DNA of 64,000 nucleotides from Myxococcales bacterium (GTDB lineage: Bacteria > Myxococcota_A > UBA9042), in assembly GCA_009692425.1 (NCBI GenBank), contig SHZF01000004.1, forward strand, positions 74,175-138,174, written 5' to 3'. The stretch's first letter is position 1, and each line of letters starts with the position of its first letter. Shown piece by piece: positions 1 to 64,000 of this stretch. A program made the translations under genes and the position numbers. The notes under the pieces are model-generated. The model ran no database searches. It saw only the letters and a program-made list of their open reading frames with translations, and had not been told where the DNA came from.

Positions 1-618
1 CGCGACGACATCCTGTTCCGCCCGGAGCAGATCGGCGCTGCCTTGCAGGCCCAGGTGCCGGGCATGCGCTGGTCGTGCCTGCTGCGGGCCGACATGATGA
101 CGGACGACCGCGTGGGCCGGATGCGCGACGGCGGCTGTGCCGAGATTCGCGTCGGCTTCGAGAGCGGCGACGACCTCGTGCTGGCGACTGCAAACAAGAA
201 GACCGAAGTGTCCGACAACGTGCGCTGCATCGAGGTGTGCCGGCGCCAGGGCGTTCAGTTGTCGGGCTTCCTCATCGTCGGCCTGCCGGGCGAGACCGAG
301 CAATCGTTGCGTGCCACGGAGCGCTTCGTGGCCGACAATGGCGTGCGGGTGTCGGTGCACTTTCCGCTGCCCTTGCCGGGGACGGTCCTGTTTGACCAGG
401 GCCGCCGCGATGGGCTGATCCCAGACGAGGCCGCGTTGTTGCGCAACTTCTCGCTGCCCCAGTTGCCTGGCATGGTGCTGCAGGCGCCGCCGGTGAACTA
501 CACCGATCTGTCCAACGAGACGCTGGTGGCGTGGGCCATGCGGATCGCCGAAGCGGGCCGCACCGACCAGACCGAGACCCTGGCGACCGTATCGCCCCAC
601 GCCGATGCCCCTTTCTGA
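1..618 (+). CDS. Radical SAM protein, C-terminal part (5' end outside window)
   Basis: The reading frame is open from the first base, so only the last 205 residues are visible. They look like the second half of a radical SAM barrel: a strand with the RVGFESGDD motif, as in B12-type radical SAM enzymes that carry GxESG, then the strand GFLIVGLPGETEQSL, where the Gly-Leu-Pro-Gly-Glu turn is typical. The Cys-x3-Cys-x2-Cys cluster motif and any cobalamin-binding domain would lie upstream of the window. The stop codon sits 14 bp inside the next gene, so the two are probably co-transcribed and translationally coupled. The substrate cannot be named. The family call is fairly sure; subgroup and role are not. 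Confidence 0.75.
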   Translation, partial: RDDILFRPEQIGAALQAQVPGMRWSCLLRADMMTDDRVGRMRDGGCAEIRVGFESGDDLVLATANKKTEVSDNVRCIEVCRRQGVQLSGFLIVGLPGETEQSLRATERFVADNGVRVSVHFPLPLPGTVLFDQGRRDGLIPDEAALLRNFSLPQLPGMVLQAPPVNYTDLSNETLVAWAMRIAEAGRTDQTETLATVSPHADAPF

Positions 619-3184
619 CGCAGGTCGCGCGAGCCGGTCCGATCGGGTCGCCAGCGTGCGGGCCGAGTTGGCCGCGCTCGACGGCCCGGCGCTGGAGCAG
701 GCGCGGCTCGTGCGCGACCCCGGCTCGTACAACCTCGTGGTGCACTACCTGCCGCCCGAAGTGGCGCGCGACCACGACGCGACGCCCCTGCTCCAAGCGC
801 GGCTGCAGGAGCCCACGGGACCCGTCGGCCTGTACCTCCACGTGGCGCCGTGCACCGGGCGCTGCACCTTCTGCCACTACGCCATCGAAGTGAACCCGAC
901 CGAGGAGCGCCTCGACCGCTACTTGCGCGCCCTGGAACGAGAAATGACCGTGCGCTGGGCAGGCGGCCGCGTCGGCCCGGTGCGTTCGGTGCTCGTGGGC
1001 GGCGGCACGCCGACGTACCTGAGCGCGCCCCAACTCGATCGCCTGCTGACGCACTTGCGCGCGACGATCGACCTGCCCGCCGGCATCGAGATCACGGTGG
1101 AGTCCGCGCCGGAGACACTGACGCCCGCAAAGCTGGCCGTGCTGCGCGCCCACGGTGTCGATCGGCTCAACGTAGGCATCCAATCGTTCGACGACCCGTT
1201 GTTGCGCGTGCTCGGGCGGCGCCACGACGGCGACCAGGCGGCCGCTGCGGTCGAAATGGCGCATGCGGCCGGGTTTCCGCACGTCAACATCGACCTGATC
1301 TATGCGCTGCCGGGCCAGTCGCTCGACGTGTGGCTCGATTCCGTGGAGCGGGCGATCGGGTTGGGCGTGGCGAGCCTGACGACCTATCACCTGCGCAAGC
1401 GGCCCGACACGCGCATCTCGCGGCGGCCCTCGCCTGGCGCCGATGAAAACCTGGCAATGCACCTCGCGGCCATCCGCACGCTGGTCGATGCGGGCTACCG
1501 GCACAGCCTGGCCGACTACTTCTGCCGCAGCGACCTCGAGACTGCGCAGGTGCAGGCCCGCGACAAGTGGCGCGACATGCAACCCGTCGATGGCTGCGGC
1601 ATGGAGGCCTGTTCGCGGCGGCCCGATGTCGTCGCATTCAACCTGCCGGACCTCGACGGCTACTGCGCGGCCATCGAGGCACACGACGGCTGGGCGATCT
1701 CGCATGGGCGCGCGCTGCTGGCGCCCGAACAGATGGCGCAGCGGGCGATGTTCGCGTTGAAGGTGCTCGACGCCGATGGGGGCATCCAGCGCGAGGCGTT
1801 CGCGCGAGAGTTCTGCGTGTCGCTCGAAGACGCGTTCGGCTCCACCGTGGCCGAACTGGCGGCGCTCGGCGTGGTCGGCGACGACGGCCGTTGCGTGCGC
1901 CTGACGCAGACCGGCGCGCTGTTTGCCGACGAAGTCTGCCAGCGCTTCCAGGTCGGCGACCTCGGCAAGAAGATTCGGGCTCGCGTCAAGGTCGAGTCCC
2001 GCGGCGCACCGGTACCGTTGCCGCGCGCGCGGCGCTCCGAACTGCACGCGGCGGTCGCCGTCGTCGGTGCGGGCGCGGCGGGGCTTGCGGTCGCGGCCGA
2101 ACTCGCGCGCGACCTCGGCGCTGGCGTCATTGTGTTCGAGGCCGAGGTGGAGTCAGGGCACGGCGCGACCGTGGCCAGCCTGGGCGGCTTCCGGTTCCAG
2201 CACGACGACGAGGTCCTCGCGCAGTTGAGCGCCGCCGCTTGGCCGGGACTGCAGGCGCTGCACGCCGAAGCCGACCTTGCCTTGCGCCAGGACGGCTACC
2301 TTTTCTTGGCGACGGCTCCCGGTGACGACGCTGGGCTCGCCCGCCAGGTCGCCCACGCCGCCGCCGTCGGCCACGCGCCGCTGCTGCTGACAGCAGCCGA
2401 AGTCGCGCGCCGTTGGCCGGCCCTGTACACCGGCGACGTGCGGTGCGCGGCGTGGGGCGCGGGCGAGGGCCACTTGGACCCAGCGCGCCTGCTGACGGCG
2501 CTGCGCCGCCGGACCCTACAACACCACGGCCGCATCGAGACGGACGCGAAGGTGACCGACCTCGCCGTCGCAGGCGGCCGGGTCGTCGGCGTCAAGACGC
2601 GCGCGGCCACGTTTTTCGCCGAGACGGTTGTGCTCGCTGCGGGTGCCGGGAGCGCCGACCTGCTCGCCCGCGCGGGCGTGCATTTGCCGCTGCAGACCGA
2701 CCGCCGCCATGTGCAGCGGGTCGATGCCCCGGGGCTGTGGCCTGCCGACGGCCCTCTCGTGCTCACGTGGTCGCCACGCCTGTACTTTCGCGGCGATGCC
2801 AGTGGGCTCGTGCTGTCGACGTGGGAGTCGATCGCTCCGGACGACACGGGCCTTTCCCTCGTCGCCCGGGTCCGCGAGCGCGCACTCCAGCGCCTGCCCG
2901 GGCTGGCCAACGTGGGCGTGCGCCCGGGTTGGAGCGGAGCCATCGTGCGCACGCCGGACGGACGCCCGCTGGTCGGGCCGTGCCCCGGCCTCGACGGACT
3001 CGTGCTGGCGGCGGGTCTGGGCGGCAGCGGCGTCATGCACTCGATGGCCATCGGTCGGCTTGCGGCGCACTGGGTGCAAGGCGACCAGGGCGCCAACCCT
3101 GTGTTGCGTGCCGCGCTGGACCCACGTCGGCTGACGCTCAAGCCCCCAGCAGATCGAGCGCCGCCCCCGGCTCCGCCACCGTAA
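605..3184 (+). CDS. HemW/HemN-like radical SAM enzyme fused to FAD-dependent oxidoreductase
   Basis: An 859-residue protein with two enzymes in one chain. Residues ~70-460 are a HemW/HemN-type radical SAM domain: Cys83-x3-Cys87-x2-Cys90 with Phe before the third Cys, then VGGGTPTYL at ~131-139 and a QSFDDPLLRVLGR segment resembling the HemW family. Residues ~480-850 are a DAO-type FAD oxidoreductase: dinucleotide motif VVGAGAAGLAVA near 487 and a closing GLGGSGVMHS segment typical of sarcosine/glycine-oxidase-like proteins. Neither a heme nor a demethylase role is safe to assign. The gene overlaps its upstream radical SAM neighbour by 14 bp, and its 3' end overlaps the converging HAD gene by 47 bp. 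The context of aminotransferase, aldolase and further radical SAM genes suggests a biosynthetic role. Domain calls are confident; the substrate is unknown. Confidence 0.85.
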   Translation: MPLSDAGRASRSDRVASVRAELAALDGPALEQARLVRDPGSYNLVVHYLPPEVARDHDATPLLQARLQEPTGPVGLYLHVAPCTGRCTFCHYAIEVNPTEERLDRYLRALEREMTVRWAGGRVGPVRSVLVGGGTPTYLSAPQLDRLLTHLRATIDLPAGIEITVESAPETLTPAKLAVLRAHGVDRLNVGIQSFDDPLLRVLGRRHDGDQAAAAVEMAHAAGFPHVNIDLIYALPGQSLDVWLDSVERAIGLGVASLTTYHLRKRPDTRISRRPSPGADENLAMHLAAIRTLVDAGYRHSLADYFCRSDLETAQVQARDKWRDMQPVDGCGMEACSRRPDVVAFNLPDLDGYCAAIEAHDGWAISHGRALLAPEQMAQRAMFALKVLDADGGIQREAFAREFCVSLEDAFGSTVAELAALGVVGDDGRCVRLTQTGALFADEVCQRFQVGDLGKKIRARVKVESRGAPVPLPRARRSELHAAVAVVGAGAAGLAVAAELARDLGAGVIVFEAEVESGHGATVASLGGFRFQHDDEVLAQLSAAAWPGLQALHAEADLALRQDGYLFLATAPGDDAGLARQVAHAAAVGHAPLLLTAAEVARRWPALYTGDVRCAAWGAGEGHLDPARLLTALRRRTLQHHGRIETDAKVTDLAVAGGRVVGVKTRAATFFAETVVLAAGAGSADLLARAGVHLPLQTDRRHVQRVDAPGLWPADGPLVLTWSPRLYFRGDASGLVLSTWESIAPDDTGLSLVARVRERALQRLPGLANVGVRPGWSGAIVRTPDGRPLVGPCPGLDGLVLAAGLGGSGVMHSMAIGRLAAHWVQGDQGANPVLRAALDPRRLTLKPPADRAPPPAPPP

Positions 3185-3944
3185 GGTCCGCGTCGGGCCA
3201 CGGCGCCACGCCTGGTTCGGACAGCACGTGGACGAGGAGAGCCCGCAACTGCGGAAACGCCGTACGAAACTGCCGCACGGCGTCGCAATCGTCCTGCGTG
3301 TCGCCGAAATAGATGATCCCGGGCGCCTGCATCCGGTGGGCGAGGGCGGCCAAGGGCGCCGGGTCCGGCTTCCAGGCACCGTCGTCGGGCGTCGCCACGC
3401 AGTCCGCGCGCAGGCCGGCAAAAAAGCGCCAGCGATCAAACACGAGGTCGGCCTCGCGGCGGCGGCGGCCGGTATAGACGCCGAGCGGTCGGCGACACGG
3501 CGGGCGGTCGATGGACAGCAGCGCCCGGTCCCGGTTCGTCAGCCCCGGGAATCCGCCGCGCGGGGTGCCCCCGTAGACGCTCTCGAAGCGCGCCGAGCCG
3601 ACATAGGCTTCGTGGCACCATGCCAGCGCGACCTTGTCGTCACGCCGCACGGCCACGCGGCGACGCGCGGGCTCCGGCAGCGGCCCGAGGCTCGCCGACA
3701 GCAGGGCCGCCACGGTGTGTTCGGGCGCGTTGAATCCCCCGCGGCGCTTCAATGCGTGGACATCCTCGAGCGTGGGCAGCGTGAGGTCGCGCGCGTCCAG
3801 GCCGAGGTCTTCGACGAGGTAGCGCGCGATGCCGTCCAGGTAGGCCTGGCGGTAGCTGGCGCGCACGTCGAGCACGACGCCATCGAGGTCGAGCACGAGG
3901 GCAAGGTCGCGCGCGCAGCCCACGTCGAACGCGCCGGTCGTCAT
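3138..3944 (-). CDS. HAD-superfamily phosphatase (subfamily IA-like)
   Basis: 268 residues. All four HAD motifs are visible: motif I LVLDLDGVVLDV (Asp nucleophile and Asp+2), motif II VYTGRRR, motif III Lys in AWKPDPAPL and motif IV IYFGDTQDDCDAV, so it should be an active phosphohydrolase. The DVRASYR stretch just after motif I recalls the small HAD-IA clade TIGR01548, from memory and unverified. The start is set by a 4-bp ATGA overlap with the aminotransferase stop; longer in-frame extensions upstream would run through that gene. A HisC-like aminotransferase translationally coupled to a HAD enzyme suggests that a phosphorylated amino product is dephosphorylated, as in histidinol phosphate chemistry, but no other his genes are present. 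The 3' end overlaps the plus-strand fusion gene. Confidence 0.85.
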   Translation of the reverse strand: MTTGAFDVGCARDLALVLDLDGVVLDVRASYRQAYLDGIARYLVEDLGLDARDLTLPTLEDVHALKRRGGFNAPEHTVAALLSASLGPLPEPARRRVAVRRDDKVALAWCHEAYVGSARFESVYGGTPRGGFPGLTNRDRALLSIDRPPCRRPLGVYTGRRRREADLVFDRWRFFAGLRADCVATPDDGAWKPDPAPLAALAHRMQAPGIIYFGDTQDDCDAVRQFRTAFPQLRALLVHVLSEPGVAPWPDADLTVAEPGAALDLLGA

Positions 3945-5047
3945 CGCGCGTGCTCGAAGGCAAGGACCACGCGATCGTTCTCGGCGGGCGTTCCGACGCC
4001 GATGCGCAGGCAGCCCTGCAGGCCGGGCTCCCGACCGACGTCGCGCACGACGACCGCCCGGTTGCGCAGGTGTGCCAGAACGTTCGCTGCGCCGCCATCG
4101 ACGTGAACGAGCAGGAAATTCGCCGCCGACGGCAGCACGCGCACGCCGCCAACCGCTGCGAGCCGGCTTGCGAGCCGGTCGCGCTCCGCACACGTGGTGG
4201 CCGTGCGTGCCGCGCCGGTGCCAACCACAAGTGCCGGGTCGCCGCGCTCGAAGACCACCTGGGCCACGAGCTGCGCGAGCAGTCCGACGGAATACGGCAG
4301 GCTGGCGCGCGCGAACACGGCCGCCGTGGCGGGATGGGCGACGAGCAGGCCGATGCGGACGCCCGCGACACCGTACGCCTTCGACAGCGTGCGCAACACC
4401 ACGAGCGCGGGCTCTTGGGCCGTGGCGGCGACCAGCGAGGCGCCCGCGTACTCGGCGTAGGCCTCGTCGAGTACGAGCAGGCCGCCGCGCTCGCGCAGCA
4501 GCGCCGCCAGTTCGAGCAGCGGCTCGGCCGCGTGCAGGGCGCCGGTGGGATTGCCGGGGTTCGACAGCAGCACCACGGGCAGCGCGAGCCTGCAAACGCA
4601 AGCGTGGAGCGCCGGGAGGTCGAGGGCAAATGGCTGCAAGGCATCGATCGCCGCAACAGGCACCTGGCGGGTGGCGAGCCCTTGGATGGCGATGGCGCGG
4701 CTGTGGACCGGATAATCCGGCGGACACTGCACGACGGTCGTCGCGGGGTCGAGTGCGCCGGCGAGGAGCCCGATGAGGGCGTTGCTGCCATTGCCGACCA
4801 CGATCGCTCGGGGGTCGAGGGCCCAGGCGGCCGCGACCGCCGTACGCACGCCCGCGGCATCGGGGTCGGGGTAGCGGCGCCACGAGTCGGCGGCCAGGCG
4901 CTCCAGGACCGCCGCACGCAAGCCCGGATCGACATCGGTCGCCGCCTCGTTGTGGTCCAGCTTTGCAACGCCCGGGGCGGGCCGGTGCCAACTGGAAACG
5001 TAGTCCGGGGCTGCGAGCAGTGCGCGGCGCAAGGGCAAGCCGCTCAT
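3941..5047 (-). CDS. HisC-like PLP-dependent aminotransferase (fold type I)
   Basis: 368 residues, normal length for histidinol-phosphate aminotransferases. Visible family features are KLDHNEA near the N-terminus, LLSNPGNPTGAL (the NPxNPTG substrate/PLP loop), VLDEAYAEYAGA (Asp contacting the PLP ring nitrogen) and TLSKAYGVAGVRIG, in which the Lys is the Schiff-base residue. The C-terminal VVVRDVGREPGLQGCLRIGVG matches the usual HisC end. The ATG is chosen because it overlaps the stop of the upstream LdpA-like gene by 4 bp. It sits between LdpA-like and HAD genes and not among histidine genes, so a role in a specialised pathway is more likely than in histidine synthesis. Cobalamin-pathway CobD-like decarboxylase is an alternative fold member, though the motifs fit HisC better. 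Confidence 0.85.
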   Translation of the reverse strand: MSGLPLRRALLAAPDYVSSWHRPAPGVAKLDHNEAATDVDPGLRAAVLERLAADSWRRYPDPDAAGVRTAVAAAWALDPRAIVVGNGSNALIGLLAGALDPATTVVQCPPDYPVHSRAIAIQGLATRQVPVAAIDALQPFALDLPALHACVCRLALPVVLLSNPGNPTGALHAAEPLLELAALLRERGGLLVLDEAYAEYAGASLVAATAQEPALVVLRTLSKAYGVAGVRIGLLVAHPATAAVFARASLPYSVGLLAQLVAQVVFERGDPALVVGTGAARTATTCAERDRLASRLAAVGGVRVLPSAANFLLVHVDGGAANVLAHLRNRAVVVRDVGREPGLQGCLRIGVGTPAENDRVVLAFEHAR

Positions 5048-5916
5048 GGTGCCGGCACTCCTGCGCCCGTCGCAACGGGGTTGTCCCCCGTGGCGGCGTC
5101 CACCAGCGCGCGCGCCGCGGCACACCAGTGCACGAACGCGGCTTCGTCCCCCTGGCACGTCGGTGCGCGCAGCGCCTCAGCAATCGCGGCGTGGGCGGCC
5201 GTGCCGATGCCGATGCCATCGATGTCCAGGCCGCGCGCGTGACAGTGCGCCCGCGTCGCGCGGTTGGCGCCGCCGGCCAGTTGCAGGGCACTACGCACGA
5301 TGGCGCCGCGCACGGCCAGTGCCAATTCGATCGACGGCGCATCCGGCTCGCCGTGGCGCGCGCCGCCCATGGGCAGCGCCTCGATCTGCAGGATCAGCGC
5401 CTGGCCAGCGACGGCTTCGGCGACCGCGATCTGGTGGCGCAGGGTCGCCAGGTCCGGTCCGCCGAGGCTCAGCGCCAGCGGTCCCTGAGCGCCCAGCACG
5501 CCCTGCAGGCTTGCGACCAGATCGGCGAGATGGTCGGGCGCGCAGCCCGTGGCGTGCAATTCGACGGCCTGCGCCCCCGCAGCGAGGCAGTCGGCCACGA
5601 TGACAAGGTCACCTTGCCACGCGGGGGCGCCGGCCGCGACGTGCGGGTCTCCCGGCAGCCCCAGGCTCACCATCAGGAGCGGCACCGCGACATCAGATCG
5701 AAGGCTCACCGCACGCTCGAAGCCACGCAGCGCCGCCGCCACGACATCGGTGCGCGGCGCCACGTCGAGGGCGTGCGCGCCGGCCCATGCGTACAGGCAC
5801 GCCATCCGTTCGACCAACGGCAAGTCGAAGCGGCCCAAGCCAATGATGATCTTGCAAAATCGTCGTTCGCGCAGGGCGGCGCGGGCTCGCGTAACGGCGG
5901 CTGGGCTGGGCACCAT
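5044..5916 (-). CDS. LdpA/DUF561-like TIM-barrel protein
   Basis: 290 residues of a beta/alpha-barrel type protein. The N-terminal third (KIIIGLGRFDLPLVERMACLY, then AWAGAHALDVAP and PLLMVSLGLPGDPH) resembles the barrel part of cyanobacterial light-dependent-period protein LdpA: a region on ordering of a Cys-free barrel with an AGAxxxDVA strand and an MVSLxxxxDPH strand. The N-terminal Fe-S-type segment and Cys clusters of full LdpA are not present. No catalytic residues can be assigned with certainty. It starts 9 bp after the aldolase stop and overlaps the aminotransferase start by 4 bp, so it is firmly inside the operon. The barrel fold is moderately sure; the LdpA relation is read by eye and needs a profile search. 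Confidence 0.6.
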   Translation of the reverse strand: MVPSPAAVTRARAALRERRFCKIIIGLGRFDLPLVERMACLYAWAGAHALDVAPRTDVVAAALRGFERAVSLRSDVAVPLLMVSLGLPGDPHVAAGAPAWQGDLVIVADCLAAGAQAVELHATGCAPDHLADLVASLQGVLGAQGPLALSLGGPDLATLRHQIAVAEAVAGQALILQIEALPMGGARHGEPDAPSIELALAVRGAIVRSALQLAGGANRATRAHCHARGLDIDGIGIGTAAHAAIAEALRAPTCQGDEAAFVHWCAAARALVDAATGDNPVATGAGVPAP

Positions 5917-5925
5917 CTCGTGCCC

Positions 5926-6771
5926 CTAGCCGCCGAGCCGGGCCGTGGCGACGTGCAGCCGCGCGAGGTGGTCGCCTGCCCGCTCCGGAAAGCGTGCCGC
6001 CAGCACCCTCATCAGCGCGATCTCCAGTTGCAGCGCCTGGGGCACGACCCGCTCTAACTCCGCGCCGGGCCCGAGCCGGAACGCCACGCAACGCGTCTGG
6101 AACCCCGCCAGCGTCACGCGCTCGACCAGCGGCCTCAGCGAGGCCACCGTCACGCTGCCGCCCACCATCGCAGGCAGACGGTGGGCGCCGACCTGCCGGA
6201 CGATGTCGCAGACTGCGGCGTGCATCGGTTCGTCGGTGACGCGGAAGCCAAGGGATGCCGCGAGGTCGGAGCGGCCGACGTTGATGAAGGTGAGCTTGCG
6301 CGCATTCGGGTCCGCCAACATCGCCGGCAGGGCGGCCCACGCCGTGCGGGTCTCGACGTTGATGCCAAGCCGCAGGCCCGGCTCGGTGCCGAACACCTCG
6401 GTCGCCGCCTCGATGAAGCGCGCCAGCCCGTATTCGCTCTCGACCATCGGGGCGACCAGCCCACAGGCTCCCACGGCCTTGGCCTGGCGAATGTCGGCGC
6501 GCGCGCACGGCCCGCCGATCTTGATCACGATGTCGGCACTGGCAGGCAGGACGCTGCGGATGAAGGCGATCTCGCCGAAGTCGAGCCCCTCCTCCTCGGT
6601 GCCGAGCTTGAAGTACTCGATGTGGGCGACGCTCTCCGTGCGCTGGAGTTCTTGCCCAAATGCAGCGAGCGCGCTGGGCAGATCAGCCGGGACGGCCGTG
6701 ACATCCGGTAGCGGCACGCCGACTTGAACGGCTTCGCGCGGCCGGTCCGCAAACCCCAAAGGTGAATTCAT
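5926..6771 (-). CDS. HpcH/HpaI aldolase/citrate lyase-like barrel enzyme
   Basis: 281 residues, near the usual size of class II HpcH/HpaI aldolases that add or cleave pyruvate or related enolates with a divalent metal. Two metal ligands can be placed by analogy with E. coli HpaI: Glu in NVETRTAW and Asp in VGRSDLAASLG. The strand ACGLVAPMVES matches the conserved VPMV strand. Where HpaI has the catalytic Arg of VVRP, this protein has VIKIGGP, so Lys stands at or next to that site and the substrate may differ. The N-terminal 60 residues are not of the typical family type. It begins a tight group with the LdpA-like, aminotransferase and HAD genes and lies 149 bp after the radical SAM gene. CitE-like lyase is an alternative. 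Confidence 0.7.
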   Translation of the reverse strand: MNSPLGFADRPREAVQVGVPLPDVTAVPADLPSALAAFGQELQRTESVAHIEYFKLGTEEEGLDFGEIAFIRSVLPASADIVIKIGGPCARADIRQAKAVGACGLVAPMVESEYGLARFIEAATEVFGTEPGLRLGINVETRTAWAALPAMLADPNARKLTFINVGRSDLAASLGFRVTDEPMHAAVCDIVRQVGAHRLPAMVGGSVTVASLRPLVERVTLAGFQTRCVAFRLGPGAELERVVPQALQLEIALMRVLAARFPERAGDHLARLHVATARLGG

Positions 6772-6920
6772 GCCGCGGCTCCGACGGAGCGCACGGGCGA
6801 GGGGTCGAGGGGCCTGTGCGCAATGGGGTCGCCCGGATTCATCCAGGGACCGTGCAATTCGAGCCTAGCGACGGGTCCACGGCGTGTCAACGCAAACGGC
6901 GGGCTGCCAAAGGACCCCGA

Positions 6921-8450
6921 TCACAGGCTCAGGCTGATGGGTTCCGACTCGCTGGCGGCCATCGCGCGCACGGCACCGTCATAGTCGGCGCTGCGCAGGC
7001 AGGTGAGCACGTCGCGCAGCACCGGGGTCGGCACCAGGCTGAAATTGAGGCGCTCCGGCACGGCGAAGAAGTTGAATCCCTCACGAATCCAGCCGCGAAA
7101 GGTCGCCTCGTCGAACCAGCCCTGCTTCAAGGCCTGGCGGTAGTACGCGGTGCCGGGCAGGTAGAGAAGATTCGAAAACGACGCGGCATCGACGAGGCCG
7201 CGGCTGACCCAGTCGCGTGTCTGCGTCACGTCGGTGTGGAGTTCGCGCGTGGTCTGCCCGGGGAACCCGGTCATCATGTAGAGGTGGACCTTGAGCCCGG
7301 CCTGCCGGAAGCGCTTCCACAGCGCCTCGACTTGGGGAATCGTGTACTTCTTGAACAGCTTCTTGTCGTCGAAGCGCGGCGAGAACGTCTCGATCGAGAT
7401 CGTGATGAGGTCGGTGCCGGCGCGCACGCACAGGTCGATGAAGGCGTCGTCGGGCTCCGTGCCGTTCATGTACACGGGCAGGAAGGTCGAATTCGGGTGC
7501 GTCAGGATGAAGTCGCCGCCGGTGTCGTCGCGCCAGTCGGCCATGCGCTTGAGCAGGACGCGGTCGAGTTCGTGCAGACAGAAGTTCTCGGAAATATTGT
7601 AGAAGATTCGCACGCCGCGGTCATAGGCATAGCGCAGGTCGCCGAGGATGCGTTCGACGCCGACCGGCCGCATCTCAGGGGTGAAGTGGCTGCCGCAGAA
7701 ACGGCACGCGAGCGGGCAGCCGCGCGTGGGCATCAGGGGCGTCGAGTGCAGGGCCGTGGCCGCGCGCTTGTACAGGAAGTCCTTCGGCGACTCGTGCAGG
7801 ACCACTTCGCGGTAGCGAAACTGGCCGTCCGGCTTCCACAGCACGAGGTCCTGGGCGAAGGAGCCGCCGAGGGTTGCCTCGGGCCAGGCGCGCGGGGCGG
7901 CCGGGTCGCACGTGTCGCGGGTGTACACGCCTGGAATCCTCACAGGATCCAGATGGTTGCGTCCGCACAGCGCGTTCACGAGCTGCACGATGGTCTGCTC
8001 GCCCTCGCCTTGCACCACAAAATCGACGGCCGGGTTCTCCAGGTGCCAGTGCGGCATCAGCGACGCGTGGCGGCCGCCGACGACGAGCACGGCATCGGGC
8101 AGCGTACGCTTCACGAGGCTCGCCATGTGGTCCGTCGCCGGGAAGTCGCACGTGAACATCGACGTCAGGCACACCACGGCGGGCGCGACCTCACGCAGCC
8201 ACGCTTCGACCGTCGCGTCCGGCGCGCCCTTGTAGAGCAGCGCCTCGCTCCAATCGCCCAAGGCGTCGCCTTCCTCGCACGCCACGTCGTAGAACCACAG
8301 GTCGCCGAAGCCACCATCGCGCAGGGCGCCGAGGATCGACATTGCGGTGGTCGAGACGTTGAACGAGTGCAGGTAGTCGCGCGCGGCCCGCGGCACCAGT
8401 TGGCCCGGCTGCAAGAAAACGATGCGGGGCTCGGACGGCAGATGATGCAT
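6921..8450 (-). CDS. Radical SAM protein with B12-binding-like N-terminal domain
   Basis: 509 residues. Residues ~1-180 form a Rossmann-like domain typical of B12-dependent radical SAM enzymes: RIVFLQPGQLVPR, then VVCLTSMFTCDFP, VLVVGGRHASLMP and VDFVVQGEGEQTI (the usual GGxHxxxxP and GEGE signatures). The canonical DxHxxG His ligand is not evident, so cobalamin binding is uncertain. The radical SAM core has Cys245-x3-Cys249-x2-Cys252 in TRGCPLACRFC, later ISIETFS and MMTGFPGQT. The ATG at 8450 is chosen because FLQPGQ follows directly; an in-frame extension upstream has no domain. A 121-bp spacer separates it from the divergent cyclotransferase gene. It is probably co-directional and co-regulated with the aldolase-to-HAD group downstream. 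Methyltransferase, isomerase or ring-forming chemistry are all possible. Confidence 0.85.
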   Translation of the reverse strand: MHHLPSEPRIVFLQPGQLVPRAARDYLHSFNVSTTAMSILGALRDGGFGDLWFYDVACEEGDALGDWSEALLYKGAPDATVEAWLREVAPAVVCLTSMFTCDFPATDHMASLVKRTLPDAVLVVGGRHASLMPHWHLENPAVDFVVQGEGEQTIVQLVNALCGRNHLDPVRIPGVYTRDTCDPAAPRAWPEATLGGSFAQDLVLWKPDGQFRYREVVLHESPKDFLYKRAATALHSTPLMPTRGCPLACRFCGSHFTPEMRPVGVERILGDLRYAYDRGVRIFYNISENFCLHELDRVLLKRMADWRDDTGGDFILTHPNSTFLPVYMNGTEPDDAFIDLCVRAGTDLITISIETFSPRFDDKKLFKKYTIPQVEALWKRFRQAGLKVHLYMMTGFPGQTTRELHTDVTQTRDWVSRGLVDAASFSNLLYLPGTAYYRQALKQGWFDEATFRGWIREGFNFFAVPERLNFSLVPTPVLRDVLTCLRSADYDGAVRAMAASESEPISLSL

Positions 8451-8571
8451 CGCTGCATTGTCCGGGTGCTTTGCCGCGCGGTCAACGGAAGAACGCACAA
8501 ACCGTGGAGGCTTGCGGGGAAAGGGTGTGCGAGGTAGGGTCCGCGCCGGTTTTTTTGCCGCAGGAGCCCCC

Positions 8572-9471
8572 ATGTCGCAACTCGTCTTCGCCCACAACGC
8601 CTTCGCGTGGCAAGGCTCCCGCCACGCCGTGCTGGGCGACGCCTTTTTTGCCGGACGCGGCGCCGTGCGCGGGGTCGCCTATGCGGTGCCGGACGCGGGC
8701 GGCGAGGCGATGGCGGCCCTCGGCATCCGGGCGGGTGGCGACAGTTGGGTGCCCGGCGAACTGTACTGGTGCGACGCGGCGACGGTGGCAGCCCTCGACG
8801 CCGCTCACGGCCCCGATTGCCCTCGCCGACGCTGGCAGGTGCGCGCGGGCTCCGACGGGCCGCGGGTCGACGCCTGGGTGTGGCCCTGGTCCGGCGACTG
8901 GACCGGGGCGTGGCAAGGGCGGGAACTGCTGCAAGGCTGCCTGTTGCCCGGGACCGCAAGTCGGCCGACGTCGTGGTATTTCGGCTATGCTTCCAATATG
9001 TTCCATTTCGGCGAGCGCCGCCAACTGACGGTACACGACACGAAGCTGGCACGCCTGGACCAGTGGCAAGTCGCGTTCGGCAAGGACTCGCAAGACGACC
9101 ACTTCTGCTACGTGACCGTGCTGCCAAAGCGCAACGGCGTCGTGCGCGGGGCGATCTACCGGATGCCCAACGCCGAGATGGAGGCGTCGCTCGACCCGCA
9201 GGAAAAAGAAGGTCGCCATCTCGAGCGCAAGACGGTCGCGCTGCGACTCGACGACGGCACGGACCGCGTGGTGTGGGCCGACCTCTACCGGACGATGCCG
9301 CGCTGGTGGATGTGGGGCCGCATTTCGCACCCCCGCAACACTGAGAAGATTCTCGCCGGCGCGAAGGAACTGGGCCTCGAGCCGGCCTACGTCGCCTGGC
9401 TGGAGGGATTCGTCCACGTGCCGTGCGATCCAGACGCCTACGATCTCGACCTGCACCGCCTCGAACCTTGA
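8572..9471 (+). CDS. Tandem gamma-glutamylcyclotransferase-fold protein
   Basis: 299 residues containing two GGCT-like domains. The C-terminal domain (from ~135) has the entry motif WYFGYASNMF, matching the YGSN loop of eukaryotic-type GGCT, and LDPQEKEGRHLERKTV, which supplies the Glu acid/base expected near 210. The N-terminal domain (1-~120) follows the same plan (VFAHNAFAWQG, VPGELYWCDAATVAALD) but reads LDAAHGPDC where the catalytic Glu belongs, so it is probably inactive. A GGCT enzyme would release 5-oxoproline from gamma-glutamyl compounds. The ATG follows a good AGGAG site about 5 bp upstream. The gene is transcribed alone, divergent from the radical SAM operon, and ends 40 bp from the convergent signalling operon. 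The fold is fairly sure; the substrate is unknown. Confidence 0.75.
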   Translation: MSQLVFAHNAFAWQGSRHAVLGDAFFAGRGAVRGVAYAVPDAGGEAMAALGIRAGGDSWVPGELYWCDAATVAALDAAHGPDCPRRRWQVRAGSDGPRVDAWVWPWSGDWTGAWQGRELLQGCLLPGTASRPTSWYFGYASNMFHFGERRQLTVHDTKLARLDQWQVAFGKDSQDDHFCYVTVLPKRNGVVRGAIYRMPNAEMEASLDPQEKEGRHLERKTVALRLDDGTDRVVWADLYRTMPRWWMWGRISHPRNTEKILAGAKELGLEPAYVAWLEGFVHVPCDPDAYDLDLHRLEP

Positions 9472-9511
9472 TCGGGCAGACGGGGACCGCTGCACGTCGC
9501 GATCTGTCGCG

Positions 9512-9997
9512 TCACGGCGCAACCGATCGCCCGAGCACGGCCACCATCTTGGCACGGATGTCTGCCGCCGTGGCGCCATCGGAGACCCAGTCGAGCCGCG
9601 GCCAAGTGCTGCGCAGGAACACGAAGCGCCGCGGTTCGCGGGCAAAGTCGTACGCCAGCAACGCCGGCAGGTGGCCGTGCCCCGCGCGAGCCAGCGCGTC
9701 GAGGATGTAGAGCCCCTGGTGCAGGGCGAGGTGGCGCCAGGCGCGCTCCGGGTCGCCTCCATTGCGCGCCACGGCCGCCACGAGATCACCGACGAGATCG
9801 TGGCGCGGGCTGCGGTCGAACCGCATGTCGAGGTACAGCAGGTCGATCGTTTCGCGCGCTAGGACTTCGAGCGCCGCCCGCGCCGAGCGGGCTTGCAGCC
9901 AGCGCGGGCCCGGCACGAAGCGGCCCAGCGTGTCGAGGTACTCGTCGCCATCTTCGACGATGAGCACGGCGAGACCGGGTGGCAGTTCGACGCTCAC
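9512..9997 (-). CDS. Short receiver-like response regulator
   Basis: 161 residues, essentially a single CheY-like domain without a fused output domain. LAVLIVEDGDEYLDTLGRF gives the acidic pocket, LLYLDMRFDRS gives the phospho-acceptor Asp, and FVFLRSTWP provides the conserved Ser/Thr strand. The Lys-containing strand is not clear, so phosphorylation control may be unusual. The start is GTG, chosen because it forms a 4-bp GTGA overlap with the stop of the histidine kinase gene; longer extensions would run inside that gene. It is the last gene of the transglutaminase, sigma-54 regulator, kinase operon and could act as a phosphate sink or a connector to another partner. The Asp strand resembles that of the sigma-54 regulator (LLDVQFD), so the two receivers may be related. 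Confidence 0.7.
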   Translation of the reverse strand: MSVELPPGLAVLIVEDGDEYLDTLGRFVPGPRWLQARSARAALEVLARETIDLLYLDMRFDRSPRHDLVGDLVAAVARNGGDPERAWRHLALHQGLYILDALARAGHGHLPALLAYDFAREPRRFVFLRSTWPRLDWVSDGATAADIRAKMVAVLGRSVAP

Positions 9998-12900
9998 GTG
10001 CGACCTCCCGCCGCGGCGGGCGGGTCGGCGCGGGGCAGGCGGACGACCAGGGCCTTGCGCCATGGCGCGGGTTCCGGACGCACGTCGAGGCTGCCCTCGT
10101 GGCGCTCGACGAGGTCGCGGCACAGGCCCAGCCCGCGTTCGACCGGTGCGCTGCGGATGCGGGCGTCGTCGAGGTCGCCCGGCGCGCAGTCCTTGACGGC
10201 AACGGCGACCCCTTCGAGTCCGGTGATCGGGTCGACTTCGAAGTGGACGCCGACACCGACCCGCACAGGACCGCGCGCACCCGTACCGCCGCCGTTCATG
10301 GCGTCTGGCTCCAGCGCCGTGCCCGCCTGGATGGCGTTGCGGAACAGGTTCGTCAGCACGTCGTCGAACGCGGCGCGCGGCACATCGACCCACACGGGCA
10401 GGTCCGAGGCGGCGTCGAGGTCCAGCGGCGCCACGGCGAGCGCCGCGAGGTCGGGCTCGGCACGTGTGCGCGCAAACACCCGCTGCAGCAGGGCGGCATC
10501 GACGCGCAGGCGCCGCAGTTCGTCGAGCAGGTCCGTCACCGCCGCCCACGCCTCGGCATTGAGCCAGCGCGCCGCCCGCCGCAGTGCCGCCGCCAACGCC
10601 AGGCGACCGGAGGCACGCAGGGCATCGACCTGCCCCAACGCCCGGCGCTGGGCACCCACGAGTCCGAAGCCACGCAACAGCGCGCGCAACGCCCGGTCGC
10701 GCCGCGGATTCAACCGCTCGCCGTGGGCCCGCGCGATCAACTGCAGTTCGCGCACGTAGCCGTGCAGCCGATCGACGACAGCGGCCTCGACGCCGCCACC
10801 CAGCAGGGTGCGCCGGACGTGGCTGGCCTGGTCGGCGGCTTCGGGCAGTCCGCGCTCGAGCGCCTCAGCCAGTCCTTCGAGCGCCACCGTGTTGTGCTTG
10901 AGGACCTCGTGGCGGATGGCCGCGAGCACTCGCACCACGTCGGCGCCAGCCCCCGGGTGATCGTCGAGAAAGTGCTTGAGATCCAGCCCGCCCCAGCGCC
11001 ACCAGGCCAGCACCGCCGCACCGCACGCGACGAGCAGGAGCGCCAGCACCTGCCACGCCCGCGCCACTGCCAGCCGTCCGTCGAGACTGGCGCGCAGGGA
11101 CCTGCCGAGCGGCGTGTCGCGGCGGGGCACGCGCGCGTCCGAGCGAGTCAGCGCGCCGTCCAGCCGTTGCCGCAATCCCGCCAGCAGGGCAGTCCTGCGC
11201 ACGTCGCGCCAGCCGAGCAAGCCAGGTTCGGCGGGCACGTCGAGCCGCACTAGTTGGATGGTGGCGTCCGCAACGCCGAGGCGTTCCGCTTCGAGCAGGT
11301 GGCGGCGCGCGAGCGTCACCTCGTTGGCGTGCAACCGGGCCCGACCGACGGCGAGTTGTACGTCGGGCTGGGCGGCGTCCACTGCGAGCGAGCGCAGCCG
11401 CGCATCCAGCGCGCCGCGCGGGTCGCCGAGGGCTTCTACGTACAGCGCGAGTTCGTTCCACAGGGCCGGCGCGGCGCGCGCGGTGCGCAGGTGGCGGCGC
11501 AGGGCATCGGCGGCGTCCCGGTAGCGGTCGTCGGCAGCCAGACGGCGCGCCTCGCGCAGCGCGGCGACGGTGGCCGCCGCTGCCGGTCCGACCGGAAGGC
11601 TGCCGTTGCTGGCGGAATCGGCCGGCCCGACCGCCGCCTGCAGCGCGCGCCGCAGGGCGAGTGCGTCGCGCCGCTGGTCGGCCGTGCCGGCATCTTCGCG
11701 CCGCAGCCAGCGGTCGAGGTGGTGCAGCGCCGGCCGCAACTGGCCCGCCTTGCGGTGCGCGTCGATCAGGTCCCAGCGCAGGTCGGCGCGCGTCGGTTCC
11801 AACCGCACCGCATCGTCGAGCAGGACGGCAGCTTGGGCCGAGCGTGCGCCATCGCCCCAGCGCAGGTAGAGGCGCCCGAGGCTGGCCGCGGCCCGCGCCG
11901 TCCAGCGGTCATCGGGCAGGCCGAGCGCGAGCGCGCGGGCAAACGGCAATTCGGCGTCTGCCTGCGCGCCGGCGGCGACGAGGGACTCGGCCCGCGCGAA
12001 CTGCACAAGGCCCGACTCAGGTGCCAGCCGCAGGGCGGCGCCGATCAGGGTTGTGGCAAGGCGCACGGCTTCCTGCGCGCGGGCGCTCCCGTTCGGGGTC
12101 AGTGGGGCGGCGCCGCCAGCCGCAGGGTTGAGCGCAGGGCTGGTCGCGTCGGCCGTGCGACGCTCACCAAGGCCATCCAGCGCAGCGATGGCGCGCAAGG
12201 CGAGGTCGCGCGCGCGCTGGTCGACCCCTTCGTGCTCGGGACCCGGCTCGATGCGGATGCGGTCGCGCGCCGCCCGCACCGCGTCGAGGCGAGCGGAGAC
12301 GGCGAAGCCTGCGGCACCTGCGCGCTGGAACGCGGCGTCGGCCTCCGCGAAGTCACCGTCCGCAAAGTGGCAATCGCCCACCGCGACGTGCAGGTCGGCG
12401 GGGCGGCGGCGCGGTGCCTTGCGCGTGGGCAGTCGCAGGCACGCCTCGACCGCCGCCGCCGCGTCGGCGCAGCGCCGGGCCAGCGCCAGCGCGCGGCCCA
12501 GGCTGCAAACCAGCGCCGCATCGTGGTCGGGGAGCGTGTTCGCGGCCTGCAGGTGCGCGACCGCGGCCGCGGCGTCGGCACGAACGTCGCGGCCTGGGGC
12601 CGCCTCGTCGAGGCGGCCCACCAGGAATTCCGCGTAGTGCTGGCGGGCGGAGGCCCGGCGCCCGTCGAGCAAGATGGCGCGCAGGAACCACCACTCTGCC
12701 GGTGCCGACTCGTGCCGGGCGTCGTGGATGGCTGCCAGGGCCTCGCACGCCGCCGCGTCGTTCGGTCGCAGGGCCCAGGCAATACCCACCGCAGCGGCCG
12801 CCGCGTCGAATTGCCTGCGTCGCTGCAGGTCGAGGCCCGCCTGCAGGTAGGCGTCGGCCAGGCTCGCGCTGGTGACAGGATCGCCAAGCACAGTGATGGC

Positions 12901-13014
12901 GGCCGCGACCGCAGGCGACCCTGCTTCGCCGGCCACCTCGACAGACATCGGGGTCACCCCGGCGGGCAGCGGCAAAGCCAGCGCTGACCCGAGCCAACAG
13001 ACGACCGCGAACAC
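9994..13014 (-). CDS. TPR-containing membrane histidine kinase
   Basis: 1006 residues. An N-terminal hydrophobic stretch (CWLGSALALPLPAG) looks like a signal peptide or anchor. Residues ~45-630 are helical, Ala/Arg/Leu-rich repeats of TPR type (for example DLQRRRQFDAAAAAVGIAW and AAACEALAAIHDARHE). A transmembrane helix lies at ~645-665 (VLALLLVACGAAVLAWW). The cytoplasmic part has the H-box AAIRHEVLKHNTVALE near 700, an N-box FRNAIQAG and a degenerate G-box VERGLGLCRDLVERHEG typical of HATPase domains. It likely senses an envelope signal through periplasmic TPRs and phosphorylates the two receivers encoded beside it. The GTG start lies 3 bp after the stop of the sigma-54 regulator, and the stop overlaps the receiver start by 4 bp. 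The kinase assignment is good; the ligand is unknown. Confidence 0.8.
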   Translation of the reverse strand: MFAVVCWLGSALALPLPAGVTPMSVEVAGEAGSPAVAAAITVLGDPVTSASLADAYLQAGLDLQRRRQFDAAAAAVGIAWALRPNDAAACEALAAIHDARHESAPAEWWFLRAILLDGRRASARQHYAEFLVGRLDEAAPGRDVRADAAAAVAHLQAANTLPDHDAALVCSLGRALALARRCADAAAAVEACLRLPTRKAPRRRPADLHVAVGDCHFADGDFAEADAAFQRAGAAGFAVSARLDAVRAARDRIRIEPGPEHEGVDQRARDLALRAIAALDGLGERRTADATSPALNPAAGGAAPLTPNGSARAQEAVRLATTLIGAALRLAPESGLVQFARAESLVAAGAQADAELPFARALALGLPDDRWTARAAASLGRLYLRWGDGARSAQAAVLLDDAVRLEPTRADLRWDLIDAHRKAGQLRPALHHLDRWLRREDAGTADQRRDALALRRALQAAVGPADSASNGSLPVGPAAAATVAALREARRLAADDRYRDAADALRRHLRTARAAPALWNELALYVEALGDPRGALDARLRSLAVDAAQPDVQLAVGRARLHANEVTLARRHLLEAERLGVADATIQLVRLDVPAEPGLLGWRDVRRTALLAGLRQRLDGALTRSDARVPRRDTPLGRSLRASLDGRLAVARAWQVLALLLVACGAAVLAWWRWGGLDLKHFLDDHPGAGADVVRVLAAIRHEVLKHNTVALEGLAEALERGLPEAADQASHVRRTLLGGGVEAAVVDRLHGYVRELQLIARAHGERLNPRRDRALRALLRGFGLVGAQRRALGQVDALRASGRLALAAALRRAARWLNAEAWAAVTDLLDELRRLRVDAALLQRVFARTRAEPDLAALAVAPLDLDAASDLPVWVDVPRAAFDDVLTNLFRNAIQAGTALEPDAMNGGGTGARGPVRVGVGVHFEVDPITGLEGVAVAVKDCAPGDLDDARIRSAPVERGLGLCRDLVERHEGSLDVRPEPAPWRKALVVRLPRADPPAAAGGRT

Positions 13015-13017
13015 GAA

Positions 13018-14709
13018 CTACCCGCCCCGTGCCAGGTCGCGCACGCGCAACCCGACCTGGTTGAACCGCAGTTGCACGGCGCGCGCGCGCCGACTGTCGC
13101 CAAGCAGGCGCTCGGCCATCTTCGGCCAGTCGCCGGCAGTGGCGTGCCATGCGGCAAGCAGGACGTGGCGCTCCGCCTCAAGCGCCACCAGAGCCAACGT
13201 CGCGCGCGGTGCCACGTGGAAAGCGACGGGCAGCCCCGCCGCACCCTCGGAGTGCGCGGCCACCGCAACCGACCCGGGGGCCGCCGCAGCGGCGCGGGAT
13301 GCACCGCCCGCCTGCGCGGACCCGAGCAGTCCGTGGACGAGGCCGGCGTCGATCTGCAGGCGCGTCGATGCCAAGGTGACCCCCGAGCGTACCGCATCGA
13401 CCGCACCAAACAGCGTGAAATACACGATGTTCGCTGCAACCGCATCGAGTTCGCGCAGGTTGCCGGGCCAACTGTGGCGGCGCAGCGTCGCCCACGCCGC
13501 AGCGGGCAGGGTCAGTTCGAGCGCGGCGGGGTCGCCTGGCGTGCGCAGGTCGTTGCCCAGCACCAACCGCACCGGCGCGTCGGCAGGCAGCGCGAGAGCC
13601 CGCCGTGCGGCGCGTGCGAGGTCGTCGGCCTCAGGCCGCCGCGCGGCGACATCGACCATCTTGCGCAGCAGGAATGCGAGGTCGTGGGGGCGTTCGCTCA
13701 GCGCGGGCAGCCGGGCACGCCACGCCGGCCCGAGGCGCATCGCGAGGTCGGGCCGGAACGTGCCGGCGCGCACCGCCTCTTCCAATGGCACGTTCGTGGC
13801 GACGACCACCTTGACGTCGACATCGGTCTCGCGGATGCCGCCGACCGGCCGCACGCGGCGCTCCTGCAGGACGCGCAGCAACTGCTGCTGCACTGCAGCC
13901 GACGTATTCTGGATTTCGTCGAGGAACAACGTGCCGCCATGGGCGGCCTGGAACGCGCCGACGCGATCCGCCACCGCACCGGTGAACGCGCCGCGCACGA
14001 CGCCGAACAACGCTCCAGCCACGAGGTCGGCAGGCACCGTGGCGAGGTCGAGCGCGACGAAGGGCCCGCGCCGGCCGGCATTGCGGTGCACGAAGCGCTC
14101 GGCCAGGTGCGACTTGCCGGTGCCCGTCGGCCCCTCGAGCACCACCGGCATCGGCCCGCGCGCCAGCACGCTCAGCCGTCGGCGCAGCGCGCGCACGGCG
14201 ACATCGCGCCCCCACAACACACCGTCTTCCTCGACCGGCGTGTCCGCCAGCGCTGCATGGACCTGAATGCGCAATGCGTCGAGGTCGCCCGTCCCCGAAA
14301 AGTGCACGAGCGGCTCGGCGCTGGCGTCGGCAGCGGCATCGGCGAGCGCGAGGTCTTCCAGTGCAGTCAGCAGGACCACCGGCAAACCGGGGTGGCGGCG
14401 GCGCAGTTCTGCGAGGATTGCGACCCCCTGGTAGCGACGCAGCTTGCGCGGGCTCGCGGCCGGGCCCGCCAGCGGCAGCAGGCGGTTATCGGCCACGTCG
14501 AACTGCACGTCGAGCAGCACGGCGTCCACATTGCGCGCGTGCGTGTCGAGCCAGGCCAGCGCGGCGGGGCCGTCGGGCAGGCGCCCCTGCTCCCCGTGGG
14601 GCGCGCCCGGATCGACGAGGTCGAACTCCGGGCACTGGTCCCGCAACGCGGCGACATAGGTGAGCCCGTCGTCGATCAACACCAGGCGCGGACGCTTGGC
14701 GGCGGCCAT
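13018..14709 (-). CDS. Sigma-54-dependent response regulator (NtrC family)
   Basis: 563 residues in three parts. Residues 1-~150 are receiver-like (RLVLIDDGLTYVAAL, VDAVLLDVQFD with the likely phospho-Asp, PVVLLTALED). Residues ~165-430 are the AAA+ sigma-54 interaction domain with Walker A GPTGTGKS near 190, the sigma-54 contact loop GAFTGA near 240 and Walker B TLFLDEIQN near 260. The C-terminal region contains GDWPKMAERLLGDSRRAR, which fits a Fis-type helix-turn-helix with a Gly-rich linker before it. The receiver carries an unusual insert between the strand pairs. The ATG lies 2 bp beyond the transglutaminase stop. It should activate sigma-54 promoters in response to the kinase encoded next to it. 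The target genes cannot be seen; no clear sigma-54 promoter was found by eye in the window. Confidence 0.9.
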   Translation of the reverse strand: MAAAKRPRLVLIDDGLTYVAALRDQCPEFDLVDPGAPHGEQGRLPDGPAALAWLDTHARNVDAVLLDVQFDVADNRLLPLAGPAASPRKLRRYQGVAILAELRRRHPGLPVVLLTALEDLALADAAADASAEPLVHFSGTGDLDALRIQVHAALADTPVEEDGVLWGRDVAVRALRRRLSVLARGPMPVVLEGPTGTGKSHLAERFVHRNAGRRGPFVALDLATVPADLVAGALFGVVRGAFTGAVADRVGAFQAAHGGTLFLDEIQNTSAAVQQQLLRVLQERRVRPVGGIRETDVDVKVVVATNVPLEEAVRAGTFRPDLAMRLGPAWRARLPALSERPHDLAFLLRKMVDVAARRPEADDLARAARRALALPADAPVRLVLGNDLRTPGDPAALELTLPAAAWATLRRHSWPGNLRELDAVAANIVYFTLFGAVDAVRSGVTLASTRLQIDAGLVHGLLGSAQAGGASRAAAAAPGSVAVAAHSEGAAGLPVAFHVAPRATLALVALEAERHVLLAAWHATAGDWPKMAERLLGDSRRARAVQLRFNQVGLRVRDLARGG

Positions 14710-14711
14710 GA

Positions 14712-16505
14712 CTACCACTGCCCCGTGTCGCTCGGGCGCAGCCGCGACGTGCCACCGAAGCGCGCCACCACGTCCCATACCTGCAACGCCGCATCGACCG
14801 GAATCGCGACCTCGGTCGTCCACTGCCCGTCGCTTGCCGTGACCGCAACGCCGAGCATGCGCGCCACGAGAGGCCGGCGCGGATCGATCAACCATACCTC
14901 GACGGGCTGGCGCGTGACCGGGGCGCCGGCGGCGGTGACCAGCCTGCCGGATGCCCGCAGTGTCTCCCCTGCCCACGCCTGCGGGGCGGCGGCTGCCGTC
15001 AATTGGGTCGGTGCGCGCGCGTCGGTCGGCGCCGGGCGTTGGGCACCGGGTGGTTGGAGCGGCGCGGCCAGTTCCATGGCACGCTGGCGCAACCAGCCCT
15101 GGCGGGCCTGCTCGGCAGTCCGGGGCGCTTCGGAGGTCGGGAGCGGCGCCGGGCCCACGCCGCCAGCCGCGTGGGTGCCGAGGGGAGCGGCGGGCGAACC
15201 GTTCACGCCGGACGCTCCCGCGCTGCCTGGTCCGCCCGCGCCGACAAACGCCGCCGCGCCGCCGACCGTGCGGGCTCCACCCCACGCCTGTGGCACGCGC
15301 GCGCCGTCCAACAGCACCTCACCGACCGCCTCGGCATAGGCGCGCGGCCGCGGAAACGGATCACGCCCAGTTGGTTGGTGAAAGTGGCGCCCGCCGCCCC
15401 CGTGCAGTTCCAGCGAGTCGGCGCCGCCGCCGAGGTCGATGCGCTGCCAGCCCCCGGCGCCGCTCGGCCGCGGCACGAAGGCTTCGACGAAGGCGTGCGC
15501 GTCATTCATGACATACTGTGCCGGAATGCCCAGCGAGTGCGCGACCGCGAGGAACCCAAGCGCGCGATGGCGGCACACGCCCTTCTGGCCGCGCACAAGG
15601 TCGATGAGGTCGTCGCCCGTCGGCGCTTCGGGCACGCCCGGTGCAAAGGCGCGAAACCAATCGACCAGCCGCATCACGACTTCGCCGCGTTCCATTTTCG
15701 GGTCCACGCCGAGAAATGGCCACGTGCGCGCCACGCGTGCCTGCAGGGTCGGATCGAGCGCGGGCAATACGGGGTCGTCGTTCTTGCTGCGCACGCCGAT
15801 GGGTGCGGCGAAATAGTCCGACGGAGCGTCCATCAGGAAGCGCAGGTCAGTCGCGCCCGCCACCTCCGCCGTCACGCTCACGTTGCCGGCGCGATCGCGC
15901 CAGAACGCCAGCGCCACCGGCGGCGTGGCCTGCCACTCGAGAATCTGCGACGTCGGTGCCACGCTCGGCAGCGGTGTGGACTCCCCGGGCTGCACCGTGA
16001 CGCGCACGTGGCCCCAGAAAAGCTCGTGGCCCGGCCGCGGTGCCTGCCGCCCCGACAGCGGCTCGCGGCCGGCGCCGGTCTGGCGCAGCACGGCATCGGG
16101 TCCGATCGCATCGAACACGGCCTCGCGCTTGAACGGCGCGATCGAAGGGTCGAACACCATCTGGTAGTGCAGGTTGAGGTCGGCACCGGTGCGCTTGTCG
16201 ACGCCCACGCGCGGTGGCTCGCGCGGCGCGTAGGTGGGCACGTCGCCGCCGGGTGCGGGCCGCGGCACCTCGCCCGCCGCGGTTTGGATGGCGCGCGGCA
16301 GCCCGGCCGTCGCTGCCGGCTCGCGCACCACGCGGTCGGTACGGGCGCGCGGCGTGCGGGGCGGCGGCAGCGGCTCGTGCAGCACGGGGCGGACCGCCGC
16401 CCATCCCTGCGCGCGGGCGACGGCACCCAGGCCGGACACCGGCGAGGTGAACAGGCCACAGGCGGCGAGGGTTGCCATGGCGAAACTCGTTGCCCGCTCC
16501 GACAT
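14712..16505 (-). CDS. Exported transglutaminase-like protein
   Basis: 597 residues, with an N-terminal hydrophobic segment (ATLAACGLFTSPVSGLGAVA) that looks like a signal peptide; an internal ATG at 16478 would give a shorter leader and is an equal choice. The transglutaminase-like core has the expected triad: Cys in QKGVCRHRALGFLA near 310, His in NDAHAFVEAF near 332 and Asp in QRIDLGGG near 356. A Gly/Ala/Pro-rich stretch follows, and the last ~90 residues (SGRLVTAAGAPVTRQPVEVW) look like an Ig-like or carboxypeptidase-regulatory beta domain. Such proteins cleave or cross-link peptides or cell-wall material in the periplasm. It is the first gene of the two-component operon, 2 bp before the regulator, so it may shape the signal. 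It is divergent from the GH18-like gene. Confidence 0.75.
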   Translation of the reverse strand: MSERATSFAMATLAACGLFTSPVSGLGAVARAQGWAAVRPVLHEPLPPPRTPRARTDRVVREPAATAGLPRAIQTAAGEVPRPAPGGDVPTYAPREPPRVGVDKRTGADLNLHYQMVFDPSIAPFKREAVFDAIGPDAVLRQTGAGREPLSGRQAPRPGHELFWGHVRVTVQPGESTPLPSVAPTSQILEWQATPPVALAFWRDRAGNVSVTAEVAGATDLRFLMDAPSDYFAAPIGVRSKNDDPVLPALDPTLQARVARTWPFLGVDPKMERGEVVMRLVDWFRAFAPGVPEAPTGDDLIDLVRGQKGVCRHRALGFLAVAHSLGIPAQYVMNDAHAFVEAFVPRPSGAGGWQRIDLGGGADSLELHGGGGRHFHQPTGRDPFPRPRAYAEAVGEVLLDGARVPQAWGGARTVGGAAAFVGAGGPGSAGASGVNGSPAAPLGTHAAGGVGPAPLPTSEAPRTAEQARQGWLRQRAMELAAPLQPPGAQRPAPTDARAPTQLTAAAAPQAWAGETLRASGRLVTAAGAPVTRQPVEVWLIDPRRPLVARMLGVAVTASDGQWTTEVAIPVDAALQVWDVVARFGGTSRLRPSDTGQW

Positions 16506-16554
16506 CGACCGCTACCCTTTCGGCCCCCGCGCCAAGGCCCGGGTTGAGGTTGCC

Positions 16555-18540
16555 ATGATCGCCCCTTGCCGTCACGCCGGCCCGTCGGCGCCCGCTGCGC
16601 GCGCACGGCTCCGCACGCTCGTGATTGGGCTCGTCGCCGCCCCGTGGGTCGCCCAGGCCGCCGCTGCGGTCGAGCCGGACCACGAAAAGCCGATCCTGCT
16701 CCCCGGCGAAGAAGCCGCCTGGCTCGCCGACCTGGTGGCCGCGAGCCCGCACCGCGAGGCGTTTGACGCCGCGATGGCCCGCGGCGATCTGCCGGCCGCA
16801 CCGCAGGCCCCCGACGACCCAAAACATGCCGGGGCCGCGTCGGCGCCTTCCTTCGTGCCCCCGCCGCCGCCGCCGAGTGCGTGGACAAAGAAGGCGGGGC
16901 GGCGGTTTTTCGGCTATCTGCCCTACTGGACGAAGGCGAGCGCCGTCATGCCGTGGTCCGCGCTCACGCAAGTCGGCTGGTTTTCGGCCGGTCTCAATGC
17001 GAATGCGACGTTTTCGACCGTCGCGGGCTGGGGCGGTGCCGAAGCCAAAGCGTTCATTGCGCTCGCGCACCAGAAGGGCGTCCAGGTCGTCCTGACGATC
17101 ACGCTCTTCAACACGGCCGGCATCTCGACCGTGCTGGCGAGCGAAGCCTCGCGCAAGAAGGCTGTCGATGCGATCGTCGCGCTGGTCGTGCAAGGCGGCG
17201 GCGATGGCGTCAACATCGACTTCGAGGGTCTCGCCAAAGCCGATCGCGACGAGATGAAGGCGTTCACGGCATTGCTGACCGACACAATGCACAAGGCGCT
17301 GCCCGGCTCCGACGTCACGCTTGCCACGCCTTGCGTCGACTGGTCGGGCGCCTGGGACTACAAGTACCTGAGCGAGCATTGCGACGGCTTGTTCATCATG
17401 GCGTACGCGATCCACTGGTCGGGCGGCCCGCCGGGACCGCAGTTGCCGATGGCCGCGCTGGCGCCGTGGAAGCACAAGACGCTGCAGTGGGTAGTCGACG
17501 ACTACCTGCAGTGGGCCACGCCGGCGAACAAGGCCAAGATCATCGTTGGCTTGCCACTGTACGGCCAGACGTGGCTGTCGAACTCACCGAACCCGGGCGC
17601 GGGAGCCGTAGCGAACGGCAAGTCGATTTTCTACTCGGCGGCCCAGAACGCCGCGGCCAAGGCTGGCGGGTGGAAGTGGGACAAGACGTCCGAGTCTCCG
17701 TTTTTCATCCAACCGTCGGGCACCGACTGGAACCAGACCTGGTGCGACGACTTCAAGGCGTGGACGCAGCGCGTCGACTACGTGGACCAGCGCGACGTAA
17801 TGATGGGCGTGTGGGCGCTCGGCTACACCGACGGCGATCCGCCGGTGATGGAAAAGGCCAAGGCGTGGCGCGACAAGGGCGGCGGCGGCACGGTCGCCGA
17901 TGTGGGCCCGACAGACGCGGGAGGTGGCGCGGACGCAGGCAAGGTCGATGCCGGCACCGGGACCGACCTCGGCAAGGTCGACGCGGGCACGGCGGATGGT
18001 GGCGGCGCGCTCGACATCGCACAACTCGACGTCGCGCAGATCGACATCGCACAACTCGACATCGCACAACTCGACATCGCGCAGATCGACATCGCGCAGA
18101 TCGACATCGCGCAGCCCGACACAGCCGCGCCGGATCTGGCACCCGACAGCGCGGCGCCCGACTTTGGCCCCGATGCGACCGCTTCTGACGCAGACGATCC
18201 CCCACAGGACGCCAACAGAACCGGCGACAGCGGACGCGGCCCCGGGCAGCCTCCCGACGACGCACCAGCGGGCCCCGGCGCACCCGGCCGGCCGCGCGAC
18301 GATGCGAGCGTGCCAGCCGCAGCAGACATCGGACCTGGCGATCTGGTGCCCACCGACTCGGCGGCAAAGCCTGCCGGTCCGGTCGCGGCCCCGAGTCTCG
18401 CGGCTTCTGGCTGCGGCGCGGGCCGCGCAGGAGCCGCCCCGCCCTCGGCAGCGCTCTCCCTCGCGGTGCTGGCCGCCGCGCTGTGGGCGCTCCGCAGCCG
18501 GCACCGCCCGAAAGTGGCGGCAGGTGGCGGCGTCGGCTAG
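16555..18540 (+). CDS. Secreted GH18-like glycoside hydrolase with MYXO-CTERM tail
   Basis: 661 residues: signal peptide (TLVIGLVAAPWVAQAAA), Pro-rich spacer, then a GH18-type barrel at ~115-450. RFFGYLPYW opens it, DGVNIDFEG (near 217-225) is the active-site strand, and FIMAYAIHW and VGLPLYGQTW match later strands. The classical DxxDxDxE reads DxxNxDxE here, as in several spore-cortex-lytic YaaH/SleL relatives, so the catalytic Glu is kept. Residues ~487-521 are seven five-residue DIAQ repeats, followed by an Asp/Ala/Pro linker and a MYXO-CTERM tail: Cys, a hydrophobic helix, then RSRHRP. It should act on chitin-like or peptidoglycan polymers at the outer surface. The ATG is chosen for its signal peptide; the open frame extends upstream into the divergent gene. 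Confidence 0.85.
   Translation: MIAPCRHAGPSAPAARARLRTLVIGLVAAPWVAQAAAAVEPDHEKPILLPGEEAAWLADLVAASPHREAFDAAMARGDLPAAPQAPDDPKHAGAASAPSFVPPPPPPSAWTKKAGRRFFGYLPYWTKASAVMPWSALTQVGWFSAGLNANATFSTVAGWGGAEAKAFIALAHQKGVQVVLTITLFNTAGISTVLASEASRKKAVDAIVALVVQGGGDGVNIDFEGLAKADRDEMKAFTALLTDTMHKALPGSDVTLATPCVDWSGAWDYKYLSEHCDGLFIMAYAIHWSGGPPGPQLPMAALAPWKHKTLQWVVDDYLQWATPANKAKIIVGLPLYGQTWLSNSPNPGAGAVANGKSIFYSAAQNAAAKAGGWKWDKTSESPFFIQPSGTDWNQTWCDDFKAWTQRVDYVDQRDVMMGVWALGYTDGDPPVMEKAKAWRDKGGGGTVADVGPTDAGGGADAGKVDAGTGTDLGKVDAGTADGGGALDIAQLDVAQIDIAQLDIAQLDIAQIDIAQIDIAQPDTAAPDLAPDSAAPDFGPDATASDADDPPQDANRTGDSGRGPGQPPDDAPAGPGAPGRPRDDASVPAAADIGPGDLVPTDSAAKPAGPVAAPSLAASGCGAGRAGAAPPSAALSLAVLAAALWALRSRHRPKVAAGGGVG
18013..18117 (+). 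repeat. Seven tandem 15-bp repeats encoding DIAQ(L/I) units
   Basis: Seven consecutive 15-bp units inside the GH18-like gene encode D-(I/V)-A-Q-(L/I/P). Units differ at synonymous and single non-synonymous sites, for example gcacaactc against gcgcagatc. They lie in the linker between the catalytic barrel and the MYXO-CTERM tail, so the stretch probably forms a regular, solenoid-like or extended stalk. Unit number may vary between strains through slippage; that is inference. Confidence 0.95.
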
Positions 18541-18581
18541 GCTCGCTGAGGCCGGCGCAAGTGCCGCGGCGTTTCCTCCGG

Positions 18582-20066
18582 ATGGTCCCCGTGCCTGCCC
18601 GCGCGCTTGCCCTTCTGCTGCTGGGTGCGTGCGCCTCGCCGATGACGGGGACGTCGAGTCCGGTTGTCTGCAAGGACCCCCAGACGGGCGCCTGTCTGGC
18701 CTGTCCGGGCGCCAAGCTGTGCGTCGATCCGGTCACGTGCGTGCCCCACGAGTGCGCCAAGGACATCGTGTTTGCCGCCACGCCCAAAGATGGCGGCGCG
18801 ACGGAAACGGCCGGCCTGGACACCGTCGCTGATGCGGGCGACGGCGGTGCCGGACTTGGCGACAGTGCCGCCCCCGATGCGGGCCTCAAAGATACGCCTG
18901 CGGGCATGGACGCAATCCCGATCGACGCCGTTGGGCCCCTCGACGTTCCGGCGCCCGATGTACCGTGCGCGCCGGGCTTCAAGAAGTGCCTCGGCAACAC
19001 CGTGCAATCGTGCGACACCGGCACGTGGAAGCTTGAGTCCGTGTGCGGCACCGGCTTGCTGTGTCAGGACGGCGCGTGCGTGTGCGCCAACCCGTGCCCG
19101 GCGCTGAACCTCGTCGAGTGCATGCCCGGCATCCCGGCGACGCGCACCTGCAACCTGACGCCCGCGGGCTGCCTGGCCTGGGCCCTGCCGATCGCATGCA
19201 AGCCTGGAGAATCGTGCCAGTTGGGCCAGTGCAAGGCCCCGCCCGTGCCGTGCGAGCCGGTGTGTGGCGACGCTCAGGTATGCGCGCAAGGCCTGTGCGT
19301 CGCCAAGGCATGCAACCCCGCGTGTGCGGGCGGCGAGACGTGCCAGTTGGGCCAGTGCAAGACCCCGACGACGGGTACGCTCGGCTGTGGCCAGATCACC
19401 GCGTGCGTGTCGGGCCAGTGCGCCCCACCGGCCGATGCGACGTGCAAGCTCGCGTGCGTTCAAAAGGGGACGGCCAATGCCCAAGCCCAGTTCACAACCC
19501 TGCAGGAGTGCGTGCAGGCTACATGCAAGGCGTTCGCCGCGAAACCAAACGAAGCGATGTTCTGCATCTACAGCCAGTGCGGCCAGGCCCAGGCGGCCTG
19601 CTTGGGCGCAGGGCCCGGCGACTGCGCGGGACTGAATACGTGCCTGAACGACTGTGCCAACTCGCCCGTATGCGTCAACGACTGCCACGCCCAGGCCAGC
19701 ATCGCAGGCGGCAAGGACTTCTACGCGCTCATGACGTGCGTCGACGACAAGTGCGCCGGCCTGGCGGGCGACGCGCAGGTGCAGTGCGCCGGCAGCCAGT
19801 GCAAGGGGGCGTTCGACAAGTGCTTCGGCGCGTCGGCACCCAAGGGCCTGTCATGCCAGCAGATCCTGCAATGCGCCGCCGGCTGCGGTGACAAGGCGTG
19901 TGCGGCCGCGTGCAAGCAGAAGGGCTCGCCGCAAGGCCAGGCCGCCATCACGGCGATGGTCGCGTGCATGGACCAGAAGTGCGGCAGCTTCTGCGCACAG
20001 CAGACGCCGCAGTGCGACACGTGCCTGGCAGACTGGTGCGGGCCGCAGTTCGCGGCGTGCAACTGA
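18582..20066 (+). CDS. Cys-rich lipoprotein, function unknown
   Basis: 494 residues. The N-terminus ALALLLLGACASP is a clear lipoprotein signal with Cys17 as the lipidated residue. After an Asp/Gly/Ala linker (~50-130) the rest is very rich in Cys, many in pairs of the type CQLGQCK and CEPVCGDAQVCAQGLC, and a second half has alpha-type repeats such as CVQATCKAFAAK and CVDDKCAGLAGD. The frequent Cys spacing suggests a disulfide-stabilised extracellular protein; EGF/TIL-like modules are possible but not assignable by eye. The ATG is chosen for the lipobox; the preceding region overlaps the GH18-like gene end. It starts 41 bp after that gene on the same strand. No function is claimed. Confidence 0.8.
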   Translation: MVPVPARALALLLLGACASPMTGTSSPVVCKDPQTGACLACPGAKLCVDPVTCVPHECAKDIVFAATPKDGGATETAGLDTVADAGDGGAGLGDSAAPDAGLKDTPAGMDAIPIDAVGPLDVPAPDVPCAPGFKKCLGNTVQSCDTGTWKLESVCGTGLLCQDGACVCANPCPALNLVECMPGIPATRTCNLTPAGCLAWALPIACKPGESCQLGQCKAPPVPCEPVCGDAQVCAQGLCVAKACNPACAGGETCQLGQCKTPTTGTLGCGQITACVSGQCAPPADATCKLACVQKGTANAQAQFTTLQECVQATCKAFAAKPNEAMFCIYSQCGQAQAACLGAGPGDCAGLNTCLNDCANSPVCVNDCHAQASIAGGKDFYALMTCVDDKCAGLAGDAQVQCAGSQCKGAFDKCFGASAPKGLSCQQILQCAAGCGDKACAAACKQKGSPQGQAAITAMVACMDQKCGSFCAQQTPQCDTCLADWCGPQFAACN

Positions 20067-20098
20067 ACATGCAACGCGGATTTCGAGAGGAGGTGCCC

Positions 20099-20280
20099 GT
20101 GAACATTCCCCAAAGACATCTATAGATCTCCCGGCGCGTTTTCGGGCTTCTGGTCCTGGCCGTGGCTGGGGGCTGTGCCGCGTCGTCGGTGGTGGCCCCG
20201 GCCGCGGTCTGGCAGGAGCCGGTGGACGGTGCTCGACCGCATCGTGCAGGGGGCGCGGGTCGAGGGATTTGGTACGAGAT
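20099..20280 (+). pseudogene. Lipoprotein gene start interrupted by in-frame amber codon
   Basis: A strong AGGAGG at 20088-20093 stands 5 bp before a GTG. The frame reads VNIPQRHL, meets TAG at 20123-20125, and continues in the same frame as ISRRVFGLLVLAVAGGCAAS, a textbook lipoprotein signal with an Ala-Gly-Gly-Cys lipobox. About 50 codons later it runs into the 3' end of the converging DUF2330 gene. A second frame just before that point also looks protein-like (RIVQGARVEGFGTRL), so a frameshift may be present too. The simplest reading is a decayed or truncated lipoprotein gene; stop readthrough is not excluded. No ATG restarts the signal peptide after the TAG. Confidence 0.5.
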
Positions 20281-22358
20281 TACCGCCCGGTCGCCAGCGC
20301 AACGTTGGCCCGCCGCCGCCACACTGCCACCACCGCCAGCAGCAAGCCGCCCAGCGCCGCGAGGCCCATCCCGCCGGCCTGACCACCGGGCGCCGCCGTA
20401 CAGCCCGGCCCTGTCGCCATGGCGTCCGACCCCGCCGCAGCTTGCCCCAGCGCATCGGCACCGCGGCCCCCCCCTTCGATCCCGGGCAGCCGCGGATCGC
20501 CCGGCACCGCGCCGACGGGCGGCAGCTTGCCTTCGACCCAGCCCTTCTTCGGCACGCACTGCGGGTACGGCCTCTTCCAGCCGGACAATTGCAGCACCGG
20601 CGCGTCCGACACCGGCGGCAGCCACGCAGTCGGCACCTTCAAGGTCATGCCGTGGGGCAGCGATGCCTTGCCCGGCAGGGCGCCCATGATCGCGGTATCG
20701 ACAAGCTCGATCTGGCCCGCGTCGATGCCCACCGGGCCGCCCGTCTCGTCTAGAAGTTCCACCCGCAGCGCCGTTGGCGCCTGGGCAAAGCGCGCGTCTT
20801 TCGAAAGGTTCACGCCCCACGCCCCTTTCATCACCCACGAACCGAGCCCGGCCAGCGTCAGCCGCAACGCGTCAGGCGGGTGCCAGCCGGTCGTGCACAC
20901 GTTGCGGTACTGGGCCACCCGGGTGGGCGCGACCGCGGGCAGGTCGGGGTTGAAGGCGAAGATCGGGTCACGGTCCATCTCTTCGGGCGAAATGCGCAGC
21001 GTCATCCGCGTCACCATCGGCGCCGCCTTCAGGCCGTCGCGCAGGTCGCGCAGGGGCGTCACCAGCCCTTCTTCGACCACCTTCGCGAGCACACCGCCAT
21101 CGACGAAGCGCCCCTGCAGCGCAGCCTTTTTCAGCGTCAGCTTCGGCAACTGGCAGTCGGGCGGGCCGAACGGCATGGTGAAGTACTGCCCGCAACTGTG
21201 CAGGTTCGCCAACGCCTGGGCCGCGCCGACGCCCGGGAAAAGCTGCGCCAGCCCGAGCGCGTCGTCGAGCACGGCGGCGACCTCTTCGGTCATCGGCAGC
21301 CCGCTCTGCGGCAAGGCCAGCGCGACGTCGTAGAGGCTTTTCGCGTTCTTGAACTTCGCGGGGCTCGCCTCGAGGTTGCCCAGCAAGTTGGGCAGGGCCG
21401 CGCCCGGCTGGGCCGACTCGGTGACAAACGCCCGCCCGCCGGCCTCGTCGATGGCCGCCGCCGCCAACTGGGCAAAGTTCTGGCCCCCTTGGAACCAGTC
21501 GATGCGCGCCGGGTTCACTTCGACGTGCAGGTGGTTCTTCGGCACCGCGCGCCCGTTGCCCGCCAGCGTGACCTGCACCGTCATGTCCTGCTGGGCCGCG
21601 ATCGACGTCAGGCGCAGGGGCACGCAGGCATCGGCGTCCTCCATCGTCAGCACGACGGGCCGAATCAGGTTCACGCCGGCGCCGTTCGACAGCTTGATCG
21701 CCACGAACACGTCGCCCTTGGCCACATGGCTCTGCAGGATCGGCAGGGCCTGCGGCGGCGTGCCGTAGCCGCGATCGTTGAGCCATTTCAACAGCGGTTC
21801 TGCGCTCTTGCCGCTGACGACCGCATAGTCGTACGGGCCCGTCTGGCCCTGGGCGAGCACGGTGACGGCCTCGGCATTGTTGCCGTTGGCGCCGGCCTGG
21901 GGCGCGGGTCCCTTCGCGCTGGAATCCACAGTCAGGGAAGGACCCTCGGAATACTGCGACTTCTGCATCACCTGGCAGCCGTCGTAGGCGTTGCGGCAGT
22001 TCTCCGGCCCCGCCTTGTCGTACTGCAGTTGCCAGCGCGCCTTCGTGTGCGCGTCGAGCAGGTCGAGGCCGAGCGTCAGGCCAACGGACACCTTGGGCAG
22101 CTTCGGCAGCGGCAACACCCAGCCGAAGTCTTGCGCGAGCCCGGTGTAGCGGACTTCGACCCAGACGATCGTCTCGAGCGGATTCTTGGGGTTGTGAAAA
22201 TACAGTACGCGTTCAGCATCTTGCGCGACGGTTTGCGGCACGGTGGCAGACGGCGGGCTGAAGCAACCACCGCACGCTTGCGCGGAGCGCGCCGGCAGCA
22301 CGACGGTGAACGTGGCCGCGGCGACCAGGACGGCGCGGGCGAGGGACTCAGGAACCAT
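20280..22358 (-). CDS. DUF2330 secreted protein with MYXO-CTERM tail
   Basis: 692 residues. A signal peptide ends around ARSAQA before CGGCFSPP (Cys29, Cys32), the usual opening of mature DUF2330 proteins. The conserved body follows: ERVLYFHNPKNPLETIVWVEVRY, GFGWVLPLPKLPKV-like strand (here DFGWVLPLP), VVSGKSAEPLLKWLNDRGY and the late RYDPIF-like strand EEMDRDPIFAFNPDLP. The final ~35 residues form a MYXO-CTERM tail with Cys, Gly-rich hydrophobic helix and RRR. The family is common in Myxococcota with no known biochemical role. A paralogue is present in this window at about 50-52 kb. The upstream 220 bp is unusually AT-rich for this genome and probably holds the promoter. Confidence 0.9.
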   Translation of the reverse strand: MVPESLARAVLVAAATFTVVLPARSAQACGGCFSPPSATVPQTVAQDAERVLYFHNPKNPLETIVWVEVRYTGLAQDFGWVLPLPKLPKVSVGLTLGLDLLDAHTKARWQLQYDKAGPENCRNAYDGCQVMQKSQYSEGPSLTVDSSAKGPAPQAGANGNNAEAVTVLAQGQTGPYDYAVVSGKSAEPLLKWLNDRGYGTPPQALPILQSHVAKGDVFVAIKLSNGAGVNLIRPVVLTMEDADACVPLRLTSIAAQQDMTVQVTLAGNGRAVPKNHLHVEVNPARIDWFQGGQNFAQLAAAAIDEAGGRAFVTESAQPGAALPNLLGNLEASPAKFKNAKSLYDVALALPQSGLPMTEEVAAVLDDALGLAQLFPGVGAAQALANLHSCGQYFTMPFGPPDCQLPKLTLKKAALQGRFVDGGVLAKVVEEGLVTPLRDLRDGLKAAPMVTRMTLRISPEEMDRDPIFAFNPDLPAVAPTRVAQYRNVCTTGWHPPDALRLTLAGLGSWVMKGAWGVNLSKDARFAQAPTALRVELLDETGGPVGIDAGQIELVDTAIMGALPGKASLPHGMTLKVPTAWLPPVSDAPVLQLSGWKRPYPQCVPKKGWVEGKLPPVGAVPGDPRLPGIEGGGRGADALGQAAAGSDAMATGPGCTAAPGGQAGGMGLAALGGLLLAVVAVWRRRANVALATGR

Positions 22359-22579
22359 GGCGAAACCTCCCGTTGAGGCCCGGCCGTGGGGGGATCGCCA
22401 CGACCGGACGCCACCCAGAGAAGCAAGGGGTGTGCCAGTCGGCGCGGAATTCTGACTTGTGATTTGATTTCTGCTGGTTGTCTCAGAAACGGCCCAGGCG
22501 AGGTGGACCCGGAGCGCGGCACAGTGTTGGGTTTGTCGTCGGCAGTGTGGCGATTTTCAACATACCACCGAGACCCGCC

Positions 22580-23284
22580 CTAGTTGCCGAATGCCGGGCA
22601 CGAACCGCAGCCGTTCTTCGTGATGGCCATGCCGCACTTGATGTCCCAGTTCGTGCAGCAGGCGGGGACCTTCGCGCACACACAGCTGACGATCGTGGGC
22701 ACGGCACACTTGCCGAAGCAGCACTTGATGGCGGGGTCTTCGGCCTGGCCGTCCCCCATCGTGAATCCATCGAGGCTGAACCCGCCTCCGTCGCCCCCGA
22801 AGCTGAAGCCGTCGCCGGGCTTGAAGCCCCCGCTGTCGGGCACGAAGCCGCCGTCGCTGCCCACCACGTCCGAGCTGTCCGGGCTGGCGGGGCCGGGGTC
22901 GGCGGCACCATCCTCCGGCTTGGTGACGTCCGGCGGGGGTCCTGCGTCGTCCGTGTGCACTGCACCATCGGGCGGGGCCACCGGGGCATCGGCGGTCCCG
23001 GCGCCACCACCGTCGGGGTCGGCTCCTGGCGCTGCGTCGGCGAGTTTGGGCGCTGTCGTCCCCGTGTCCGGTCCGGAAGCGTCGGGGGTTGCGCCCGCGT
23101 CTGCCGCATGAGCATCGCAGCCACCGTCCAGGGCCACGCCGACATCGATGCCGCCGGCCGCGCCAGAAGGCTCGACGGACTGCCCTTCGCAACCCGCAAG
23201 CGCAACGCTGGCCGACACGAACATACCCAGCACCAGCCGCTGCAAGTTGCGCGCCGTGCTCGCACTGACCAGACTTGACTTCAT
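22580..23284 (-). CDS. Small Asp/Gly-rich lipoprotein with C-terminal Cys-rich domain
   Basis: 234 residues. MFVSASVALAGCEGQ is a clear lipobox with Cys32. Residues ~35-190 are low-complexity (Asp, Gly, Ala, Pro), a pattern shared with other lipoproteins in this window. The last ~50 residues hold ten Cys (KCCFGKCAVP, CVCAKVPACC, KCGMAI, GCGSCPAF), likely a compact disulfide-bonded domain. The start at MKSSLV gives a normal leader; an in-frame ATG 18 bp upstream is possible. It diverges from the 366-residue Cys-rich lipoprotein across 132 bp. The domain is not recognised; a metal- or protein-binding role would be a guess. Confidence 0.75.
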   Translation of the reverse strand: MKSSLVSASTARNLQRLVLGMFVSASVALAGCEGQSVEPSGAAGGIDVGVALDGGCDAHAADAGATPDASGPDTGTTAPKLADAAPGADPDGGGAGTADAPVAPPDGAVHTDDAGPPPDVTKPEDGAADPGPASPDSSDVVGSDGGFVPDSGGFKPGDGFSFGGDGGGFSLDGFTMGDGQAEDPAIKCCFGKCAVPTIVSCVCAKVPACCTNWDIKCGMAITKNGCGSCPAFGN

Positions 23285-23416
23285 GGACGCCTCGCGATGC
23301 AAAGCTCAGACGATACCCGCCCGAGCCACCGCACGCAAACGAAAACGTGGCCGCGCGCCGTGAGTCACCGACGTCCCCATTGCACCGCACGGTCACGGTC
23401 GCCTACACTGCGCCGC

Positions 23417-24517
23417 GTGCGAAGAGACTTTCGGCCTTGTTTGCTTGTTCCGCTTCTCGTCGGAGTGGGCGGTGCCGCGACGGGCTGTGGCGGCGCGCAG
23501 CCGATGGTGCCAGCGCCGGTCACGGCTCCTGCGCCCGCAAAGGCTCCCGAAAAAGCCGAGGCTCCCAAAAAAGCCGAGGCTCCCGAAAAAGCCGAGGCTC
23601 CCGAAAAAGCAAAGACTCCCGCGCAGGCGGCGGCCCCCGCGGTCGCGCTGGCGGCGGCACCCACTTGCGAGGCGGGCCAGGCCAATGACCTGGGCGTCGG
23701 CCGGCCGTGCGCCACCCATGCAGATTGCCGCGGATTCAAGGCGGCGATGTGCCCTTTGATCAAAGGCAGCGACCGACCGAACCTCTGCACGTTGCACTGC
23801 GATCGCGACGAGCAATGCGGCCCGGACGCGATGTGCGGCCTGACACGCGGCTGGATTCGCGCGTGTTTTCCCGCGCGATGCACACAGTTCGCCTATGATC
23901 CTGCCAAGGTCCGCCCGATCAACGGCATCGCCGCACAACACGCAGGCGCGATCGTCCACGATGCTGGGGTCGCCTTCGATGCGTTCGGCTGGGGCAAGCG
24001 CTGCCGCGATGGCGCAGCGTGTGCGGGCCAGGCGGCCGATGGCTGCAACGTCCACGTCTACCCGCCCGGCGTGCCGGTGTGCGGCCACGAGTGCCGGACG
24101 GACGCCAAATGTGGACCTGAAGCCTACTGCTCCTACGAATCGAACCGCGGATTTTCGCTGTGTTTGCCGCGTTCGCCCGAGCCGGAGCACCGCGCGTTGA
24201 CCACGCCACCGGCCTCGCTCGATGGGTGCAAGGTCGAGGGCTCGGTCGTCGAGTGGAGCCGCAATGTGCAGGGCATCGGCCGCCCCTGCGACGTGGACGC
24301 GGACTGCAAGGCTCCCAACGGCAAGCGCAGCGCTGGCGTGGTGTGCGGGGCATCGCTCGCCGGGCCGCAGCGCCGCCCGGACTCCTGTACGCGGCCGTGC
24401 CGTACCGACGCCGACTGCGGCCGCAACGCACTGTGCGTGGATCTCGATCGCGGCCTGCCATCTGCGCTGCCAGTGGGCAAGGCGCGCTACTGTGTGCCGG
24501 GCTGCTGGGCGATCTGA
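23417..24517 (+). CDS. Cys-rich lipoprotein with GVGRPC modules
   Basis: 366 residues beginning at GTG: RRDFRPCLLVPLLVGVGGAATGC is a lipoprotein leader (Cys24). An Ala/Pro/Lys/Glu spacer with four EAPEKA-type repeats follows. The mature part carries modules of the form NDLGVGRPCATHADCRGF...MC and QGIGRPCDVDADC, each with a second pattern such as CDRDEQCGPDAMCG. The same module occurs in the next two secreted proteins of this strand. All Cys appear in even, regularly spaced sets, so disulfides outside the cytoplasm are expected. The function is unknown; no catalytic motif was seen. It lies 43 bp upstream of the SGNH hydrolase gene and may be co-transcribed with it. Confidence 0.75.
   Translation: MRRDFRPCLLVPLLVGVGGAATGCGGAQPMVPAPVTAPAPAKAPEKAEAPKKAEAPEKAEAPEKAKTPAQAAAPAVALAAAPTCEAGQANDLGVGRPCATHADCRGFKAAMCPLIKGSDRPNLCTLHCDRDEQCGPDAMCGLTRGWIRACFPARCTQFAYDPAKVRPINGIAAQHAGAIVHDAGVAFDAFGWGKRCRDGAACAGQAADGCNVHVYPPGVPVCGHECRTDAKCGPEAYCSYESNRGFSLCLPRSPEPEHRALTTPPASLDGCKVEGSVVEWSRNVQGIGRPCDVDADCKAPNGKRSAGVVCGASLAGPQRRPDSCTRPCRTDADCGRNALCVDLDRGLPSALPVGKARYCVPGCWAI
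23543..23614 (+). repeat. Four tandem 18-bp repeats encoding APEKAE units
   Basis: Four 18-bp units, nearly identical (single-base changes giving Glu/Lys and Glu/Lys swaps), encode a charged A-P-(E/K)-K-A-(E/K) spacer just after the lipobox. Such stalks separate a lipidated Cys from the folded part. Length variation between strains would be expected. Confidence 0.9.
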
Positions 24518-24560
24518 CGCCGTCCAGCCCCCGCTTGGCACACACCGGAGAGACACCACC

Positions 24561-26357
24561 ATGACTTCTCAAAAGCCCCTGCGCGTCGTGGCCTGGCTCG
24601 TCGGCGGCTGGCTCGGCCTCGCGCTGGTGACGGCGTTGGGGCTGGAGGTCGCGCGCCACCTGAAGAAGCCGGGCCTGCCGATGGAACTCGCCGGCCTCGT
24701 GAAGCATCCGGTATTTGCCGGCCGGGAAGCCGAAGCAAAGGGGACGTTTGACGACGTGTTCCGTTCCGTGGTGACGACGTCCACGTACGACGCGTTCAAC
24801 GGCTGGCACTACGGTGCGTTCGAGAGCAAGACTTGGACGACGGACGCCAACGGGTATCGCCAGGTGCCCGGCCGGCCTCCGCAGGCCTTGCGGCGCATCT
24901 ACCTGTTCGGCGGCTCGACGCTTGCGGGCTGGGGTGTGCCGCCGGCCGACTCGATCCTCGCCAAGGTGCAGGCGCTCCTGCCGGACGCCGAAGTGGTCAG
25001 CGGTGCACACGGCGCGTATACGTCGCGCCAGGGTCTGACGGGGCTGCTGCGCACGGTGTCGGAGCGCGGCGATCTGGGCGGCGATGTCGTCGTGTTCTAT
25101 GACGGTTACAACGACTTCTGGGTCGGCTGCGCGGTCGGCGATCCCAGCCTGGTGACACTGTTCGAGGCGACGCTCGGCGACGCCTTTCGCGACAGCCGGG
25201 CCCGCCGCACCGCCAGTCCGCTGGGCGTGTTCGCCGCGCCGTTCTGGCGCCCTTTTGCCGAGGCGTACGCGCAGGCGACCGGCCAGGCTTTCCGCGACAT
25301 CCCGCAAGGTTCGCGTTGCGATGCCGAGCCCGCGCGGCGCCAGCGCATCGCCGCACAGTTCGTGCGCAACTGGCGCATGGCCAAGGGCGTGACCGAACAG
25401 TTCGGGGGCCACTTCGTCGGGTTCTTCGGGCCGGCCCTGCCGCTGTCGAAGAACCGCGGCGACTCCATTCCGGCGCCGGTGCGTGCCATCATCGACCAGC
25501 GCGACGTGGCGTTCGCTCAGGCGCAGCGCGAAACCGTGGCCGCCGTGCGCGCCCTCGACCAGCCGTGGGCACGCGAGCTGACGACGCTCTATGACGCTGA
25601 CTCCAAAGCGGATGTCTTCCTCGACGCCACCCACGTCACTGCCGCCGGAGCCGAATTGGCCGCCCGCGCGATCGTCGATGCAGTGCGCCCCCTGCTTGGC
25701 GCGGTGCCCGGCGCGACCGCACCGCAAGACACCAGGCCGCAGGTTGCGATCACGGCGCCCGCGCTGGGTGCCAGCGCCAGCCCGACGGCCGACGACGGCC
25801 CCTTCCTTGACTGCCCCGCAGCCGCCGTCAACGCGCTGGGCGTCGGCAAGCCCTGCACGACGCAAACCGACTGCGCCGGGCAACGCGCGGTGACGTGTCT
25901 GGCCGCCACCGAAGACAACGGCTTTCCTTTCTGCACGACGTTCTGTTTCGGTCTCGTCGCCGACGAATGCGGTCCAGCCGCCCGCTGCATCCAGCGCGGC
26001 GATCGCCCTGGCGTGTGCGCGCCCCAGGTCTGCGCGGCCCGCCTCGAAGTCCAACCTGCCGCCAGCGTCGCCATCGACAAGAAGTGCACGGCGGGCCAGG
26101 CCAACGACTTCGGCGTCGGCAAGCCGTGTTCGTCGCACGCGGATTGCGCAGGCTTCCGGGTCGCGCGCAGTTGCGCCGTGATATTCAAGCCGACGAACCC
26201 CGCGTGGTGCTCGGTCCTGTGCTCGAGCGATGCCGAGTGCGGCCCGGGCGCGTTCTGCTGGGCCGAGGCGACCGTCGAGCAGGGCGTGCGCCTGACGGTG
26301 CGCTCGTGTGCACCGATCGCGTGCAAGCTCCCGGCGGGAGTTTCCCAGCCGCCCTGA
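24561..26357 (+). CDS. SGNH/GDSL-type hydrolase with Cys-rich GVGKPC tail
   Basis: 598 residues. An N-terminal hydrophobic helix (VVAWLVGGWLGLALVTALGL) anchors or exports the protein. Residues ~110-370 look like an SGNH hydrolase: RRIYLFGGSTLAGWGVP (GGST with nucleophile Ser near 119), VFYDGYNDFW (block with Asn) and FLDATHVTAAG (Asp and His near 355-358). From ~410 onward the protein carries two Cys-rich modules beginning GVGKPC (CTTQTDCAGQRAVTC and CSSHADCAGFRVARSC), also found in its two neighbours. The hydrolase part should cleave an ester or acetyl group at the cell surface; the tail may bind or anchor. ATG follows a GGAGAG-type site. It looks like a second gene of the same operon. Confidence 0.75.
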   Translation: MTSQKPLRVVAWLVGGWLGLALVTALGLEVARHLKKPGLPMELAGLVKHPVFAGREAEAKGTFDDVFRSVVTTSTYDAFNGWHYGAFESKTWTTDANGYRQVPGRPPQALRRIYLFGGSTLAGWGVPPADSILAKVQALLPDAEVVSGAHGAYTSRQGLTGLLRTVSERGDLGGDVVVFYDGYNDFWVGCAVGDPSLVTLFEATLGDAFRDSRARRTASPLGVFAAPFWRPFAEAYAQATGQAFRDIPQGSRCDAEPARRQRIAAQFVRNWRMAKGVTEQFGGHFVGFFGPALPLSKNRGDSIPAPVRAIIDQRDVAFAQAQRETVAAVRALDQPWARELTTLYDADSKADVFLDATHVTAAGAELAARAIVDAVRPLLGAVPGATAPQDTRPQVAITAPALGASASPTADDGPFLDCPAAAVNALGVGKPCTTQTDCAGQRAVTCLAATEDNGFPFCTTFCFGLVADECGPAARCIQRGDRPGVCAPQVCAARLEVQPAASVAIDKKCTAGQANDFGVGKPCSSHADCAGFRVARSCAVIFKPTNPAWCSVLCSSDAECGPGAFCWAEATVEQGVRLTVRSCAPIACKLPAGVSQPP

Positions 26358-26385
26358 GCGCATATCGGCAGCATCACAAATCTGC

Positions 26386-26413
26386 TTGCACCGAGCGGCA
26401 GCCTTGTAGTACT
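26386..26413 (+). promoter_or_regulatory. Possible sigma-70-like promoter
   Basis: TTGCAC at 26386-26391 and TAGTAC/AGTACT at 26407-26413 are spaced 15-16 bp, in the most AT-rich part of the short gap before the propeller lipoprotein gene. A GGAGG site follows about 10 bp before its ATG. This is only a consensus match by eye. Confidence 0.3.
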
Positions 26414-26450
26414 CTCAGGACCGCGTCCCCCCCACGACGGAGGTTTCACA

Positions 26451-27662
26451 ATGAATCGCGTGTTCCCGGAGTTGGCGGACGCCAACGGATCTCTTCGCCC
26501 TACCACGTTCTTCGCCGGTGTGTGCCGGGGACTCGGGGTAGTCGTACTGCTCGCAGCGGTCGGCTGTGCCGGTCCCGCTGCCGAGTCGCCCGCTGCCGCC
26601 AAGTTCGACACGACGTTCAAGCCCTTGGGCTACATGATGCTGGTCGACAGCTCGCTCGTGGTCGTCGATCTGTTCGACATGAAGGAAGTCGATCGCTTCA
26701 AGGTCGGTCACCACGCCGTGCACCAGGTGGCCGTGCTGCCCGACAACCGCACGGTGTACACGGGCAACCACGACGACAACACGATCGTAAAGCTCGTGTT
26801 CACTGACAACGGCCGCAAGCACACCTCGCAGATCGTGGCGAAGTCGCCGGTGAACCTGCACCTGCTCGGCACCTCGCCCGACGGCCGGTTCGTGGTCGTG
26901 ACGAGTCGCATGGAACTCAACGAGCTGATGAAGCTGCCGCCAAACTCCGGCCTGCCGGACGATTCGATCGCGATCCTCGACACGCAGACGGACAAGATCG
27001 TCAAGGTCTTGGCGCTGCAGTCGCCCGCGATGCCGGCGTTCGCCGTCGATGGCAAGTTCCTCTATGTCAACAATGCTCACCACGGCACCCTGAGCGTGGT
27101 CGAGACGCAGGGCTGGACGGAAATCCAGCGGTTGCCGCTCTACACCGAGACGAAGCTGGCGCCGACGGCCACGGGTCGTGCGCACGTCGCGCCAGACGGC
27201 TTGGACGTGTCGGCGAACGGCAAGTGGGTCGTCTCGGCGGACTACGAGGCGCGCTCGTTGACCGTGTTCGCCGCAGGCGCCGATGGCAAGCTGAGCGGCC
27301 CGCGCAAGGTGCCGTACCCACTGGCGAACGGGATGCCGCACGACGTCCGGTTCACGCCCGACAGCAAGACCTTCTGGGTCATCGACTACGACCGCCTGCC
27401 CGATCCGGGCGACGAGGTCGGCAATGCGAAGATCGTCACGCATGTGCGCGTGTTCGATGTCGAGACGCTGGCTGAGACGCGCACGATGGCGTTCCCCCGC
27501 GCGGTCGGTCGCGTCGCGCTGCCGCACTACAGCAAGAATGCGTTCATGACGACAAATATCGGTGGGCTGCTGTCCGTCGATCGCGCCTCGGGTGAACTGC
27601 AGGGCGAGATCGTATCGGGTGGCTTGGGCGTGCCGGTGATTTGCGGCATGGTCAGCTACTAG
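26451..27662 (+). CDS. Beta-propeller (YVTN/NHL-like) lipoprotein
   Basis: 403 residues. GLGVVVLLAAVGCAGP is a lipobox (Cys39) after an unusually long n-region, so a later start is possible. The mature protein is built of repeating four-strand blades of the type HQVAVLPDNRTVYTGNHDDN, LLGTSPDGRFVVVTS, IAILDTQTDKIVKVLAL, APDGLDVSANGKWVVSADY and DVRFTPDSKTFWVIDYD, characteristic of YVTN or cytochrome-like seven-bladed propellers found in secreted proteins. No cofactor ligand is evident. Nearby genes 30820-33603 encode two other propeller lipoproteins and a dihaem cytochrome c. The role is unknown; substrate binding or electron-transfer partnership is an inference from context. Confidence 0.75.
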   Translation: MNRVFPELADANGSLRPTTFFAGVCRGLGVVVLLAAVGCAGPAAESPAAAKFDTTFKPLGYMMLVDSSLVVVDLFDMKEVDRFKVGHHAVHQVAVLPDNRTVYTGNHDDNTIVKLVFTDNGRKHTSQIVAKSPVNLHLLGTSPDGRFVVVTSRMELNELMKLPPNSGLPDDSIAILDTQTDKIVKVLALQSPAMPAFAVDGKFLYVNNAHHGTLSVVETQGWTEIQRLPLYTETKLAPTATGRAHVAPDGLDVSANGKWVVSADYEARSLTVFAAGADGKLSGPRKVPYPLANGMPHDVRFTPDSKTFWVIDYDRLPDPGDEVGNAKIVTHVRVFDVETLAETRTMAFPRAVGRVALPHYSKNAFMTTNIGGLLSVDRASGELQGEIVSGGLGVPVICGMVSY

Positions 27663-28396
27663 CTCGCGTCTGCCGCCTGGGCACTGCACAACACGGGTCC
27701 GCTTGGTCAGGCCGCCGCGCGTTGAGCGCGCTGCTGCTCTGTGCGACGACGTGCAGCCAGACGGACCCTTTGCCCACGGCTGACGCGTCAGCGGGCCGCG
27801 CCAGCGACGCACAAGGAGCCACCGACGACGGTTTGGGCGCCAAGCCCGCCGTGCAGCCCGACACGGCGGGGCTGGCCCCTTGCCTGGCGCAACCTGTGGG
27901 TAACCACGGCGTCGGCAAACCGTGCAGCGCGAACAAGGACTGCTTCGGCCAGTTTGCCGTCACCTGCCTGACGGACCTCGGCGCCGCTGCCCCGCGCTTC
28001 TGCACGGAGTACTGCTTCGGTTTCGCCGACGAATGCGAGGGAGGCGTCTGCATGCCGCGCGGCAAGCAGCCCGCCATCTGCGTGCCACCTGCGTGTGCCG
28101 CCCGCTATGCCGTGCCCGTGCCGGTCGGCGTGACCTGCACGGAGGACTGCGTCGCACCGCCGTCGGCTCTGGGCGTCGGCAAGCCGTGCACGACGCACGA
28201 GCACTGCGCCGGCCAGATCGCGCAGAGTTGCCCGTACGTGTTCCGCCCCGACAACCAGAAGTGGTGCACGATGCTGTGCAGCGAAGACGAAGAATGCGGA
28301 GCCGGCGCCGTGTGTTGGAAGCGCAAGACCACCGAGAGCGGCAACACCTTCACCATCGGCTCGTGCGCCAATGCGGCGTGTTGCTGGATGCCCTGA
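27641..28396 (+). CDS. Small secreted Cys-rich protein with two GVGKPC modules
   Basis: Up to 251 residues if TTG at 27641 is used, which overlaps the propeller gene by 22 bp; a TTG at 27722 directly before SALLLCATTCSQ would give a shorter leader, so the start is uncertain. The signal-like stretch RRALSALLLCATTC is followed by an Asp/Ala linker and two copies of the Cys-rich module (GVGKPCSANKDCFGQFAVTC and GVGKPCTTHEHCAGQIAQSC), each with a second half such as CSEDEECGAGAVCWKR. The module matches those in the 366-residue lipoprotein and the SGNH protein upstream. No function is known. The protein ends just before a convergent radical SAM gene. Confidence 0.65.
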   Translation: MRHGQLLARVCRLGTAQHGSAWSGRRALSALLLCATTCSQTDPLPTADASAGRASDAQGATDDGLGAKPAVQPDTAGLAPCLAQPVGNHGVGKPCSANKDCFGQFAVTCLTDLGAAAPRFCTEYCFGFADECEGGVCMPRGKQPAICVPPACAARYAVPVPVGVTCTEDCVAPPSALGVGKPCTTHEHCAGQIAQSCPYVFRPDNQKWCTMLCSEDEECGAGAVCWKRKTTESGNTFTIGSCANAACCWMP

Positions 28397-28424
28397 GCGC
28401 GCAAGTCCTGCCGCCGCGCAAGGG

Positions 28425-29936
28425 CTAGCCCGCCACCTGCCGACTCTCGCTCACGCGGGTCGGGACATCCGGGCGGGCGGTGGCGGTCTTTTCGATCCAG
28501 CGCAGAGTCTCGGTCTCCAACAACAGCCCCGGCTCGGTGAGCGCGTAGCCCTGGGCCGTGCGGTGGAGCAGGCCCCACGTGAGCAGTCGCTCGATCTGGG
28601 AGCCGAAGGCCTCTTCGACCGGGAGCCCGCAGCGGGCGCGGAAGGCGGTGCCGTCCAGCCCCGGCCGCAGCTTGAGCGGGAGCAGGAAGTGCTTCAGGCG
28701 GGTCTGCGCGGGCGTCACCTCGAGCAGGTGGGTCAGCGGCAGGTGGCCGGCGTCGAGGGCAGCCAGGTAGTCGCGCGTGATGTGGCTGTTGCGCCAGCTG
28801 AGCCCGGCGATCTGGGACTGGGCGCGGGTGCCGAGCCCCAGGTTGAACCCGCCGCCGCGCGTGAAGTAGTTCTGCGCGTGGACGAAGCTCGGGTCGCGCA
28901 CGTAGCGGTTGTTCTCCGAGCGGTGGTAGCCCAACTGGGCGAGGTAGCAGCGGCCGAGCACCTGCATGAAGTAGACGGAGAGAATGGACGGGAAGTCCGC
29001 ATCGTTGCGCTGCCAGAATCGCGTCTTGCGATGCAACCGCAGCGGATAGAACGTGACGGCGCCGGGCAGCAACTCGCCAACGGTCGTCAGCGTCCGCACG
29101 AAATCGCCCAGCGTCTGGTGCGGCAGGCCGGTGATGAGGTCGATGTTGACGTGGCCCATCCCGCTGGCCATCGCCTCGGCGACCCGGGCCCGCGCCAGGG
29201 CGCCATCGTGGGCGCGCCGGCAGTCGCGCAACAGCGGGTCCTCGAACGACTCGACGCCGAAGCTGAGCGCCCCGAAGCCGCGCGCCAGCACCCCCGCCGC
29301 TTTGGCGCCGTCGAGCGTGCTCGGGCTGCCTTCGAGCGTCATCGGAATGCCCGACGGCAGTGCCAGTTCCGTCTGCAGCATGCCGAGCACTTCGTCGATT
29401 TCGTCGAGCGTCAGGTACGAGCCGGTGCCGCCGCCGATGTAGAGAGACGCTGCGGGGGGCGGGCCGTCGGGGAATCGTCCGGCGATCAGCCGCATCTCGG
29501 CGTGCAGGCGGCTCAGGTAGGCGCGCACGGGGCCGCGGTCTCCTCGGGTGTTCTTGCCCGCGGTGGTGCAGAAGGCACACGCCGATTCGCAGAAGGGGAC
29601 ATCGACATAGAGTGCCACGCCCCCGCGTGCGGCACCGGCGGGCCAGCGCAGGCGGTCGGTGGCGGCGGCCGCATCGACGACGGGTGAGCCCTTGCGTGGT
29701 TCGGGAAAGCAGAACAGGTCCAAGTAACTGCGGGCGTGCCGCACGAATTCGAGCCGCATCAGCTCTTCGATGCGCATCCGTTCAAGCGCCGCGGCGGCCT
29801 CAGCAAGGAGCGAATCGTCCACGAATTCGGCGACCCGGCGCAGTTCGGCGACCGCAGGGCCGTCCCGATCGACGCCCCACCAGTTCGCGTGGAGTTCGGC
29901 GTCTGCGTCGGCGATCCGGGTGGAGAACGTGTGCAT
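28425..29936 (-). CDS. HemW/HemN-like radical SAM protein
   Basis: 503 residues. The cluster motif is Cys116-x3-Cys120-x2-Cys123 in PFCESACAFC, preceded by ALYVDV; YIGGGTGSYL and FGVESFEDPLLRDCRRAHDG and HVNIDLITGLPHQT follow, all typical of the HemW/HemN family. The C-terminal part (RCGLPVEEAFGSQIERL, GYALTEPGLLL) resembles the HemW C-terminal winged helix. The N-terminal 100 residues are not from HemW. It shares the same plan as the N-terminal half of the 605-3184 fusion but lacks the oxidoreductase. ATG at 29936 is chosen; a slightly longer N-terminus is possible. Coproporphyrinogen oxidation cannot be claimed, because related proteins transfer heme or do other chemistry. It is in the same direction as the cytochrome c gene. 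Confidence 0.8.
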   Translation of the reverse strand: MHTFSTRIADADAELHANWWGVDRDGPAVAELRRVAEFVDDSLLAEAAAALERMRIEELMRLEFVRHARSYLDLFCFPEPRKGSPVVDAAAATDRLRWPAGAARGGVALYVDVPFCESACAFCTTAGKNTRGDRGPVRAYLSRLHAEMRLIAGRFPDGPPPAASLYIGGGTGSYLTLDEIDEVLGMLQTELALPSGIPMTLEGSPSTLDGAKAAGVLARGFGALSFGVESFEDPLLRDCRRAHDGALARARVAEAMASGMGHVNIDLITGLPHQTLGDFVRTLTTVGELLPGAVTFYPLRLHRKTRFWQRNDADFPSILSVYFMQVLGRCYLAQLGYHRSENNRYVRDPSFVHAQNYFTRGGGFNLGLGTRAQSQIAGLSWRNSHITRDYLAALDAGHLPLTHLLEVTPAQTRLKHFLLPLKLRPGLDGTAFRARCGLPVEEAFGSQIERLLTWGLLHRTAQGYALTEPGLLLETETLRWIEKTATARPDVPTRVSESRQVAG

Positions 29937-30079
29937 CTTTGCCGCCTGCCACCCGAGGCCTCTTGGCCGATTCGCACCCAACGCCGATCAGTGGAGCACC
30001 GCCGGCTCCGGAAGGCAAGGGAATGTGCCGATTCCGGTGGTCGATCGTCGGCACATCTCAGTGTGATTGCAGCAGATAA

Positions 30080-30823
30080 TTAGAGGGTGTCGTACAATCC
30101 GAACCACGTCAGCAAAGCGGCCAGATCGGCATCGCTCAGCACCTCGCGCGAATACGGGGGCATGTCGCCGCCGTAGCCGAAAAAGCCGCCGTGGCGCACC
30201 TTCTCGACGAACACGACTCGCAGCAGCGCGGGCGAGTAGCCGGCGTGATCCAGCACGGCTTGCTCCGGCAGTCGTGGGACGCGGGTCGCGAGCCGCCCCA
30301 GGCCGGTGTGGGCGGCGCCGTGGCACGACCGGCATGCGACGTCGTAAACCTGCGCGCCCCGGGTGCCGTCGCCCGGCGGCAGGTCGAGCGCTGCCTGGAC
30401 GGCCGTGAACGGCCACACTGTCGTGACGTCGGCCGGCAGATGGACGAGAAAGGCCCACAGCGCCCGCGCTTCGACGTCCGTCGCGGCCCACGGGGCTGGG
30501 GCGTGCTGGAAGCGCGCACGGCACACGTTGACGGCCCGCAGCAGGTCGGCCTCGGCACCTCCCCACCAACGCCCACGCTGGGTAACGCCGGCGAGCGGCG
30601 CACCTGGCAGGATCGGCGCCGACGCTACCTGGCCGGGAACGGGAGCGGCGCTGCTGTGCAGCGGGTGGCAGGTCTTGCACGCGTACAGGTTGAGCTTCGA
30701 CGGCGACGCGGGGACGATTCCCGCATACAGGTCGGCACCGTGCTGCACGGCATCGACAGCGACCACACCTGGATCGCAGGCGGCGAGTGCAATCAGCAGC
30801 CATGCCACGTGCCGCAACCTCAC
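30080..30823 (-). CDS. Dihaem c-type cytochrome lipoprotein
   Basis: 247 residues. WLLIALAACDPG is a lipobox with Cys16, so the protein is a membrane-anchored exported cytochrome. Two haem c sites are visible: CKTCH (Cys49, Cys52, His53) and CRSCH (Cys164, Cys167, His168). Met221 in GYGGDMPPYS is a likely sixth ligand for the second haem, as in many monohaem cytochrome c domains; the ligand of the first haem is unclear. The start is GTG, forming a 4-bp GTGA overlap with the stop of the upstream propeller lipoprotein, so the pair is translationally coupled. A propeller plus cytochrome c arrangement is common for periplasmic dehydrogenase or electron-relay systems, but no catalytic partner is seen here. 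Confidence 0.9.
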   Translation of the reverse strand: MRLRHVAWLLIALAACDPGVVAVDAVQHGADLYAGIVPASPSKLNLYACKTCHPLHSSAAPVPGQVASAPILPGAPLAGVTQRGRWWGGAEADLLRAVNVCRARFQHAPAPWAATDVEARALWAFLVHLPADVTTVWPFTAVQAALDLPPGDGTRGAQVYDVACRSCHGAAHTGLGRLATRVPRLPEQAVLDHAGYSPALLRVVFVEKVRHGGFFGYGGDMPPYSREVLSDADLAALLTWFGLYDTL

Positions 30824-32091
30824 CGGGGCACCACGACCAGTTGCACCGGATGCAACCCGACGGCCACCTCACCGCGCGTGGCTAGGCTGGTGGGGTCGAG
30901 CGTCAACAGCTTGCCGGGGACCTTGCCGGTACCCGCGCACACCAGCCACAAGGTCTTGCCGTCGTCGGCCAGCACCGCCTCGTGCGGGCTGCGGCACTCG
31001 GCCGGGGAGAAGGTGCGTTCCACCAGCACGGTGCCCGAATCGGACGCAACCACCTTCACCGCATCGGCATGTTGGGTCGGCACCCACAGAAGGTCGCCGG
31101 CAAGCGACCACGCCGGCCACATCGGAGTGGCGAGCAGGGGCACGCCAGTGCCGACGAAGGCGCGCGTGGCCACGTCGAAAATCTTCAGGTCGAGGCCGAC
31201 GCTGGTCGTCACCGCAACGCGATCGCCGGCGGGCGACAAGCGCACAGCCGAAGGTCCGACCATCGGCGCTCCGGGCTTGCCCTGGCCGTCCGGCATCGGC
31301 ACCAGCGTTGCGGTGGGGGTGCCGGCCAGCGTCACGACGGCCAGCGCGTCCTCGCCGTAGCAGGCGACCCAAGCGGTAGTGGCGTCCGGGCGGCTGAGTG
31401 CGACCCCGTGCGGCGCAACGCAGACCGGCACCTCGAAGGCAAGCCCCAGCGCGCCCGTGCTCACCGGAAACACCGTCAGAACGGCACGCTTGGCTGCCAA
31501 GGTCGTGCCACCGGCGGCGCGCACCAGATCGAAGTGACCCACGACGAGGCGTTTGCCATCGGCCGACAGGCCCAGGTCTGCGGGATTGTTCGCGACCAGG
31601 CGCTCGCCGAGCAATTCGAACGGGCTCAGGCGCCACTGCTGGACCCAACCGGGGCGGCTGCTCTCGCCGTGGCCATGGGCGCCGCTGCCCGGGAGCCCGG
31701 GGCTGGCCAGTCCGACGAACAGGTGATTGCGCGCGCGGTCGAAGCCGAGGTGGTACGGCCCATCCACATCGACCGGATTGCGACCGATCGGCAACACGGC
31801 CAGCACCTTGTGTGCAGCGAGATCGACCACCGTGATCGAGTCGGAGGCCGAGTCGGAGGTCAGCCCCAGCGGTCCCGCTCCGACCCGATTCCAGGTCGGC
31901 AAGCGCTGCTTGGCGAGGTCGAAGGCCGCGCTGCCGTCCCAATCCAGGTAGCGCGACGCTGGGTCGCCGCCGCCACAGGCCCCGAGCCAACTTGCCGCCA
32001 GCACCGTCGCCAGGCCGAAAGAGGTGCGCCGCCCGGGACCGGGCCACGGCGGCAGCGCTGTGGTCGGCGGTGCGGGCATGGCAGTGAGCAT
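30820..32091 (-). CDS. Beta-propeller lipoprotein coupled to cytochrome c
   Basis: 423 residues; LATVLAASWLGACGGGD is a lipobox (Cys39). A second in-frame ATG 12 bp downstream is an equal start. Repeating blades include SDSITVVDLAAHKVLAVLP, LGLSADGKRLVVGHFD, HGVALSRPDATTAWVACYGED, VRLSPAGDRVAVTTSVGLD and HEAVLADDGKTLWLVCAGTG, that is a YVTN-type propeller. The stop overlaps the start of the dihaem cytochrome gene by 4 bp, so both proteins probably work together at the outer face of the membrane. It diverges from another propeller lipoprotein across 168 bp, which may hold a shared regulatory region. The nature of the substrate is not evident. Confidence 0.8.
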   Translation of the reverse strand: MLTAMPAPPTTALPPWPGPGRRTSFGLATVLAASWLGACGGGDPASRYLDWDGSAAFDLAKQRLPTWNRVGAGPLGLTSDSASDSITVVDLAAHKVLAVLPIGRNPVDVDGPYHLGFDRARNHLFVGLASPGLPGSGAHGHGESSRPGWVQQWRLSPFELLGERLVANNPADLGLSADGKRLVVGHFDLVRAAGGTTLAAKRAVLTVFPVSTGALGLAFEVPVCVAPHGVALSRPDATTAWVACYGEDALAVVTLAGTPTATLVPMPDGQGKPGAPMVGPSAVRLSPAGDRVAVTTSVGLDLKIFDVATRAFVGTGVPLLATPMWPAWSLAGDLLWVPTQHADAVKVVASDSGTVLVERTFSPAECRSPHEAVLADDGKTLWLVCAGTGKVPGKLLTLDPTSLATRGEVAVGLHPVQLVVVPR

Positions 32092-32259
32092 CGCATGTCC
32101 CGCCCCCGCTGCGAAGTCGGGCAGCCGCGTAAGCCCTAGACAAGCGCAGCGTTCACACTTGCCTCGACCCGGCGGCGCTGCTACGTTGCCCACATCGCAG
32201 GGACGCAGGCTGGGCGTGCGCAGCATGCCCGCGTGGTGTTCAGCATCCGTGAGTCGCGC

Positions 32260-33603
32260 ATGAAGGACCGATCGAGCGGATATCGTGGGAAAATGGCGGC
32301 GTTTCCGCTCGCTGCACTGGTGGCGTGCACGGCGCCAGGCGCTGCGGTGGCCCCAGGGGCTACGAGCGCGGGCGTCGATGCAGCAGCAGGGCCCGATGGG
32401 TCCACGCCGCACGACACTGTGCCGGGCAGTTCGGATACGATGCCCAGCAGTTCGGACACCGCGCCGCGAGCCACGTCCGATTCGGCCGCAGGCATCGACA
32501 TCGCGAGTGACTCCAAGGTGTTCGCCGATGCGCTCGTTTCGACGGACGCCGCGCCACCCAACCCGGACGCCAACTTGGACACGGTCGGGGTCGGCCCGGC
32601 CACCGACAAGTTCGGGCTCGCCTTCGTGACGCTGCTCACTGGCAAGGTCGTAGTCGTCGAACGGAAGTCGTTGGAGGCCCAGGCCGTCATCGGCGCTGGC
32701 CACGGCCATACGCACGGCGTGGGCGTGCTGCCCGGGCAGCAGGCCGTCTGGTACGGCAACACCGACGACGAGGCGCTGGACCGCTACGAGCAGGTCAATG
32801 GCGACCCGACGAACTGGAAGCTCGTCGCGAGCGTAAAGGCGCCGGGCATGTTCAAGTTCGTCGAAATCAGCCGCAACGGCGCGATGATGGCGCTGGCTCC
32901 CGACATCCATTTCGTGACGGCAAACAGCATGCCTCCTTCGAAGCAGGTCCTGCTGTTCGACACGAAGACCCAGATGTTTGCCCCACCGGTCGAACTCGCC
33001 GCGCCGACCGTCGTCGCCCTGACTGCCGATGGCGCGACCGCCTACGTCGCCAACACGCTGACCAAGTCCATCGACGTGATCGACACGAAGTCGGCCAAAG
33101 CGACGGCCTCGTGGACCTGGCCGGCTTGCGCGCTCAAGGCACCGCAGTCAATCCTGACGTCCATCGACACGACACCGGACGACAAGACGCTGGCCCTGTG
33201 TACGTTCGGGGGCAGGACGTTGGCGATCTACGATCTGGTCAAGCCGGGGCCCCCGCTCGTGGTCAAATTTCCGATGTATGTCCACTGGGTGGTCTTCTCG
33301 CCGGACAGCAAGACGGCGTTTGTCGTCACCGTCGAAGGCATGTCGATTCCGGGCGACGAAAAGAAGAACGCCGCCATGCCGACGACCCTGGAGCGCGTCG
33401 ATGTGGCCACCGGTACGGTGTTGGGCTCGACCAAGTGGAAGTACGGCTACGCGCACATCGGCATGCCGCCGACTGGCACCTCAGTGTTCGTGACGGGCTC
33501 GTTCAGCACGCTGCTCGAATACGACGCGGCGACGCTCGGCTTGCTCGCCGAAGGCCCCGTGCAGCCTGGGTTGCCGACGCCGGCGATGACGATCTCGTTC
33601 TGA
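32260..33603 (+). CDS. Beta-propeller lipoprotein
   Basis: 447 residues from the ATG at 32260 (an earlier ATG at 32233 is possible). FPLAALVACTAP is the lipobox (Cys23). A Ser/Asp/Ala-rich spacer (~25-100) is followed by blades such as LAFVTLLTGKVVVVERKSL, GVGVLPGQQAVWYGNTDDE, VVALTADGATAYVANTLTKS, SIDTTPDDKTLALCTFGG and WVVFSPDSKTAFVVTVEG. A His cluster (AGHGHTHGVGV) lies in the first blade and might bind metal; this is inference. It is divergent from the propeller-cytochrome c pair and 9 bp from the convergent lipoprotein gene. Same fold class as its neighbours, different sequence. Function unknown. Confidence 0.8.
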   Translation: MKDRSSGYRGKMAAFPLAALVACTAPGAAVAPGATSAGVDAAAGPDGSTPHDTVPGSSDTMPSSSDTAPRATSDSAAGIDIASDSKVFADALVSTDAAPPNPDANLDTVGVGPATDKFGLAFVTLLTGKVVVVERKSLEAQAVIGAGHGHTHGVGVLPGQQAVWYGNTDDEALDRYEQVNGDPTNWKLVASVKAPGMFKFVEISRNGAMMALAPDIHFVTANSMPPSKQVLLFDTKTQMFAPPVELAAPTVVALTADGATAYVANTLTKSIDVIDTKSAKATASWTWPACALKAPQSILTSIDTTPDDKTLALCTFGGRTLAIYDLVKPGPPLVVKFPMYVHWVVFSPDSKTAFVVTVEGMSIPGDEKKNAAMPTTLERVDVATGTVLGSTKWKYGYAHIGMPPTGTSVFVTGSFSTLLEYDAATLGLLAEGPVQPGLPTPAMTISF

Positions 33604-33612
33604 GGACGCGCA

Positions 33613-34716
33613 TCAGGGCGGCAGGGCCGGCAAGGGATCGCCGCGCACCAGCAGCGTGCCGGCGGCGATCGCGGGGTTCGTGAGGTTGCCGCCGACGAAG
33701 ACCGCGCTGTGGGCGTCGAGCCAGGCACCGTGCAGGTCGAGCTCAGTCAGCGGCGGGTCGAGCGCACGCAAGTCCTTGGCGGCTGCGGCCCCGCGCTGCA
33801 GGGCGAGATAGCCGCGCGCGCCGCCGACCAGCGCGGTTCCGTCCGGTGCGACGGCGACCGCGGCCAGATTGCCGTTGATGCCGCAGCCCGCGCAGCCCGC
33901 GACCTGGCGCCATCCTGAGGCATCGCCGCGCACCACCGTCCCTTGACTCGTGCCGCCGACCACGATCATGTCGTGGATGCCGCGACCAGTGACGCCGACG
34001 AAGCGGTCGTCGCCGATGCGCGCCGCCAGCGTCCACACTCCGCCAGCGACTGCCCAGATACCGCCACCGTCGCCGACCGCAATGACGTGGTTGGCGTCGG
34101 CGCCCCACACCTTCATGAGCATGCCCTGGTGGCCGGCTAGCACGACGCGGGTGGCTGTCTGGTCGATGGCGGCACCCGTATCGGCCGCGAACGGGACACG
34201 CCACAGGATGCCCGGCGCCGCGGGCTGCGCAGCGTGACCGCCGACCACCCAGGCGTGGTCCATCCCTGCCGCGAACCAGACGCCGAAGAGTTGGCCCCCC
34301 GCTGCAGCGAGCGACGGGACCTGCGCTATGGCCACCGCCGCGTCACCGGAGCGCCACCGCAGCACGTGGCCACCGTCGCCAACGGCCATGCGCCGGCCGC
34401 TCGCGTCGCCGTGCACCCACCACAAGTGCCCGGCACCGGGGATCGTGTGCCGTCGCCAAGTCGTGCCGTGCAACTCATGAATGGTGCCGGCGCCGCCGGG
34501 TCGGCCGCCGACGATGAGCCACTCGCGCCCGCTGCCGCCCTCGCCGTTGCTCCAGGCCGACGTCAGGTTGGGCAGCGCCACATCGTCGGCGTGCAGCGCG
34601 GTCCACCCAGACAACCAGTCGGTCGCGGTCGGCGTTGGGGAGCGCTCGGCGCCGCATCCCCAGGCGAGGAACGGCAGCATTGCCGACGTCAGCGCACTGC
34701 ACTGCACGCGGCACAT
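33613..34716 (-). CDS. Exported Gly-rich propeller-like protein
   Basis: 367 residues if the ATG at 34716 is used; MLPFLAWGCGAE follows a short leader and gives a weak lipobox. A longer start 39 bp upstream is possible. The mature sequence consists of short repeats around HAWVVGGHAAQP, HVIAVGDGGGIWAVAGG, IHDMIVVGGTSQGT and GTALVGGARGYLALQ: a (V/I)VGGx type strand repeated six or more times, similar to photosynthesis-system-II assembly or Kelch-like blades. No catalytic residues can be proposed. It converges with the preceding propeller lipoprotein and diverges from the FGE-type lipoprotein. Function unknown. Confidence 0.65.
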   Translation of the reverse strand: MCRVQCSALTSAMLPFLAWGCGAERSPTPTATDWLSGWTALHADDVALPNLTSAWSNGEGGSGREWLIVGGRPGGAGTIHELHGTTWRRHTIPGAGHLWWVHGDASGRRMAVGDGGHVLRWRSGDAAVAIAQVPSLAAAGGQLFGVWFAAGMDHAWVVGGHAAQPAAPGILWRVPFAADTGAAIDQTATRVVLAGHQGMLMKVWGADANHVIAVGDGGGIWAVAGGVWTLAARIGDDRFVGVTGRGIHDMIVVGGTSQGTVVRGDASGWRQVAGCAGCGINGNLAAVAVAPDGTALVGGARGYLALQRGAAAAKDLRALDPPLTELDLHGAWLDAHSAVFVGGNLTNPAIAAGTLLVRGDPLPALPP

Positions 34717-34823
34717 CCACTTCTGTTGCGCGCACCTTGGCCTTGCCGCCGCCATCGGGCGTCACCTATACTCGACGCCGCAGTTCTGGGAAAGTCCTTC
34801 CTACCCCCGCAAGGGTCGCGCCC

Positions 34824-36743
34824 ATGCACACGCTCTCTCGCCCGTCGTGCGCCACCGTGCTGGGCTCGGACTGGACAGGCGTAGCCTGCGTGCTGGGCTC
34901 GGACTGGACAGGCGTAGCCTGCGCGCTCGCCGCCTGCACGCTGCTCGGCGCAGCCTGCGGAACGGAGGCCGCCAAGCCGACCCCGCCGGACGCCACGGCT
35001 GCCCCAGCCGCCGCCGACGCAGCCACGGATGGCGGCGGAGACGCGCCCGCAAAAGCCGACGCCCAGCCACCGACCGTGGCGTTCACCGCGCCCAAGGCGG
35101 GCGCTCTCGTGACCGGAACCGTCTCGCTCCAGGTGGCAGCACAGGATGACGTCGGCGTGACGCGGGTGCGGTTTTTTGCCAACGGCGGCCTGCTTTTCGA
35201 CGATGCGACCGCCCCTTTTGCGCACGAGTGGGCCAGCACCGACGCAGACGACGGTACCTATGTGCTGACAGCCGTCGCTTCCGATGCGGCTGGCAACACG
35301 GCAACGGCTTCGGTGCAGGTGACGCTCGACCGCACGGCGCCCAAGGTGGTTTTCGCAGCGCCCGCCGAGAAAGCGATGGTGGGCGACAACGTCAACGTGG
35401 CGGTGACCGTCACCGAAGCCGGCACCTTGGAGGCGCTCGTCTTCAGCGCGGCGCCCAGCGCCAAGCCCGATGGCGCGGTCGAGATCGGCAAGGCCACTGT
35501 CGGCAACGCCACGATCGACAAGCTCACTGCGGTGCCGTACAGCGTCACCTGGAACACGACCGGGCTCGCTGCAGGTGCCTACGTGCTGACGGCCAACGCC
35601 ACGGACAAGGCTGGCAACAAGGCGAGCGCGGCCCGCAATGTCCAGTTCGACCGCTTGCCGACGGTCACGTTGACGGCTCCGGTGGCCAACGCAAGCCTGT
35701 CCGGTGTCGTCAAGATCGCCGGCAGCGCCGAGGACGACGTCGGCATTGCCAGCGGCGAACTGCGCATCGACGGCAAGCTCGTGGCCAAGCTGGTCGGTGG
35801 CGGCAAGTCGGCACCGATCCAGGCCAATTGGGACACTACGCTGGCCGCCTATGGTGCCCACACCTTGGCCGTCGATGTCACGGACAGCGCCGGCCAGGCC
35901 GCAAGCGTCATGGTCAAGGTCACGCTGGCGGCAGTCGGCACGCCGGGCATGGTGCTGATCCCAGCCGGCAACTTCTTCATGGGCTGCAACGCCGCCAAGG
36001 ACACCGCGTGCCAGACCATCGAGTCGCCGCAGCACGAGGTCAAGCTGAACGCGTTCGAACTGGACGTCACCGAGGTCACCGTCGAGGCCTACCAGGCCTG
36101 CATCGCGGCGGGCAAGTGCCCGACGCTCGAAGATGTGGGGCCGTCATGCAACCTCGACGTGAAGCAGAAGGCAGCCAAGGCGGGCCACGGCAAGCACCCT
36201 ATCAACTGCGTGAAGTGGTTCTATGCCAACGCCTATTGTGGCGCGGTCGGCAAGCGCCTGCCCACCGAAGCGGAATGGGAGATGGCCGCCCGCGGCGACT
36301 GCACGAAGAACGGCGGCGCCGCCGGATGTGCTGTAGCGATGCGGACCTACGTGTGGGGCGATGCCTGGCCACCGCCGCCGGGCAGCGGCAACTTCGCCGA
36401 CGTGACGGCCGCCAAGGCGCATCCCGACTGGACGACGTTGGCCAGCTTCGACGACGGCCACGGCGAATCGGCGCCGGTGGGCGGATTTTCGACGAACGTC
36501 TACGGCCTGCACGACATGGCCGGCAACGTCTCGGAGTGGGTCGCCGACATCTTCGTCAAGGCGTGGTACGGACAGTCACCGGCCAGCAACCCGCTGGCGA
36601 CCGAAGGCAGTTGGTTCCGCTCGTATCGGGGCGGCAGTTTCTATGTGGGCCAGGGCATCCACTTGCGCGCCAGCCGCCGCGGCGGCATCGACCCAGCGGC
36701 GGAAGACTTCTACCTCGGCTTCCGCTGCGCGAAGTCTCAGTAA
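34824..36743 (+). CDS. Lipoprotein with Ig-like repeats and SUMF1/FGE-type domain
   Basis: 639 residues. A leader with ALAAC (Cys38) acts as the lipobox; before it the sequence GSDWTGVAC occurs twice because of a 33-bp tandem duplication. Three Ig-like domains follow (~65-360), each with the VxLDDVGVxxVxFxxxG and SDxAGNTATAxVxVTxD pattern. The C-terminal part from ~375 is a formylglycine-generating-enzyme/SUMF1 fold: MVLIPAGNFFMGC, LDVTEVTVEAY, KHPINCVKWFYANAYC, GKRLPTEAEWEMAARG, GLHDMAGNVSEWVAD and SWFRSYRGGSF. The two Cys that do catalysis in aerobic FGE are not clearly present, so it may be a non-catalytic binding version. It faces a second such lipoprotein at 37771-40569. Confidence 0.85.
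   Translation: MHTLSRPSCATVLGSDWTGVACVLGSDWTGVACALAACTLLGAACGTEAAKPTPPDATAAPAAADAATDGGGDAPAKADAQPPTVAFTAPKAGALVTGTVSLQVAAQDDVGVTRVRFFANGGLLFDDATAPFAHEWASTDADDGTYVLTAVASDAAGNTATASVQVTLDRTAPKVVFAAPAEKAMVGDNVNVAVTVTEAGTLEALVFSAAPSAKPDGAVEIGKATVGNATIDKLTAVPYSVTWNTTGLAAGAYVLTANATDKAGNKASAARNVQFDRLPTVTLTAPVANASLSGVVKIAGSAEDDVGIASGELRIDGKLVAKLVGGGKSAPIQANWDTTLAAYGAHTLAVDVTDSAGQAASVMVKVTLAAVGTPGMVLIPAGNFFMGCNAAKDTACQTIESPQHEVKLNAFELDVTEVTVEAYQACIAAGKCPTLEDVGPSCNLDVKQKAAKAGHGKHPINCVKWFYANAYCGAVGKRLPTEAEWEMAARGDCTKNGGAAGCAVAMRTYVWGDAWPPPPGSGNFADVTAAKAHPDWTTLASFDDGHGESAPVGGFSTNVYGLHDMAGNVSEWVADIFVKAWYGQSPASNPLATEGSWFRSYRGGSFYVGQGIHLRASRRGGIDPAAEDFYLGFRCAKSQ
34857..34922 (+). repeat. Perfect 33-bp tandem duplication in a signal peptide
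   Basis: Two identical 33-bp copies, 34857-34889 and 34890-34922, encode VLGSDWTGVAC twice within the leader of the FGE-type lipoprotein. The duplication is in frame and exact, so it is recent or maintained. It inserts Asp and Trp residues into the hydrophobic part and increases the leader length by 11 residues. Confidence 0.95.
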
Positions 36744-36817
36744 TCGCGAACCAATCCTGCGAAAAGACCGGGCCATTACAAGTAAATCCAGCGAGAAGTC
36801 GCAGTTGCAACCCCGGT

Positions 36818-37726
36818 TCATGGCGACGGTGGGCAGCCCGGAAACGGCGGGCCGTCGTACAGGCGCACCAGCCGCTCGCCGCGCCCCCAGGCCGTAGACT
36901 TGGGGTCACGCACCTCCACAACCACGCGCACCCACTGGCCGCACAACGGCTGGATGCTCTTGTCGATGAACGCCACCGTCAGTCCCGGCTTCAAGGCCGA
37001 CGCATTCGTGACGGTACCAGCCGCTCCCGGGTCGGCGTGGACCGATGCGTCGTTCTCGAACGAACTCGCGACCTGGCCGCAGGCAGAGTAGGCCCGGCCC
37101 TTGGCATCGACCTCCTGCTTGGCGGTCGCGCTGCCGGGCAGCGTCACACGAAACGCCGCCCAGACGTGGAAGCCGCACTGCGCCCCGTGCGCGAGCGGCA
37201 CCCACTGGCCGTCGAGATAGGGATGGAATTGGCCCGCCGCATCGCCCACGCCGACCTCGACAGCCAGCGTCGGGGGACCGGCGACTTGCCACGCCACCAT
37301 CGGACTCTTCAGATCACAGCCCGCCCCGTCCGGCGGCGGGACATCTACGACGGCAGCCGTCTCGGCCGGCAGCGCGTCGAAACAGAGCTGCGGGGCCTGG
37401 GTGGCGGCATCGACAACGTCGGGCCCCGAATCGGCGGCAGCGGCGACGTTCCCGTCGGTGGCGGCAGCGTCGGGGGTGTCAGCGTCGGTGGCGGCGCCGC
37501 GTCCGGCGTCGGTGGCGGGTACGGCGGCAACGGCGTCTGCGGCGGGCACGTCGAGGCTGGCGGCCTCCAGGTCACCGAAGTCGGGAGAGTCGGGCTGTGC
37601 GGTCGCCGCGGCGTCGAAGGCCGCATCTGCGATCCGTGCGACGCTGTCGGGCGGCGGTGCGACGGGCTCCCGGCAGGCGAGACCACACGCCGCAAACAGG
37701 CTCACCGCAGCCAAACAGGCCCGCAC
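36818..37726 (-). CDS. Lipoprotein with Ala/Asp-rich linker, function unknown
   Basis: 302 residues from a GTG start; a TTG at 37792 would overlap the upstream gene by 22 bp and gives a less natural leader. RACLAAVSLFAACG contains an FAAC lipobox. Residues ~25-120 are low-complexity (Ala, Asp, Pro, Thr) as in other lipoproteins here. Residues ~130-300 are globular with about six Cys (QLCFDALP, GAGCDLKSP, GAQCGFHVW, YSACGQVA, QPLCGQWV, PFPGCPP) and beta-type strands; no family was recognised. It lies 44 bp downstream of the 932-residue FGE-type lipoprotein, same strand, so probably co-expressed. Function unknown. Confidence 0.7.
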   Translation of the reverse strand: MRACLAAVSLFAACGLACREPVAPPPDSVARIADAAFDAAATAQPDSPDFGDLEAASLDVPAADAVAAVPATDAGRGAATDADTPDAAATDGNVAAAADSGPDVVDAATQAPQLCFDALPAETAAVVDVPPPDGAGCDLKSPMVAWQVAGPPTLAVEVGVGDAAGQFHPYLDGQWVPLAHGAQCGFHVWAAFRVTLPGSATAKQEVDAKGRAYSACGQVASSFENDASVHADPGAAGTVTNASALKPGLTVAFIDKSIQPLCGQWVRVVVEVRDPKSTAWGRGERLVRLYDGPPFPGCPPSP

Positions 37727-37770
37727 ACGCGGCGGTGGGCCGACGGGGCCGACCTGGGCCTGCAGCCGTG

Positions 37771-40569
37771 TCAGTTCAGCGATTTGGCGCAACGGAAGCC
37801 AAGGCCGTCGAAGAACTGCTGCGGCACGTCATGGAAGCGCAGCGAGGCCCGCAAGCCCTCGGCCGAATAGAAGAACGTGCCGCCGCGGTTCGTGCGGAAC
37901 GTGCCCTCGCCGGGTCCCACGGGGTTCTTGGTCGGCGACTTCGCGTAGAACGAGCCGTCGTACCAGTCGGCGACCCACTCGCACAGGTTGCCGGCCATGT
38001 CGTACAAGCCATAGCCGTTCTTGCCCGCGGGCTTGGAGCCGACCGGCATCGTGCCCGAACCGTCGCAGCCCGGCTCCTTCTTGCCGGCCGCGCTCTGCCA
38101 GACCGCGAACTCGCAGCCTTCCGCGTCGCCCCACGGATACAGCTTGCCTTCAAGGCCGCCGCGTGCCGCGTACTCCCACTCCGCCTCGGTAGGCAGGCGC
38201 TTGCCGGCAAACTTGCAGTAGGCGTCGGATTGTGTCCAGTCGATGCAATTGATCGGGTGCTTCTCCTTGCCCGGCGCGCCCGCATTGCACTTCTTGAGCT
38301 GGAAGTCTCCCCACTTGTCCGCCGTCGGCGTGCACTTGCCGGCCTTGACGCAGGCACCGTACTGCTCGACGGTCACCTCGTACTGGTCGAAGAACAACGC
38401 ATCGGCCACCACGATGTGGCGCGGCTCTTCGTTGGCGTAGCAACTGCCGTCGCCCGGCACGCACCCCATCTTGAACGTACCGCCCGGCACGAACACCATG
38501 CCCGCGGGCACGTTCGACGGCGTGCAGGTGCCCTTGGTGTCGCAAACACCCGCCGGACACGCCGTGCCAGCCGCTGCCGGGGCGGAACTGCAGCCCTTCG
38601 CCACGTCGCACGTCTCGGCGGTGCACGGCTTGCCGTCGTCGCAGGCGCTGGCGTTGGCGGCGTGGGTGCAGCCCTTGAGCGGGTCGCAGGCATCGAGCGT
38701 GCACGTCAGGCTGTCGTCGCAGCCGTTGGGCTTGCCACCACCGCATGCATCCACCGCGCACTTCTCGTCGGTGGTGCACGGGTTGCCATCGTCGCACGGA
38801 CCGCCCGCAGCGATCGCGACGTGGGTGCATTTCAAGCCGACGGCGGCATCGGCGGTGCAGTTCTGGCAGTCGTTGCAGTCTTGCAGGTCCTTGCCGTCGC
38901 AGTTGGCGTCGATCGTGTCGTCCGCGACATCGTCGGCACACGGGTGGACGCTGGCCGCCTTGTCGTCGCAATCCTTGCCGCCCGAGGCCACGGACGCGTA
39001 GCCGTCGAGGTCGCCGTCCAAGCCGTCAATGCCGTCGCAACTCGTGTCCACGCCGTCGCCCACGCTGTCGGCGGCACCAGGGAATGCGGCGGCGTCGCCG
39101 TCGTTGCAGTCCTTGCCCTTGCAGGCCGCGCCACTGGCAAGGAAGCCATCCTTGTCCGTGTCGCAGTTGTTGACTGTGACGGCGAACGACGCCGTCTTCG
39201 TCAGGCCGTCTGCCGTCAGCACCGTGGCGGCGATCGTGTGCTTGCCGTCCGCGACGGTCGTGGAGTCCCACGCATGGGTGTACGGCTCGGCCATCTTCTC
39301 GGCGATCTGGGCCGCGCCGACGTGGAACGTCACCGACTTGAACTTGCCATTGTCGTCCGCAGGCTTGGCTTGCAGATGCACAGTGCCCTTGACGTCGGCG
39401 AGCAGGCCGATCGCGCAGCCGGTGAGCGCGGCGCTCGGGCAGAACAGCAGGTGGAGCGTGAGCGGCTGATCGACCTTGACCTTGGTTTCCACCGTCGCCG
39501 TCTGGCCGGCGCCGTCGGTGACGGTGGCCTTGAGCACGTGGTCGCCGTATGTCGCCTTCGCGGTGTCCCACGGGATCGTGAACGTCGTCTCCGCGCTGCC
39601 GCCCGTCAGCGCCGCCTGCAGCACGCCGTCGAGCAGCAGTTCGCCGCTCGCGAGCGCCAGGTCATCTTTCGCGGACCCGACGACGTTGACGAGGCCCGCC
39701 AGGCTCGCACCCGCTACCGGCTCCGCCAACGCGACCACCGGCTTGCGGTCGAGTTGCACCGTCAGCGTGGCCGTCGTTGCGTGGCCGGCCTTGTCGAACA
39801 CGGTCGCGGTGACCAGGTACTTGCCCGACATGAACGCCGCGGTCTGCCAGGTCACCTGGTAGGGCGCTGCTGCCACTTGCCCGACGGGCGTCGCCAGCCC
39901 AGCGGATTGGCCGCCCGCGCCGGCCGCCTGCGCCACGGCGAACTCGACCCGCCCGACGCCGGCATTGTCCGCTGGCGCGACGGCAAGCACGACGCTGCCA
40001 TCGACAATCTTGCCCTCGCCGGGCGCGGTGAACGAGAGAGTCGGCTTGGTGTGATCGACGACGACCTCGGCGTCAGCCTTGGCCGTGTTGCCCGCAGTGT
40101 CGAATGCGATGGCCTGGACCGTGTGCTTGCCTTCCGCGAGCCCGGCCGTCGGCCACTCCGCCTTGTACGGGAAGCTCGTGTCATCGACGAGCAGCTTGCC
40201 GTCGACGTGGAATTCGACGTGGGTGACGCCGACGTCGTCGCTGACGGTCGCGCTCAGCACGACGGTGCCCGTAAGATATGCGGAGCCGTCGAGCGGCGCG
40301 CCGGCCGCCCCCGGAATCGCGAGTTGCACCGTAGGCGCGGCGTCTTTCGGGTTCGTGGTCGGCGCCGCGTCCGCCTTGGCCGTCACGTCGGGGGCCGCCG
40401 CATCGGCGCTGGCGAGCACATCCGGCTTCGACGCCGCTCCCGTGTCCGTCGGTCCCTCTGCACCGCAAGCCGCGGCGGTGGCGAGGACTGCCGTCGCGAC
40501 GAGACCCCACGCAGGGGCGGCGCGGCCTGCGCTCCTGGCACAGCCCACTACGTTCATGGCGAAACTCAT
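37771..40569 (-). CDS. Large lipoprotein: Ig-like repeats, MopE-type metal-binding motif, SUMF1/FGE domain
   Basis: 932 residues; VATAVLATAAACGAE supplies the lipidated Cys35. Four Ig-like domains (~60-460) repeat the VSDDVGVTHVEFHVDG pattern. Residues ~470-560 (CDTDKDGFLASG, DCNDGDAAAFPGA, GVDTSCDGIDGLDGDLDG) match the putative metal-binding segment of MopE-type proteins. A Cys-rich stretch (~560-680, repeats like CDDGNPCTTDEKC and CTLDACDPLKGC) follows. The end (~690-932) is a SUMF1/FGE fold: MVFVPGGTFKMGC, FDQYEVTVEQYGAC, KHPINCIDWTQSDAYC, RLPTEAEWEYAARGG, GLYDMAGNLCEWVAD and RTNRGGTFF. The organisation resembles the plus-strand lipoprotein beyond the small gene, so they probably arose by duplication. 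Role at the surface unknown. Confidence 0.9.
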   Translation of the reverse strand: MSFAMNVVGCARSAGRAAPAWGLVATAVLATAAACGAEGPTDTGAASKPDVLASADAAAPDVTAKADAAPTTNPKDAAPTVQLAIPGAAGAPLDGSAYLTGTVVLSATVSDDVGVTHVEFHVDGKLLVDDTSFPYKAEWPTAGLAEGKHTVQAIAFDTAGNTAKADAEVVVDHTKPTLSFTAPGEGKIVDGSVVLAVAPADNAGVGRVEFAVAQAAGAGGQSAGLATPVGQVAAAPYQVTWQTAAFMSGKYLVTATVFDKAGHATTATLTVQLDRKPVVALAEPVAGASLAGLVNVVGSAKDDLALASGELLLDGVLQAALTGGSAETTFTIPWDTAKATYGDHVLKATVTDGAGQTATVETKVKVDQPLTLHLLFCPSAALTGCAIGLLADVKGTVHLQAKPADDNGKFKSVTFHVGAAQIAEKMAEPYTHAWDSTTVADGKHTIAATVLTADGLTKTASFAVTVNNCDTDKDGFLASGAACKGKDCNDGDAAAFPGAADSVGDGVDTSCDGIDGLDGDLDGYASVASGGKDCDDKAASVHPCADDVADDTIDANCDGKDLQDCNDCQNCTADAAVGLKCTHVAIAAGGPCDDGNPCTTDEKCAVDACGGGKPNGCDDSLTCTLDACDPLKGCTHAANASACDDGKPCTAETCDVAKGCSSAPAAAGTACPAGVCDTKGTCTPSNVPAGMVFVPGGTFKMGCVPGDGSCYANEEPRHIVVADALFFDQYEVTVEQYGACVKAGKCTPTADKWGDFQLKKCNAGAPGKEKHPINCIDWTQSDAYCKFAGKRLPTEAEWEYAARGGLEGKLYPWGDAEGCEFAVWQSAAGKKEPGCDGSGTMPVGSKPAGKNGYGLYDMAGNLCEWVADWYDGSFYAKSPTKNPVGPGEGTFRTNRGGTFFYSAEGLRASLRFHDVPQQFFDGLGFRCAKSLN

Positions 40570-41186
40570 GATCTACTCCTGCAGGGTCGGGCGCGACGGC
40601 TAACGCGGAGGATCGCAGTAGACTTACAAAGATACTCCACCCGCCGCCGCCGCGCAACGCCCCGAATCGCCGCTGCTTGAGCGCACGGGGCGCGACGAGT
40701 TTGCGCATCCGGGCCTGGGGCGCCCGTGGATCGCGATCGATGGCAAATACTCGCCGCTGGACCACCACTGCGGCGGGCTGGGCCAGAAGTTTGAGGGCGA
40801 CGGCACGGTGTACTGGCGCGTCGGGGTGTTGCGCGCCGTGATGGTGTCGGCGCCGTCGGCTCTGGCGCGCATCGTCATCTGCCTGAACGTAAGAAAGATT
40901 TTCGCGGGCCGTTCTCAAATGTCCTGACCTCGCTGCAACTCCCGGATCGGCAACACCACGGGATGCCTGCGTCCGAAGTCATGCTGGCGATACGATGGAC
41001 GCTGCGCCCGGGTGCGCTGAGACTTGGGCCGGCGGACTTTCGATCGGGTCTGGGTCCAGACTGCCCGGCCGATTGCCCGCCCACAACCGCCAGCGTACAC
41101 TCCCGCGCCCGCCAAGCCTGCGGCACGCGAATGCGAGCGCGATGCAGCGGCGGGCGTGGCAGTCGTCCCTAGCCCCGTGAGCCCCC
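40570..41186. other. 617-bp gap before gyrA with a possible gene remnant
   Basis: No complete gene is supported here. On the plus strand an open stretch from 40622 to the TGA at 40925-40927 (101 codons) has no usable early start but reads like protein: ERTGRDEFAHPGLGRPW, then IAIDGKYSPLDHHCGGLGQ and VYWRVGVLRAVMVSAPSA. It may be the end of a decayed gene. The rest probably carries the promoters of the divergent FGE-type lipoprotein and of gyrA; no convincing -35/-10 pair was recognised. Confidence 0.35.
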
Positions 41187-43808
41187 ATGCCCACCGATCT
41201 CCCGCCCGCCGAATCAGGAGGCACCGCGCCGCCCGTCCCCACCGCACCCGGCGGTCGCGGCCCCGGCGGCTTCGGCGCCGTCCAGCACGTCACCATCGAA
41301 GACGAGATGCGCTCGGCCTACGTCGATTACGCGATGTCGGTCATCGTCGGCCGCGCGTTGCCCGACGTGCGCGATGGGCTGAAACCGGTCCACCGGCGCG
41401 TGCTCTACACGATGCACGAGCTCAAGAACAACTGGAACCTCGCCTACAAGAAGTCCGCGCGCATCGTCGGCGACTGCATCGGCAAGTACCACCCGCACGG
41501 CGACGTCTCGGTGTACGACACGCTGGTGCGCATGGCCCAGCCGTTTGCCCTGCGCTACCTGCTCGTCGACGGGCAAGGCAACTTCGGCAGCGTCGACGGC
41601 GACCCGGCCGCGGCCATGCGCTACACCGAAGTCCGCATGACGCGGCTGGCGCACGAGTTGCTGGCCGACCTCGACAAGGAGACCGTCGACTTCCAGCCCA
41701 ACTACGACGGCCACGACCACGAGCCGACGGTGCTGCCGACCAAGGTGCCGAACCTGCTGGTCAACGGCTCGGGCGGCATCGCGGTCGGCATGGCGACGAA
41801 CATCCCGCCCCACAACATGACCGAGATCGTCAACGCCTGCATCGCGCTGATCGACGAGCCCGGTATCGACGTCGTCGGCCTGATGAGGTTCGTGAGCGGG
41901 CCCGATTTCCCCACTGGCGCCATCATCCACGGCCGCCAGGGGATTCTCGACGCGTATTCGACCGGCCGCGGCAAGATCAAGGTGCGGGCGAAAACGCACG
42001 TGGAGGTCGAGAAAAAGGGCGGCCGCGAGACACTGATCGTCGACGAACTGCCGTACCAGGTCAACAAGGCGAAACTGCTGGAGAACATCGCCGACCTCGT
42101 GCGCGACAAGAAGATCGAGGGCATCAGCGACCTGCGCGACGAGTCGGACCGCACCGGCATGCGCATGGTCATCGAACTCAAGCGCGACGCCATGAGCCAA
42201 GTGGTGCTCAACCACCTCTACCAGCACACCGCGCTGGAGTCGTCGTTCGGCATCATCAACCTGGCCATCGTCGCCGGCCAGCCGATGGTGCTGACGCTCA
42301 AGGAGATGCTGGAGCACTTCGTCGATCACCGCCGCGAAGTCGTGACCCGGCGCTGCCTGTACGAACTGCGCGAGGCCGAGGCGCGCGCCCACATCTTGCA
42401 GGGCCTGCTGATCGCGCTCGATCACCTGGATCGCGTCATCGAGATCATCCGCGCCAGCCCCGATGTGCCGACGGCGAAAGCGGGCCTGATGAGCGCGTTT
42501 GTGCTGTCGGACCTGCAGGCCCAGGCCATCTTGGACATGCGCCTGCAGCGCCTGACCGGCCTCGAACGCGACAAGATTCGCGCCGAATTCGACGAATTGC
42601 AGAAGCGCATCGCGTGGCTCAGGTCCGTGCTCGACGACGACGCCAAGCTGATGAGCGTCATCAAAGGAGAATTGATCGCCATCCGCGACGAATACGGCGA
42701 CGCGCGCCGCACGGAGATCATCGACGACCAGGCCAGCATCCGGGTCGAAGACCTGATTGCCGATGAAGACATGGTCGTGACGATCAGCAAGGCGGGCTAC
42801 ATCAAGCGCACGGCGCTGTCAGCGTACCGGGCCCAGCGGCGCGGCGGGCGCGGCAAGACGGGGATGGCGACCAAGGAAGAGGACTTCGTCGTCGACTTGT
42901 TCGTGGCCTCGGCACACCAGGACCTGCTCGTGTTCACGTCGCTCGGCAAGGTCTACGGCCTCAAGGTCTACGACCTGCCAGTGGGCGCAGCGACGACGCG
43001 CGGCAAGCCGATCGTGAACCTGATCCCGGTGGCGGCTGGCGAAGACATGAAGGCGGTCGTGCCGGTGCGCGAGTTTCGCGACGACGCGTTCGTGCTGATG
43101 GCGACGAAGTTCGGCACCGTCAAGCGCACGAAGCTGATGGAGTACGCGCGGATTCGGCAGACCGGCATCATCGGCATCGTGCTCGACGAGGGCGACGACC
43201 TGATCGACGCCAAGGTGGTGCGTGACTCCGACACGGTGCTGCTGGCCACGCGGCGCGGCATGTCGATCCACTTTGCTGTAGCCGGCGAGCGCGGGGTGCG
43301 GCCGATGGGGCGGGCGACGCGCGGCGTGCGCGGCATCGATCTGGTCGGCGACGACTCGGTCGTGAGCTTGGCGGTGCTGCCGGCCATGGGCTTGGAGGCG
43401 CACGCCGATGAGCCGCTGCTGGCGGAACCCGACGTGCCCGAGGCCGACGGCGAAGATGCCGTGGTCGATATCGCCGGCCCGCGCATTCTCGCCATCTGTG
43501 AGAACGGCTACGGCAAGTGCACGTCGCCGGCCCTGTACCGGATGCAGTACCGCGGCGGCCGCGGCATCATCGCAATCTCGACGACCAAGCGGAACGGTCT
43601 GTGCGTGGGGCTCAAGGTCGTCGACCCCGAGGGCGACGTCATCGTGGTGACCGACGGCGGCATCATCTTGCGCAGCGCGGTCAGCGAAATCCGGGTGAGC
43701 GGCCGGAACACGCAGGGCGTGCGCCTGATCCAGCCGGGCGACGCCGCCAAGGTGGTCAGCTTCGAGCACTTCTGCGAGCGCGACGTGGGCCCCGATGAGC
43801 CGACGTGA
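41187..43808 (+). CDS. gyrA: DNA gyrase subunit A
   Basis: 873 residues. Cytoplasmic type II topoisomerase subunit that cuts and rejoins DNA while GyrB uses ATP to introduce negative supercoils. The breakage-reunion domain shows the WHD region [20 protein letters not shown], the catalytic Tyr146 in AAMRYTE, and [20 protein letters not shown]. The GyrA-box in the C-terminal beta-pinwheel is [10 protein letters not shown], which distinguishes gyrase from topoisomerase IV. The N-terminus has about 25 extra Pro/Gly-rich residues before VTIEDEMR. In the quinolone pocket the sequence is HGDVSVYD, so Val107 takes the place of E. coli Ser83 while Asp111 (Asp87) is kept. The 3' end overlaps the rRNA methyltransferase gene by 14 bp. 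Confidence 0.97.
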
Positions 43809-45123
43809 CGCCCCGGGCCGTGACCGGCCGCCCGTTCGTTCGCGCGAGGCCGGGCCGTTGCCGACCCTGCCGACCTTGGCAGGTGTGGCGCGCGCCGTAC
43901 TGCGACCGGGCGCCGCGACTCCTGTGCTTGCGGGGCATCCGTGGGTGTTTTCCGGGGCAATCGCCCACCTCGTGGCGGCCCCCGAGGCCCAGCGAATCGA
44001 CGCCGGACAGGCCTGTGCGGTGCTCGACCCGCACGGGCGCTGGCTCGGCTTCGGGTATGTGAATCCAGACAGCCAGATCAGCGTGCGCGTGCTCGAACCT
44101 GGCTCCGACGGGCTGGAACCGCGCCGGGTGCCGGCGCTGGACGATCTGGTGCGGGCGCGGCTGCAGCGGGCGGCCGACCTGCGCCGGGCGCTCGGCTTGC
44201 CGGGGCCGGAGACCGACGCGTACCGCCTCGCCAATGCCGAGGGTGACGGACTGCCCGGGCTGGTCGTCGATCGGTTCGCCGACGGCGCGGTGGTGCAGGC
44301 CTCGACAGCGGGCGCCTGGCGCTGGCGGGCCGGAGTGGTGGCGTGGCTGCGCGGGACTGCGGGTTGCGCGTGGGTGCTGGTGCGCGTGCCACACGACGTG
44401 CACCCGTCCGAGGGACTGGTCGGCGACACCCTGGAGGCGCACGGCGACGTGCCCGAATCGGTGCGCGTGCACCACAACGGCCTGCTGCTGATGGTCGAGC
44501 CGCGCGGTGGCCAAAAGACGGGCATGTACTGCGACCAGCGTGCGGCGCACCGGCGCGTGGCAGACCTCGTGCGACCGGGCTCCTTCGTGCTCGACGCGTA
44601 TTGCCACACCGGCGGCTTCGGGCTGCACGCCGCTCGCGCCGGAGCGGGGCGCGTGCTCGGCATCGACGCCTCACTGCGCGCGGTCGAACTGGCCAACACG
44701 CACGCCGCATTGAACGGCCTCGACGCCTACCGGGCCGACTGCGAAGACGCGGTGCTGACGCTGCGCCACTATGCGGAGTCTGCGAGCGACGCGCCGCGGC
44801 CCGACGTAGTGGTCGTCGACCCGCCGAAGTTCGCAACGCGCGGCGCCGTGGTCGACGACGCGCTGCGCAAGTACCTCAGCCTGAACGCTCTGGCGATGCG
44901 CGCACTGGCCGAAGACGGCTGGCTGGCGACGTGCTCCTGCTCCGGACTCGTCACGCGCGAGGCGTTCCTGCGAATGCTGGCGCAGGCCGCGCGGGAGGCC
45001 GGGCGGCGGGCGACGATCGTTGACGTGCTGGGTCCGGCACCGGACCACCCCGTCGCGCCCGCCCATGCCGAGGGGAACTACCTCAAGACTGCGCTGGTGC
45101 GGGTGACGGCGCGCGACGTGTGA
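43795..45123 (+). CDS. rlmI: RlmI-like 23S rRNA m5C methyltransferase
   Basis: 442 residues. An N-terminal PUA domain (~35-115; [12 protein letters not shown] and [16 protein letters not shown]) binds RNA; a Rossmann methyltransferase follows with AdoMet motif [15 protein letters not shown], acidic GIDASLRAV, motif [11 protein letters not shown] and the catalytic Cys segment [10 protein letters not shown]. This matches the RlmI family that makes m5C1962 in 23S rRNA. The N-terminal ~30 residues ([14 protein letters not shown]) are variable. The start overlaps the gyrA stop by 14 bp, implying coupled translation. The gene's stop coincides with the first base of a 143-bp inverted-repeat element. 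RlmK-like activity is an alternative. Confidence 0.85.
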
Positions 45124-45265
45124 TACCAAATCCCTTGAATTCGGCTCGGTGCTCGCTCGCCCGCGGCTGCGTTGCTCAGGCTCGAAATAGTCCTACTATT
45201 CCTTCGCCTTCGCGCCTTGCCGCGTTCGCCGCGAGCCCTCGATCCGATTCGGCGGGCTTTGGTAT
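45123..45265. repeat. 143-bp imperfect inverted-repeat (MITE-like hairpin) element
   Basis: The ends ataccaaa (45123-45130) and tttggtat (45258-45265) are exact inverted copies, and matching continues inward imperfectly for about 65 bp per arm (for example CCGAAT/ATTCGG-type and GGCTCGC-type pairs) with a central loop around AATAGTCCTACTATT. The element begins inside the TGA of the methyltransferase gene. It ends inside the next gene, so the last ~30 codons of that gene (from about 45265 to its stop at 45176) are made by the element. Similar intergenic palindromes with the central aatagtcctactatt motif are, from memory, dispersed in many proteobacteria; this needs checking. Confidence 0.75.
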
Positions 45266-46651
45266 GAGCCCCGCGCCAACCTGCGGTGCTGGCACGAGGT
45301 CCCGTCCTGGTGCACTGCCTGGCGGGGCGAGCCGGATTGCGGCGGCCGCAGCCGACTCGGGGCGCTGCGCCATCACGAAGCAGAGCGCGACCATGTTCCA
45401 GGTGTTGTTTGGAAAAAAGGCCGGGGACGACAGCCCGAGGACCAACCCGGCGACGACGGCACCGGCCAACGCACACGCATAGGGAGCCCGCCGACGCCAG
45501 CGCCGGGCCGTGAGCACGGCCACGAAGCACGCGGCGATCTGGAGTCCCTGGTGCAGCACTGCGGCCGGCACGCCGTACGCGGCCGCGAAGCCCAACGGCT
45601 GCGAGTGGGGCGCCGGCTGCCCTCCCTTGCCCGACTGCCGGTTCTTGACGCGGACGAAGGCATTCGCACCGGCGCCCATCACCGGCGCATCGGGGATCAT
45701 GCCGACCAGTACGGTGACGTGGTCGATGCGTTCGGCCGACCAGTCGCGCACACGTGCCCGCTCCTCCGGATCGAGCACCGAGGCCATGCGCGTGCGAAAG
45801 CTGGTCGGCCCCAACGTAACGAGTGCGAACCCGACGGTGAGGACCGCCAACACGATGCCGATCCGGCGGGCGCCGCCCGTGACGAGCGCCAGGGCGCACG
45901 CGGTGAAAATGACGGCTGCCGCAAAGGCAAAGGTGCCTCCCCGCGAGTTGGCCGCGAACTCGCAGTACACGCCTGCCGCCAAGCCGACGTATCCCATCAG
46001 GCGCTGCCAGGCGGGGTTGGCGCCATCGAGCGCGACCACGAGGGCGAACGGGATGGCGCACGCGCCGCACGCGCCGAGCACGTTGGACTGGCCGCCGGGG
46101 CCCTGGGCGCGCACGACTCCCACGTTCATCATGTTCGCCCAGGGCATCTCGAGGAACACCCACGCACCGCTGAAGACGAGGCCGACAACGCTGACGATCG
46201 CGATGCGCCGCAAGTCATCAGCATCCTGGACGACCTGCGTGGTGCAAACGATGAACCACAGGGCGCCGATGTACTCGGTGATGGGCTGGGTCGCCTGACC
46301 ATACGGTGCCGTGACTTCGCGCAACACGACCACGAGGAACAGGAGCCCGAAGCCAAGCAAGAAGAACACGGGCAGCCGGTTCATGTGTCCGCGCACGCGC
46401 AACCGGTTAGCGGTGACGAGCGTGAGGACGACGAGCGTCACCTTGAAGGGGCTGAACTCCTCCGACGGCGCGAGTGCTCCCCAGAAATAGGCAACCTGCA
46501 CGACGCCCGCCATCCAGGCCGGCGCCATCGTCACGAGATTCAGCGAGAGAACCGCCAAGCCCAGCGCGATGGCGGGTTTGACCGCGAGCCCGGACATCCA
46601 GAGGATGCTGGAAGAGGCCGCACCGATCACGACAGAAAGGAGCCTGAACAT
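45176..46651 (-). CDS. O-antigen ligase/Wzy-polymerase-like membrane protein
   Basis: 491 residues with about ten hydrophobic segments (LAVKPAIALGLAVLSLNLV, VFFLLGFGLLFLVVVL, AIVSVVGLVFSGAWVFL, AFAAAVIFTACALALV, GIVLAVLTVGFALVTL and others). The layout with a large loop near RTRMASVLDPEERARVRDW and the motif VMGAGANAFVRV resembles the O-antigen ligase/polymerase (Wzy_C/RfaL) superfamily, which joins lipid-linked glycans at the periplasmic face. The last ~30 residues (IPKPAESDRGLAANAARR...) come from the overlapping hairpin element and are unlikely to belong to the family, so the original stop was probably lost to the insertion. No glycan genes flank it, so its substrate is unclear. Confidence 0.7.
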   Translation of the reverse strand: MFRLLSVVIGAASSSILWMSGLAVKPAIALGLAVLSLNLVTMAPAWMAGVVQVAYFWGALAPSEEFSPFKVTLVVLTLVTANRLRVRGHMNRLPVFFLLGFGLLFLVVVLREVTAPYGQATQPITEYIGALWFIVCTTQVVQDADDLRRIAIVSVVGLVFSGAWVFLEMPWANMMNVGVVRAQGPGGQSNVLGACGACAIPFALVVALDGANPAWQRLMGYVGLAAGVYCEFAANSRGGTFAFAAAVIFTACALALVTGGARRIGIVLAVLTVGFALVTLGPTSFRTRMASVLDPEERARVRDWSAERIDHVTVLVGMIPDAPVMGAGANAFVRVKNRQSGKGGQPAPHSQPLGFAAAYGVPAAVLHQGLQIAACFVAVLTARRWRRRAPYACALAGAVVAGLVLGLSSPAFFPNNTWNMVALCFVMAQRPESAAAAAIRLAPPGSAPGRDLVPAPQVGAGLIPKPAESDRGLAANAARREGEGIVGLFRA

Positions 46652-46752
46652 CGGTTCTTGCTGGCCTCGAGACGGCCCCGGGTTTGTTGCCGCCGCGCCG
46701 CGGGAGGGTCAACGGGCCAAGCGCGCAGGATAGCGGGGTCCTGCGGGCTCAG

Positions 46753-49700
46753 CTACGGCTTGAGCACGCGCACGACAGCCGCGCCCTTGTCGCCATCCTG
46801 CCCCTGGCTGGCCCAGGCAATCGCCACGGCGCCGCTCGGCAGCGCCGCCACGGCGGGAAGGGACTGGTTGCCGGTAAAGGTAAGGTTCGCCATAAAATCA
46901 GCACCTTGCTGCGCCTTCCCGGTGCGCACCGAAGCCTTGATGGCCATGCCCGCCTCGTCTTCGCCGATGGTCTGCCACGCTGCCAGCCACAGGCCGCCCG
47001 TCGCCGCGATCGCGGGCCGCGACTGTTCGTCGGCGGTCACCAGGTTCCACTTGAACTCGGCTCCCACCTTCTGCGCATTCTTGTCGAAGGCCTGGGCAAA
47101 CACGCCGAAGCCCGAGCCGTCCTGGTCCGCCGAGCGCCATGCGACCGTGAACGACCCGTCGGCTGCGACGGCGGCGCGCGGCTGGCTCTGCTCGCCAGTC
47201 TTGAAGCTGTTGACGGCAAACGGCGGGCCGACCTTGGCACAAGTCTGGTACAGCAACTGGCCGTAGACGCCCCACTCCGAGCCGTCTTCGCCGTAGCTCT
47301 GCCAGACCAGCAGCACCTTGCCGGAGTCGTCGGAAAACGGGGCGAGTTGGGGCGCCAGTTGCTTGTCGCCCGCCTGCTCGTTGACGATCGCCTCGGCGCC
47401 GAATGCCACGCCCTGCTCGTCGTAGCAGCGCGCCACCACGTCGTAGCTCTGGCCACCCTTCTGGGCGAACGACTCCCACGCCACGACCGTCTTGCCGTTG
47501 GGCAGCACGGCCACCGCCGGCCGTTGCTGTTCGTTGAGCGTCTGCTGGTTGACGACGACCTCGCCGCCCAGTTTCTGCCCGTCCTTGCCAAAGCGTTGCA
47601 GCACGACCGCTTCGAGGTCGCCGTCCTGATTGAACGAGTCCCACACGGCAACGACGTTGCCTTCCTTGTCGGCGCCGAGCGCCACGTGCAGTTGCGGGCC
47701 CGCCTTCGTCGTGTTGACGAGGGTTTCGGGCCCCGCCGCTACTGCGCTCTCGTTGAAGCGCCGCCACACGATCGCAGCGCCGTCGCCGTCCTGCCCATCG
47801 GACTCCCACGCGACCGCCAGTCCGCCGGACCACGTCGCCAATGCGGGCGCCGACTGATCGCCTTGCTTCTGCTGGTTGACGACGACTTCTGGCGTGCCCG
47901 GCAGCGTCGCGCCCGTCTTGTCGTGGCGGCGCAGGTAGACGTGGCCGCCGTTGAGGTTCGTCCACACGAATACGGCCGCATCGCCAGCACCCACGGCAGC
48001 GGGAAGACGCTGGTCGCCCGTCGTCGTCGTGTCAATCACCTTCGGCCCGCCGACCTTGACGCCCGTGGGCGAAAACCAGTGCGCGGCGATGCCCCAGCCG
48101 CTACCGTCGCCGTTCGCGCCGTCTTCGAACGCGATCGCAAAGGTGCCGTCGGCGTGCACGGCGATGGCGGGCTTGCCCTGCGGACCGGGCGCGCTCGTGT
48201 TGACCTGGAACTCGGCGCCGAGCGGCAGCCCCGGCTCCTGCTTGAACATCTGCGCGCGCACATCGCCTTCGCCGGCATCCGTGTTCCACGCCACCACGCT
48301 GCGGCCGTTGGGCAGGGCGGCGACGACGGGACCCCACTGCTTGCCTGCGGCCTGGGCATTGACCGGGAACGGCGTCCCGTCCTTGTCGCCCGACGAGGCG
48401 TACATCTGCGCCCACACGTCTTCGCCGTCGTCCCAGGCGAGCAGCACGCGCCCGTCGCTGAAGGCGGCCACGGCCGGGTTCTTCTGCTTGGGCTCCACAC
48501 CGAGCGACTTGATGATGGCACCGCCAGCCTGCAGCAGCACCTTGTGCGTGCCCTGCGGTGTCGTCCACGCGACGAAGCGCTTGCCATCCTCGAGCGCAAC
48601 GGCCACCACCGCCGACAGCGCCGGGGCGGGCGCGCCGATCGTGCAGCCGACACTGGCTTGCAGCACGCTCACAGGGCCGCCTTGCGGTTGCAAGAGTGCG
48701 TCGATGCGCTGCCACTGGATGTGCGTCGCCGGCGTGTGGCGCGTGCCTTGGACACACGACGACAGCGAGTACACGTTGCCGCACGCGGCCTGGCTCGTGA
48801 AACACGTCGTCTGGCACAGGTTGGCGAACTTTGCGTACCAGCACGCCTCGACCTTGCCCGGCCCGTCGGACGCCCACAGCACGTCGGACGCCCCGCCACC
48901 GGCCGGCAGCACGGCGACATGGACGAGCGCCTCGCCTGTTGGCGCCGTCGCGACCAATTGTTCACTGGCTTCGCGCGATCCGTCGGCACGCCACGCCCGC
49001 GTCCAGACGGTGCCCCCTTCGCCCGGCCACGCCGCGCACCAGCGTCCGCCACCCAAGTCGCCGACCGCCGCCTGCCGCACGCTGCCGGCCGTGGCCTTGA
49101 ACGCCGAAGCCTTGACGTCGCCGCAAGCCGTGCCGCCGGCCTGGCAGATGCCCGCCTTGCACGCGTCGGGGCTCGTGCAGGCGTCGCCGTCGTCGCACAG
49201 CGTGCCGTCGGGCTTGGGCGCGGGCAGGCACTTCTTCTGGCCCTCGTCGCATGTCGCGGTCTGGCAGCCGCTGCCGTCGGCGCACAGCTTGGGCGGGCCG
49301 GAGCCACACTTGCCGGCGCCGTCGCAGGGGTCAGGGTCGGTGCAGAACTGCCCGTCGTCACACACGGCGCCCTTGGCCTTCGCCTTGGCCTTGCAGTCGA
49401 ACGTGAACTTGCCCGTCGAACTGCACACGCCCTCGATGCAGGGCTCCGTCGTCGTCAGCGCGCAGTCGGGCGGGGCGCCGGGCGTGCACTTGCCGGCCTG
49501 GCACGAGTCGGTTTGGGTGCACCCACTGTCGTCGGCATTGCACGGCTTGCCGTTGGTGCCGGCGGGTGCAAAGAGGCACGTCGAGGTGTCGGCATTGCAC
49601 GAGTCGAGCGTGCACGGGTTGAGGTCGTCGCACTCGTCGATGCCGGGCAGGCATGGCTTGGGCGGAACGTCGGGAGCGGGCAACTCCCCCGACTCGGTGT

Positions 49701-50109
49701 CCAGCGTCGCGCCGTCTCCGTCGGGTGCGGGGCTGAAGTCTGGTGCGATGTCTTGGACGACCTCGCCATCAGCGGCGCCGCCCGCGTCTGCGACGTCGGC
49801 CTTGGCATCGGCAACCGCATCCTTGCCGGCAGCGCCAGTCGCATCGGGCTGGGCGTCCTTGGCCAGCGCGGCCGAGTCACCCTTGGCGTCGGGAACCTTG
49901 GGCACGTCGGCCACGAATCCGCCGCGGAACAACGGATTGTCCTGCTTGGGCGGCGCCGCTTCCTCCGTACATGCTGCGGCCGTCGCCACGGCGAGTGCTG
50001 CCCAACCCCACTGGCGCAGGGACCACGGCAGCGGACAGGGAGTACATTCGACGGAGGGTGGGGGCATCAAGGGCGCGACAGACCCGGGTTCCGGGCGAAG
50101 GGGCGTCAT
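46753..50109 (-). CDS. Large lipoprotein with Cys-rich region and propeller-like repeats
   Basis: 1118 residues. WAALAVATAAACTEE gives the lipidated Cys47; a later ATG at residue 15 would also preserve this leader. An Asp/Ala spacer (~50-130) leads to a Cys-rich region (~150-350) with repeats such as CDDLNPCTLDSCNADTSTC and CDDGDACTSPDACKAGIC, similar in style to the 932-residue FGE lipoprotein. From ~380 to the end there are about ten repeats of ~60 residues with cores like AVLPNGKTVVAWESFAQ, VHADGTFAIAFEDGANGDG, AALPSGAVAIAWASQGQDGD, typical of propeller or LVIVD-type blades. Each repeat ends DGDG- or EDGSEW-like, suggesting Asp-rich loops that could bind calcium. Function unknown. It diverges from the second DUF2330 gene. 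Confidence 0.75.
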   Translation of the reverse strand: MTPLRPEPGSVAPLMPPPSVECTPCPLPWSLRQWGWAALAVATAAACTEEAAPPKQDNPLFRGGFVADVPKVPDAKGDSAALAKDAQPDATGAAGKDAVADAKADVADAGGAADGEVVQDIAPDFSPAPDGDGATLDTESGELPAPDVPPKPCLPGIDECDDLNPCTLDSCNADTSTCLFAPAGTNGKPCNADDSGCTQTDSCQAGKCTPGAPPDCALTTTEPCIEGVCSSTGKFTFDCKAKAKAKGAVCDDGQFCTDPDPCDGAGKCGSGPPKLCADGSGCQTATCDEGQKKCLPAPKPDGTLCDDGDACTSPDACKAGICQAGGTACGDVKASAFKATAGSVRQAAVGDLGGGRWCAAWPGEGGTVWTRAWRADGSREASEQLVATAPTGEALVHVAVLPAGGGASDVLWASDGPGKVEACWYAKFANLCQTTCFTSQAACGNVYSLSSCVQGTRHTPATHIQWQRIDALLQPQGGPVSVLQASVGCTIGAPAPALSAVVAVALEDGKRFVAWTTPQGTHKVLLQAGGAIIKSLGVEPKQKNPAVAAFSDGRVLLAWDDGEDVWAQMYASSGDKDGTPFPVNAQAAGKQWGPVVAALPNGRSVVAWNTDAGEGDVRAQMFKQEPGLPLGAEFQVNTSAPGPQGKPAIAVHADGTFAIAFEDGANGDGSGWGIAAHWFSPTGVKVGGPKVIDTTTTGDQRLPAAVGAGDAAVFVWTNLNGGHVYLRRHDKTGATLPGTPEVVVNQQKQGDQSAPALATWSGGLAVAWESDGQDGDGAAIVWRRFNESAVAAGPETLVNTTKAGPQLHVALGADKEGNVVAVWDSFNQDGDLEAVVLQRFGKDGQKLGGEVVVNQQTLNEQQRPAVAVLPNGKTVVAWESFAQKGGQSYDVVARCYDEQGVAFGAEAIVNEQAGDKQLAPQLAPFSDDSGKVLLVWQSYGEDGSEWGVYGQLLYQTCAKVGPPFAVNSFKTGEQSQPRAAVAADGSFTVAWRSADQDGSGFGVFAQAFDKNAQKVGAEFKWNLVTADEQSRPAIAATGGLWLAAWQTIGEDEAGMAIKASVRTGKAQQGADFMANLTFTGNQSLPAVAALPSGAVAIAWASQGQDGDKGAAVVRVLKP

Positions 50110-50174
50110 GGTAGCGGAAGTGGGGGCGCGAGGGAAAATGGCCAACTTTCCGCGACACCCTGCCCGGCATGTGC

Positions 50175-50180
50175 TATCGT
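50175..50180 (+). promoter_or_regulatory. Possible extended -10 element before DUF2330 gene
   Basis: TATCGT at 50175-50180 is preceded by TGTGC, giving an extended -10 (TG-n-TATCGT) about 55 bp upstream of the ATG at 50236. No good -35 was seen. It lies in the 126-bp divergent gap, so the opposite gene may be controlled from the same region. Weak evidence by eye. Confidence 0.3.
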
Positions 50181-50235
50181 CTGTGCGCCGCGCGGGCTCC
50201 CGACCCACCGCCCTGCCCGCGCCCGGAGCCCCACC

Positions 50236-52203
50236 ATGCACCGTCATTCCCTGCCCGCATCGCGCGGGGCCGTCGCGCTCACCGCCACCTTCGCCCTGCT
50301 GGAGTTGGCCACCGCCGCTCCCGCCTGGGCCTGCGGCGGCTTCTTCTGCAACCTGCAGGACCCCATCAACCAGGCCGCCGAGCGCGTGCTCTACATCGCC
50401 AAGAACAACGCAATCACGGCGCACATCCAAATCCAGTACAGCGGCCCACCGGCCGGCTTCTCGTGGGTGCTGCCGCTGCAGAAGCAGCCCAAGCTCGGTG
50501 TGGGCTCCGACTCGATCTTTTCCGCACTCGAAAACCACACGAAACCGACCTTCTACCTGGAGCAACAGCACGACGAGAAGTGCCACTTCCAGCAGTGCGC
50601 GCTGCTGCAGGCGGGTTCGGTCGGGTTGCCGAACGCAGGCACGAAAGATTCCGGCGGCGGCGTCACCGTGCTGGCGGTGGAGGCTGTCGGCCCCTACGAC
50701 ACCGTGGTGCTGCAAGGCGACACGGGGGAGGCGGTCCAGACATGGCTGTCCTCAAACGGTTTTGTTCAGCCGGCATCGACCAAGCCGCTGCTCGATTTGT
50801 ATGCCAAGAAAAAATTCGTGTTCCTCGCCCTCAAGCTGCAGGGTTCCAAGGATACCAAGGACCTGCAGCCCATCGTCGTCACGCTCGACGAGCCGAGCCC
50901 GTGCCTGCCGATCCGCCTGACCTCCGTGGCCGCTGAGCCGGACATGCCGATCATCTTGTGGTTGCTGGGCAAGCACCGGGCGATCCCGAAGAACTTCCTG
51001 CACGTGCAGATCAACGACAAGACGATCGACTGGATGACCGGGGGCGCGAACTACTGGACCGTCGTGTCCAAGGCCGCCGACCAGGGCTCGGGCCACGCGT
51101 TCGTCACGGAATACGCGGGAAAATCGTCCATCCTGCAAGGTGCGTTTGCCGGCAAGCAGTGGGACGCGGCCAAGTTCGCGACCCTCACGGAGCCAGGGTC
51201 GTTCCTGATGGCGATGATCAGCCAGGGCATTCCGCGCACGAGCCAGTTGCAGACGCTAATCCGGAAGTACATTCCCAAGCCCAAGTCATTGGAATCAAAG
51301 ACGGATCAGGAGTTCTACAGCTGCATTCAGTCCGAGTGCGGCTGGTCGGGCAAGCCCGGCAAGTTCAAGTGCGACCCGGCGTGCGAGTCGATCAAGGAGG
51401 CGACGGCGGGCCAGGCCTTCGACGGCAAGGCGTTTGCCGACGCGATCGACCAGGGTGTCATCAAGCCGCTCACCGAGGTGCAGGGCGATTTCGACGCGCA
51501 GCCGTACCTGACGCGCTTGTTCACGCTCGTCAGCCCGTCTGAGATGGACAAGGACCCGATTTTTGCGTGGAACCCCGACCTGCCCGAAGTGGCACGCGAG
51601 CGCAAGGCCAAGGCCAAGCCGATCTGCACCGATGGCACGGCGAACGCGACGAAGGCGGAACTCCAGTTTGCCGACGGCGGCACGCTCACGGTCGATGTAC
51701 CCAAAGAGCAGAGGACGGGTTGTTTCGGGCCCGGCCTTAGCGCGGCATCCAAGGACCAGAAGGGCCCGCTCGTCGCGGCCGGTGGCCAGCCGGCGCGCGT
51801 GGTTGAAGTGCTCGACGAGAGCGGCGGGGCCTACGTGGTCGATCCGCGCGTCGCCGACAAGGTGGACGCCGAACTGAACAAGGCCGTCCCGGGGCAGCCG
51901 AGTTTGTCCGACATGTTCAAGAAGTCGCTGCCGCCCGTGACGTGGAATCCGAACCTGACCGGCACCGTGCCCGGCATGCCGGCCAAGGGCGGCACCGGAG
52001 CCGACGCGGGCGGCACCGCGACGACGCCCGCCGCCAAGCCGGCCGCGACGACGCCTGCTGGCAATTCGGGCTGCAACGCGACGCCCGGGAACACGACAGC
52101 CAACCCATGGCTGCTCCTGTTCGGCGCAGGCATGGGCGCCGTGCTGCTGGCGAGCCGCGCGCGGCGTGCGGTGGCGCGCCAGGCAGCAACGCGGCGTGGC
52201 TGA
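50236..52203 (+). CDS. DUF2330 secreted protein with MYXO-CTERM tail (paralogue)
   Basis: 655 residues. The signal peptide ends at PAWA before CGGFFCNL (Cys33, Cys38), the family opening seen also in the 692-residue protein. Body strands match: ERVLYIAKNNAITAHIQIQY, GFSWVLPLQKQPKLGVG, LASVAAEPD-like (here LTSVAAEPDMPIIL) and PSEMDKDPIFAWNPDLPEVA. The tail has Cys, a Gly/Leu-rich helix (PWLLLFGAGMGAVLLA) and RARR, i.e. a MYXO-CTERM sorting signal. A region with extra Cys (FYSCIQSECGWSGKPG, CDPACESIKE) is an insertion relative to the other copy. The open frame extends far upstream but only as the shadow of the opposite gene; the ATG follows GGAGCC. No function known for this family. Confidence 0.9.
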   Translation: MHRHSLPASRGAVALTATFALLELATAAPAWACGGFFCNLQDPINQAAERVLYIAKNNAITAHIQIQYSGPPAGFSWVLPLQKQPKLGVGSDSIFSALENHTKPTFYLEQQHDEKCHFQQCALLQAGSVGLPNAGTKDSGGGVTVLAVEAVGPYDTVVLQGDTGEAVQTWLSSNGFVQPASTKPLLDLYAKKKFVFLALKLQGSKDTKDLQPIVVTLDEPSPCLPIRLTSVAAEPDMPIILWLLGKHRAIPKNFLHVQINDKTIDWMTGGANYWTVVSKAADQGSGHAFVTEYAGKSSILQGAFAGKQWDAAKFATLTEPGSFLMAMISQGIPRTSQLQTLIRKYIPKPKSLESKTDQEFYSCIQSECGWSGKPGKFKCDPACESIKEATAGQAFDGKAFADAIDQGVIKPLTEVQGDFDAQPYLTRLFTLVSPSEMDKDPIFAWNPDLPEVARERKAKAKPICTDGTANATKAELQFADGGTLTVDVPKEQRTGCFGPGLSAASKDQKGPLVAAGGQPARVVEVLDESGGAYVVDPRVADKVDAELNKAVPGQPSLSDMFKKSLPPVTWNPNLTGTVPGMPAKGGTGADAGGTATTPAAKPAATTPAGNSGCNATPGNTTANPWLLLFGAGMGAVLLASRARRAVARQAATRRG

Positions 52204-52237
52204 CAGCAGTCGTTCTCTGCCGAACTCTCCCGATTCC

Positions 52238-53164
52238 ATGCGCCAGGCCCCGTCGCCAACACGCCAGCCCCCGACACGGCGGACGGCGTTGGTGGCCGTG
52301 CTTTTCGTCCAAATCGCGTTCGCCATCTGGCCGGTGGTCGGCAGCATCGTGCTGCGCCACATGACGCCGCGCGCACTCGTCGGCCTGCGCGTGGCGTTGG
52401 CGGGGCCGCTGCTTTTCGTGCTGACGCGGCCGTGGCGGGCCCGCATGCCGTGGCGCGACGTGCTGCGCTGCGCGGGCCTCGCGGTCATAGGCGTCGGCCT
52501 GAACCAGGTCATGTTCATCGAGGGACTGTCGCGCTCGACACCGACGAACTCCGCCATCCTCGGCTGCCTGACGCCCGCGCTCACGGCCGGCATCGCGGTC
52601 GGGCTCGGTCACGAGAAGATGGCGGCGCGGCGCTGGGCAGGGCTCGGTCTGGCGCTGGCCGGCGCGCTTTTCCTCGTCGGGGTGGAGCGCCTGCAATTCG
52701 GCGGCGAACGCGGCATCGGCAACCTGCTATTCATGGCGAACACGGTGGCCTACAGTTCCTACCTTGTGCTCGCGCGGCCGCTGATTGCCCGCCACGGCGC
52801 GCTGCCGGTGACAGGGTGGACGTTCGCCGCCGCTACGCCGATGTTGGCCTTGTATGGTGCTCCGGCGCTGCAGCAGACTGCATGGGCGGCGATTCCGGCC
52901 GAGGCCTGGTACGGCATTGCCTACATCGTGGTGGTCGCGACGGTGCTGGCCTACATCGGGGTGGCGTGGGCGCTGGCGGCGCTGCCGGCCTCCATCGTGG
53001 CCATTTTCGTGTACCTGCAACCGCTCGTGACGGGGCTGGCGGCGAACCGCATTCTCGGCGAACGGCCGGCGTGGACGGCGTGGGTGGCGGCGGCGGCGAT
53101 TCTGGGAGGGATTGGATTGGTGGCGGGGCGGCCGGGACGGGCGACGTCGACTGTCCGCGCCTGA
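52238..53164 (+). CDS. EamA/DMT-family membrane transporter
   Basis: 308 residues with ten predicted transmembrane helices in two halves (FVQIAFAIWPVVGSIVL, RVALAGPLLFVL, AGLAVIGVGLNQVMFIEG, then LLFMANTVAYSSYLVLARP, GIAYIVVVATVLAYIGVAWAL and SIVAIFVYLQPLVTGLAA). The recurring ExL...Y.Q P pattern, YLQPLVTGLAANRILGE, is typical of EamA (drug/metabolite exporter) proteins such as RhaT/YdcZ relatives. It should export a small metabolite. It begins 34 bp after the DUF2330 stop on the same strand, so it may share a transcript, but the functional link is unclear. The start is the ATG before RQAPSPTRQPP; an earlier frame overlaps the previous gene. Confidence 0.85.
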   Translation: MRQAPSPTRQPPTRRTALVAVLFVQIAFAIWPVVGSIVLRHMTPRALVGLRVALAGPLLFVLTRPWRARMPWRDVLRCAGLAVIGVGLNQVMFIEGLSRSTPTNSAILGCLTPALTAGIAVGLGHEKMAARRWAGLGLALAGALFLVGVERLQFGGERGIGNLLFMANTVAYSSYLVLARPLIARHGALPVTGWTFAAATPMLALYGAPALQQTAWAAIPAEAWYGIAYIVVVATVLAYIGVAWALAALPASIVAIFVYLQPLVTGLAANRILGERPAWTAWVAAAAILGGIGLVAGRPGRATSTVRA

Positions 53165-53222
53165 AACGCCGGTTGGCAGCGTGAGCGAGCGCGGCCCCGG
53201 GGGCTGACGACGCCAACCTGTG

Positions 53223-53666
53223 CTACCGAGCCGCGCCAATCTGGATGTCGATGACGCGGTCGGTCAAGGTCCGCACGACGCCGCCACCGTTCTTCATCTC
53301 GCTTGCGCTGAAGCTGCCCGTGACGCCGCCGCCCTTGTCCGCGAACTTCTGCGCGTCCAGCTTCTTGGCGGCGGGATCCTTGGGGTAGATGAAGGCGTTG
53401 TTGCCACCCTCCAGGTACGCGAAGCCGTTGGCGTTGCCTGGGTCGGCGCCCCAGATGACCTTGCCATTCTCCTTCAGTACGAGCAGGTGGATGCGGTCAG
53501 AACCGGGCCCGGCGTTGTTCGTGTTGCCTTCGATGAAGTACTGGGCCTTCTGGCCGTCGCTCTTGTACAGGCACGTCATCTTGGTGCCGAAGTGGACCTG
53601 ATTCTCGATGGCTCGTGCGACAGCCCCGCAGGGAATCGTTTCGGGCGAACCCAGACTCGTTTCCAA
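53223..53666 (-). CDS. Small protein of unknown function, last gene of the AAA+ operon
   Basis: 147 residues if the TTG at 53666 is the start; it lies 6 bp after the AAA+ gene's stop, and the in-frame TAG just upstream rules out a longer form. An internal ATG at MTCLYKSDG is a possible alternative. The protein shows a beta-rich character (MTCLYKSDGQKAQYFIEGN, IHLLVLKENGKVIWGADPG, AFIYPKDPA) with one or two Cys and no signal peptide. No family was recognised. Because it is the 3'-most gene of the operon, it may be a target or accessory of the ATPase. Convergent with the EamA gene. Whether it is truly translated is uncertain; codon use looks coding. Confidence 0.55.
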   Translation of the reverse strand: METSLGSPETIPCGAVARAIENQVHFGTKMTCLYKSDGQKAQYFIEGNTNNAGPGSDRIHLLVLKENGKVIWGADPGNANGFAYLEGGNNAFIYPKDPAAKKLDAQKFADKGGGVTGSFSASEMKNGGGVVRTLTDRVIDIQIGAAR

Positions 53667-53672
53667 GGGGAG

Positions 53673-55499
53673 CTAGCGCCCAACCCCCGCCCGCTCCAGT
53701 TCCCGCAACTCCGCCTCCCAGCCTGCGCGGGCCTCGTCGAACCCGCCCGTGACATCGGGCAGCAGGCTCTTGCGCGTGCAGTTGACCCGGGCCTGCAACT
53801 CCTGCCAGCGCCGCGTCGGGCCAATCGCCGCCGGCACCTGGTCCGCCACCAGCGCCAAGACCGCGTCCGGCGTCAGTGGCCCGTCTCGCCTGGCGCGCGA
53901 CCGCAAGCCCGAACGCATTGACGCATAGCCCGCCGCCGACCACGCCTGTGTCGCTGCCAGCAGCCCCGCCAACTCGGCTTCGGCCGGCGGCGCGGCCAGC
54001 ACACCTTCGCAAAGCCAGCGCACGAACGCCATGCGGTCGGCGCCGTCGGGGTCCAGCACCGGCAGGATCAGGTCGCCCGCCCGCCCCGGCCGCCGCAGGT
54101 CGGGAGACAGGCGCTCGATGCGCGCGGTCAGCAAAAGCCACACGACGCGCCCGCGCAACGCCGGGTCCGACATCATCTGCTGGATGCGGCCGGTCAGCCG
54201 TCGCTCCGTCTCGTGCACGTCGCCGCCCACACCACCGAACATCGTGTCGGCCTCATCGACGAACACGAGCACCTTGTCGAGCGCGTACAGCACCCGCCGC
54301 AACTGCTCGAACACCACGTCGGTCTGGCCAAACCACTGCGAGCGGATGTTCTTCAGCACCAGCACGACCATGCCGAGTTCCGACGCCACCGCCTCGAAGA
54401 TGAACGTCTTGCCGGCGCCGATCGGACCCGCCACCGCGGCCCCCGACAGCGCATCGCCGCCGCCCGAGCGCACCCGCGGCACGAACTCCTCGCGCAGGAA
54501 CGCTTTGAGCCGCGTGTAGCCCACCACGTCGTCGAGCGTGTGCGTCGGCTGCTTGAACTCGACGACGCCCTCGCCCAACTGCGACTGGATGAACGCCTCG
54601 ACCTTGCCAACCACGTCTGCCGTCTGGAGCGGTCGCCCCGCGTGGGCCGCGCCCAACAGCAACTGGCGCAGCGCATGGATCGACAGCCCGGCCGTAGCCC
54701 GCGCGAGCGCATCGGCGGCCGGCAACTCGGGCCGCGGCGCACCGGCCGGCGGCACGAAGCCCTCGATGTAGCGGCGCCGTGTGTCGGTGTCGGGCGCCGG
54801 GACATCCACCGTCAGCACCTGCGGCATGCGCGTCACGCGGCTGTGCAGGCCACCGAGCGACTCGGCAATCAGCAACACCGTGTCTTCGCCGTGCTGGAAG
54901 TCCGGGTCGGCAAACCAGTCGCGGCAGATGCCGATGCGGTGGCGGTCGGCCTCGGTCAGTTGTACGAAGTCGCCGGCTGGCAGCAGCAGGTCAGCGTCTT
55001 CGACCAGCACGAGCAGCCCCGGCAGCAGGCGGCGGCGCGCGCGGTCGAGCGTGCGGGCGGCGAGGCAGAGTTGGCGCAGCAGTTCGAAGGCCTTGGTCGG
55101 CTGGGCCACGGCATCTTGCAGGTGGGCGTCGAATTGGCGGGCCGCGGCGTCGGCGAGTTGTTGGGTGCGGGCGGCCTCTGCCCCGCCCACGAGCGCGCGC
55201 ACGGCGCTGTCGTCGGGGGTCATGCCCGTGCGCAGTTGCACGTAGGCGTCGCGGCAGCGCTGGCGGTCGGTGTCGCGGCCGAAGCGGATGGGGCCGTTGA
55301 TCTCGTAGACGACGAGCAGGTGATCGGCTGACGGAGTCCAGCGCGCGAGCAGCAGGTCGATGAGGCGCACCCAGCGACCCGGCCCGTCCGCTGCGGGCAG
55401 ATGGAACAGGTCGTGGACGTTGCCGGCCAGCACGATCGAGCGCGACTGGCCCGCGTTGATGAGTTGGCCGAGTTCGGCGAGGAATCCGGGCTTGCTCAT
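53673..55499 (-). CDS. AAA+ ATPase, Ycf46-like two-domain
   Basis: 608 residues. The C-terminal half (~310-520) is an AAA+ domain with Walker A AGPIGAGKTFIFEA near 355, Walker B VLVFVDEADTMFGG near 405, and a sensor/Arg-finger region LLLTARIERLSPDLRRPGR. The N-terminal half (SIVLAGNVHDLFHLP, LLVVYEINGPIRFG, LLVLVEDADLLLP, DTVLLIAESLGGL) looks like a second AAA-type fold lacking Walker A, the arrangement of Ycf46-like proteins. It should couple ATP hydrolysis to remodelling of a partner, plausibly a membrane or PspA assembly. Start overlaps the ABC ATPase stop by 4 bp (ATGA), so it is firmly linked to the transporter genes. The role in that operon is inferred. Confidence 0.8.
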   Translation of the reverse strand: MSKPGFLAELGQLINAGQSRSIVLAGNVHDLFHLPAADGPGRWVRLIDLLLARWTPSADHLLVVYEINGPIRFGRDTDRQRCRDAYVQLRTGMTPDDSAVRALVGGAEAARTQQLADAAARQFDAHLQDAVAQPTKAFELLRQLCLAARTLDRARRRLLPGLLVLVEDADLLLPAGDFVQLTEADRHRIGICRDWFADPDFQHGEDTVLLIAESLGGLHSRVTRMPQVLTVDVPAPDTDTRRRYIEGFVPPAGAPRPELPAADALARATAGLSIHALRQLLLGAAHAGRPLQTADVVGKVEAFIQSQLGEGVVEFKQPTHTLDDVVGYTRLKAFLREEFVPRVRSGGGDALSGAAVAGPIGAGKTFIFEAVASELGMVVLVLKNIRSQWFGQTDVVFEQLRRVLYALDKVLVFVDEADTMFGGVGGDVHETERRLTGRIQQMMSDPALRGRVVWLLLTARIERLSPDLRRPGRAGDLILPVLDPDGADRMAFVRWLCEGVLAAPPAEAELAGLLAATQAWSAAGYASMRSGLRSRARRDGPLTPDAVLALVADQVPAAIGPTRRWQELQARVNCTRKSLLPDVTGGFDEARAGWEAELRELERAGVGR

Positions 55500-56476
55500 G
55501 GGCGCGCCTCCAACGCAACCGCCGGGGCGCCAGCGGGTGCGGGTGCGATGGACCGGCCGTAGGTCAGGTGCATCGTGGGGTGGCAGGGACGCGTCGGATC
55601 GAAGGCAACCGCCCGCAATTCAGCGCGTTGGGCCTCGTAGCGCGCCGAGTCGGGCCGCTCGCCCGCCAGGACACCCGGCGTGGCCTTGTCGTACACCAGG
55701 CGCGCACCGGAAGCCTTCGGCAGCCCGGCGCCCCGCCAATCCCAGTGCTGCGACAATGCGAGCACACGGTGGCCGACGTAAAGCGCTTCGTTGAGCTCGT
55801 GCGTCACCATCACGACCGTGTGCGGCGCGGGCTGGCCGGCGGCGGCGGCGGCGGCGTTGGCGCGGTGCAGTTGCAGCAGCAGTTCCTGCATTTGTTCGCG
55901 CATCGCCTCGTCGAGCGCGCCGAACGGTTCATCGAGCAGGAGCAGTTCCGGCTTCATGATCAGGGCCTGCGCGATCGCGACGCGCTGGCACATGCCGCCC
56001 GACAGCTGGTGCGGGAAGCGGTCGACGGCATCGTGCAGCCCCACCGTACCCAGCAGGGCGCGCGCTTCGTCGCGGACGCCAGCCAGCAGGCGGCGCGTGC
56101 GCAGCGGTTGCAGCCAACGCCCGGGAATCGACGTGCGGTCGAGCAGCGGCCCGATGGCGACGTTGTCCAGCGCGGTCAGGTCAGGGAAGAGACTGTAGCG
56201 CTGGTAGACGATGCCGACGTGCCGTGACGGCCCAGCCACGGCAAGGCGCTGGCCGTTGCGGTAGACGAAGACCTCGCCTGCGTTCGGTGGGTGCGTGCCG
56301 ACGATGGCGTTGAGCAGCGTGGTCTTGCCGCAACCGCTCGGCCCGACCAGGCCCACGAACTGGCCGCGCGGCACGGTCAGGTCGATGCCGTCGAGCACCG
56401 GCTTGGCGCCGTAGCCGTGACGGATGCCGCGCACTTCGAGCACGGGCGGCGCGGCACTGGCGGCGGCCGTGGTCAT
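55496..56476 (-). CDS. ABC transporter ATPase (SsuB/TauB-like)
   Basis: 326 residues. Walker A GPSGCGKTTLL at ~45-55, Q-loop YQRYSLFPDL, signature LSGGMCQRVAIAQAL, Walker B LLLLDEPFGALDEAM and H-loop VMVTHELNEAL, all intact. This is the nitrate/sulfonate/taurine (SsuB/TauB/NitD) class, which powers importers with NMT1/SsuA-type receptors. The last ~85 residues (YDKATPGVLAGERPD, THPTMHLTYGRSIAP-like) extend beyond the usual nucleotide-binding domain and may bind a partner. The start is fixed by a 4-bp overlap with the permease stop; its stop overlaps the AAA+ ATPase start by 4 bp. Gene order receptor, permease, ATPase is as in importers. Substrate unknown. Confidence 0.9.
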   Translation of the reverse strand: MTTAAASAAPPVLEVRGIRHGYGAKPVLDGIDLTVPRGQFVGLVGPSGCGKTTLLNAIVGTHPPNAGEVFVYRNGQRLAVAGPSRHVGIVYQRYSLFPDLTALDNVAIGPLLDRTSIPGRWLQPLRTRRLLAGVRDEARALLGTVGLHDAVDRFPHQLSGGMCQRVAIAQALIMKPELLLLDEPFGALDEAMREQMQELLLQLHRANAAAAAAGQPAPHTVVMVTHELNEALYVGHRVLALSQHWDWRGAGLPKASGARLVYDKATPGVLAGERPDSARYEAQRAELRAVAFDPTRPCHPTMHLTYGRSIAPAPAGAPAVALEARP

Positions 56477-57279
56477 GCGGTGCCCTCGCCCGCGTACCAG
56501 CGGCACAGCTTGCGTTGGAGCGCCCGCAAGCCCCAGTTCGCCGCCGACGCGAACGCCGCCAGCACGGCCAGGTAGGTGTACACCACCGCCATGTCGAGGC
56601 GCCGCTGCTGCAGGCGAATCTGGTAGCCGAAGCCGACGTCGGCCACCAGCATCTCGGCCGCCAGCAGCGCGACGAGGGCGGGCCCGATCTGCAGCCGCAC
56701 GGCGTCGAGCACCTGGGGCAGGATGGTGCGCAGCATGCGGTTCCACACCACTTCCATCGACGACGCGCCGAGCGTGTAAGCCTTGAACTGGAGCTCTTCG
56801 GGCCAATCGCGCACGAGCAGGTGCACGGTCTGCGCCAGCACGGGCAGCACGGCGAACGCCACCATCGCCACATACATCTTCAGTTCAAGCCCGAACACCA
56901 CGAAAAACACCGCCAGCGCCGCCGTTGGCGGGACCAGCGCCGCCAAGCTGATTGGTGCCGTCAAAAGCCAGCCGAAGCCTGTGAACGCGCCCATGTGCAG
57001 GCCGAGCAACAGCGCACCGACCACGCCGATCGCCAACCCCATGAAAAGCCGGCCGAATGTGGCCTGCATGTCCATCAAAAGCATGCGCTCGCCGCGCAAG
57101 TTCGGTTCCAGCACGCGGCCGGCACCGTCGGCCAGTTGGCTCCACGATGGGATCGTCGTGTCGTTGGGATTGACCGCGTGCTGGCGCGCCGACAGCCAGG
57201 TGTACCCCGCCACGAGTGCCACCACCGACAGTGCCACGAGCAGCGCCGCCCGGCGCGCGGCGATGGGCCGGCGAATCAC
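56473..57279 (-). CDS. ABC transporter permease (SsuC/TauC-like)
   Basis: 268 residues with an N-terminal membrane helix (AALLVALSVVALVAGYTWL) and about five more (GLAIGVVGALLLGLHMG, PISLAALVPPTAALAVFFVV, MYVAMVAFAVLPVLA, VYTYLAVLAAFASAA). The cytoplasmic EAA loop AYTLGASSMEVVWNRMLRTI, which docks on the ATPase, is well preserved. The GTG start is preceded by the receptor stop at 9 bp. The architecture fits SsuC/TauC/NitB permeases. The residues preceding the first conserved block (QLADGAGRVLEPNLRGERM) are the usual periplasmic segment. Together with the ATPase and the lipoprotein it should form a complete importer. Confidence 0.85.
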   Translation of the reverse strand: MIRRPIAARRAALLVALSVVALVAGYTWLSARQHAVNPNDTTIPSWSQLADGAGRVLEPNLRGERMLLMDMQATFGRLFMGLAIGVVGALLLGLHMGAFTGFGWLLTAPISLAALVPPTAALAVFFVVFGLELKMYVAMVAFAVLPVLAQTVHLLVRDWPEELQFKAYTLGASSMEVVWNRMLRTILPQVLDAVRLQIGPALVALLAAEMLVADVGFGYQIRLQQRRLDMAVVYTYLAVLAAFASAANWGLRALQRKLCRWYAGEGTA

Positions 57280-57288
57280 GCCTGCGGC

Positions 57289-58452
57289 CTACAACCAACT
57301 CGGATCGAAGCGCAGGTGCGTGCCCGGCGGGGCCTTGTCCTTGGGTCCGAACGCGACCAGGGGCTTGCCGGTCACCACGCCGCGCGCCTCGCAGAAGGCG
57401 ACCACCTTGGCCATGACCGCAACGAGTTCTGGCCCGTTGAACAGGGCCTTGGCTTCCTCGGGCGTCTTGTAGAACAGGGTCTGGCCGACGACGGTCTCCA
57501 TCTGCAGGGCGTTCAGGCTCGAGAACTTGCGGCCCAGTTCGACGAGCGTGGCGTTGCGGGTGCCCGGGTTCTCGATGCGCCGGCTGACCTCGTAGAACGT
57601 GGCGGCAACGGCCTTGGCGAATGCGTCGCCGCCCGGCCGGTCGAGAGACGCCTGGGCGACGATGATCAAGTCTACGATTTCACCTGGGATTTTCGTCGAA
57701 TCAAGCAGCACGTGCACGTCGGGCCGCGCCGCCAGGGTCGACATCACGAAGGGGTTCCACACCACGATCGCGCTGTGGTCGGCGCTTTTCTGTTGCATCG
57801 CCGTGGCCGCCGCCGCCGGGTCCATGTTCGCGAACGTGAAGTCGGTCGGATTCTTGCCGAGTTCCTGCAGCGCACGCTCGAACAGGTACTGGCTGACGGA
57901 CTTCTCCAGCCCGTAGACCTTCTTGCCCCGGAGCTGTTCAACGTCGGTGACGTCCTTGGGCACCAGCAGCGCGTCGGCACCATGGCTGCGCGACGTCGGC
58001 AGGATCGCCACGCTCGGCCGGCCCAGCGCCGGGTTGAGCGCGTCCATGTTGGTGAGCGCGGCGGCATCGACCTGGCCCGAGGCGTACATGGCGATGCACG
58101 GGTCGTAATCGGCCTGGCGCAGCACGATGTCGACCTGAAAGCGCTTTTCAATCTCGCCCGTCGCCCCTTCCTTGCCATCGACGAGGCCGAGTTCGTGGGC
58201 GACGCCGAATGTGCTCCACGACGGGTACTCGCTCCACGCCAGCGAGAACACCGGCAGCTTGGCGGGCGCCGCGCCGGCGGGGGCGACAGGAGCGCCGGGT
58301 GCAGCGGCCGGGTCCGTCGCGGTGGCACCGGCAGGGCCAGCACCAGCAAGGGCGGCGGCAGCAGGTTCGGCGCCTGGCTTGGCGTCCTTGTTGCAACCGG
58401 CCAGGGCCAGCGCTGCAAGGCAACATGCCAGCGCGATCGGGGACTTCGTCAT
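57289..58452 (-). CDS. Lipoprotein ABC substrate-binding protein (NMT1/SsuA-like)
   Basis: 387 residues. LACCLAALALAGCNKD is a lipobox (Cys20), followed by an Ala/Pro linker. The binding domain contains VFSLAWSEYPSWSTFGVA, QADYDPCIAMYASGQVDAAAL, PSVAILPTSRSHGADALLVP and AIVVWNPFVMSTLAARPDV, typical of NMT1/THI5-like receptors that bind sulfonates, nitrate or thiamin precursors. The strand VHVLLDSTKIPGEIVDLI is closely matched in the OmpA-fused protein of the same operon, so the two binding domains are paralogues. It is anchored at the membrane for delivery to the permease, 9 bp upstream of its gene. Ligand unknown. Confidence 0.85.
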   Translation of the reverse strand: MTKSPIALACCLAALALAGCNKDAKPGAEPAAAALAGAGPAGATATDPAAAPGAPVAPAGAAPAKLPVFSLAWSEYPSWSTFGVAHELGLVDGKEGATGEIEKRFQVDIVLRQADYDPCIAMYASGQVDAAALTNMDALNPALGRPSVAILPTSRSHGADALLVPKDVTDVEQLRGKKVYGLEKSVSQYLFERALQELGKNPTDFTFANMDPAAAATAMQQKSADHSAIVVWNPFVMSTLAARPDVHVLLDSTKIPGEIVDLIIVAQASLDRPGGDAFAKAVAATFYEVSRRIENPGTRNATLVELGRKFSSLNALQMETVVGQTLFYKTPEEAKALFNGPELVAVMAKVVAFCEARGVVTGKPLVAFGPKDKAPPGTHLRFDPSWL

Positions 58453-58500
58453 GGGCGGACCTCTTGTCGCAGGAAGAATCGGGATGGAGGCCAGTCGCGC

Positions 58501-59352
58501 CTATGCTTCGGGCAACTTCGCGCGTACGGGGGCGTCGGCGGCCGGTGCCGCATCTTTTGCCGCGGCCTGAAAGATGAGCGCGTCGAATTCGTCGTTGGCG
58601 ACCTGCTCGCGCGCTGCCGCAATGAGTTGGTCTTCGTGGAGTTGGGTCGCGGTGCCGGCCAGTTCGGACGAGATCACAGCTTCGGCTTCGGCTTCGTTCA
58701 CGAGATCGCGTAGTTCCGAGACGTCCTTGCCGACACCGTCGGTCGACAGGCCCGCGAACATCTGGTCGATCTCAGCGCGCTGCTTGGCCGAGATCACCCG
58801 CGCGACGGAGTCGGCCGCCTCGGACTTGTACTTCTCGTGCTCGCGCTTCATGTTCATGAGCTGGAGCTTATGCTGCTGGATGCGGCCGTTTGACCCCTCG
58901 ATGTCGGCCTTGAGCTGGGCAATGCGCTGCTCCAGTTGCGCGGCCTCTTCGGATGCGGCCTTGTATGCCGCCGCGTTGCGCTGGTACTCGAGGTCGCCCT
59001 TGATCGCGGCCTGATCGCTGCCGGCCGCCTCCAACGCCGTCACCCGCTGCTTCGTCATCGCGAGCGCGCCGGCCTTGACCTGATTCTTGCGCGCCAGCTG
59101 CTCATCGACGCGCTTGAGCTCCTGGTCCTGCTTGAGCTTGTGGCTCATGAGCGTGGCGACGGCTTCCATCAACTGGCGTGTCTTTTCGGCGTGCGCCGTG
59201 ATGACCTCGTCCCAGCGCGCCTGCATCGCGTACGGGTCGGCGTCGATCGTCTTGCGCGAGGCGTCGACTTCGCCCTGGGCGCGGAAGCCCCACGCGCGGA
59301 ACCAGCGGCCGATCGAGGCCCACAATCCGAGGAAGAGCGAGGCGGGGAGCAT
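58501..59352 (-). CDS. PspA/IM30-like coiled-coil protein
   Basis: 283 residues, longer than usual PspA (~220). An amphipathic start MLPASLFLGLWASIGRWF could bind membrane, as helix 1 of PspA does. Then an almost continuous coiled coil (DQELKRVDEQLARKNQ, EEAAQLEQRIAQLKADIEG, MNMKREHEKYKSEAADSV). The C-terminal part RAEIDQMFAGLSTDGVG followed by SELRDLVNEAEAEAVISSELAG recalls the AxGL(S/T) and EAEAEA region of PspA/Vipp1. The family belongs to the ESCRT-III-like superfamily and stabilises stressed membranes. GGAGG at a suitable distance before ATG. It sits between the fibre gene (134 bp) and the ABC genes (48 bp). Other coiled-coil families remain possible. Confidence 0.6.
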   Translation of the reverse strand: MLPASLFLGLWASIGRWFRAWGFRAQGEVDASRKTIDADPYAMQARWDEVITAHAEKTRQLMEAVATLMSHKLKQDQELKRVDEQLARKNQVKAGALAMTKQRVTALEAAGSDQAAIKGDLEYQRNAAAYKAASEEAAQLEQRIAQLKADIEGSNGRIQQHKLQLMNMKREHEKYKSEAADSVARVISAKQRAEIDQMFAGLSTDGVGKDVSELRDLVNEAEAEAVISSELAGTATQLHEDQLIAAAREQVANDEFDALIFQAAAKDAAPAADAPVRAKLPEA

Positions 59353-59434
59353 GGGGCGGACCTCCGGCGGTGCAGTGCGGGCGCGATCCTTGTCCCGGCA
59401 GCGGCGTTTGGCAAGGGTTCGGGGAAGGTTGGCT

Positions 59435-59477
59435 GGTGGATCCTGGGCGACGTCCTCTGTGGTGGATCCTGGGGCGA
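59435..59477. repeat. Pair of direct repeats upstream of PspA-like gene
   Basis: GGTGGATCCTGGGCGA at 59435-59450 recurs as GGTGGATCCTGGGGCGA at 59461-59477, 26 bp start to start. They lie in the 134-bp gap between the fibre gene and the PspA-like gene, about 80-125 bp before its ATG. The spacing of about 2.5 turns could suit a dimeric regulator. This may be chance. Confidence 0.5.
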
Positions 59478-59486
59478 TGCGCCGCG

Positions 59487-61376
59487 CTACCGCACGAAAA
59501 AGGCGTGGCCGAAAAAGCTGTTCAGGCTGCCGGTCGACCACTGGCTGGCGTTGCACGCGTCGCCGTAGCCCCAGTAGTGCCGCCCCATCTGGTGCGCGCC
59601 GCTCGCACACACGGCGCCGAGCCCGCCGCCCGTGTAGTCGCCGGCCGAATTGTCGCGCCCGTAGCCGGCCAGCGCCGCGCACCAGCCGCCGGAGTAGCCG
59701 TTGAACAGGTTGCCGTACGCCGGCGAGTGCTGGTCGGCGTTGATGTTGAAACCGTAGAAATGCGGACCAGTGGCGTCCGGCCCGTTGCCCGTGCCGCAAC
59801 TGGGCCGCCAGTCGAGCGACTTGAAGTTGCCGACCAGCAGCGTCGTCGTCGTCTTGCGCACGCCGCTGTTGAACACGGCGTGCAGGTTGGCGAACGACTC
59901 GTTCATGCGCCACGCGAGCTTCTTCGTCGGGTCGTTCAAGCCCATCAGCATGAAATCCGTGAAGGCGACGGTGTGATACGCCGGCCCGAGCGCCGACTGG
60001 ACCGTGAGGTTGGTGACATCGCCGAGGTACTGCTTCTCCTTCCAGCGCGCGGTGTCCTTGCCGTCGAGCACGCCGCCGTCGGCATCGTGGGCGAGGCCGG
60101 CGGTCTTGCCGACCAGCGTCCAGCCGCCGCCGTCGGTCGTCATGTCGCAGTAGACCTGAAACGCCGCCGTGCCGCCCGCGCCGTCCGGGTCGAGCCAGTA
60201 GACGCCGGTCGCTGCGGCCGGCAACTTCTTCAGCACGTCCAGGCACGACAGGGCGGGCGCGTTCGCCGTGCCCACGGGAGCGAGCGCGATCGGGTGATCC
60301 GATTCCCCGTTGCAGATATTCAACACGTTGGATTTCTTGTCGATCCAAGCATGGCCGTAGTGAGCCGCGTCGCACGTGAAGGGCGCCTTGTCGGCGACCG
60401 GGAAGGCGAAGCTGCCGATCTTGGCCGCCGTCACGGCGCCATCGGCGAGCTTGGCAGCCGTCACCGCACCGTCCGCCAATTTCGGTGTGGTCACACCAAG
60501 GTCCGCCAATTTCGGCGTCACCACGGCAGCGTCGGCGAGGTGTGTCGATGTGACGCAGCCGGTGCACTTCAGGCCGTTCGCGCTCGCCGCCAGCTTGGCC
60601 ACGCCGTCCGGTTCGTCCGCGGCCGCCCAGGCGACGCCGAGCTTGCTGGCGGTGACGGCGCCTTGGGCCAGCTTGGCGGTCGTCACCGCGTTGTCCTCCA
60701 GTTTTGCGGTCGTCACCGCGTTGGCCTCCAGTTTTGCGGTCGTCACCGCGTTGGCGGCCAGCTTGGGCGCAGTCACGGCGCCATCGGCCAACTGGGTCGT
60801 CCCGACCGCCGCCGCCACGAGTTCGCCCGCCTCGACGCAGGCGGTGCACTGCAGGTCGAGGGCGGCCGTCGCGGGCCCGCCCTTGCTGCTGGCACCGGCG
60901 TAGGCAAAGCCCACCTTGTCCGAAGTGATCGAACCCGACGCGAGCGCCTCGCTGCCCAGCGGCTTCGACAGGCCGTCTGCGAGCAGCGCCGTGTGGGCGA
61001 CGAAGGCGTAGGGCACCGCCATCAGCCGCGTCGGCGGCAGGTCGGGCTCCCCATCGACTCCAACGCTCAGCCACACCTCGGCATTCTTGGCGAAAACCGC
61101 CGGGTCGAGTGGATTTTTCGCGCTCACGCCCAATTGCACCGCGAACAGGCCTTGGTTCACCACCACGCCGAGCATCGCTTCAGACCACAGGGCTTCACCA
61201 CCTTTGGCCGTCGGGTACAGCGAGACGAGCAGCCCGTACTTGCCGTCGGCCACCGGGCCGCCACCGGTCGCGGCGAGCCGGCCTTGGGCGCCGAGGAGCG
61301 CGGACGGCGCGGCGCGGGCGGGCATGGGCAGCAGGGCGAGGCACAGGCAGAGGGCGGCGGTGTGGCGCGGGCGCAT
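59487..61376 (-). CDS. Secreted fibrinogen-domain protein with tail-fibre-like repeats
   Basis: 629 residues with a signal peptide (LCLCLALLPMPARA). The middle (~150-340) has about ten repeats of the form DGAVTAxKLA / NAVTTAKLE, a pattern of trimeric phage tail-fibre or beta-helical stalks. The C-terminal region contains the fibrinogen-type motif VYCDMTTDGGGWTLVG and later WRPSCGTGNGP, SGGWCAALAGY and CNASQWSTG, typical of a fibrinogen-related/lectin-like domain. The N-terminal ~130 residues resemble a phage-baseplate-like or beta-rich domain (YGLLVSLYPTAKGGEALWSE). It is probably a surface-exposed ligand-binding fibre. It lies in the PspA operon direction but its 105-bp and 134-bp spacers suggest independent control. 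Confidence 0.75.
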   Translation of the reverse strand: MRPRHTAALCLCLALLPMPARAAPSALLGAQGRLAATGGGPVADGKYGLLVSLYPTAKGGEALWSEAMLGVVVNQGLFAVQLGVSAKNPLDPAVFAKNAEVWLSVGVDGEPDLPPTRLMAVPYAFVAHTALLADGLSKPLGSEALASGSITSDKVGFAYAGASSKGGPATAALDLQCTACVEAGELVAAAVGTTQLADGAVTAPKLAANAVTTAKLEANAVTTAKLEDNAVTTAKLAQGAVTASKLGVAWAAADEPDGVAKLAASANGLKCTGCVTSTHLADAAVVTPKLADLGVTTPKLADGAVTAAKLADGAVTAAKIGSFAFPVADKAPFTCDAAHYGHAWIDKKSNVLNICNGESDHPIALAPVGTANAPALSCLDVLKKLPAAATGVYWLDPDGAGGTAAFQVYCDMTTDGGGWTLVGKTAGLAHDADGGVLDGKDTARWKEKQYLGDVTNLTVQSALGPAYHTVAFTDFMLMGLNDPTKKLAWRMNESFANLHAVFNSGVRKTTTTLLVGNFKSLDWRPSCGTGNGPDATGPHFYGFNINADQHSPAYGNLFNGYSGGWCAALAGYGRDNSAGDYTGGGLGAVCASGAHQMGRHYWGYGDACNASQWSTGSLNSFFGHAFFVR

Positions 61377-61481
61377 GGAGACCTCAGTTGAGGGCCACAG
61401 GATACGGCGGGCGCGGGTACGAGTCCAACGCGGGGCGCGGCCGTCCTGGCGGGCAGAGACACCAATCCCCCCACCGCACCC

Positions 61482-62222
61482 CTACTGCCCCACCCGCCGA
61501 TCCAGCCCGTGCGCCCTCATCTCGGCGTCGATCTGGCGCGCGTGCTCGATCTGCCGGTCAAGCTGCCCGCGCAACTCCGCCAGCTTCGAAGCCTCGGCGC
61601 CAGCGCCCGCCGCCGCATACTGGTCCAAATCCGCCAGCAGCCGCGCCATGCGCTGCGCCGTGCGCCCCACCTCGTCGAGCCGCGCTGACCGCTGCGCCTC
61701 CAGTTCGCGCCGGGCTTCGGGTGACTGCAAGCGTTGGGCGGCGGCATGCAGTTCGAGGCTGTGCTCCAGTTCGCGGCAGGCGTGGTCGAACAGGGCCTGC
61801 ACGGTGCGCGAGAGTTCGAACGCCACCACTGTTGGCAACCGGTAGCGTTCGATGTCGGGTGCATCGAAGCGGACCAGCAGTTCGCGCAGGTCGTGCAGCC
61901 AGCGTTCGGTGCGCGGGTCGCCGTCGGCTTTCAGCCGCTCGAACAGGTCGTCGAGCGCGCGGTCCTTGGCGGCGCGATCGGCTTGCTGGAGGTCGGCGAG
62001 TGCACCCTCGACCACCTGGCGCGGTCCCCAGGCCCAGCGCAGACCCGCGCTCGCCACCCCGGCGACAGCTGCCGTCAGCCCCGCGAACAGCACCGGCCCC
62101 GGCAGGTCGAACACCCAGCCGCCCAGCATGGCAAGCACGCCGGCCGCGAACGGCACCAGCGTCAGCGGGCTCGCCGCCAGCTTCCACGCCACCCGGTGCC
62201 GCAGTTCCTTGGGATCGACCAC
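61482..62222 (-). CDS. Two-TM helical protein, possible XpaC-like
   Basis: 246 residues from GTG. Two close hydrophobic helices (LTLVPFAAGVLAMLGGWVF and PVLFAGLTAAVAGVASAGL) are followed by a long helical cytoplasmic part with coiled coil (ERLKADGDPRTERWLHDL, RLQSPEARRELEAQRS, LRGQLDRQIEHARQIDAEM). The arrangement of twin TM helices, helical body and an RYRLPTVV segment resembles XpaC-type proteins, which often neighbour TelA-like genes; this match is by eye only and no enzyme activity is claimed. It starts 36 bp after the OmpA-fusion stop and belongs to the same run of genes. Likely a membrane scaffold or adaptor. Confidence 0.55.
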   Translation of the reverse strand: MVDPKELRHRVAWKLAASPLTLVPFAAGVLAMLGGWVFDLPGPVLFAGLTAAVAGVASAGLRWAWGPRQVVEGALADLQQADRAAKDRALDDLFERLKADGDPRTERWLHDLRELLVRFDAPDIERYRLPTVVAFELSRTVQALFDHACRELEHSLELHAAAQRLQSPEARRELEAQRSARLDEVGRTAQRMARLLADLDQYAAAGAGAEASKLAELRGQLDRQIEHARQIDAEMRAHGLDRRVGQ

Positions 62223-62258
62223 GCGGGGCTCCCCTTGCTTCGCTCTGCCGCCCGGTGC

Positions 62259-63860
62259 TCAGTACGGCGGCGTCCCCAACACGAACGAGACCGACTGCGC
62301 TTCCCCCTCGGCGCTCGACGGTGGCACCGCCAGCGCGTGGACGCGCTCCGGCACGACGTGGCGCAGCAGCAGGTACTGCACGACGGCGTCCGCGCGCGCT
62401 TGAGCCAGCTTGAGGTTCTCGTCGGCATCGCCGGCGGCCCGCGCATGGCCCTCGACCCGCAGGTAGTAGGCGGGCAGCGTGTCGAGGTGGCCGACGATGT
62501 CGTCGAGGTCGCGCTGGGCCTGGATCGACAGGTCCGCGGTGCCGCGCGTGAACTCGATCGGCTCGACCCGCATCGTCCCCACCGCCTGCAGCGCCGCCCA
62601 CGCGGCGGGGGCGAGCGCCGGCACCGGTGCGGGCTCAGTCACCTTGGCAAGCACCGTGGCTGAGTCGAGGCCCGCCGTCCCCGCGCCCGGCCCGGGCATG
62701 ACCGCGAGCGCCTTGCCTGGATGGAACCCGCGTTCTTTCATGGCCTTGAGCGCTCCAGGGAACAGGATCGTGCTCGCGCGGCCCGGCAGGGGATCGGCGG
62801 CCAGCGCGTGGGTCGTCACGAGCACGCGCACCACGCGGTCGATGGCGTCCTCCAAGTGGTCGCCGCGCCCCGCAACGCCATCCTGCAAGCCGAAGTGGGC
62901 GTAGTTCTCGAGCGTGTTCTTCCAGTGGACACCTGCCGCCAGTTGCCTGGCCTGCGCGGCGGTCAGGGGCTCCCCGGCAGCCTTGGCGTCGTCGGCAACC
63001 AGCGTCGCGAGGCCGTCTGGGGTCAGGCTGGCCGCGTGGACCGTGCGCAACCAGGCGGCGACGACCTGTTCCACCACGTCGGGGTGCTCGGAGAGAAAGC
63101 GCCGCTCGACGACCAGCGTGTCGATGATCATCCCCTTGACCTTGCCGCTGTCGAGCAGCACGTGCGCGCCGTCGTGGACCGCCTTCGAGACGTACGGCTC
63201 CCACAGCACGTAGGCCTTCTTCGCGGTCTTCGGGTCCGCTCGGAAGCGCGCGTACACCTGGGCCGCGCCGTCGGCCGGCTCCAGCCAGTTCGCCGGCAAG
63301 CGCCCCAGGCTGAAATGGGCCAGCAGCACGCGGGCCAGCAGTTCGCTCGGGCTGCCCGGCGTCAGCACGAGGCGCGCGGCCGGGTCGTCGAGGTCGGCCA
63401 CGTTCTTGACGGCCGGGCCGGCCACGACGGCGTCGGCTCCCACGGTCTCGTCGAGCACGGCCACCACCGATGCCGGCCAGGCTTGCGCCGCATGGCCCGC
63501 CGTCAGGTACGCGTCCAGGGGAAACACCGCAAACTGCGACTTGCCCTGGGCCAGACCTGCCAGCCGCGCCTTGTAGTCGGCCTTGTCGTCGTGCAGTTCG
63601 AGCTTGATGCCGTCGTGGCGCAGCGCATCGGCAAAGGCGACCGTGCGCAAGGGCGCATAGCCGGAAAACGAGTCCAGCGCGACGTGTACGGTCGTGCGGT
63701 ACTGGCTGGGCGCGCCGGTCTGCGCAACGAGTTCCTGTTCGGACTGCGGCTTGAGCCATAGCTTGTAGCCGACCGCCAGCGTGCCCGCCGCGAGCAGCAG
63801 CACGGCCGTGAGCGCGATGGCGCGCTGGGGGCCTGAGGTGCCGGTGTCGTCGATCGCCAT
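62259..63860 (-). CDS. NMT1-like substrate-binding domain fused to OmpA domain
   Basis: 533 residues. A single TM helix (IALTAVLLLAAGTLAVGYKLWL) near the N-terminus exports the rest. Residues ~50-360 are a binding domain of the NMT1/SsuA class: TTVHVALDSFSGYAPLR, QFAVFPLDAYLTAGHAA, AYVLWEPYVSKAVHDGA and AHVLLDSGKVKGMIIDTL. The last ~130 residues form an OmpA-like domain (IEFTRGTADLSIQAQRDLD, YLRVEGHARAAGDADENLKLAQARADAV), which normally binds peptidoglycan. The two-strand stretch HVLLDSxKxxGxIxD matches the ABC lipoprotein receptor downstream. So this receptor may be fixed to the cell wall. It follows a C-terminally anchored gene by 9 bp and begins the series toward PspA and the importer. Confidence 0.85.
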   Translation of the reverse strand: MAIDDTGTSGPQRAIALTAVLLLAAGTLAVGYKLWLKPQSEQELVAQTGAPSQYRTTVHVALDSFSGYAPLRTVAFADALRHDGIKLELHDDKADYKARLAGLAQGKSQFAVFPLDAYLTAGHAAQAWPASVVAVLDETVGADAVVAGPAVKNVADLDDPAARLVLTPGSPSELLARVLLAHFSLGRLPANWLEPADGAAQVYARFRADPKTAKKAYVLWEPYVSKAVHDGAHVLLDSGKVKGMIIDTLVVERRFLSEHPDVVEQVVAAWLRTVHAASLTPDGLATLVADDAKAAGEPLTAAQARQLAAGVHWKNTLENYAHFGLQDGVAGRGDHLEDAIDRVVRVLVTTHALAADPLPGRASTILFPGALKAMKERGFHPGKALAVMPGPGAGTAGLDSATVLAKVTEPAPVPALAPAAWAALQAVGTMRVEPIEFTRGTADLSIQAQRDLDDIVGHLDTLPAYYLRVEGHARAAGDADENLKLAQARADAVVQYLLLRHVVPERVHALAVPPSSAEGEAQSVSFVLGTPPY

Positions 63861-63869
63861 CGGGGTCGC

Positions 63870-64000
63870 CTACCTGAACAGGGCCTTGGCCGCCTTGACG
63901 AGCAGCCAGATGCCGAACACGAACGCGGCCAGCACCCAGCGCCAGCTCGTCGATTCCGGCTCTGGCTGGGCCGGCGCGGGAGCCGTGGGGGGCACAACCG
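63870..64000 (-). CDS. C-terminal end of a membrane-anchored protein (partial)
   Basis: Only the last 42 residues are visible; the 5' part lies beyond the window. A Pro/Ala-rich spacer (VVPPTAPAPAQPEPE) precedes a single C-terminal helix (WVLAAFVFGIWLLVKAAKALFR). Tail-anchored style like this is common in proteins that face the cytoplasm. The stop is 9 bp before the start of the OmpA-fusion gene, so it is the first seen gene of the operon. A TerY/TelA-like or VWA-domain protein would be reasonable to expect but cannot be seen. Confidence 0.5.
   Translation of the reverse strand, partial: VVPPTAPAPAQPEPESTSWRWVLAAFVFGIWLLVKAAKALFR

Follow-up and report, generated by a model that had tools for sequence, protein, structure and literature searches.

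A conserved bacterial gene cluster that combines a PspA-like protein and a double AAA+ protein with an ABC importer and wall-binding fusion proteins: a possible ESCRT-III/Vps4-like system

Results

Gene content and spacing of the cluster

The window analysed here is the whole stretch of 64,000 nucleotides from a Myxococcales bacterium (assembly GCA_009692425.1, contig SHZF01000004.1). Its final part, positions 53223–64000, carries ten genes, all on the (−) strand, and an eleventh gene on the same strand lies directly upstream, beyond the window. Gene calls and family matches bore out the initial annotation, in which ten co-directional genes of the types given below had been described. From the head of the cluster to its end, with window coordinates unless marked L003, the genes are:

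L003:5107-6942, (−) strand: SBP-OmpA#1, the eleventh gene (about 611 aa), directly upstream, beyond the window
63870..64000, (−) strand: 3' end of the gene for a VWA-domain protein (whole gene L003:4044-5087, 347 aa)
62259..63860, (−) strand: SBP-OmpA#2, NMT1/SsuA-like binding domain plus C-terminal OmpA-like domain
61482..62222, (−) strand: TM2, two TM segments plus a long helical region in the cytoplasm
59487..61376, (−) strand: fibre with a fibrinogen-like GGGWT domain (Pfam, NCBIfam)
58501..59352, (−) strand: PspA-like (ESCRT-III superfamily) protein (profile-profile comparison, fold search)
57289..58452, (−) strand: stand-alone substrate-binding lipoprotein (SBP), nearest to TIGR03427
56473..57279, (−) strand: ABC permease (Pfam BPD_transp_1)
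55496..56476, (−) strand: ABC ATPase (NCBIfam importer ATPase matches)
53673..55499, (−) strand: double AAA+ protein (family, structure and alignment comparisons)
53223..53666, (−) strand: last gene, 147-aa unknown protein (no family match)

The gene for SBP-OmpA#1 heads the cluster, 19 bp upstream of the VWA gene. According to the gene coordinates, the permease and ABC ATPase genes, and likewise the ABC ATPase and AAA+ genes, overlap by 4 bp, and short gaps separate VWA from SBP-OmpA#2 (9 bp), SBP from permease (9 bp) and AAA+ from the last gene (6 bp). The 4-bp overlaps and 6–9 bp gaps noted initially were thus found again, and wider gaps exist too: 36 bp between SBP-OmpA#2 and TM2, 48 bp between the PspA-like gene and SBP, and 105 and 134 bp on the two sides of the fibre gene. 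Promoter and terminator scans of the cluster region (70% GC) gave signals at most weakly above those of shuffled sequences. The GC content of the cluster is the same as that of its surroundings; the last gene has 63% against about 70% around it, its 147-aa product has no Pfam or NCBIfam match, and it is possibly a recent addition. Upstream of the cluster, L003:8950-11754 encodes a large protein weakly like the VolA/Pla-1 phospholipase, which is present in nearly all relatives.

Conservation of the gene order

Conservation was examined in a sample of 80 loci obtained by a search with the AAA+ protein (near-full-length query matches, 45–57% identity), onto which the other cluster proteins, then profile HMMs, were mapped. 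The loci span Verrucomicrobiota, Planctomycetota, Lentisphaerota, Hydrogenedentota, Thermodesulfobacteriota, Acidobacteriota, CSSED10-310 and others. The nine-gene order SBP-OmpA#1, VWA, SBP-OmpA#2, TM2, PspA-like, SBP, permease, ABC ATPase, AAA+ was collinear in 18 other loci from at least five phyla, and one further locus had the same order without the stand-alone SBP. The initial annotation had pointed to a search for this order in other phyla; with 18 further loci, the order is not unique to the present genome, and the PspA-like and AAA+ genes proved integral to the set, being co-conserved with the ABC genes in the nine-gene loci. Seven Planctomycetota loci contained all nine genes rearranged so that the AAA+ gene comes first, and the ABC ATPase gene lay on the opposite strand in four of these seven. 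The VWA protein was kept in 44/80 loci and SBP-OmpA#2 in 28/80. We conclude that the nine core genes are one conserved set with an order beyond chance. Linkage is not strict: in some genomes the trio AAA+-SBP-OmpA#1-VWA is separated from the remaining genes, and in some planctomycetes the cluster genes are scattered.

Neither the fibre gene nor the last gene had a match in any of the 80 loci. Both are therefore local additions, and their initial inclusion as members of the set did not hold. Where loci were compared, the insertion of the fibre gene between the TM2 and PspA-like genes was seen in the present genome alone. The fibre itself carries NAVTTAKL-like repeats and matches Pfam COLFI/Fibrinogen_C and NCBIfam GGGWT_bact (8.1e-23).

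Other loci carry extra DNA of their own. Roughly 1–7 kb lie within the conserved cluster in L010, L031, L033 and L034; in L010 this DNA separates ABC ATPase from AAA+, in the other three SBP from permease. At L059 14788-17232, in a Pirellula-type genome, a gene for an alpha/beta-hydrolase-like lipoprotein follows the AAA+-SBP-OmpA#1-VWA trio and replaces the rest of the cluster.

The PspA-like protein and its C-terminal tail

The Pfam PspA family (PF04012) matched the PspA-like protein at 1.2e-3, below the curated cut-off, and matched 9/33 aligned members of the family. In profile-profile comparison the PspA-like family reached E 1e-5 with canonical PspA, whereas control pairs gave 0.04 and 0.3. 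The AlphaFold model has a long helical hairpin fold, and its best 10 fold matches in the PDB were all Vipp1/PspA (E 2.8e-3 to 4.6e-2), none of the fold matches passing E 1e-3. The present genome carries a separate canonical PspA.

All 33 aligned PspA-like members end, after a variable linker, in a C-terminal [LI]PE motif, and so do the proteins of all 14 further loci scanned. The motif was absent from 27/27 canonical PspAs examined, that of the present genome included. From position and invariance, we infer a resemblance of the tail to ESCRT-III ATPase-binding motifs; that it may serve as a handle for the AAA+ protein is our guess from the same conservation and position.

The AAA+ protein

In profile comparison, the N-terminal half of the AAA+ protein aligned to its C-terminal half with E 3.4e-5. 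The N-terminal copy lacks Walker A. In the C-terminal half, Walker A and B, the arginine fingers and the pore loop SQWFGQTD were invariant in 29/29 aligned sequences, and among PDB structures this ATPase, initially described as Ycf46-like, is nearest to VCP/Cdc48, followed by Vps4 and katanin. No Pfam match to an MIT domain was found in the protein. These features suggest a double AAA+ protein whose N-terminal copy is probably dead and whose C-terminal copy is probably active.

Pairing of the PspA-like and AAA+ genes

The two genes go together even where the cluster does not. Of the 149 genomes from one planctomycete class, 8 contained the PspA-like gene, and precisely these 8 contained the AAA+ gene; under independence and with phylogeny ignored, the chance of sharing 8/149 in this way is 2e-13. 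When the AAA+ locus held no PspA-like gene, exactly one PspA-like copy was present elsewhere in 34 of the 37 genomes, and in the loci examined these unlinked PspA-like genes mostly adjoined TM2, SBP and SBP-OmpA#2. The PspA-like and AAA+ genes are an obligate pair. Five genomes hold the PspA-AAA+ dyad although nothing related to this permease occurs anywhere in them. The core of the set is therefore the pair, with the ABC part as an accessory, which weakens the initial view of the ABC part as sensor or engine.

The same distribution bears on two other explanations. The AAA+ protein could serve the ABC transporter-SBP complex as a chaperone, in assembly or in quality control, with the PspA-like protein merely guarding against its leaks. 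The 4-bp overlaps do couple the permease, ABC ATPase and AAA+ genes tightly, in this cluster as in several other loci, and AAA+ and VWA proteins often cooperate in complex assembly. However, a chaperone of the transporter fits poorly with the five genomes that have the pair and lack this permease, and with a PspA-like gene that accompanies the AAA+ gene even when unlinked; moreover, the VWA domain appears to be periplasmic and the AAA+ protein cytoplasmic. We consider this explanation unlikely. A normal nutrient importer standing beside unrelated membrane-stress genes, with linkage reflecting co-regulation only, would account for the ordinary character of the ABC parts and for the scattered genes of some planctomycetes. 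It would account neither for an order kept across phyla nor for the one-to-one co-occurrence of unlinked PspA-like and AAA+ genes, and we regard it as very improbable.

Envelope proteins and transporter

The VWA protein matches Pfam VWA_2 (1.1e-12) with an intact DxSxS motif, and has a signal-like stretch at the N-terminus and a TM anchor at the C-terminus. The 'tail-anchored protein' of the initial annotation was correct as to the anchor, but what had been seen is merely the C-terminal end of this 347-aa VWA-domain protein. SBP-OmpA#2 has an N-terminal TM segment and matches Pfam OmpA and NCBIfam SsuA_fam (1.1e-11 each). In alignments, the Asp of the GHxD motif and the downstream Arg of the OmpA domain were invariant in SBP-OmpA#1; in SBP-OmpA#2 the usual Asp is lost and the Arg kept. 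In OmpA, this Asp and Arg bind peptidoglycan.

TM2 has no Pfam or NCBIfam match. Its AlphaFold model is all helical (pLDDT 87.5) and gave no fold match in the PDB; with no fold match and no profile kinship, TM2 was rejected as a relative of PspA/Snf7. An anti-phage defence system was also considered for the cluster and rejected, the matches being weak and generic only, to OmpA (ZorB) and AAA (IetA).

The SBP carries a lipobox, LAGC, as read from the sequence, and matches TIGR03427 at 3.9e-49, below the curated cut-off. Because of this resemblance a riboswitch was sought, and neither a guanidine nor any other riboswitch was found upstream of the cluster. The permease matches Pfam BPD_transp_1 (2.8e-9), and the Walker A, Walker B and signature motifs of the ABC ATPase are intact and invariant in the alignment; both proteins look functional.

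One permease here serves three binding domains, of which two are joined to OmpA-like domains for wall binding, and the VWA partner appears to be periplasmic. On these grounds the ABC part might instead be an FtsEX-like or Bce-like signal transmitter: wall-bound SBPs would monitor the envelope, and hydrolysis of ATP would set off the PspA-AAA+ pair. The permease, however, belongs to the ordinary importer type and keeps a conserved EAA-like loop in the alignment, and a stand-alone binding lipoprotein is typical of uptake, so we think such a transmitter improbable.

Origin of the cluster in this genome

Within the window's phylum, 379 genomes were compared; neither the PspA-like nor the AAA+ gene was found outside the present genome, and there was no second copy of either. 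In a tree, a long branch led to the window's AAA+ protein, which fell among other phyla with unsure placement. A contaminating contig was rejected: the neighbouring phospholipase-like gene has relatives in 35/36 related genomes, with best matches in its own family, which places the contig in the family of this genome. The set was probably gained by horizontal transfer, with the fibre and the small gene as additions made in this genome. This is a simpler reading than wide loss, which stays an alternative because locus L006 is labelled Myxococcota in its submitter's lineage.

Discussion

A proposed mechanism

PspA and Vipp1 are relatives of ESCRT-III. We lean towards a reading of the cluster as an ESCRT-III/Vps4-like pair of polymer and remodelling ATPase, to which an ABC importer and binding proteins anchored in the wall are attached. 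The PspA-like protein would line the inside of the cytoplasmic membrane as a polymer, and the AAA+ protein, through a putative recognition of the [LI]PE tail, would grip the subunits and draw them through its pore, disassembling or remodelling the polymer as Vps4 does with ESCRT-III. TM2 may anchor this PspA-AAA+ module. By their predicted topology, the VWA protein and the two SBP-OmpA fusions would lie in the periplasm, one fusion holding peptidoglycan, and the ABC importer with its own binding lipoprotein would supply or report a small solute. Membrane remodelling could in this way be coupled to solute uptake or to the state of membrane and wall. The initial proposal of a device that senses at the wall and acts on the membrane agrees with this arrangement, since the predicted parts span wall, membrane and cytoplasm.

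A broader claim would be that bacteria, mainly Planctomycetota and Verrucomicrobiota, own a genuine ESCRT-III/Vps4-type machine, in which a PspA-family polymer offers its invariant [LI]PE tail as a handle to a dedicated remodelling AAA+ protein. Such a machine would have evolved apart from archaeal Vps4 and would be linked to an importer and to binding proteins anchored in the wall. We put this forward tentatively and hold it to be doubtful in so strong a form. The cluster resembles a bacterial counterpart of the membrane-cutting machinery of archaea and eukaryotes: its PspA-like proteins form a bacterial branch for which both an obligate ATPase partner and a candidate handle are defined, and most carriers belong to phyla known for their folded inner membranes. 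Two proteins and a truncation of three residues would thereby suffice to test whether bacterial ESCRT-III has a Vps4.

Comparison with known systems

A literature search found no account of the full composition; a description stands in a large comparative PspA paper (Ravi et al., 2024; PMC11237479), where one sentence concerns operons of PspA/Snf7, double AAA+, ABC ATPase/permease and PBPB-OmpA, exemplified by OGG56892.1. The initial statement that no named system has this composition holds as to the name, but the composition, as far as that sentence gives it, is published. Those operons share with the present cluster the PspA-like protein, ABC ATPase, permease, SBP-OmpA and an AAA+ protein with an inactive N-terminal copy, and the idea voiced there, membrane remodelling tied to solute transport, is the same as ours. 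As it fits that description, the cluster is a member of a published, unnamed kind, matched by description. The 'Snf7 with a TM segment' of that paper may be TM2, for which no kinship to PspA was seen here. The VWA protein, the second fusion and the stand-alone SBP belong to the present cluster, and like the obligate-pairing counts and the C-terminal motif found here, they are unmentioned in the main text of that paper (PMC11237479).

With the ESCRT-III/Vps4 systems (CdvB/CdvC; PMC10936438) of archaea and eukaryotes the cluster has in common a polymer protein of the ESCRT-III superfamily, a classic AAA+ ATPase and a motif at the C-terminus of the polymer protein, polymerisation and AAA+ binding of [LI]PE being putative here; a binding protein, ProX, is encoded in archaeal Meth_adaptin loci as well. 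It differs from them in the dead N-terminal AAA copy, the missing MIT match, its bacterial host and its ABC, SBP-OmpA and VWA partners, and, by the PDB list, in an ATPase nearer to Cdc48 than to Vps4. The phage-shock PspA/Vipp1 systems likewise have a PspA-like protein, with distant profile and fold kinship to the present one; unlike them, the cluster has no PspB/C/F, and has a dedicated AAA+ protein and the [LI]PE tail. Finally, the SBP, permease and ATPase families are those of taurine/sulfonate/TIGR03427-type ABC importers, from which the cluster is set apart by its sub-cut-off scores, its wall-binding fusions and its PspA-AAA+ module.
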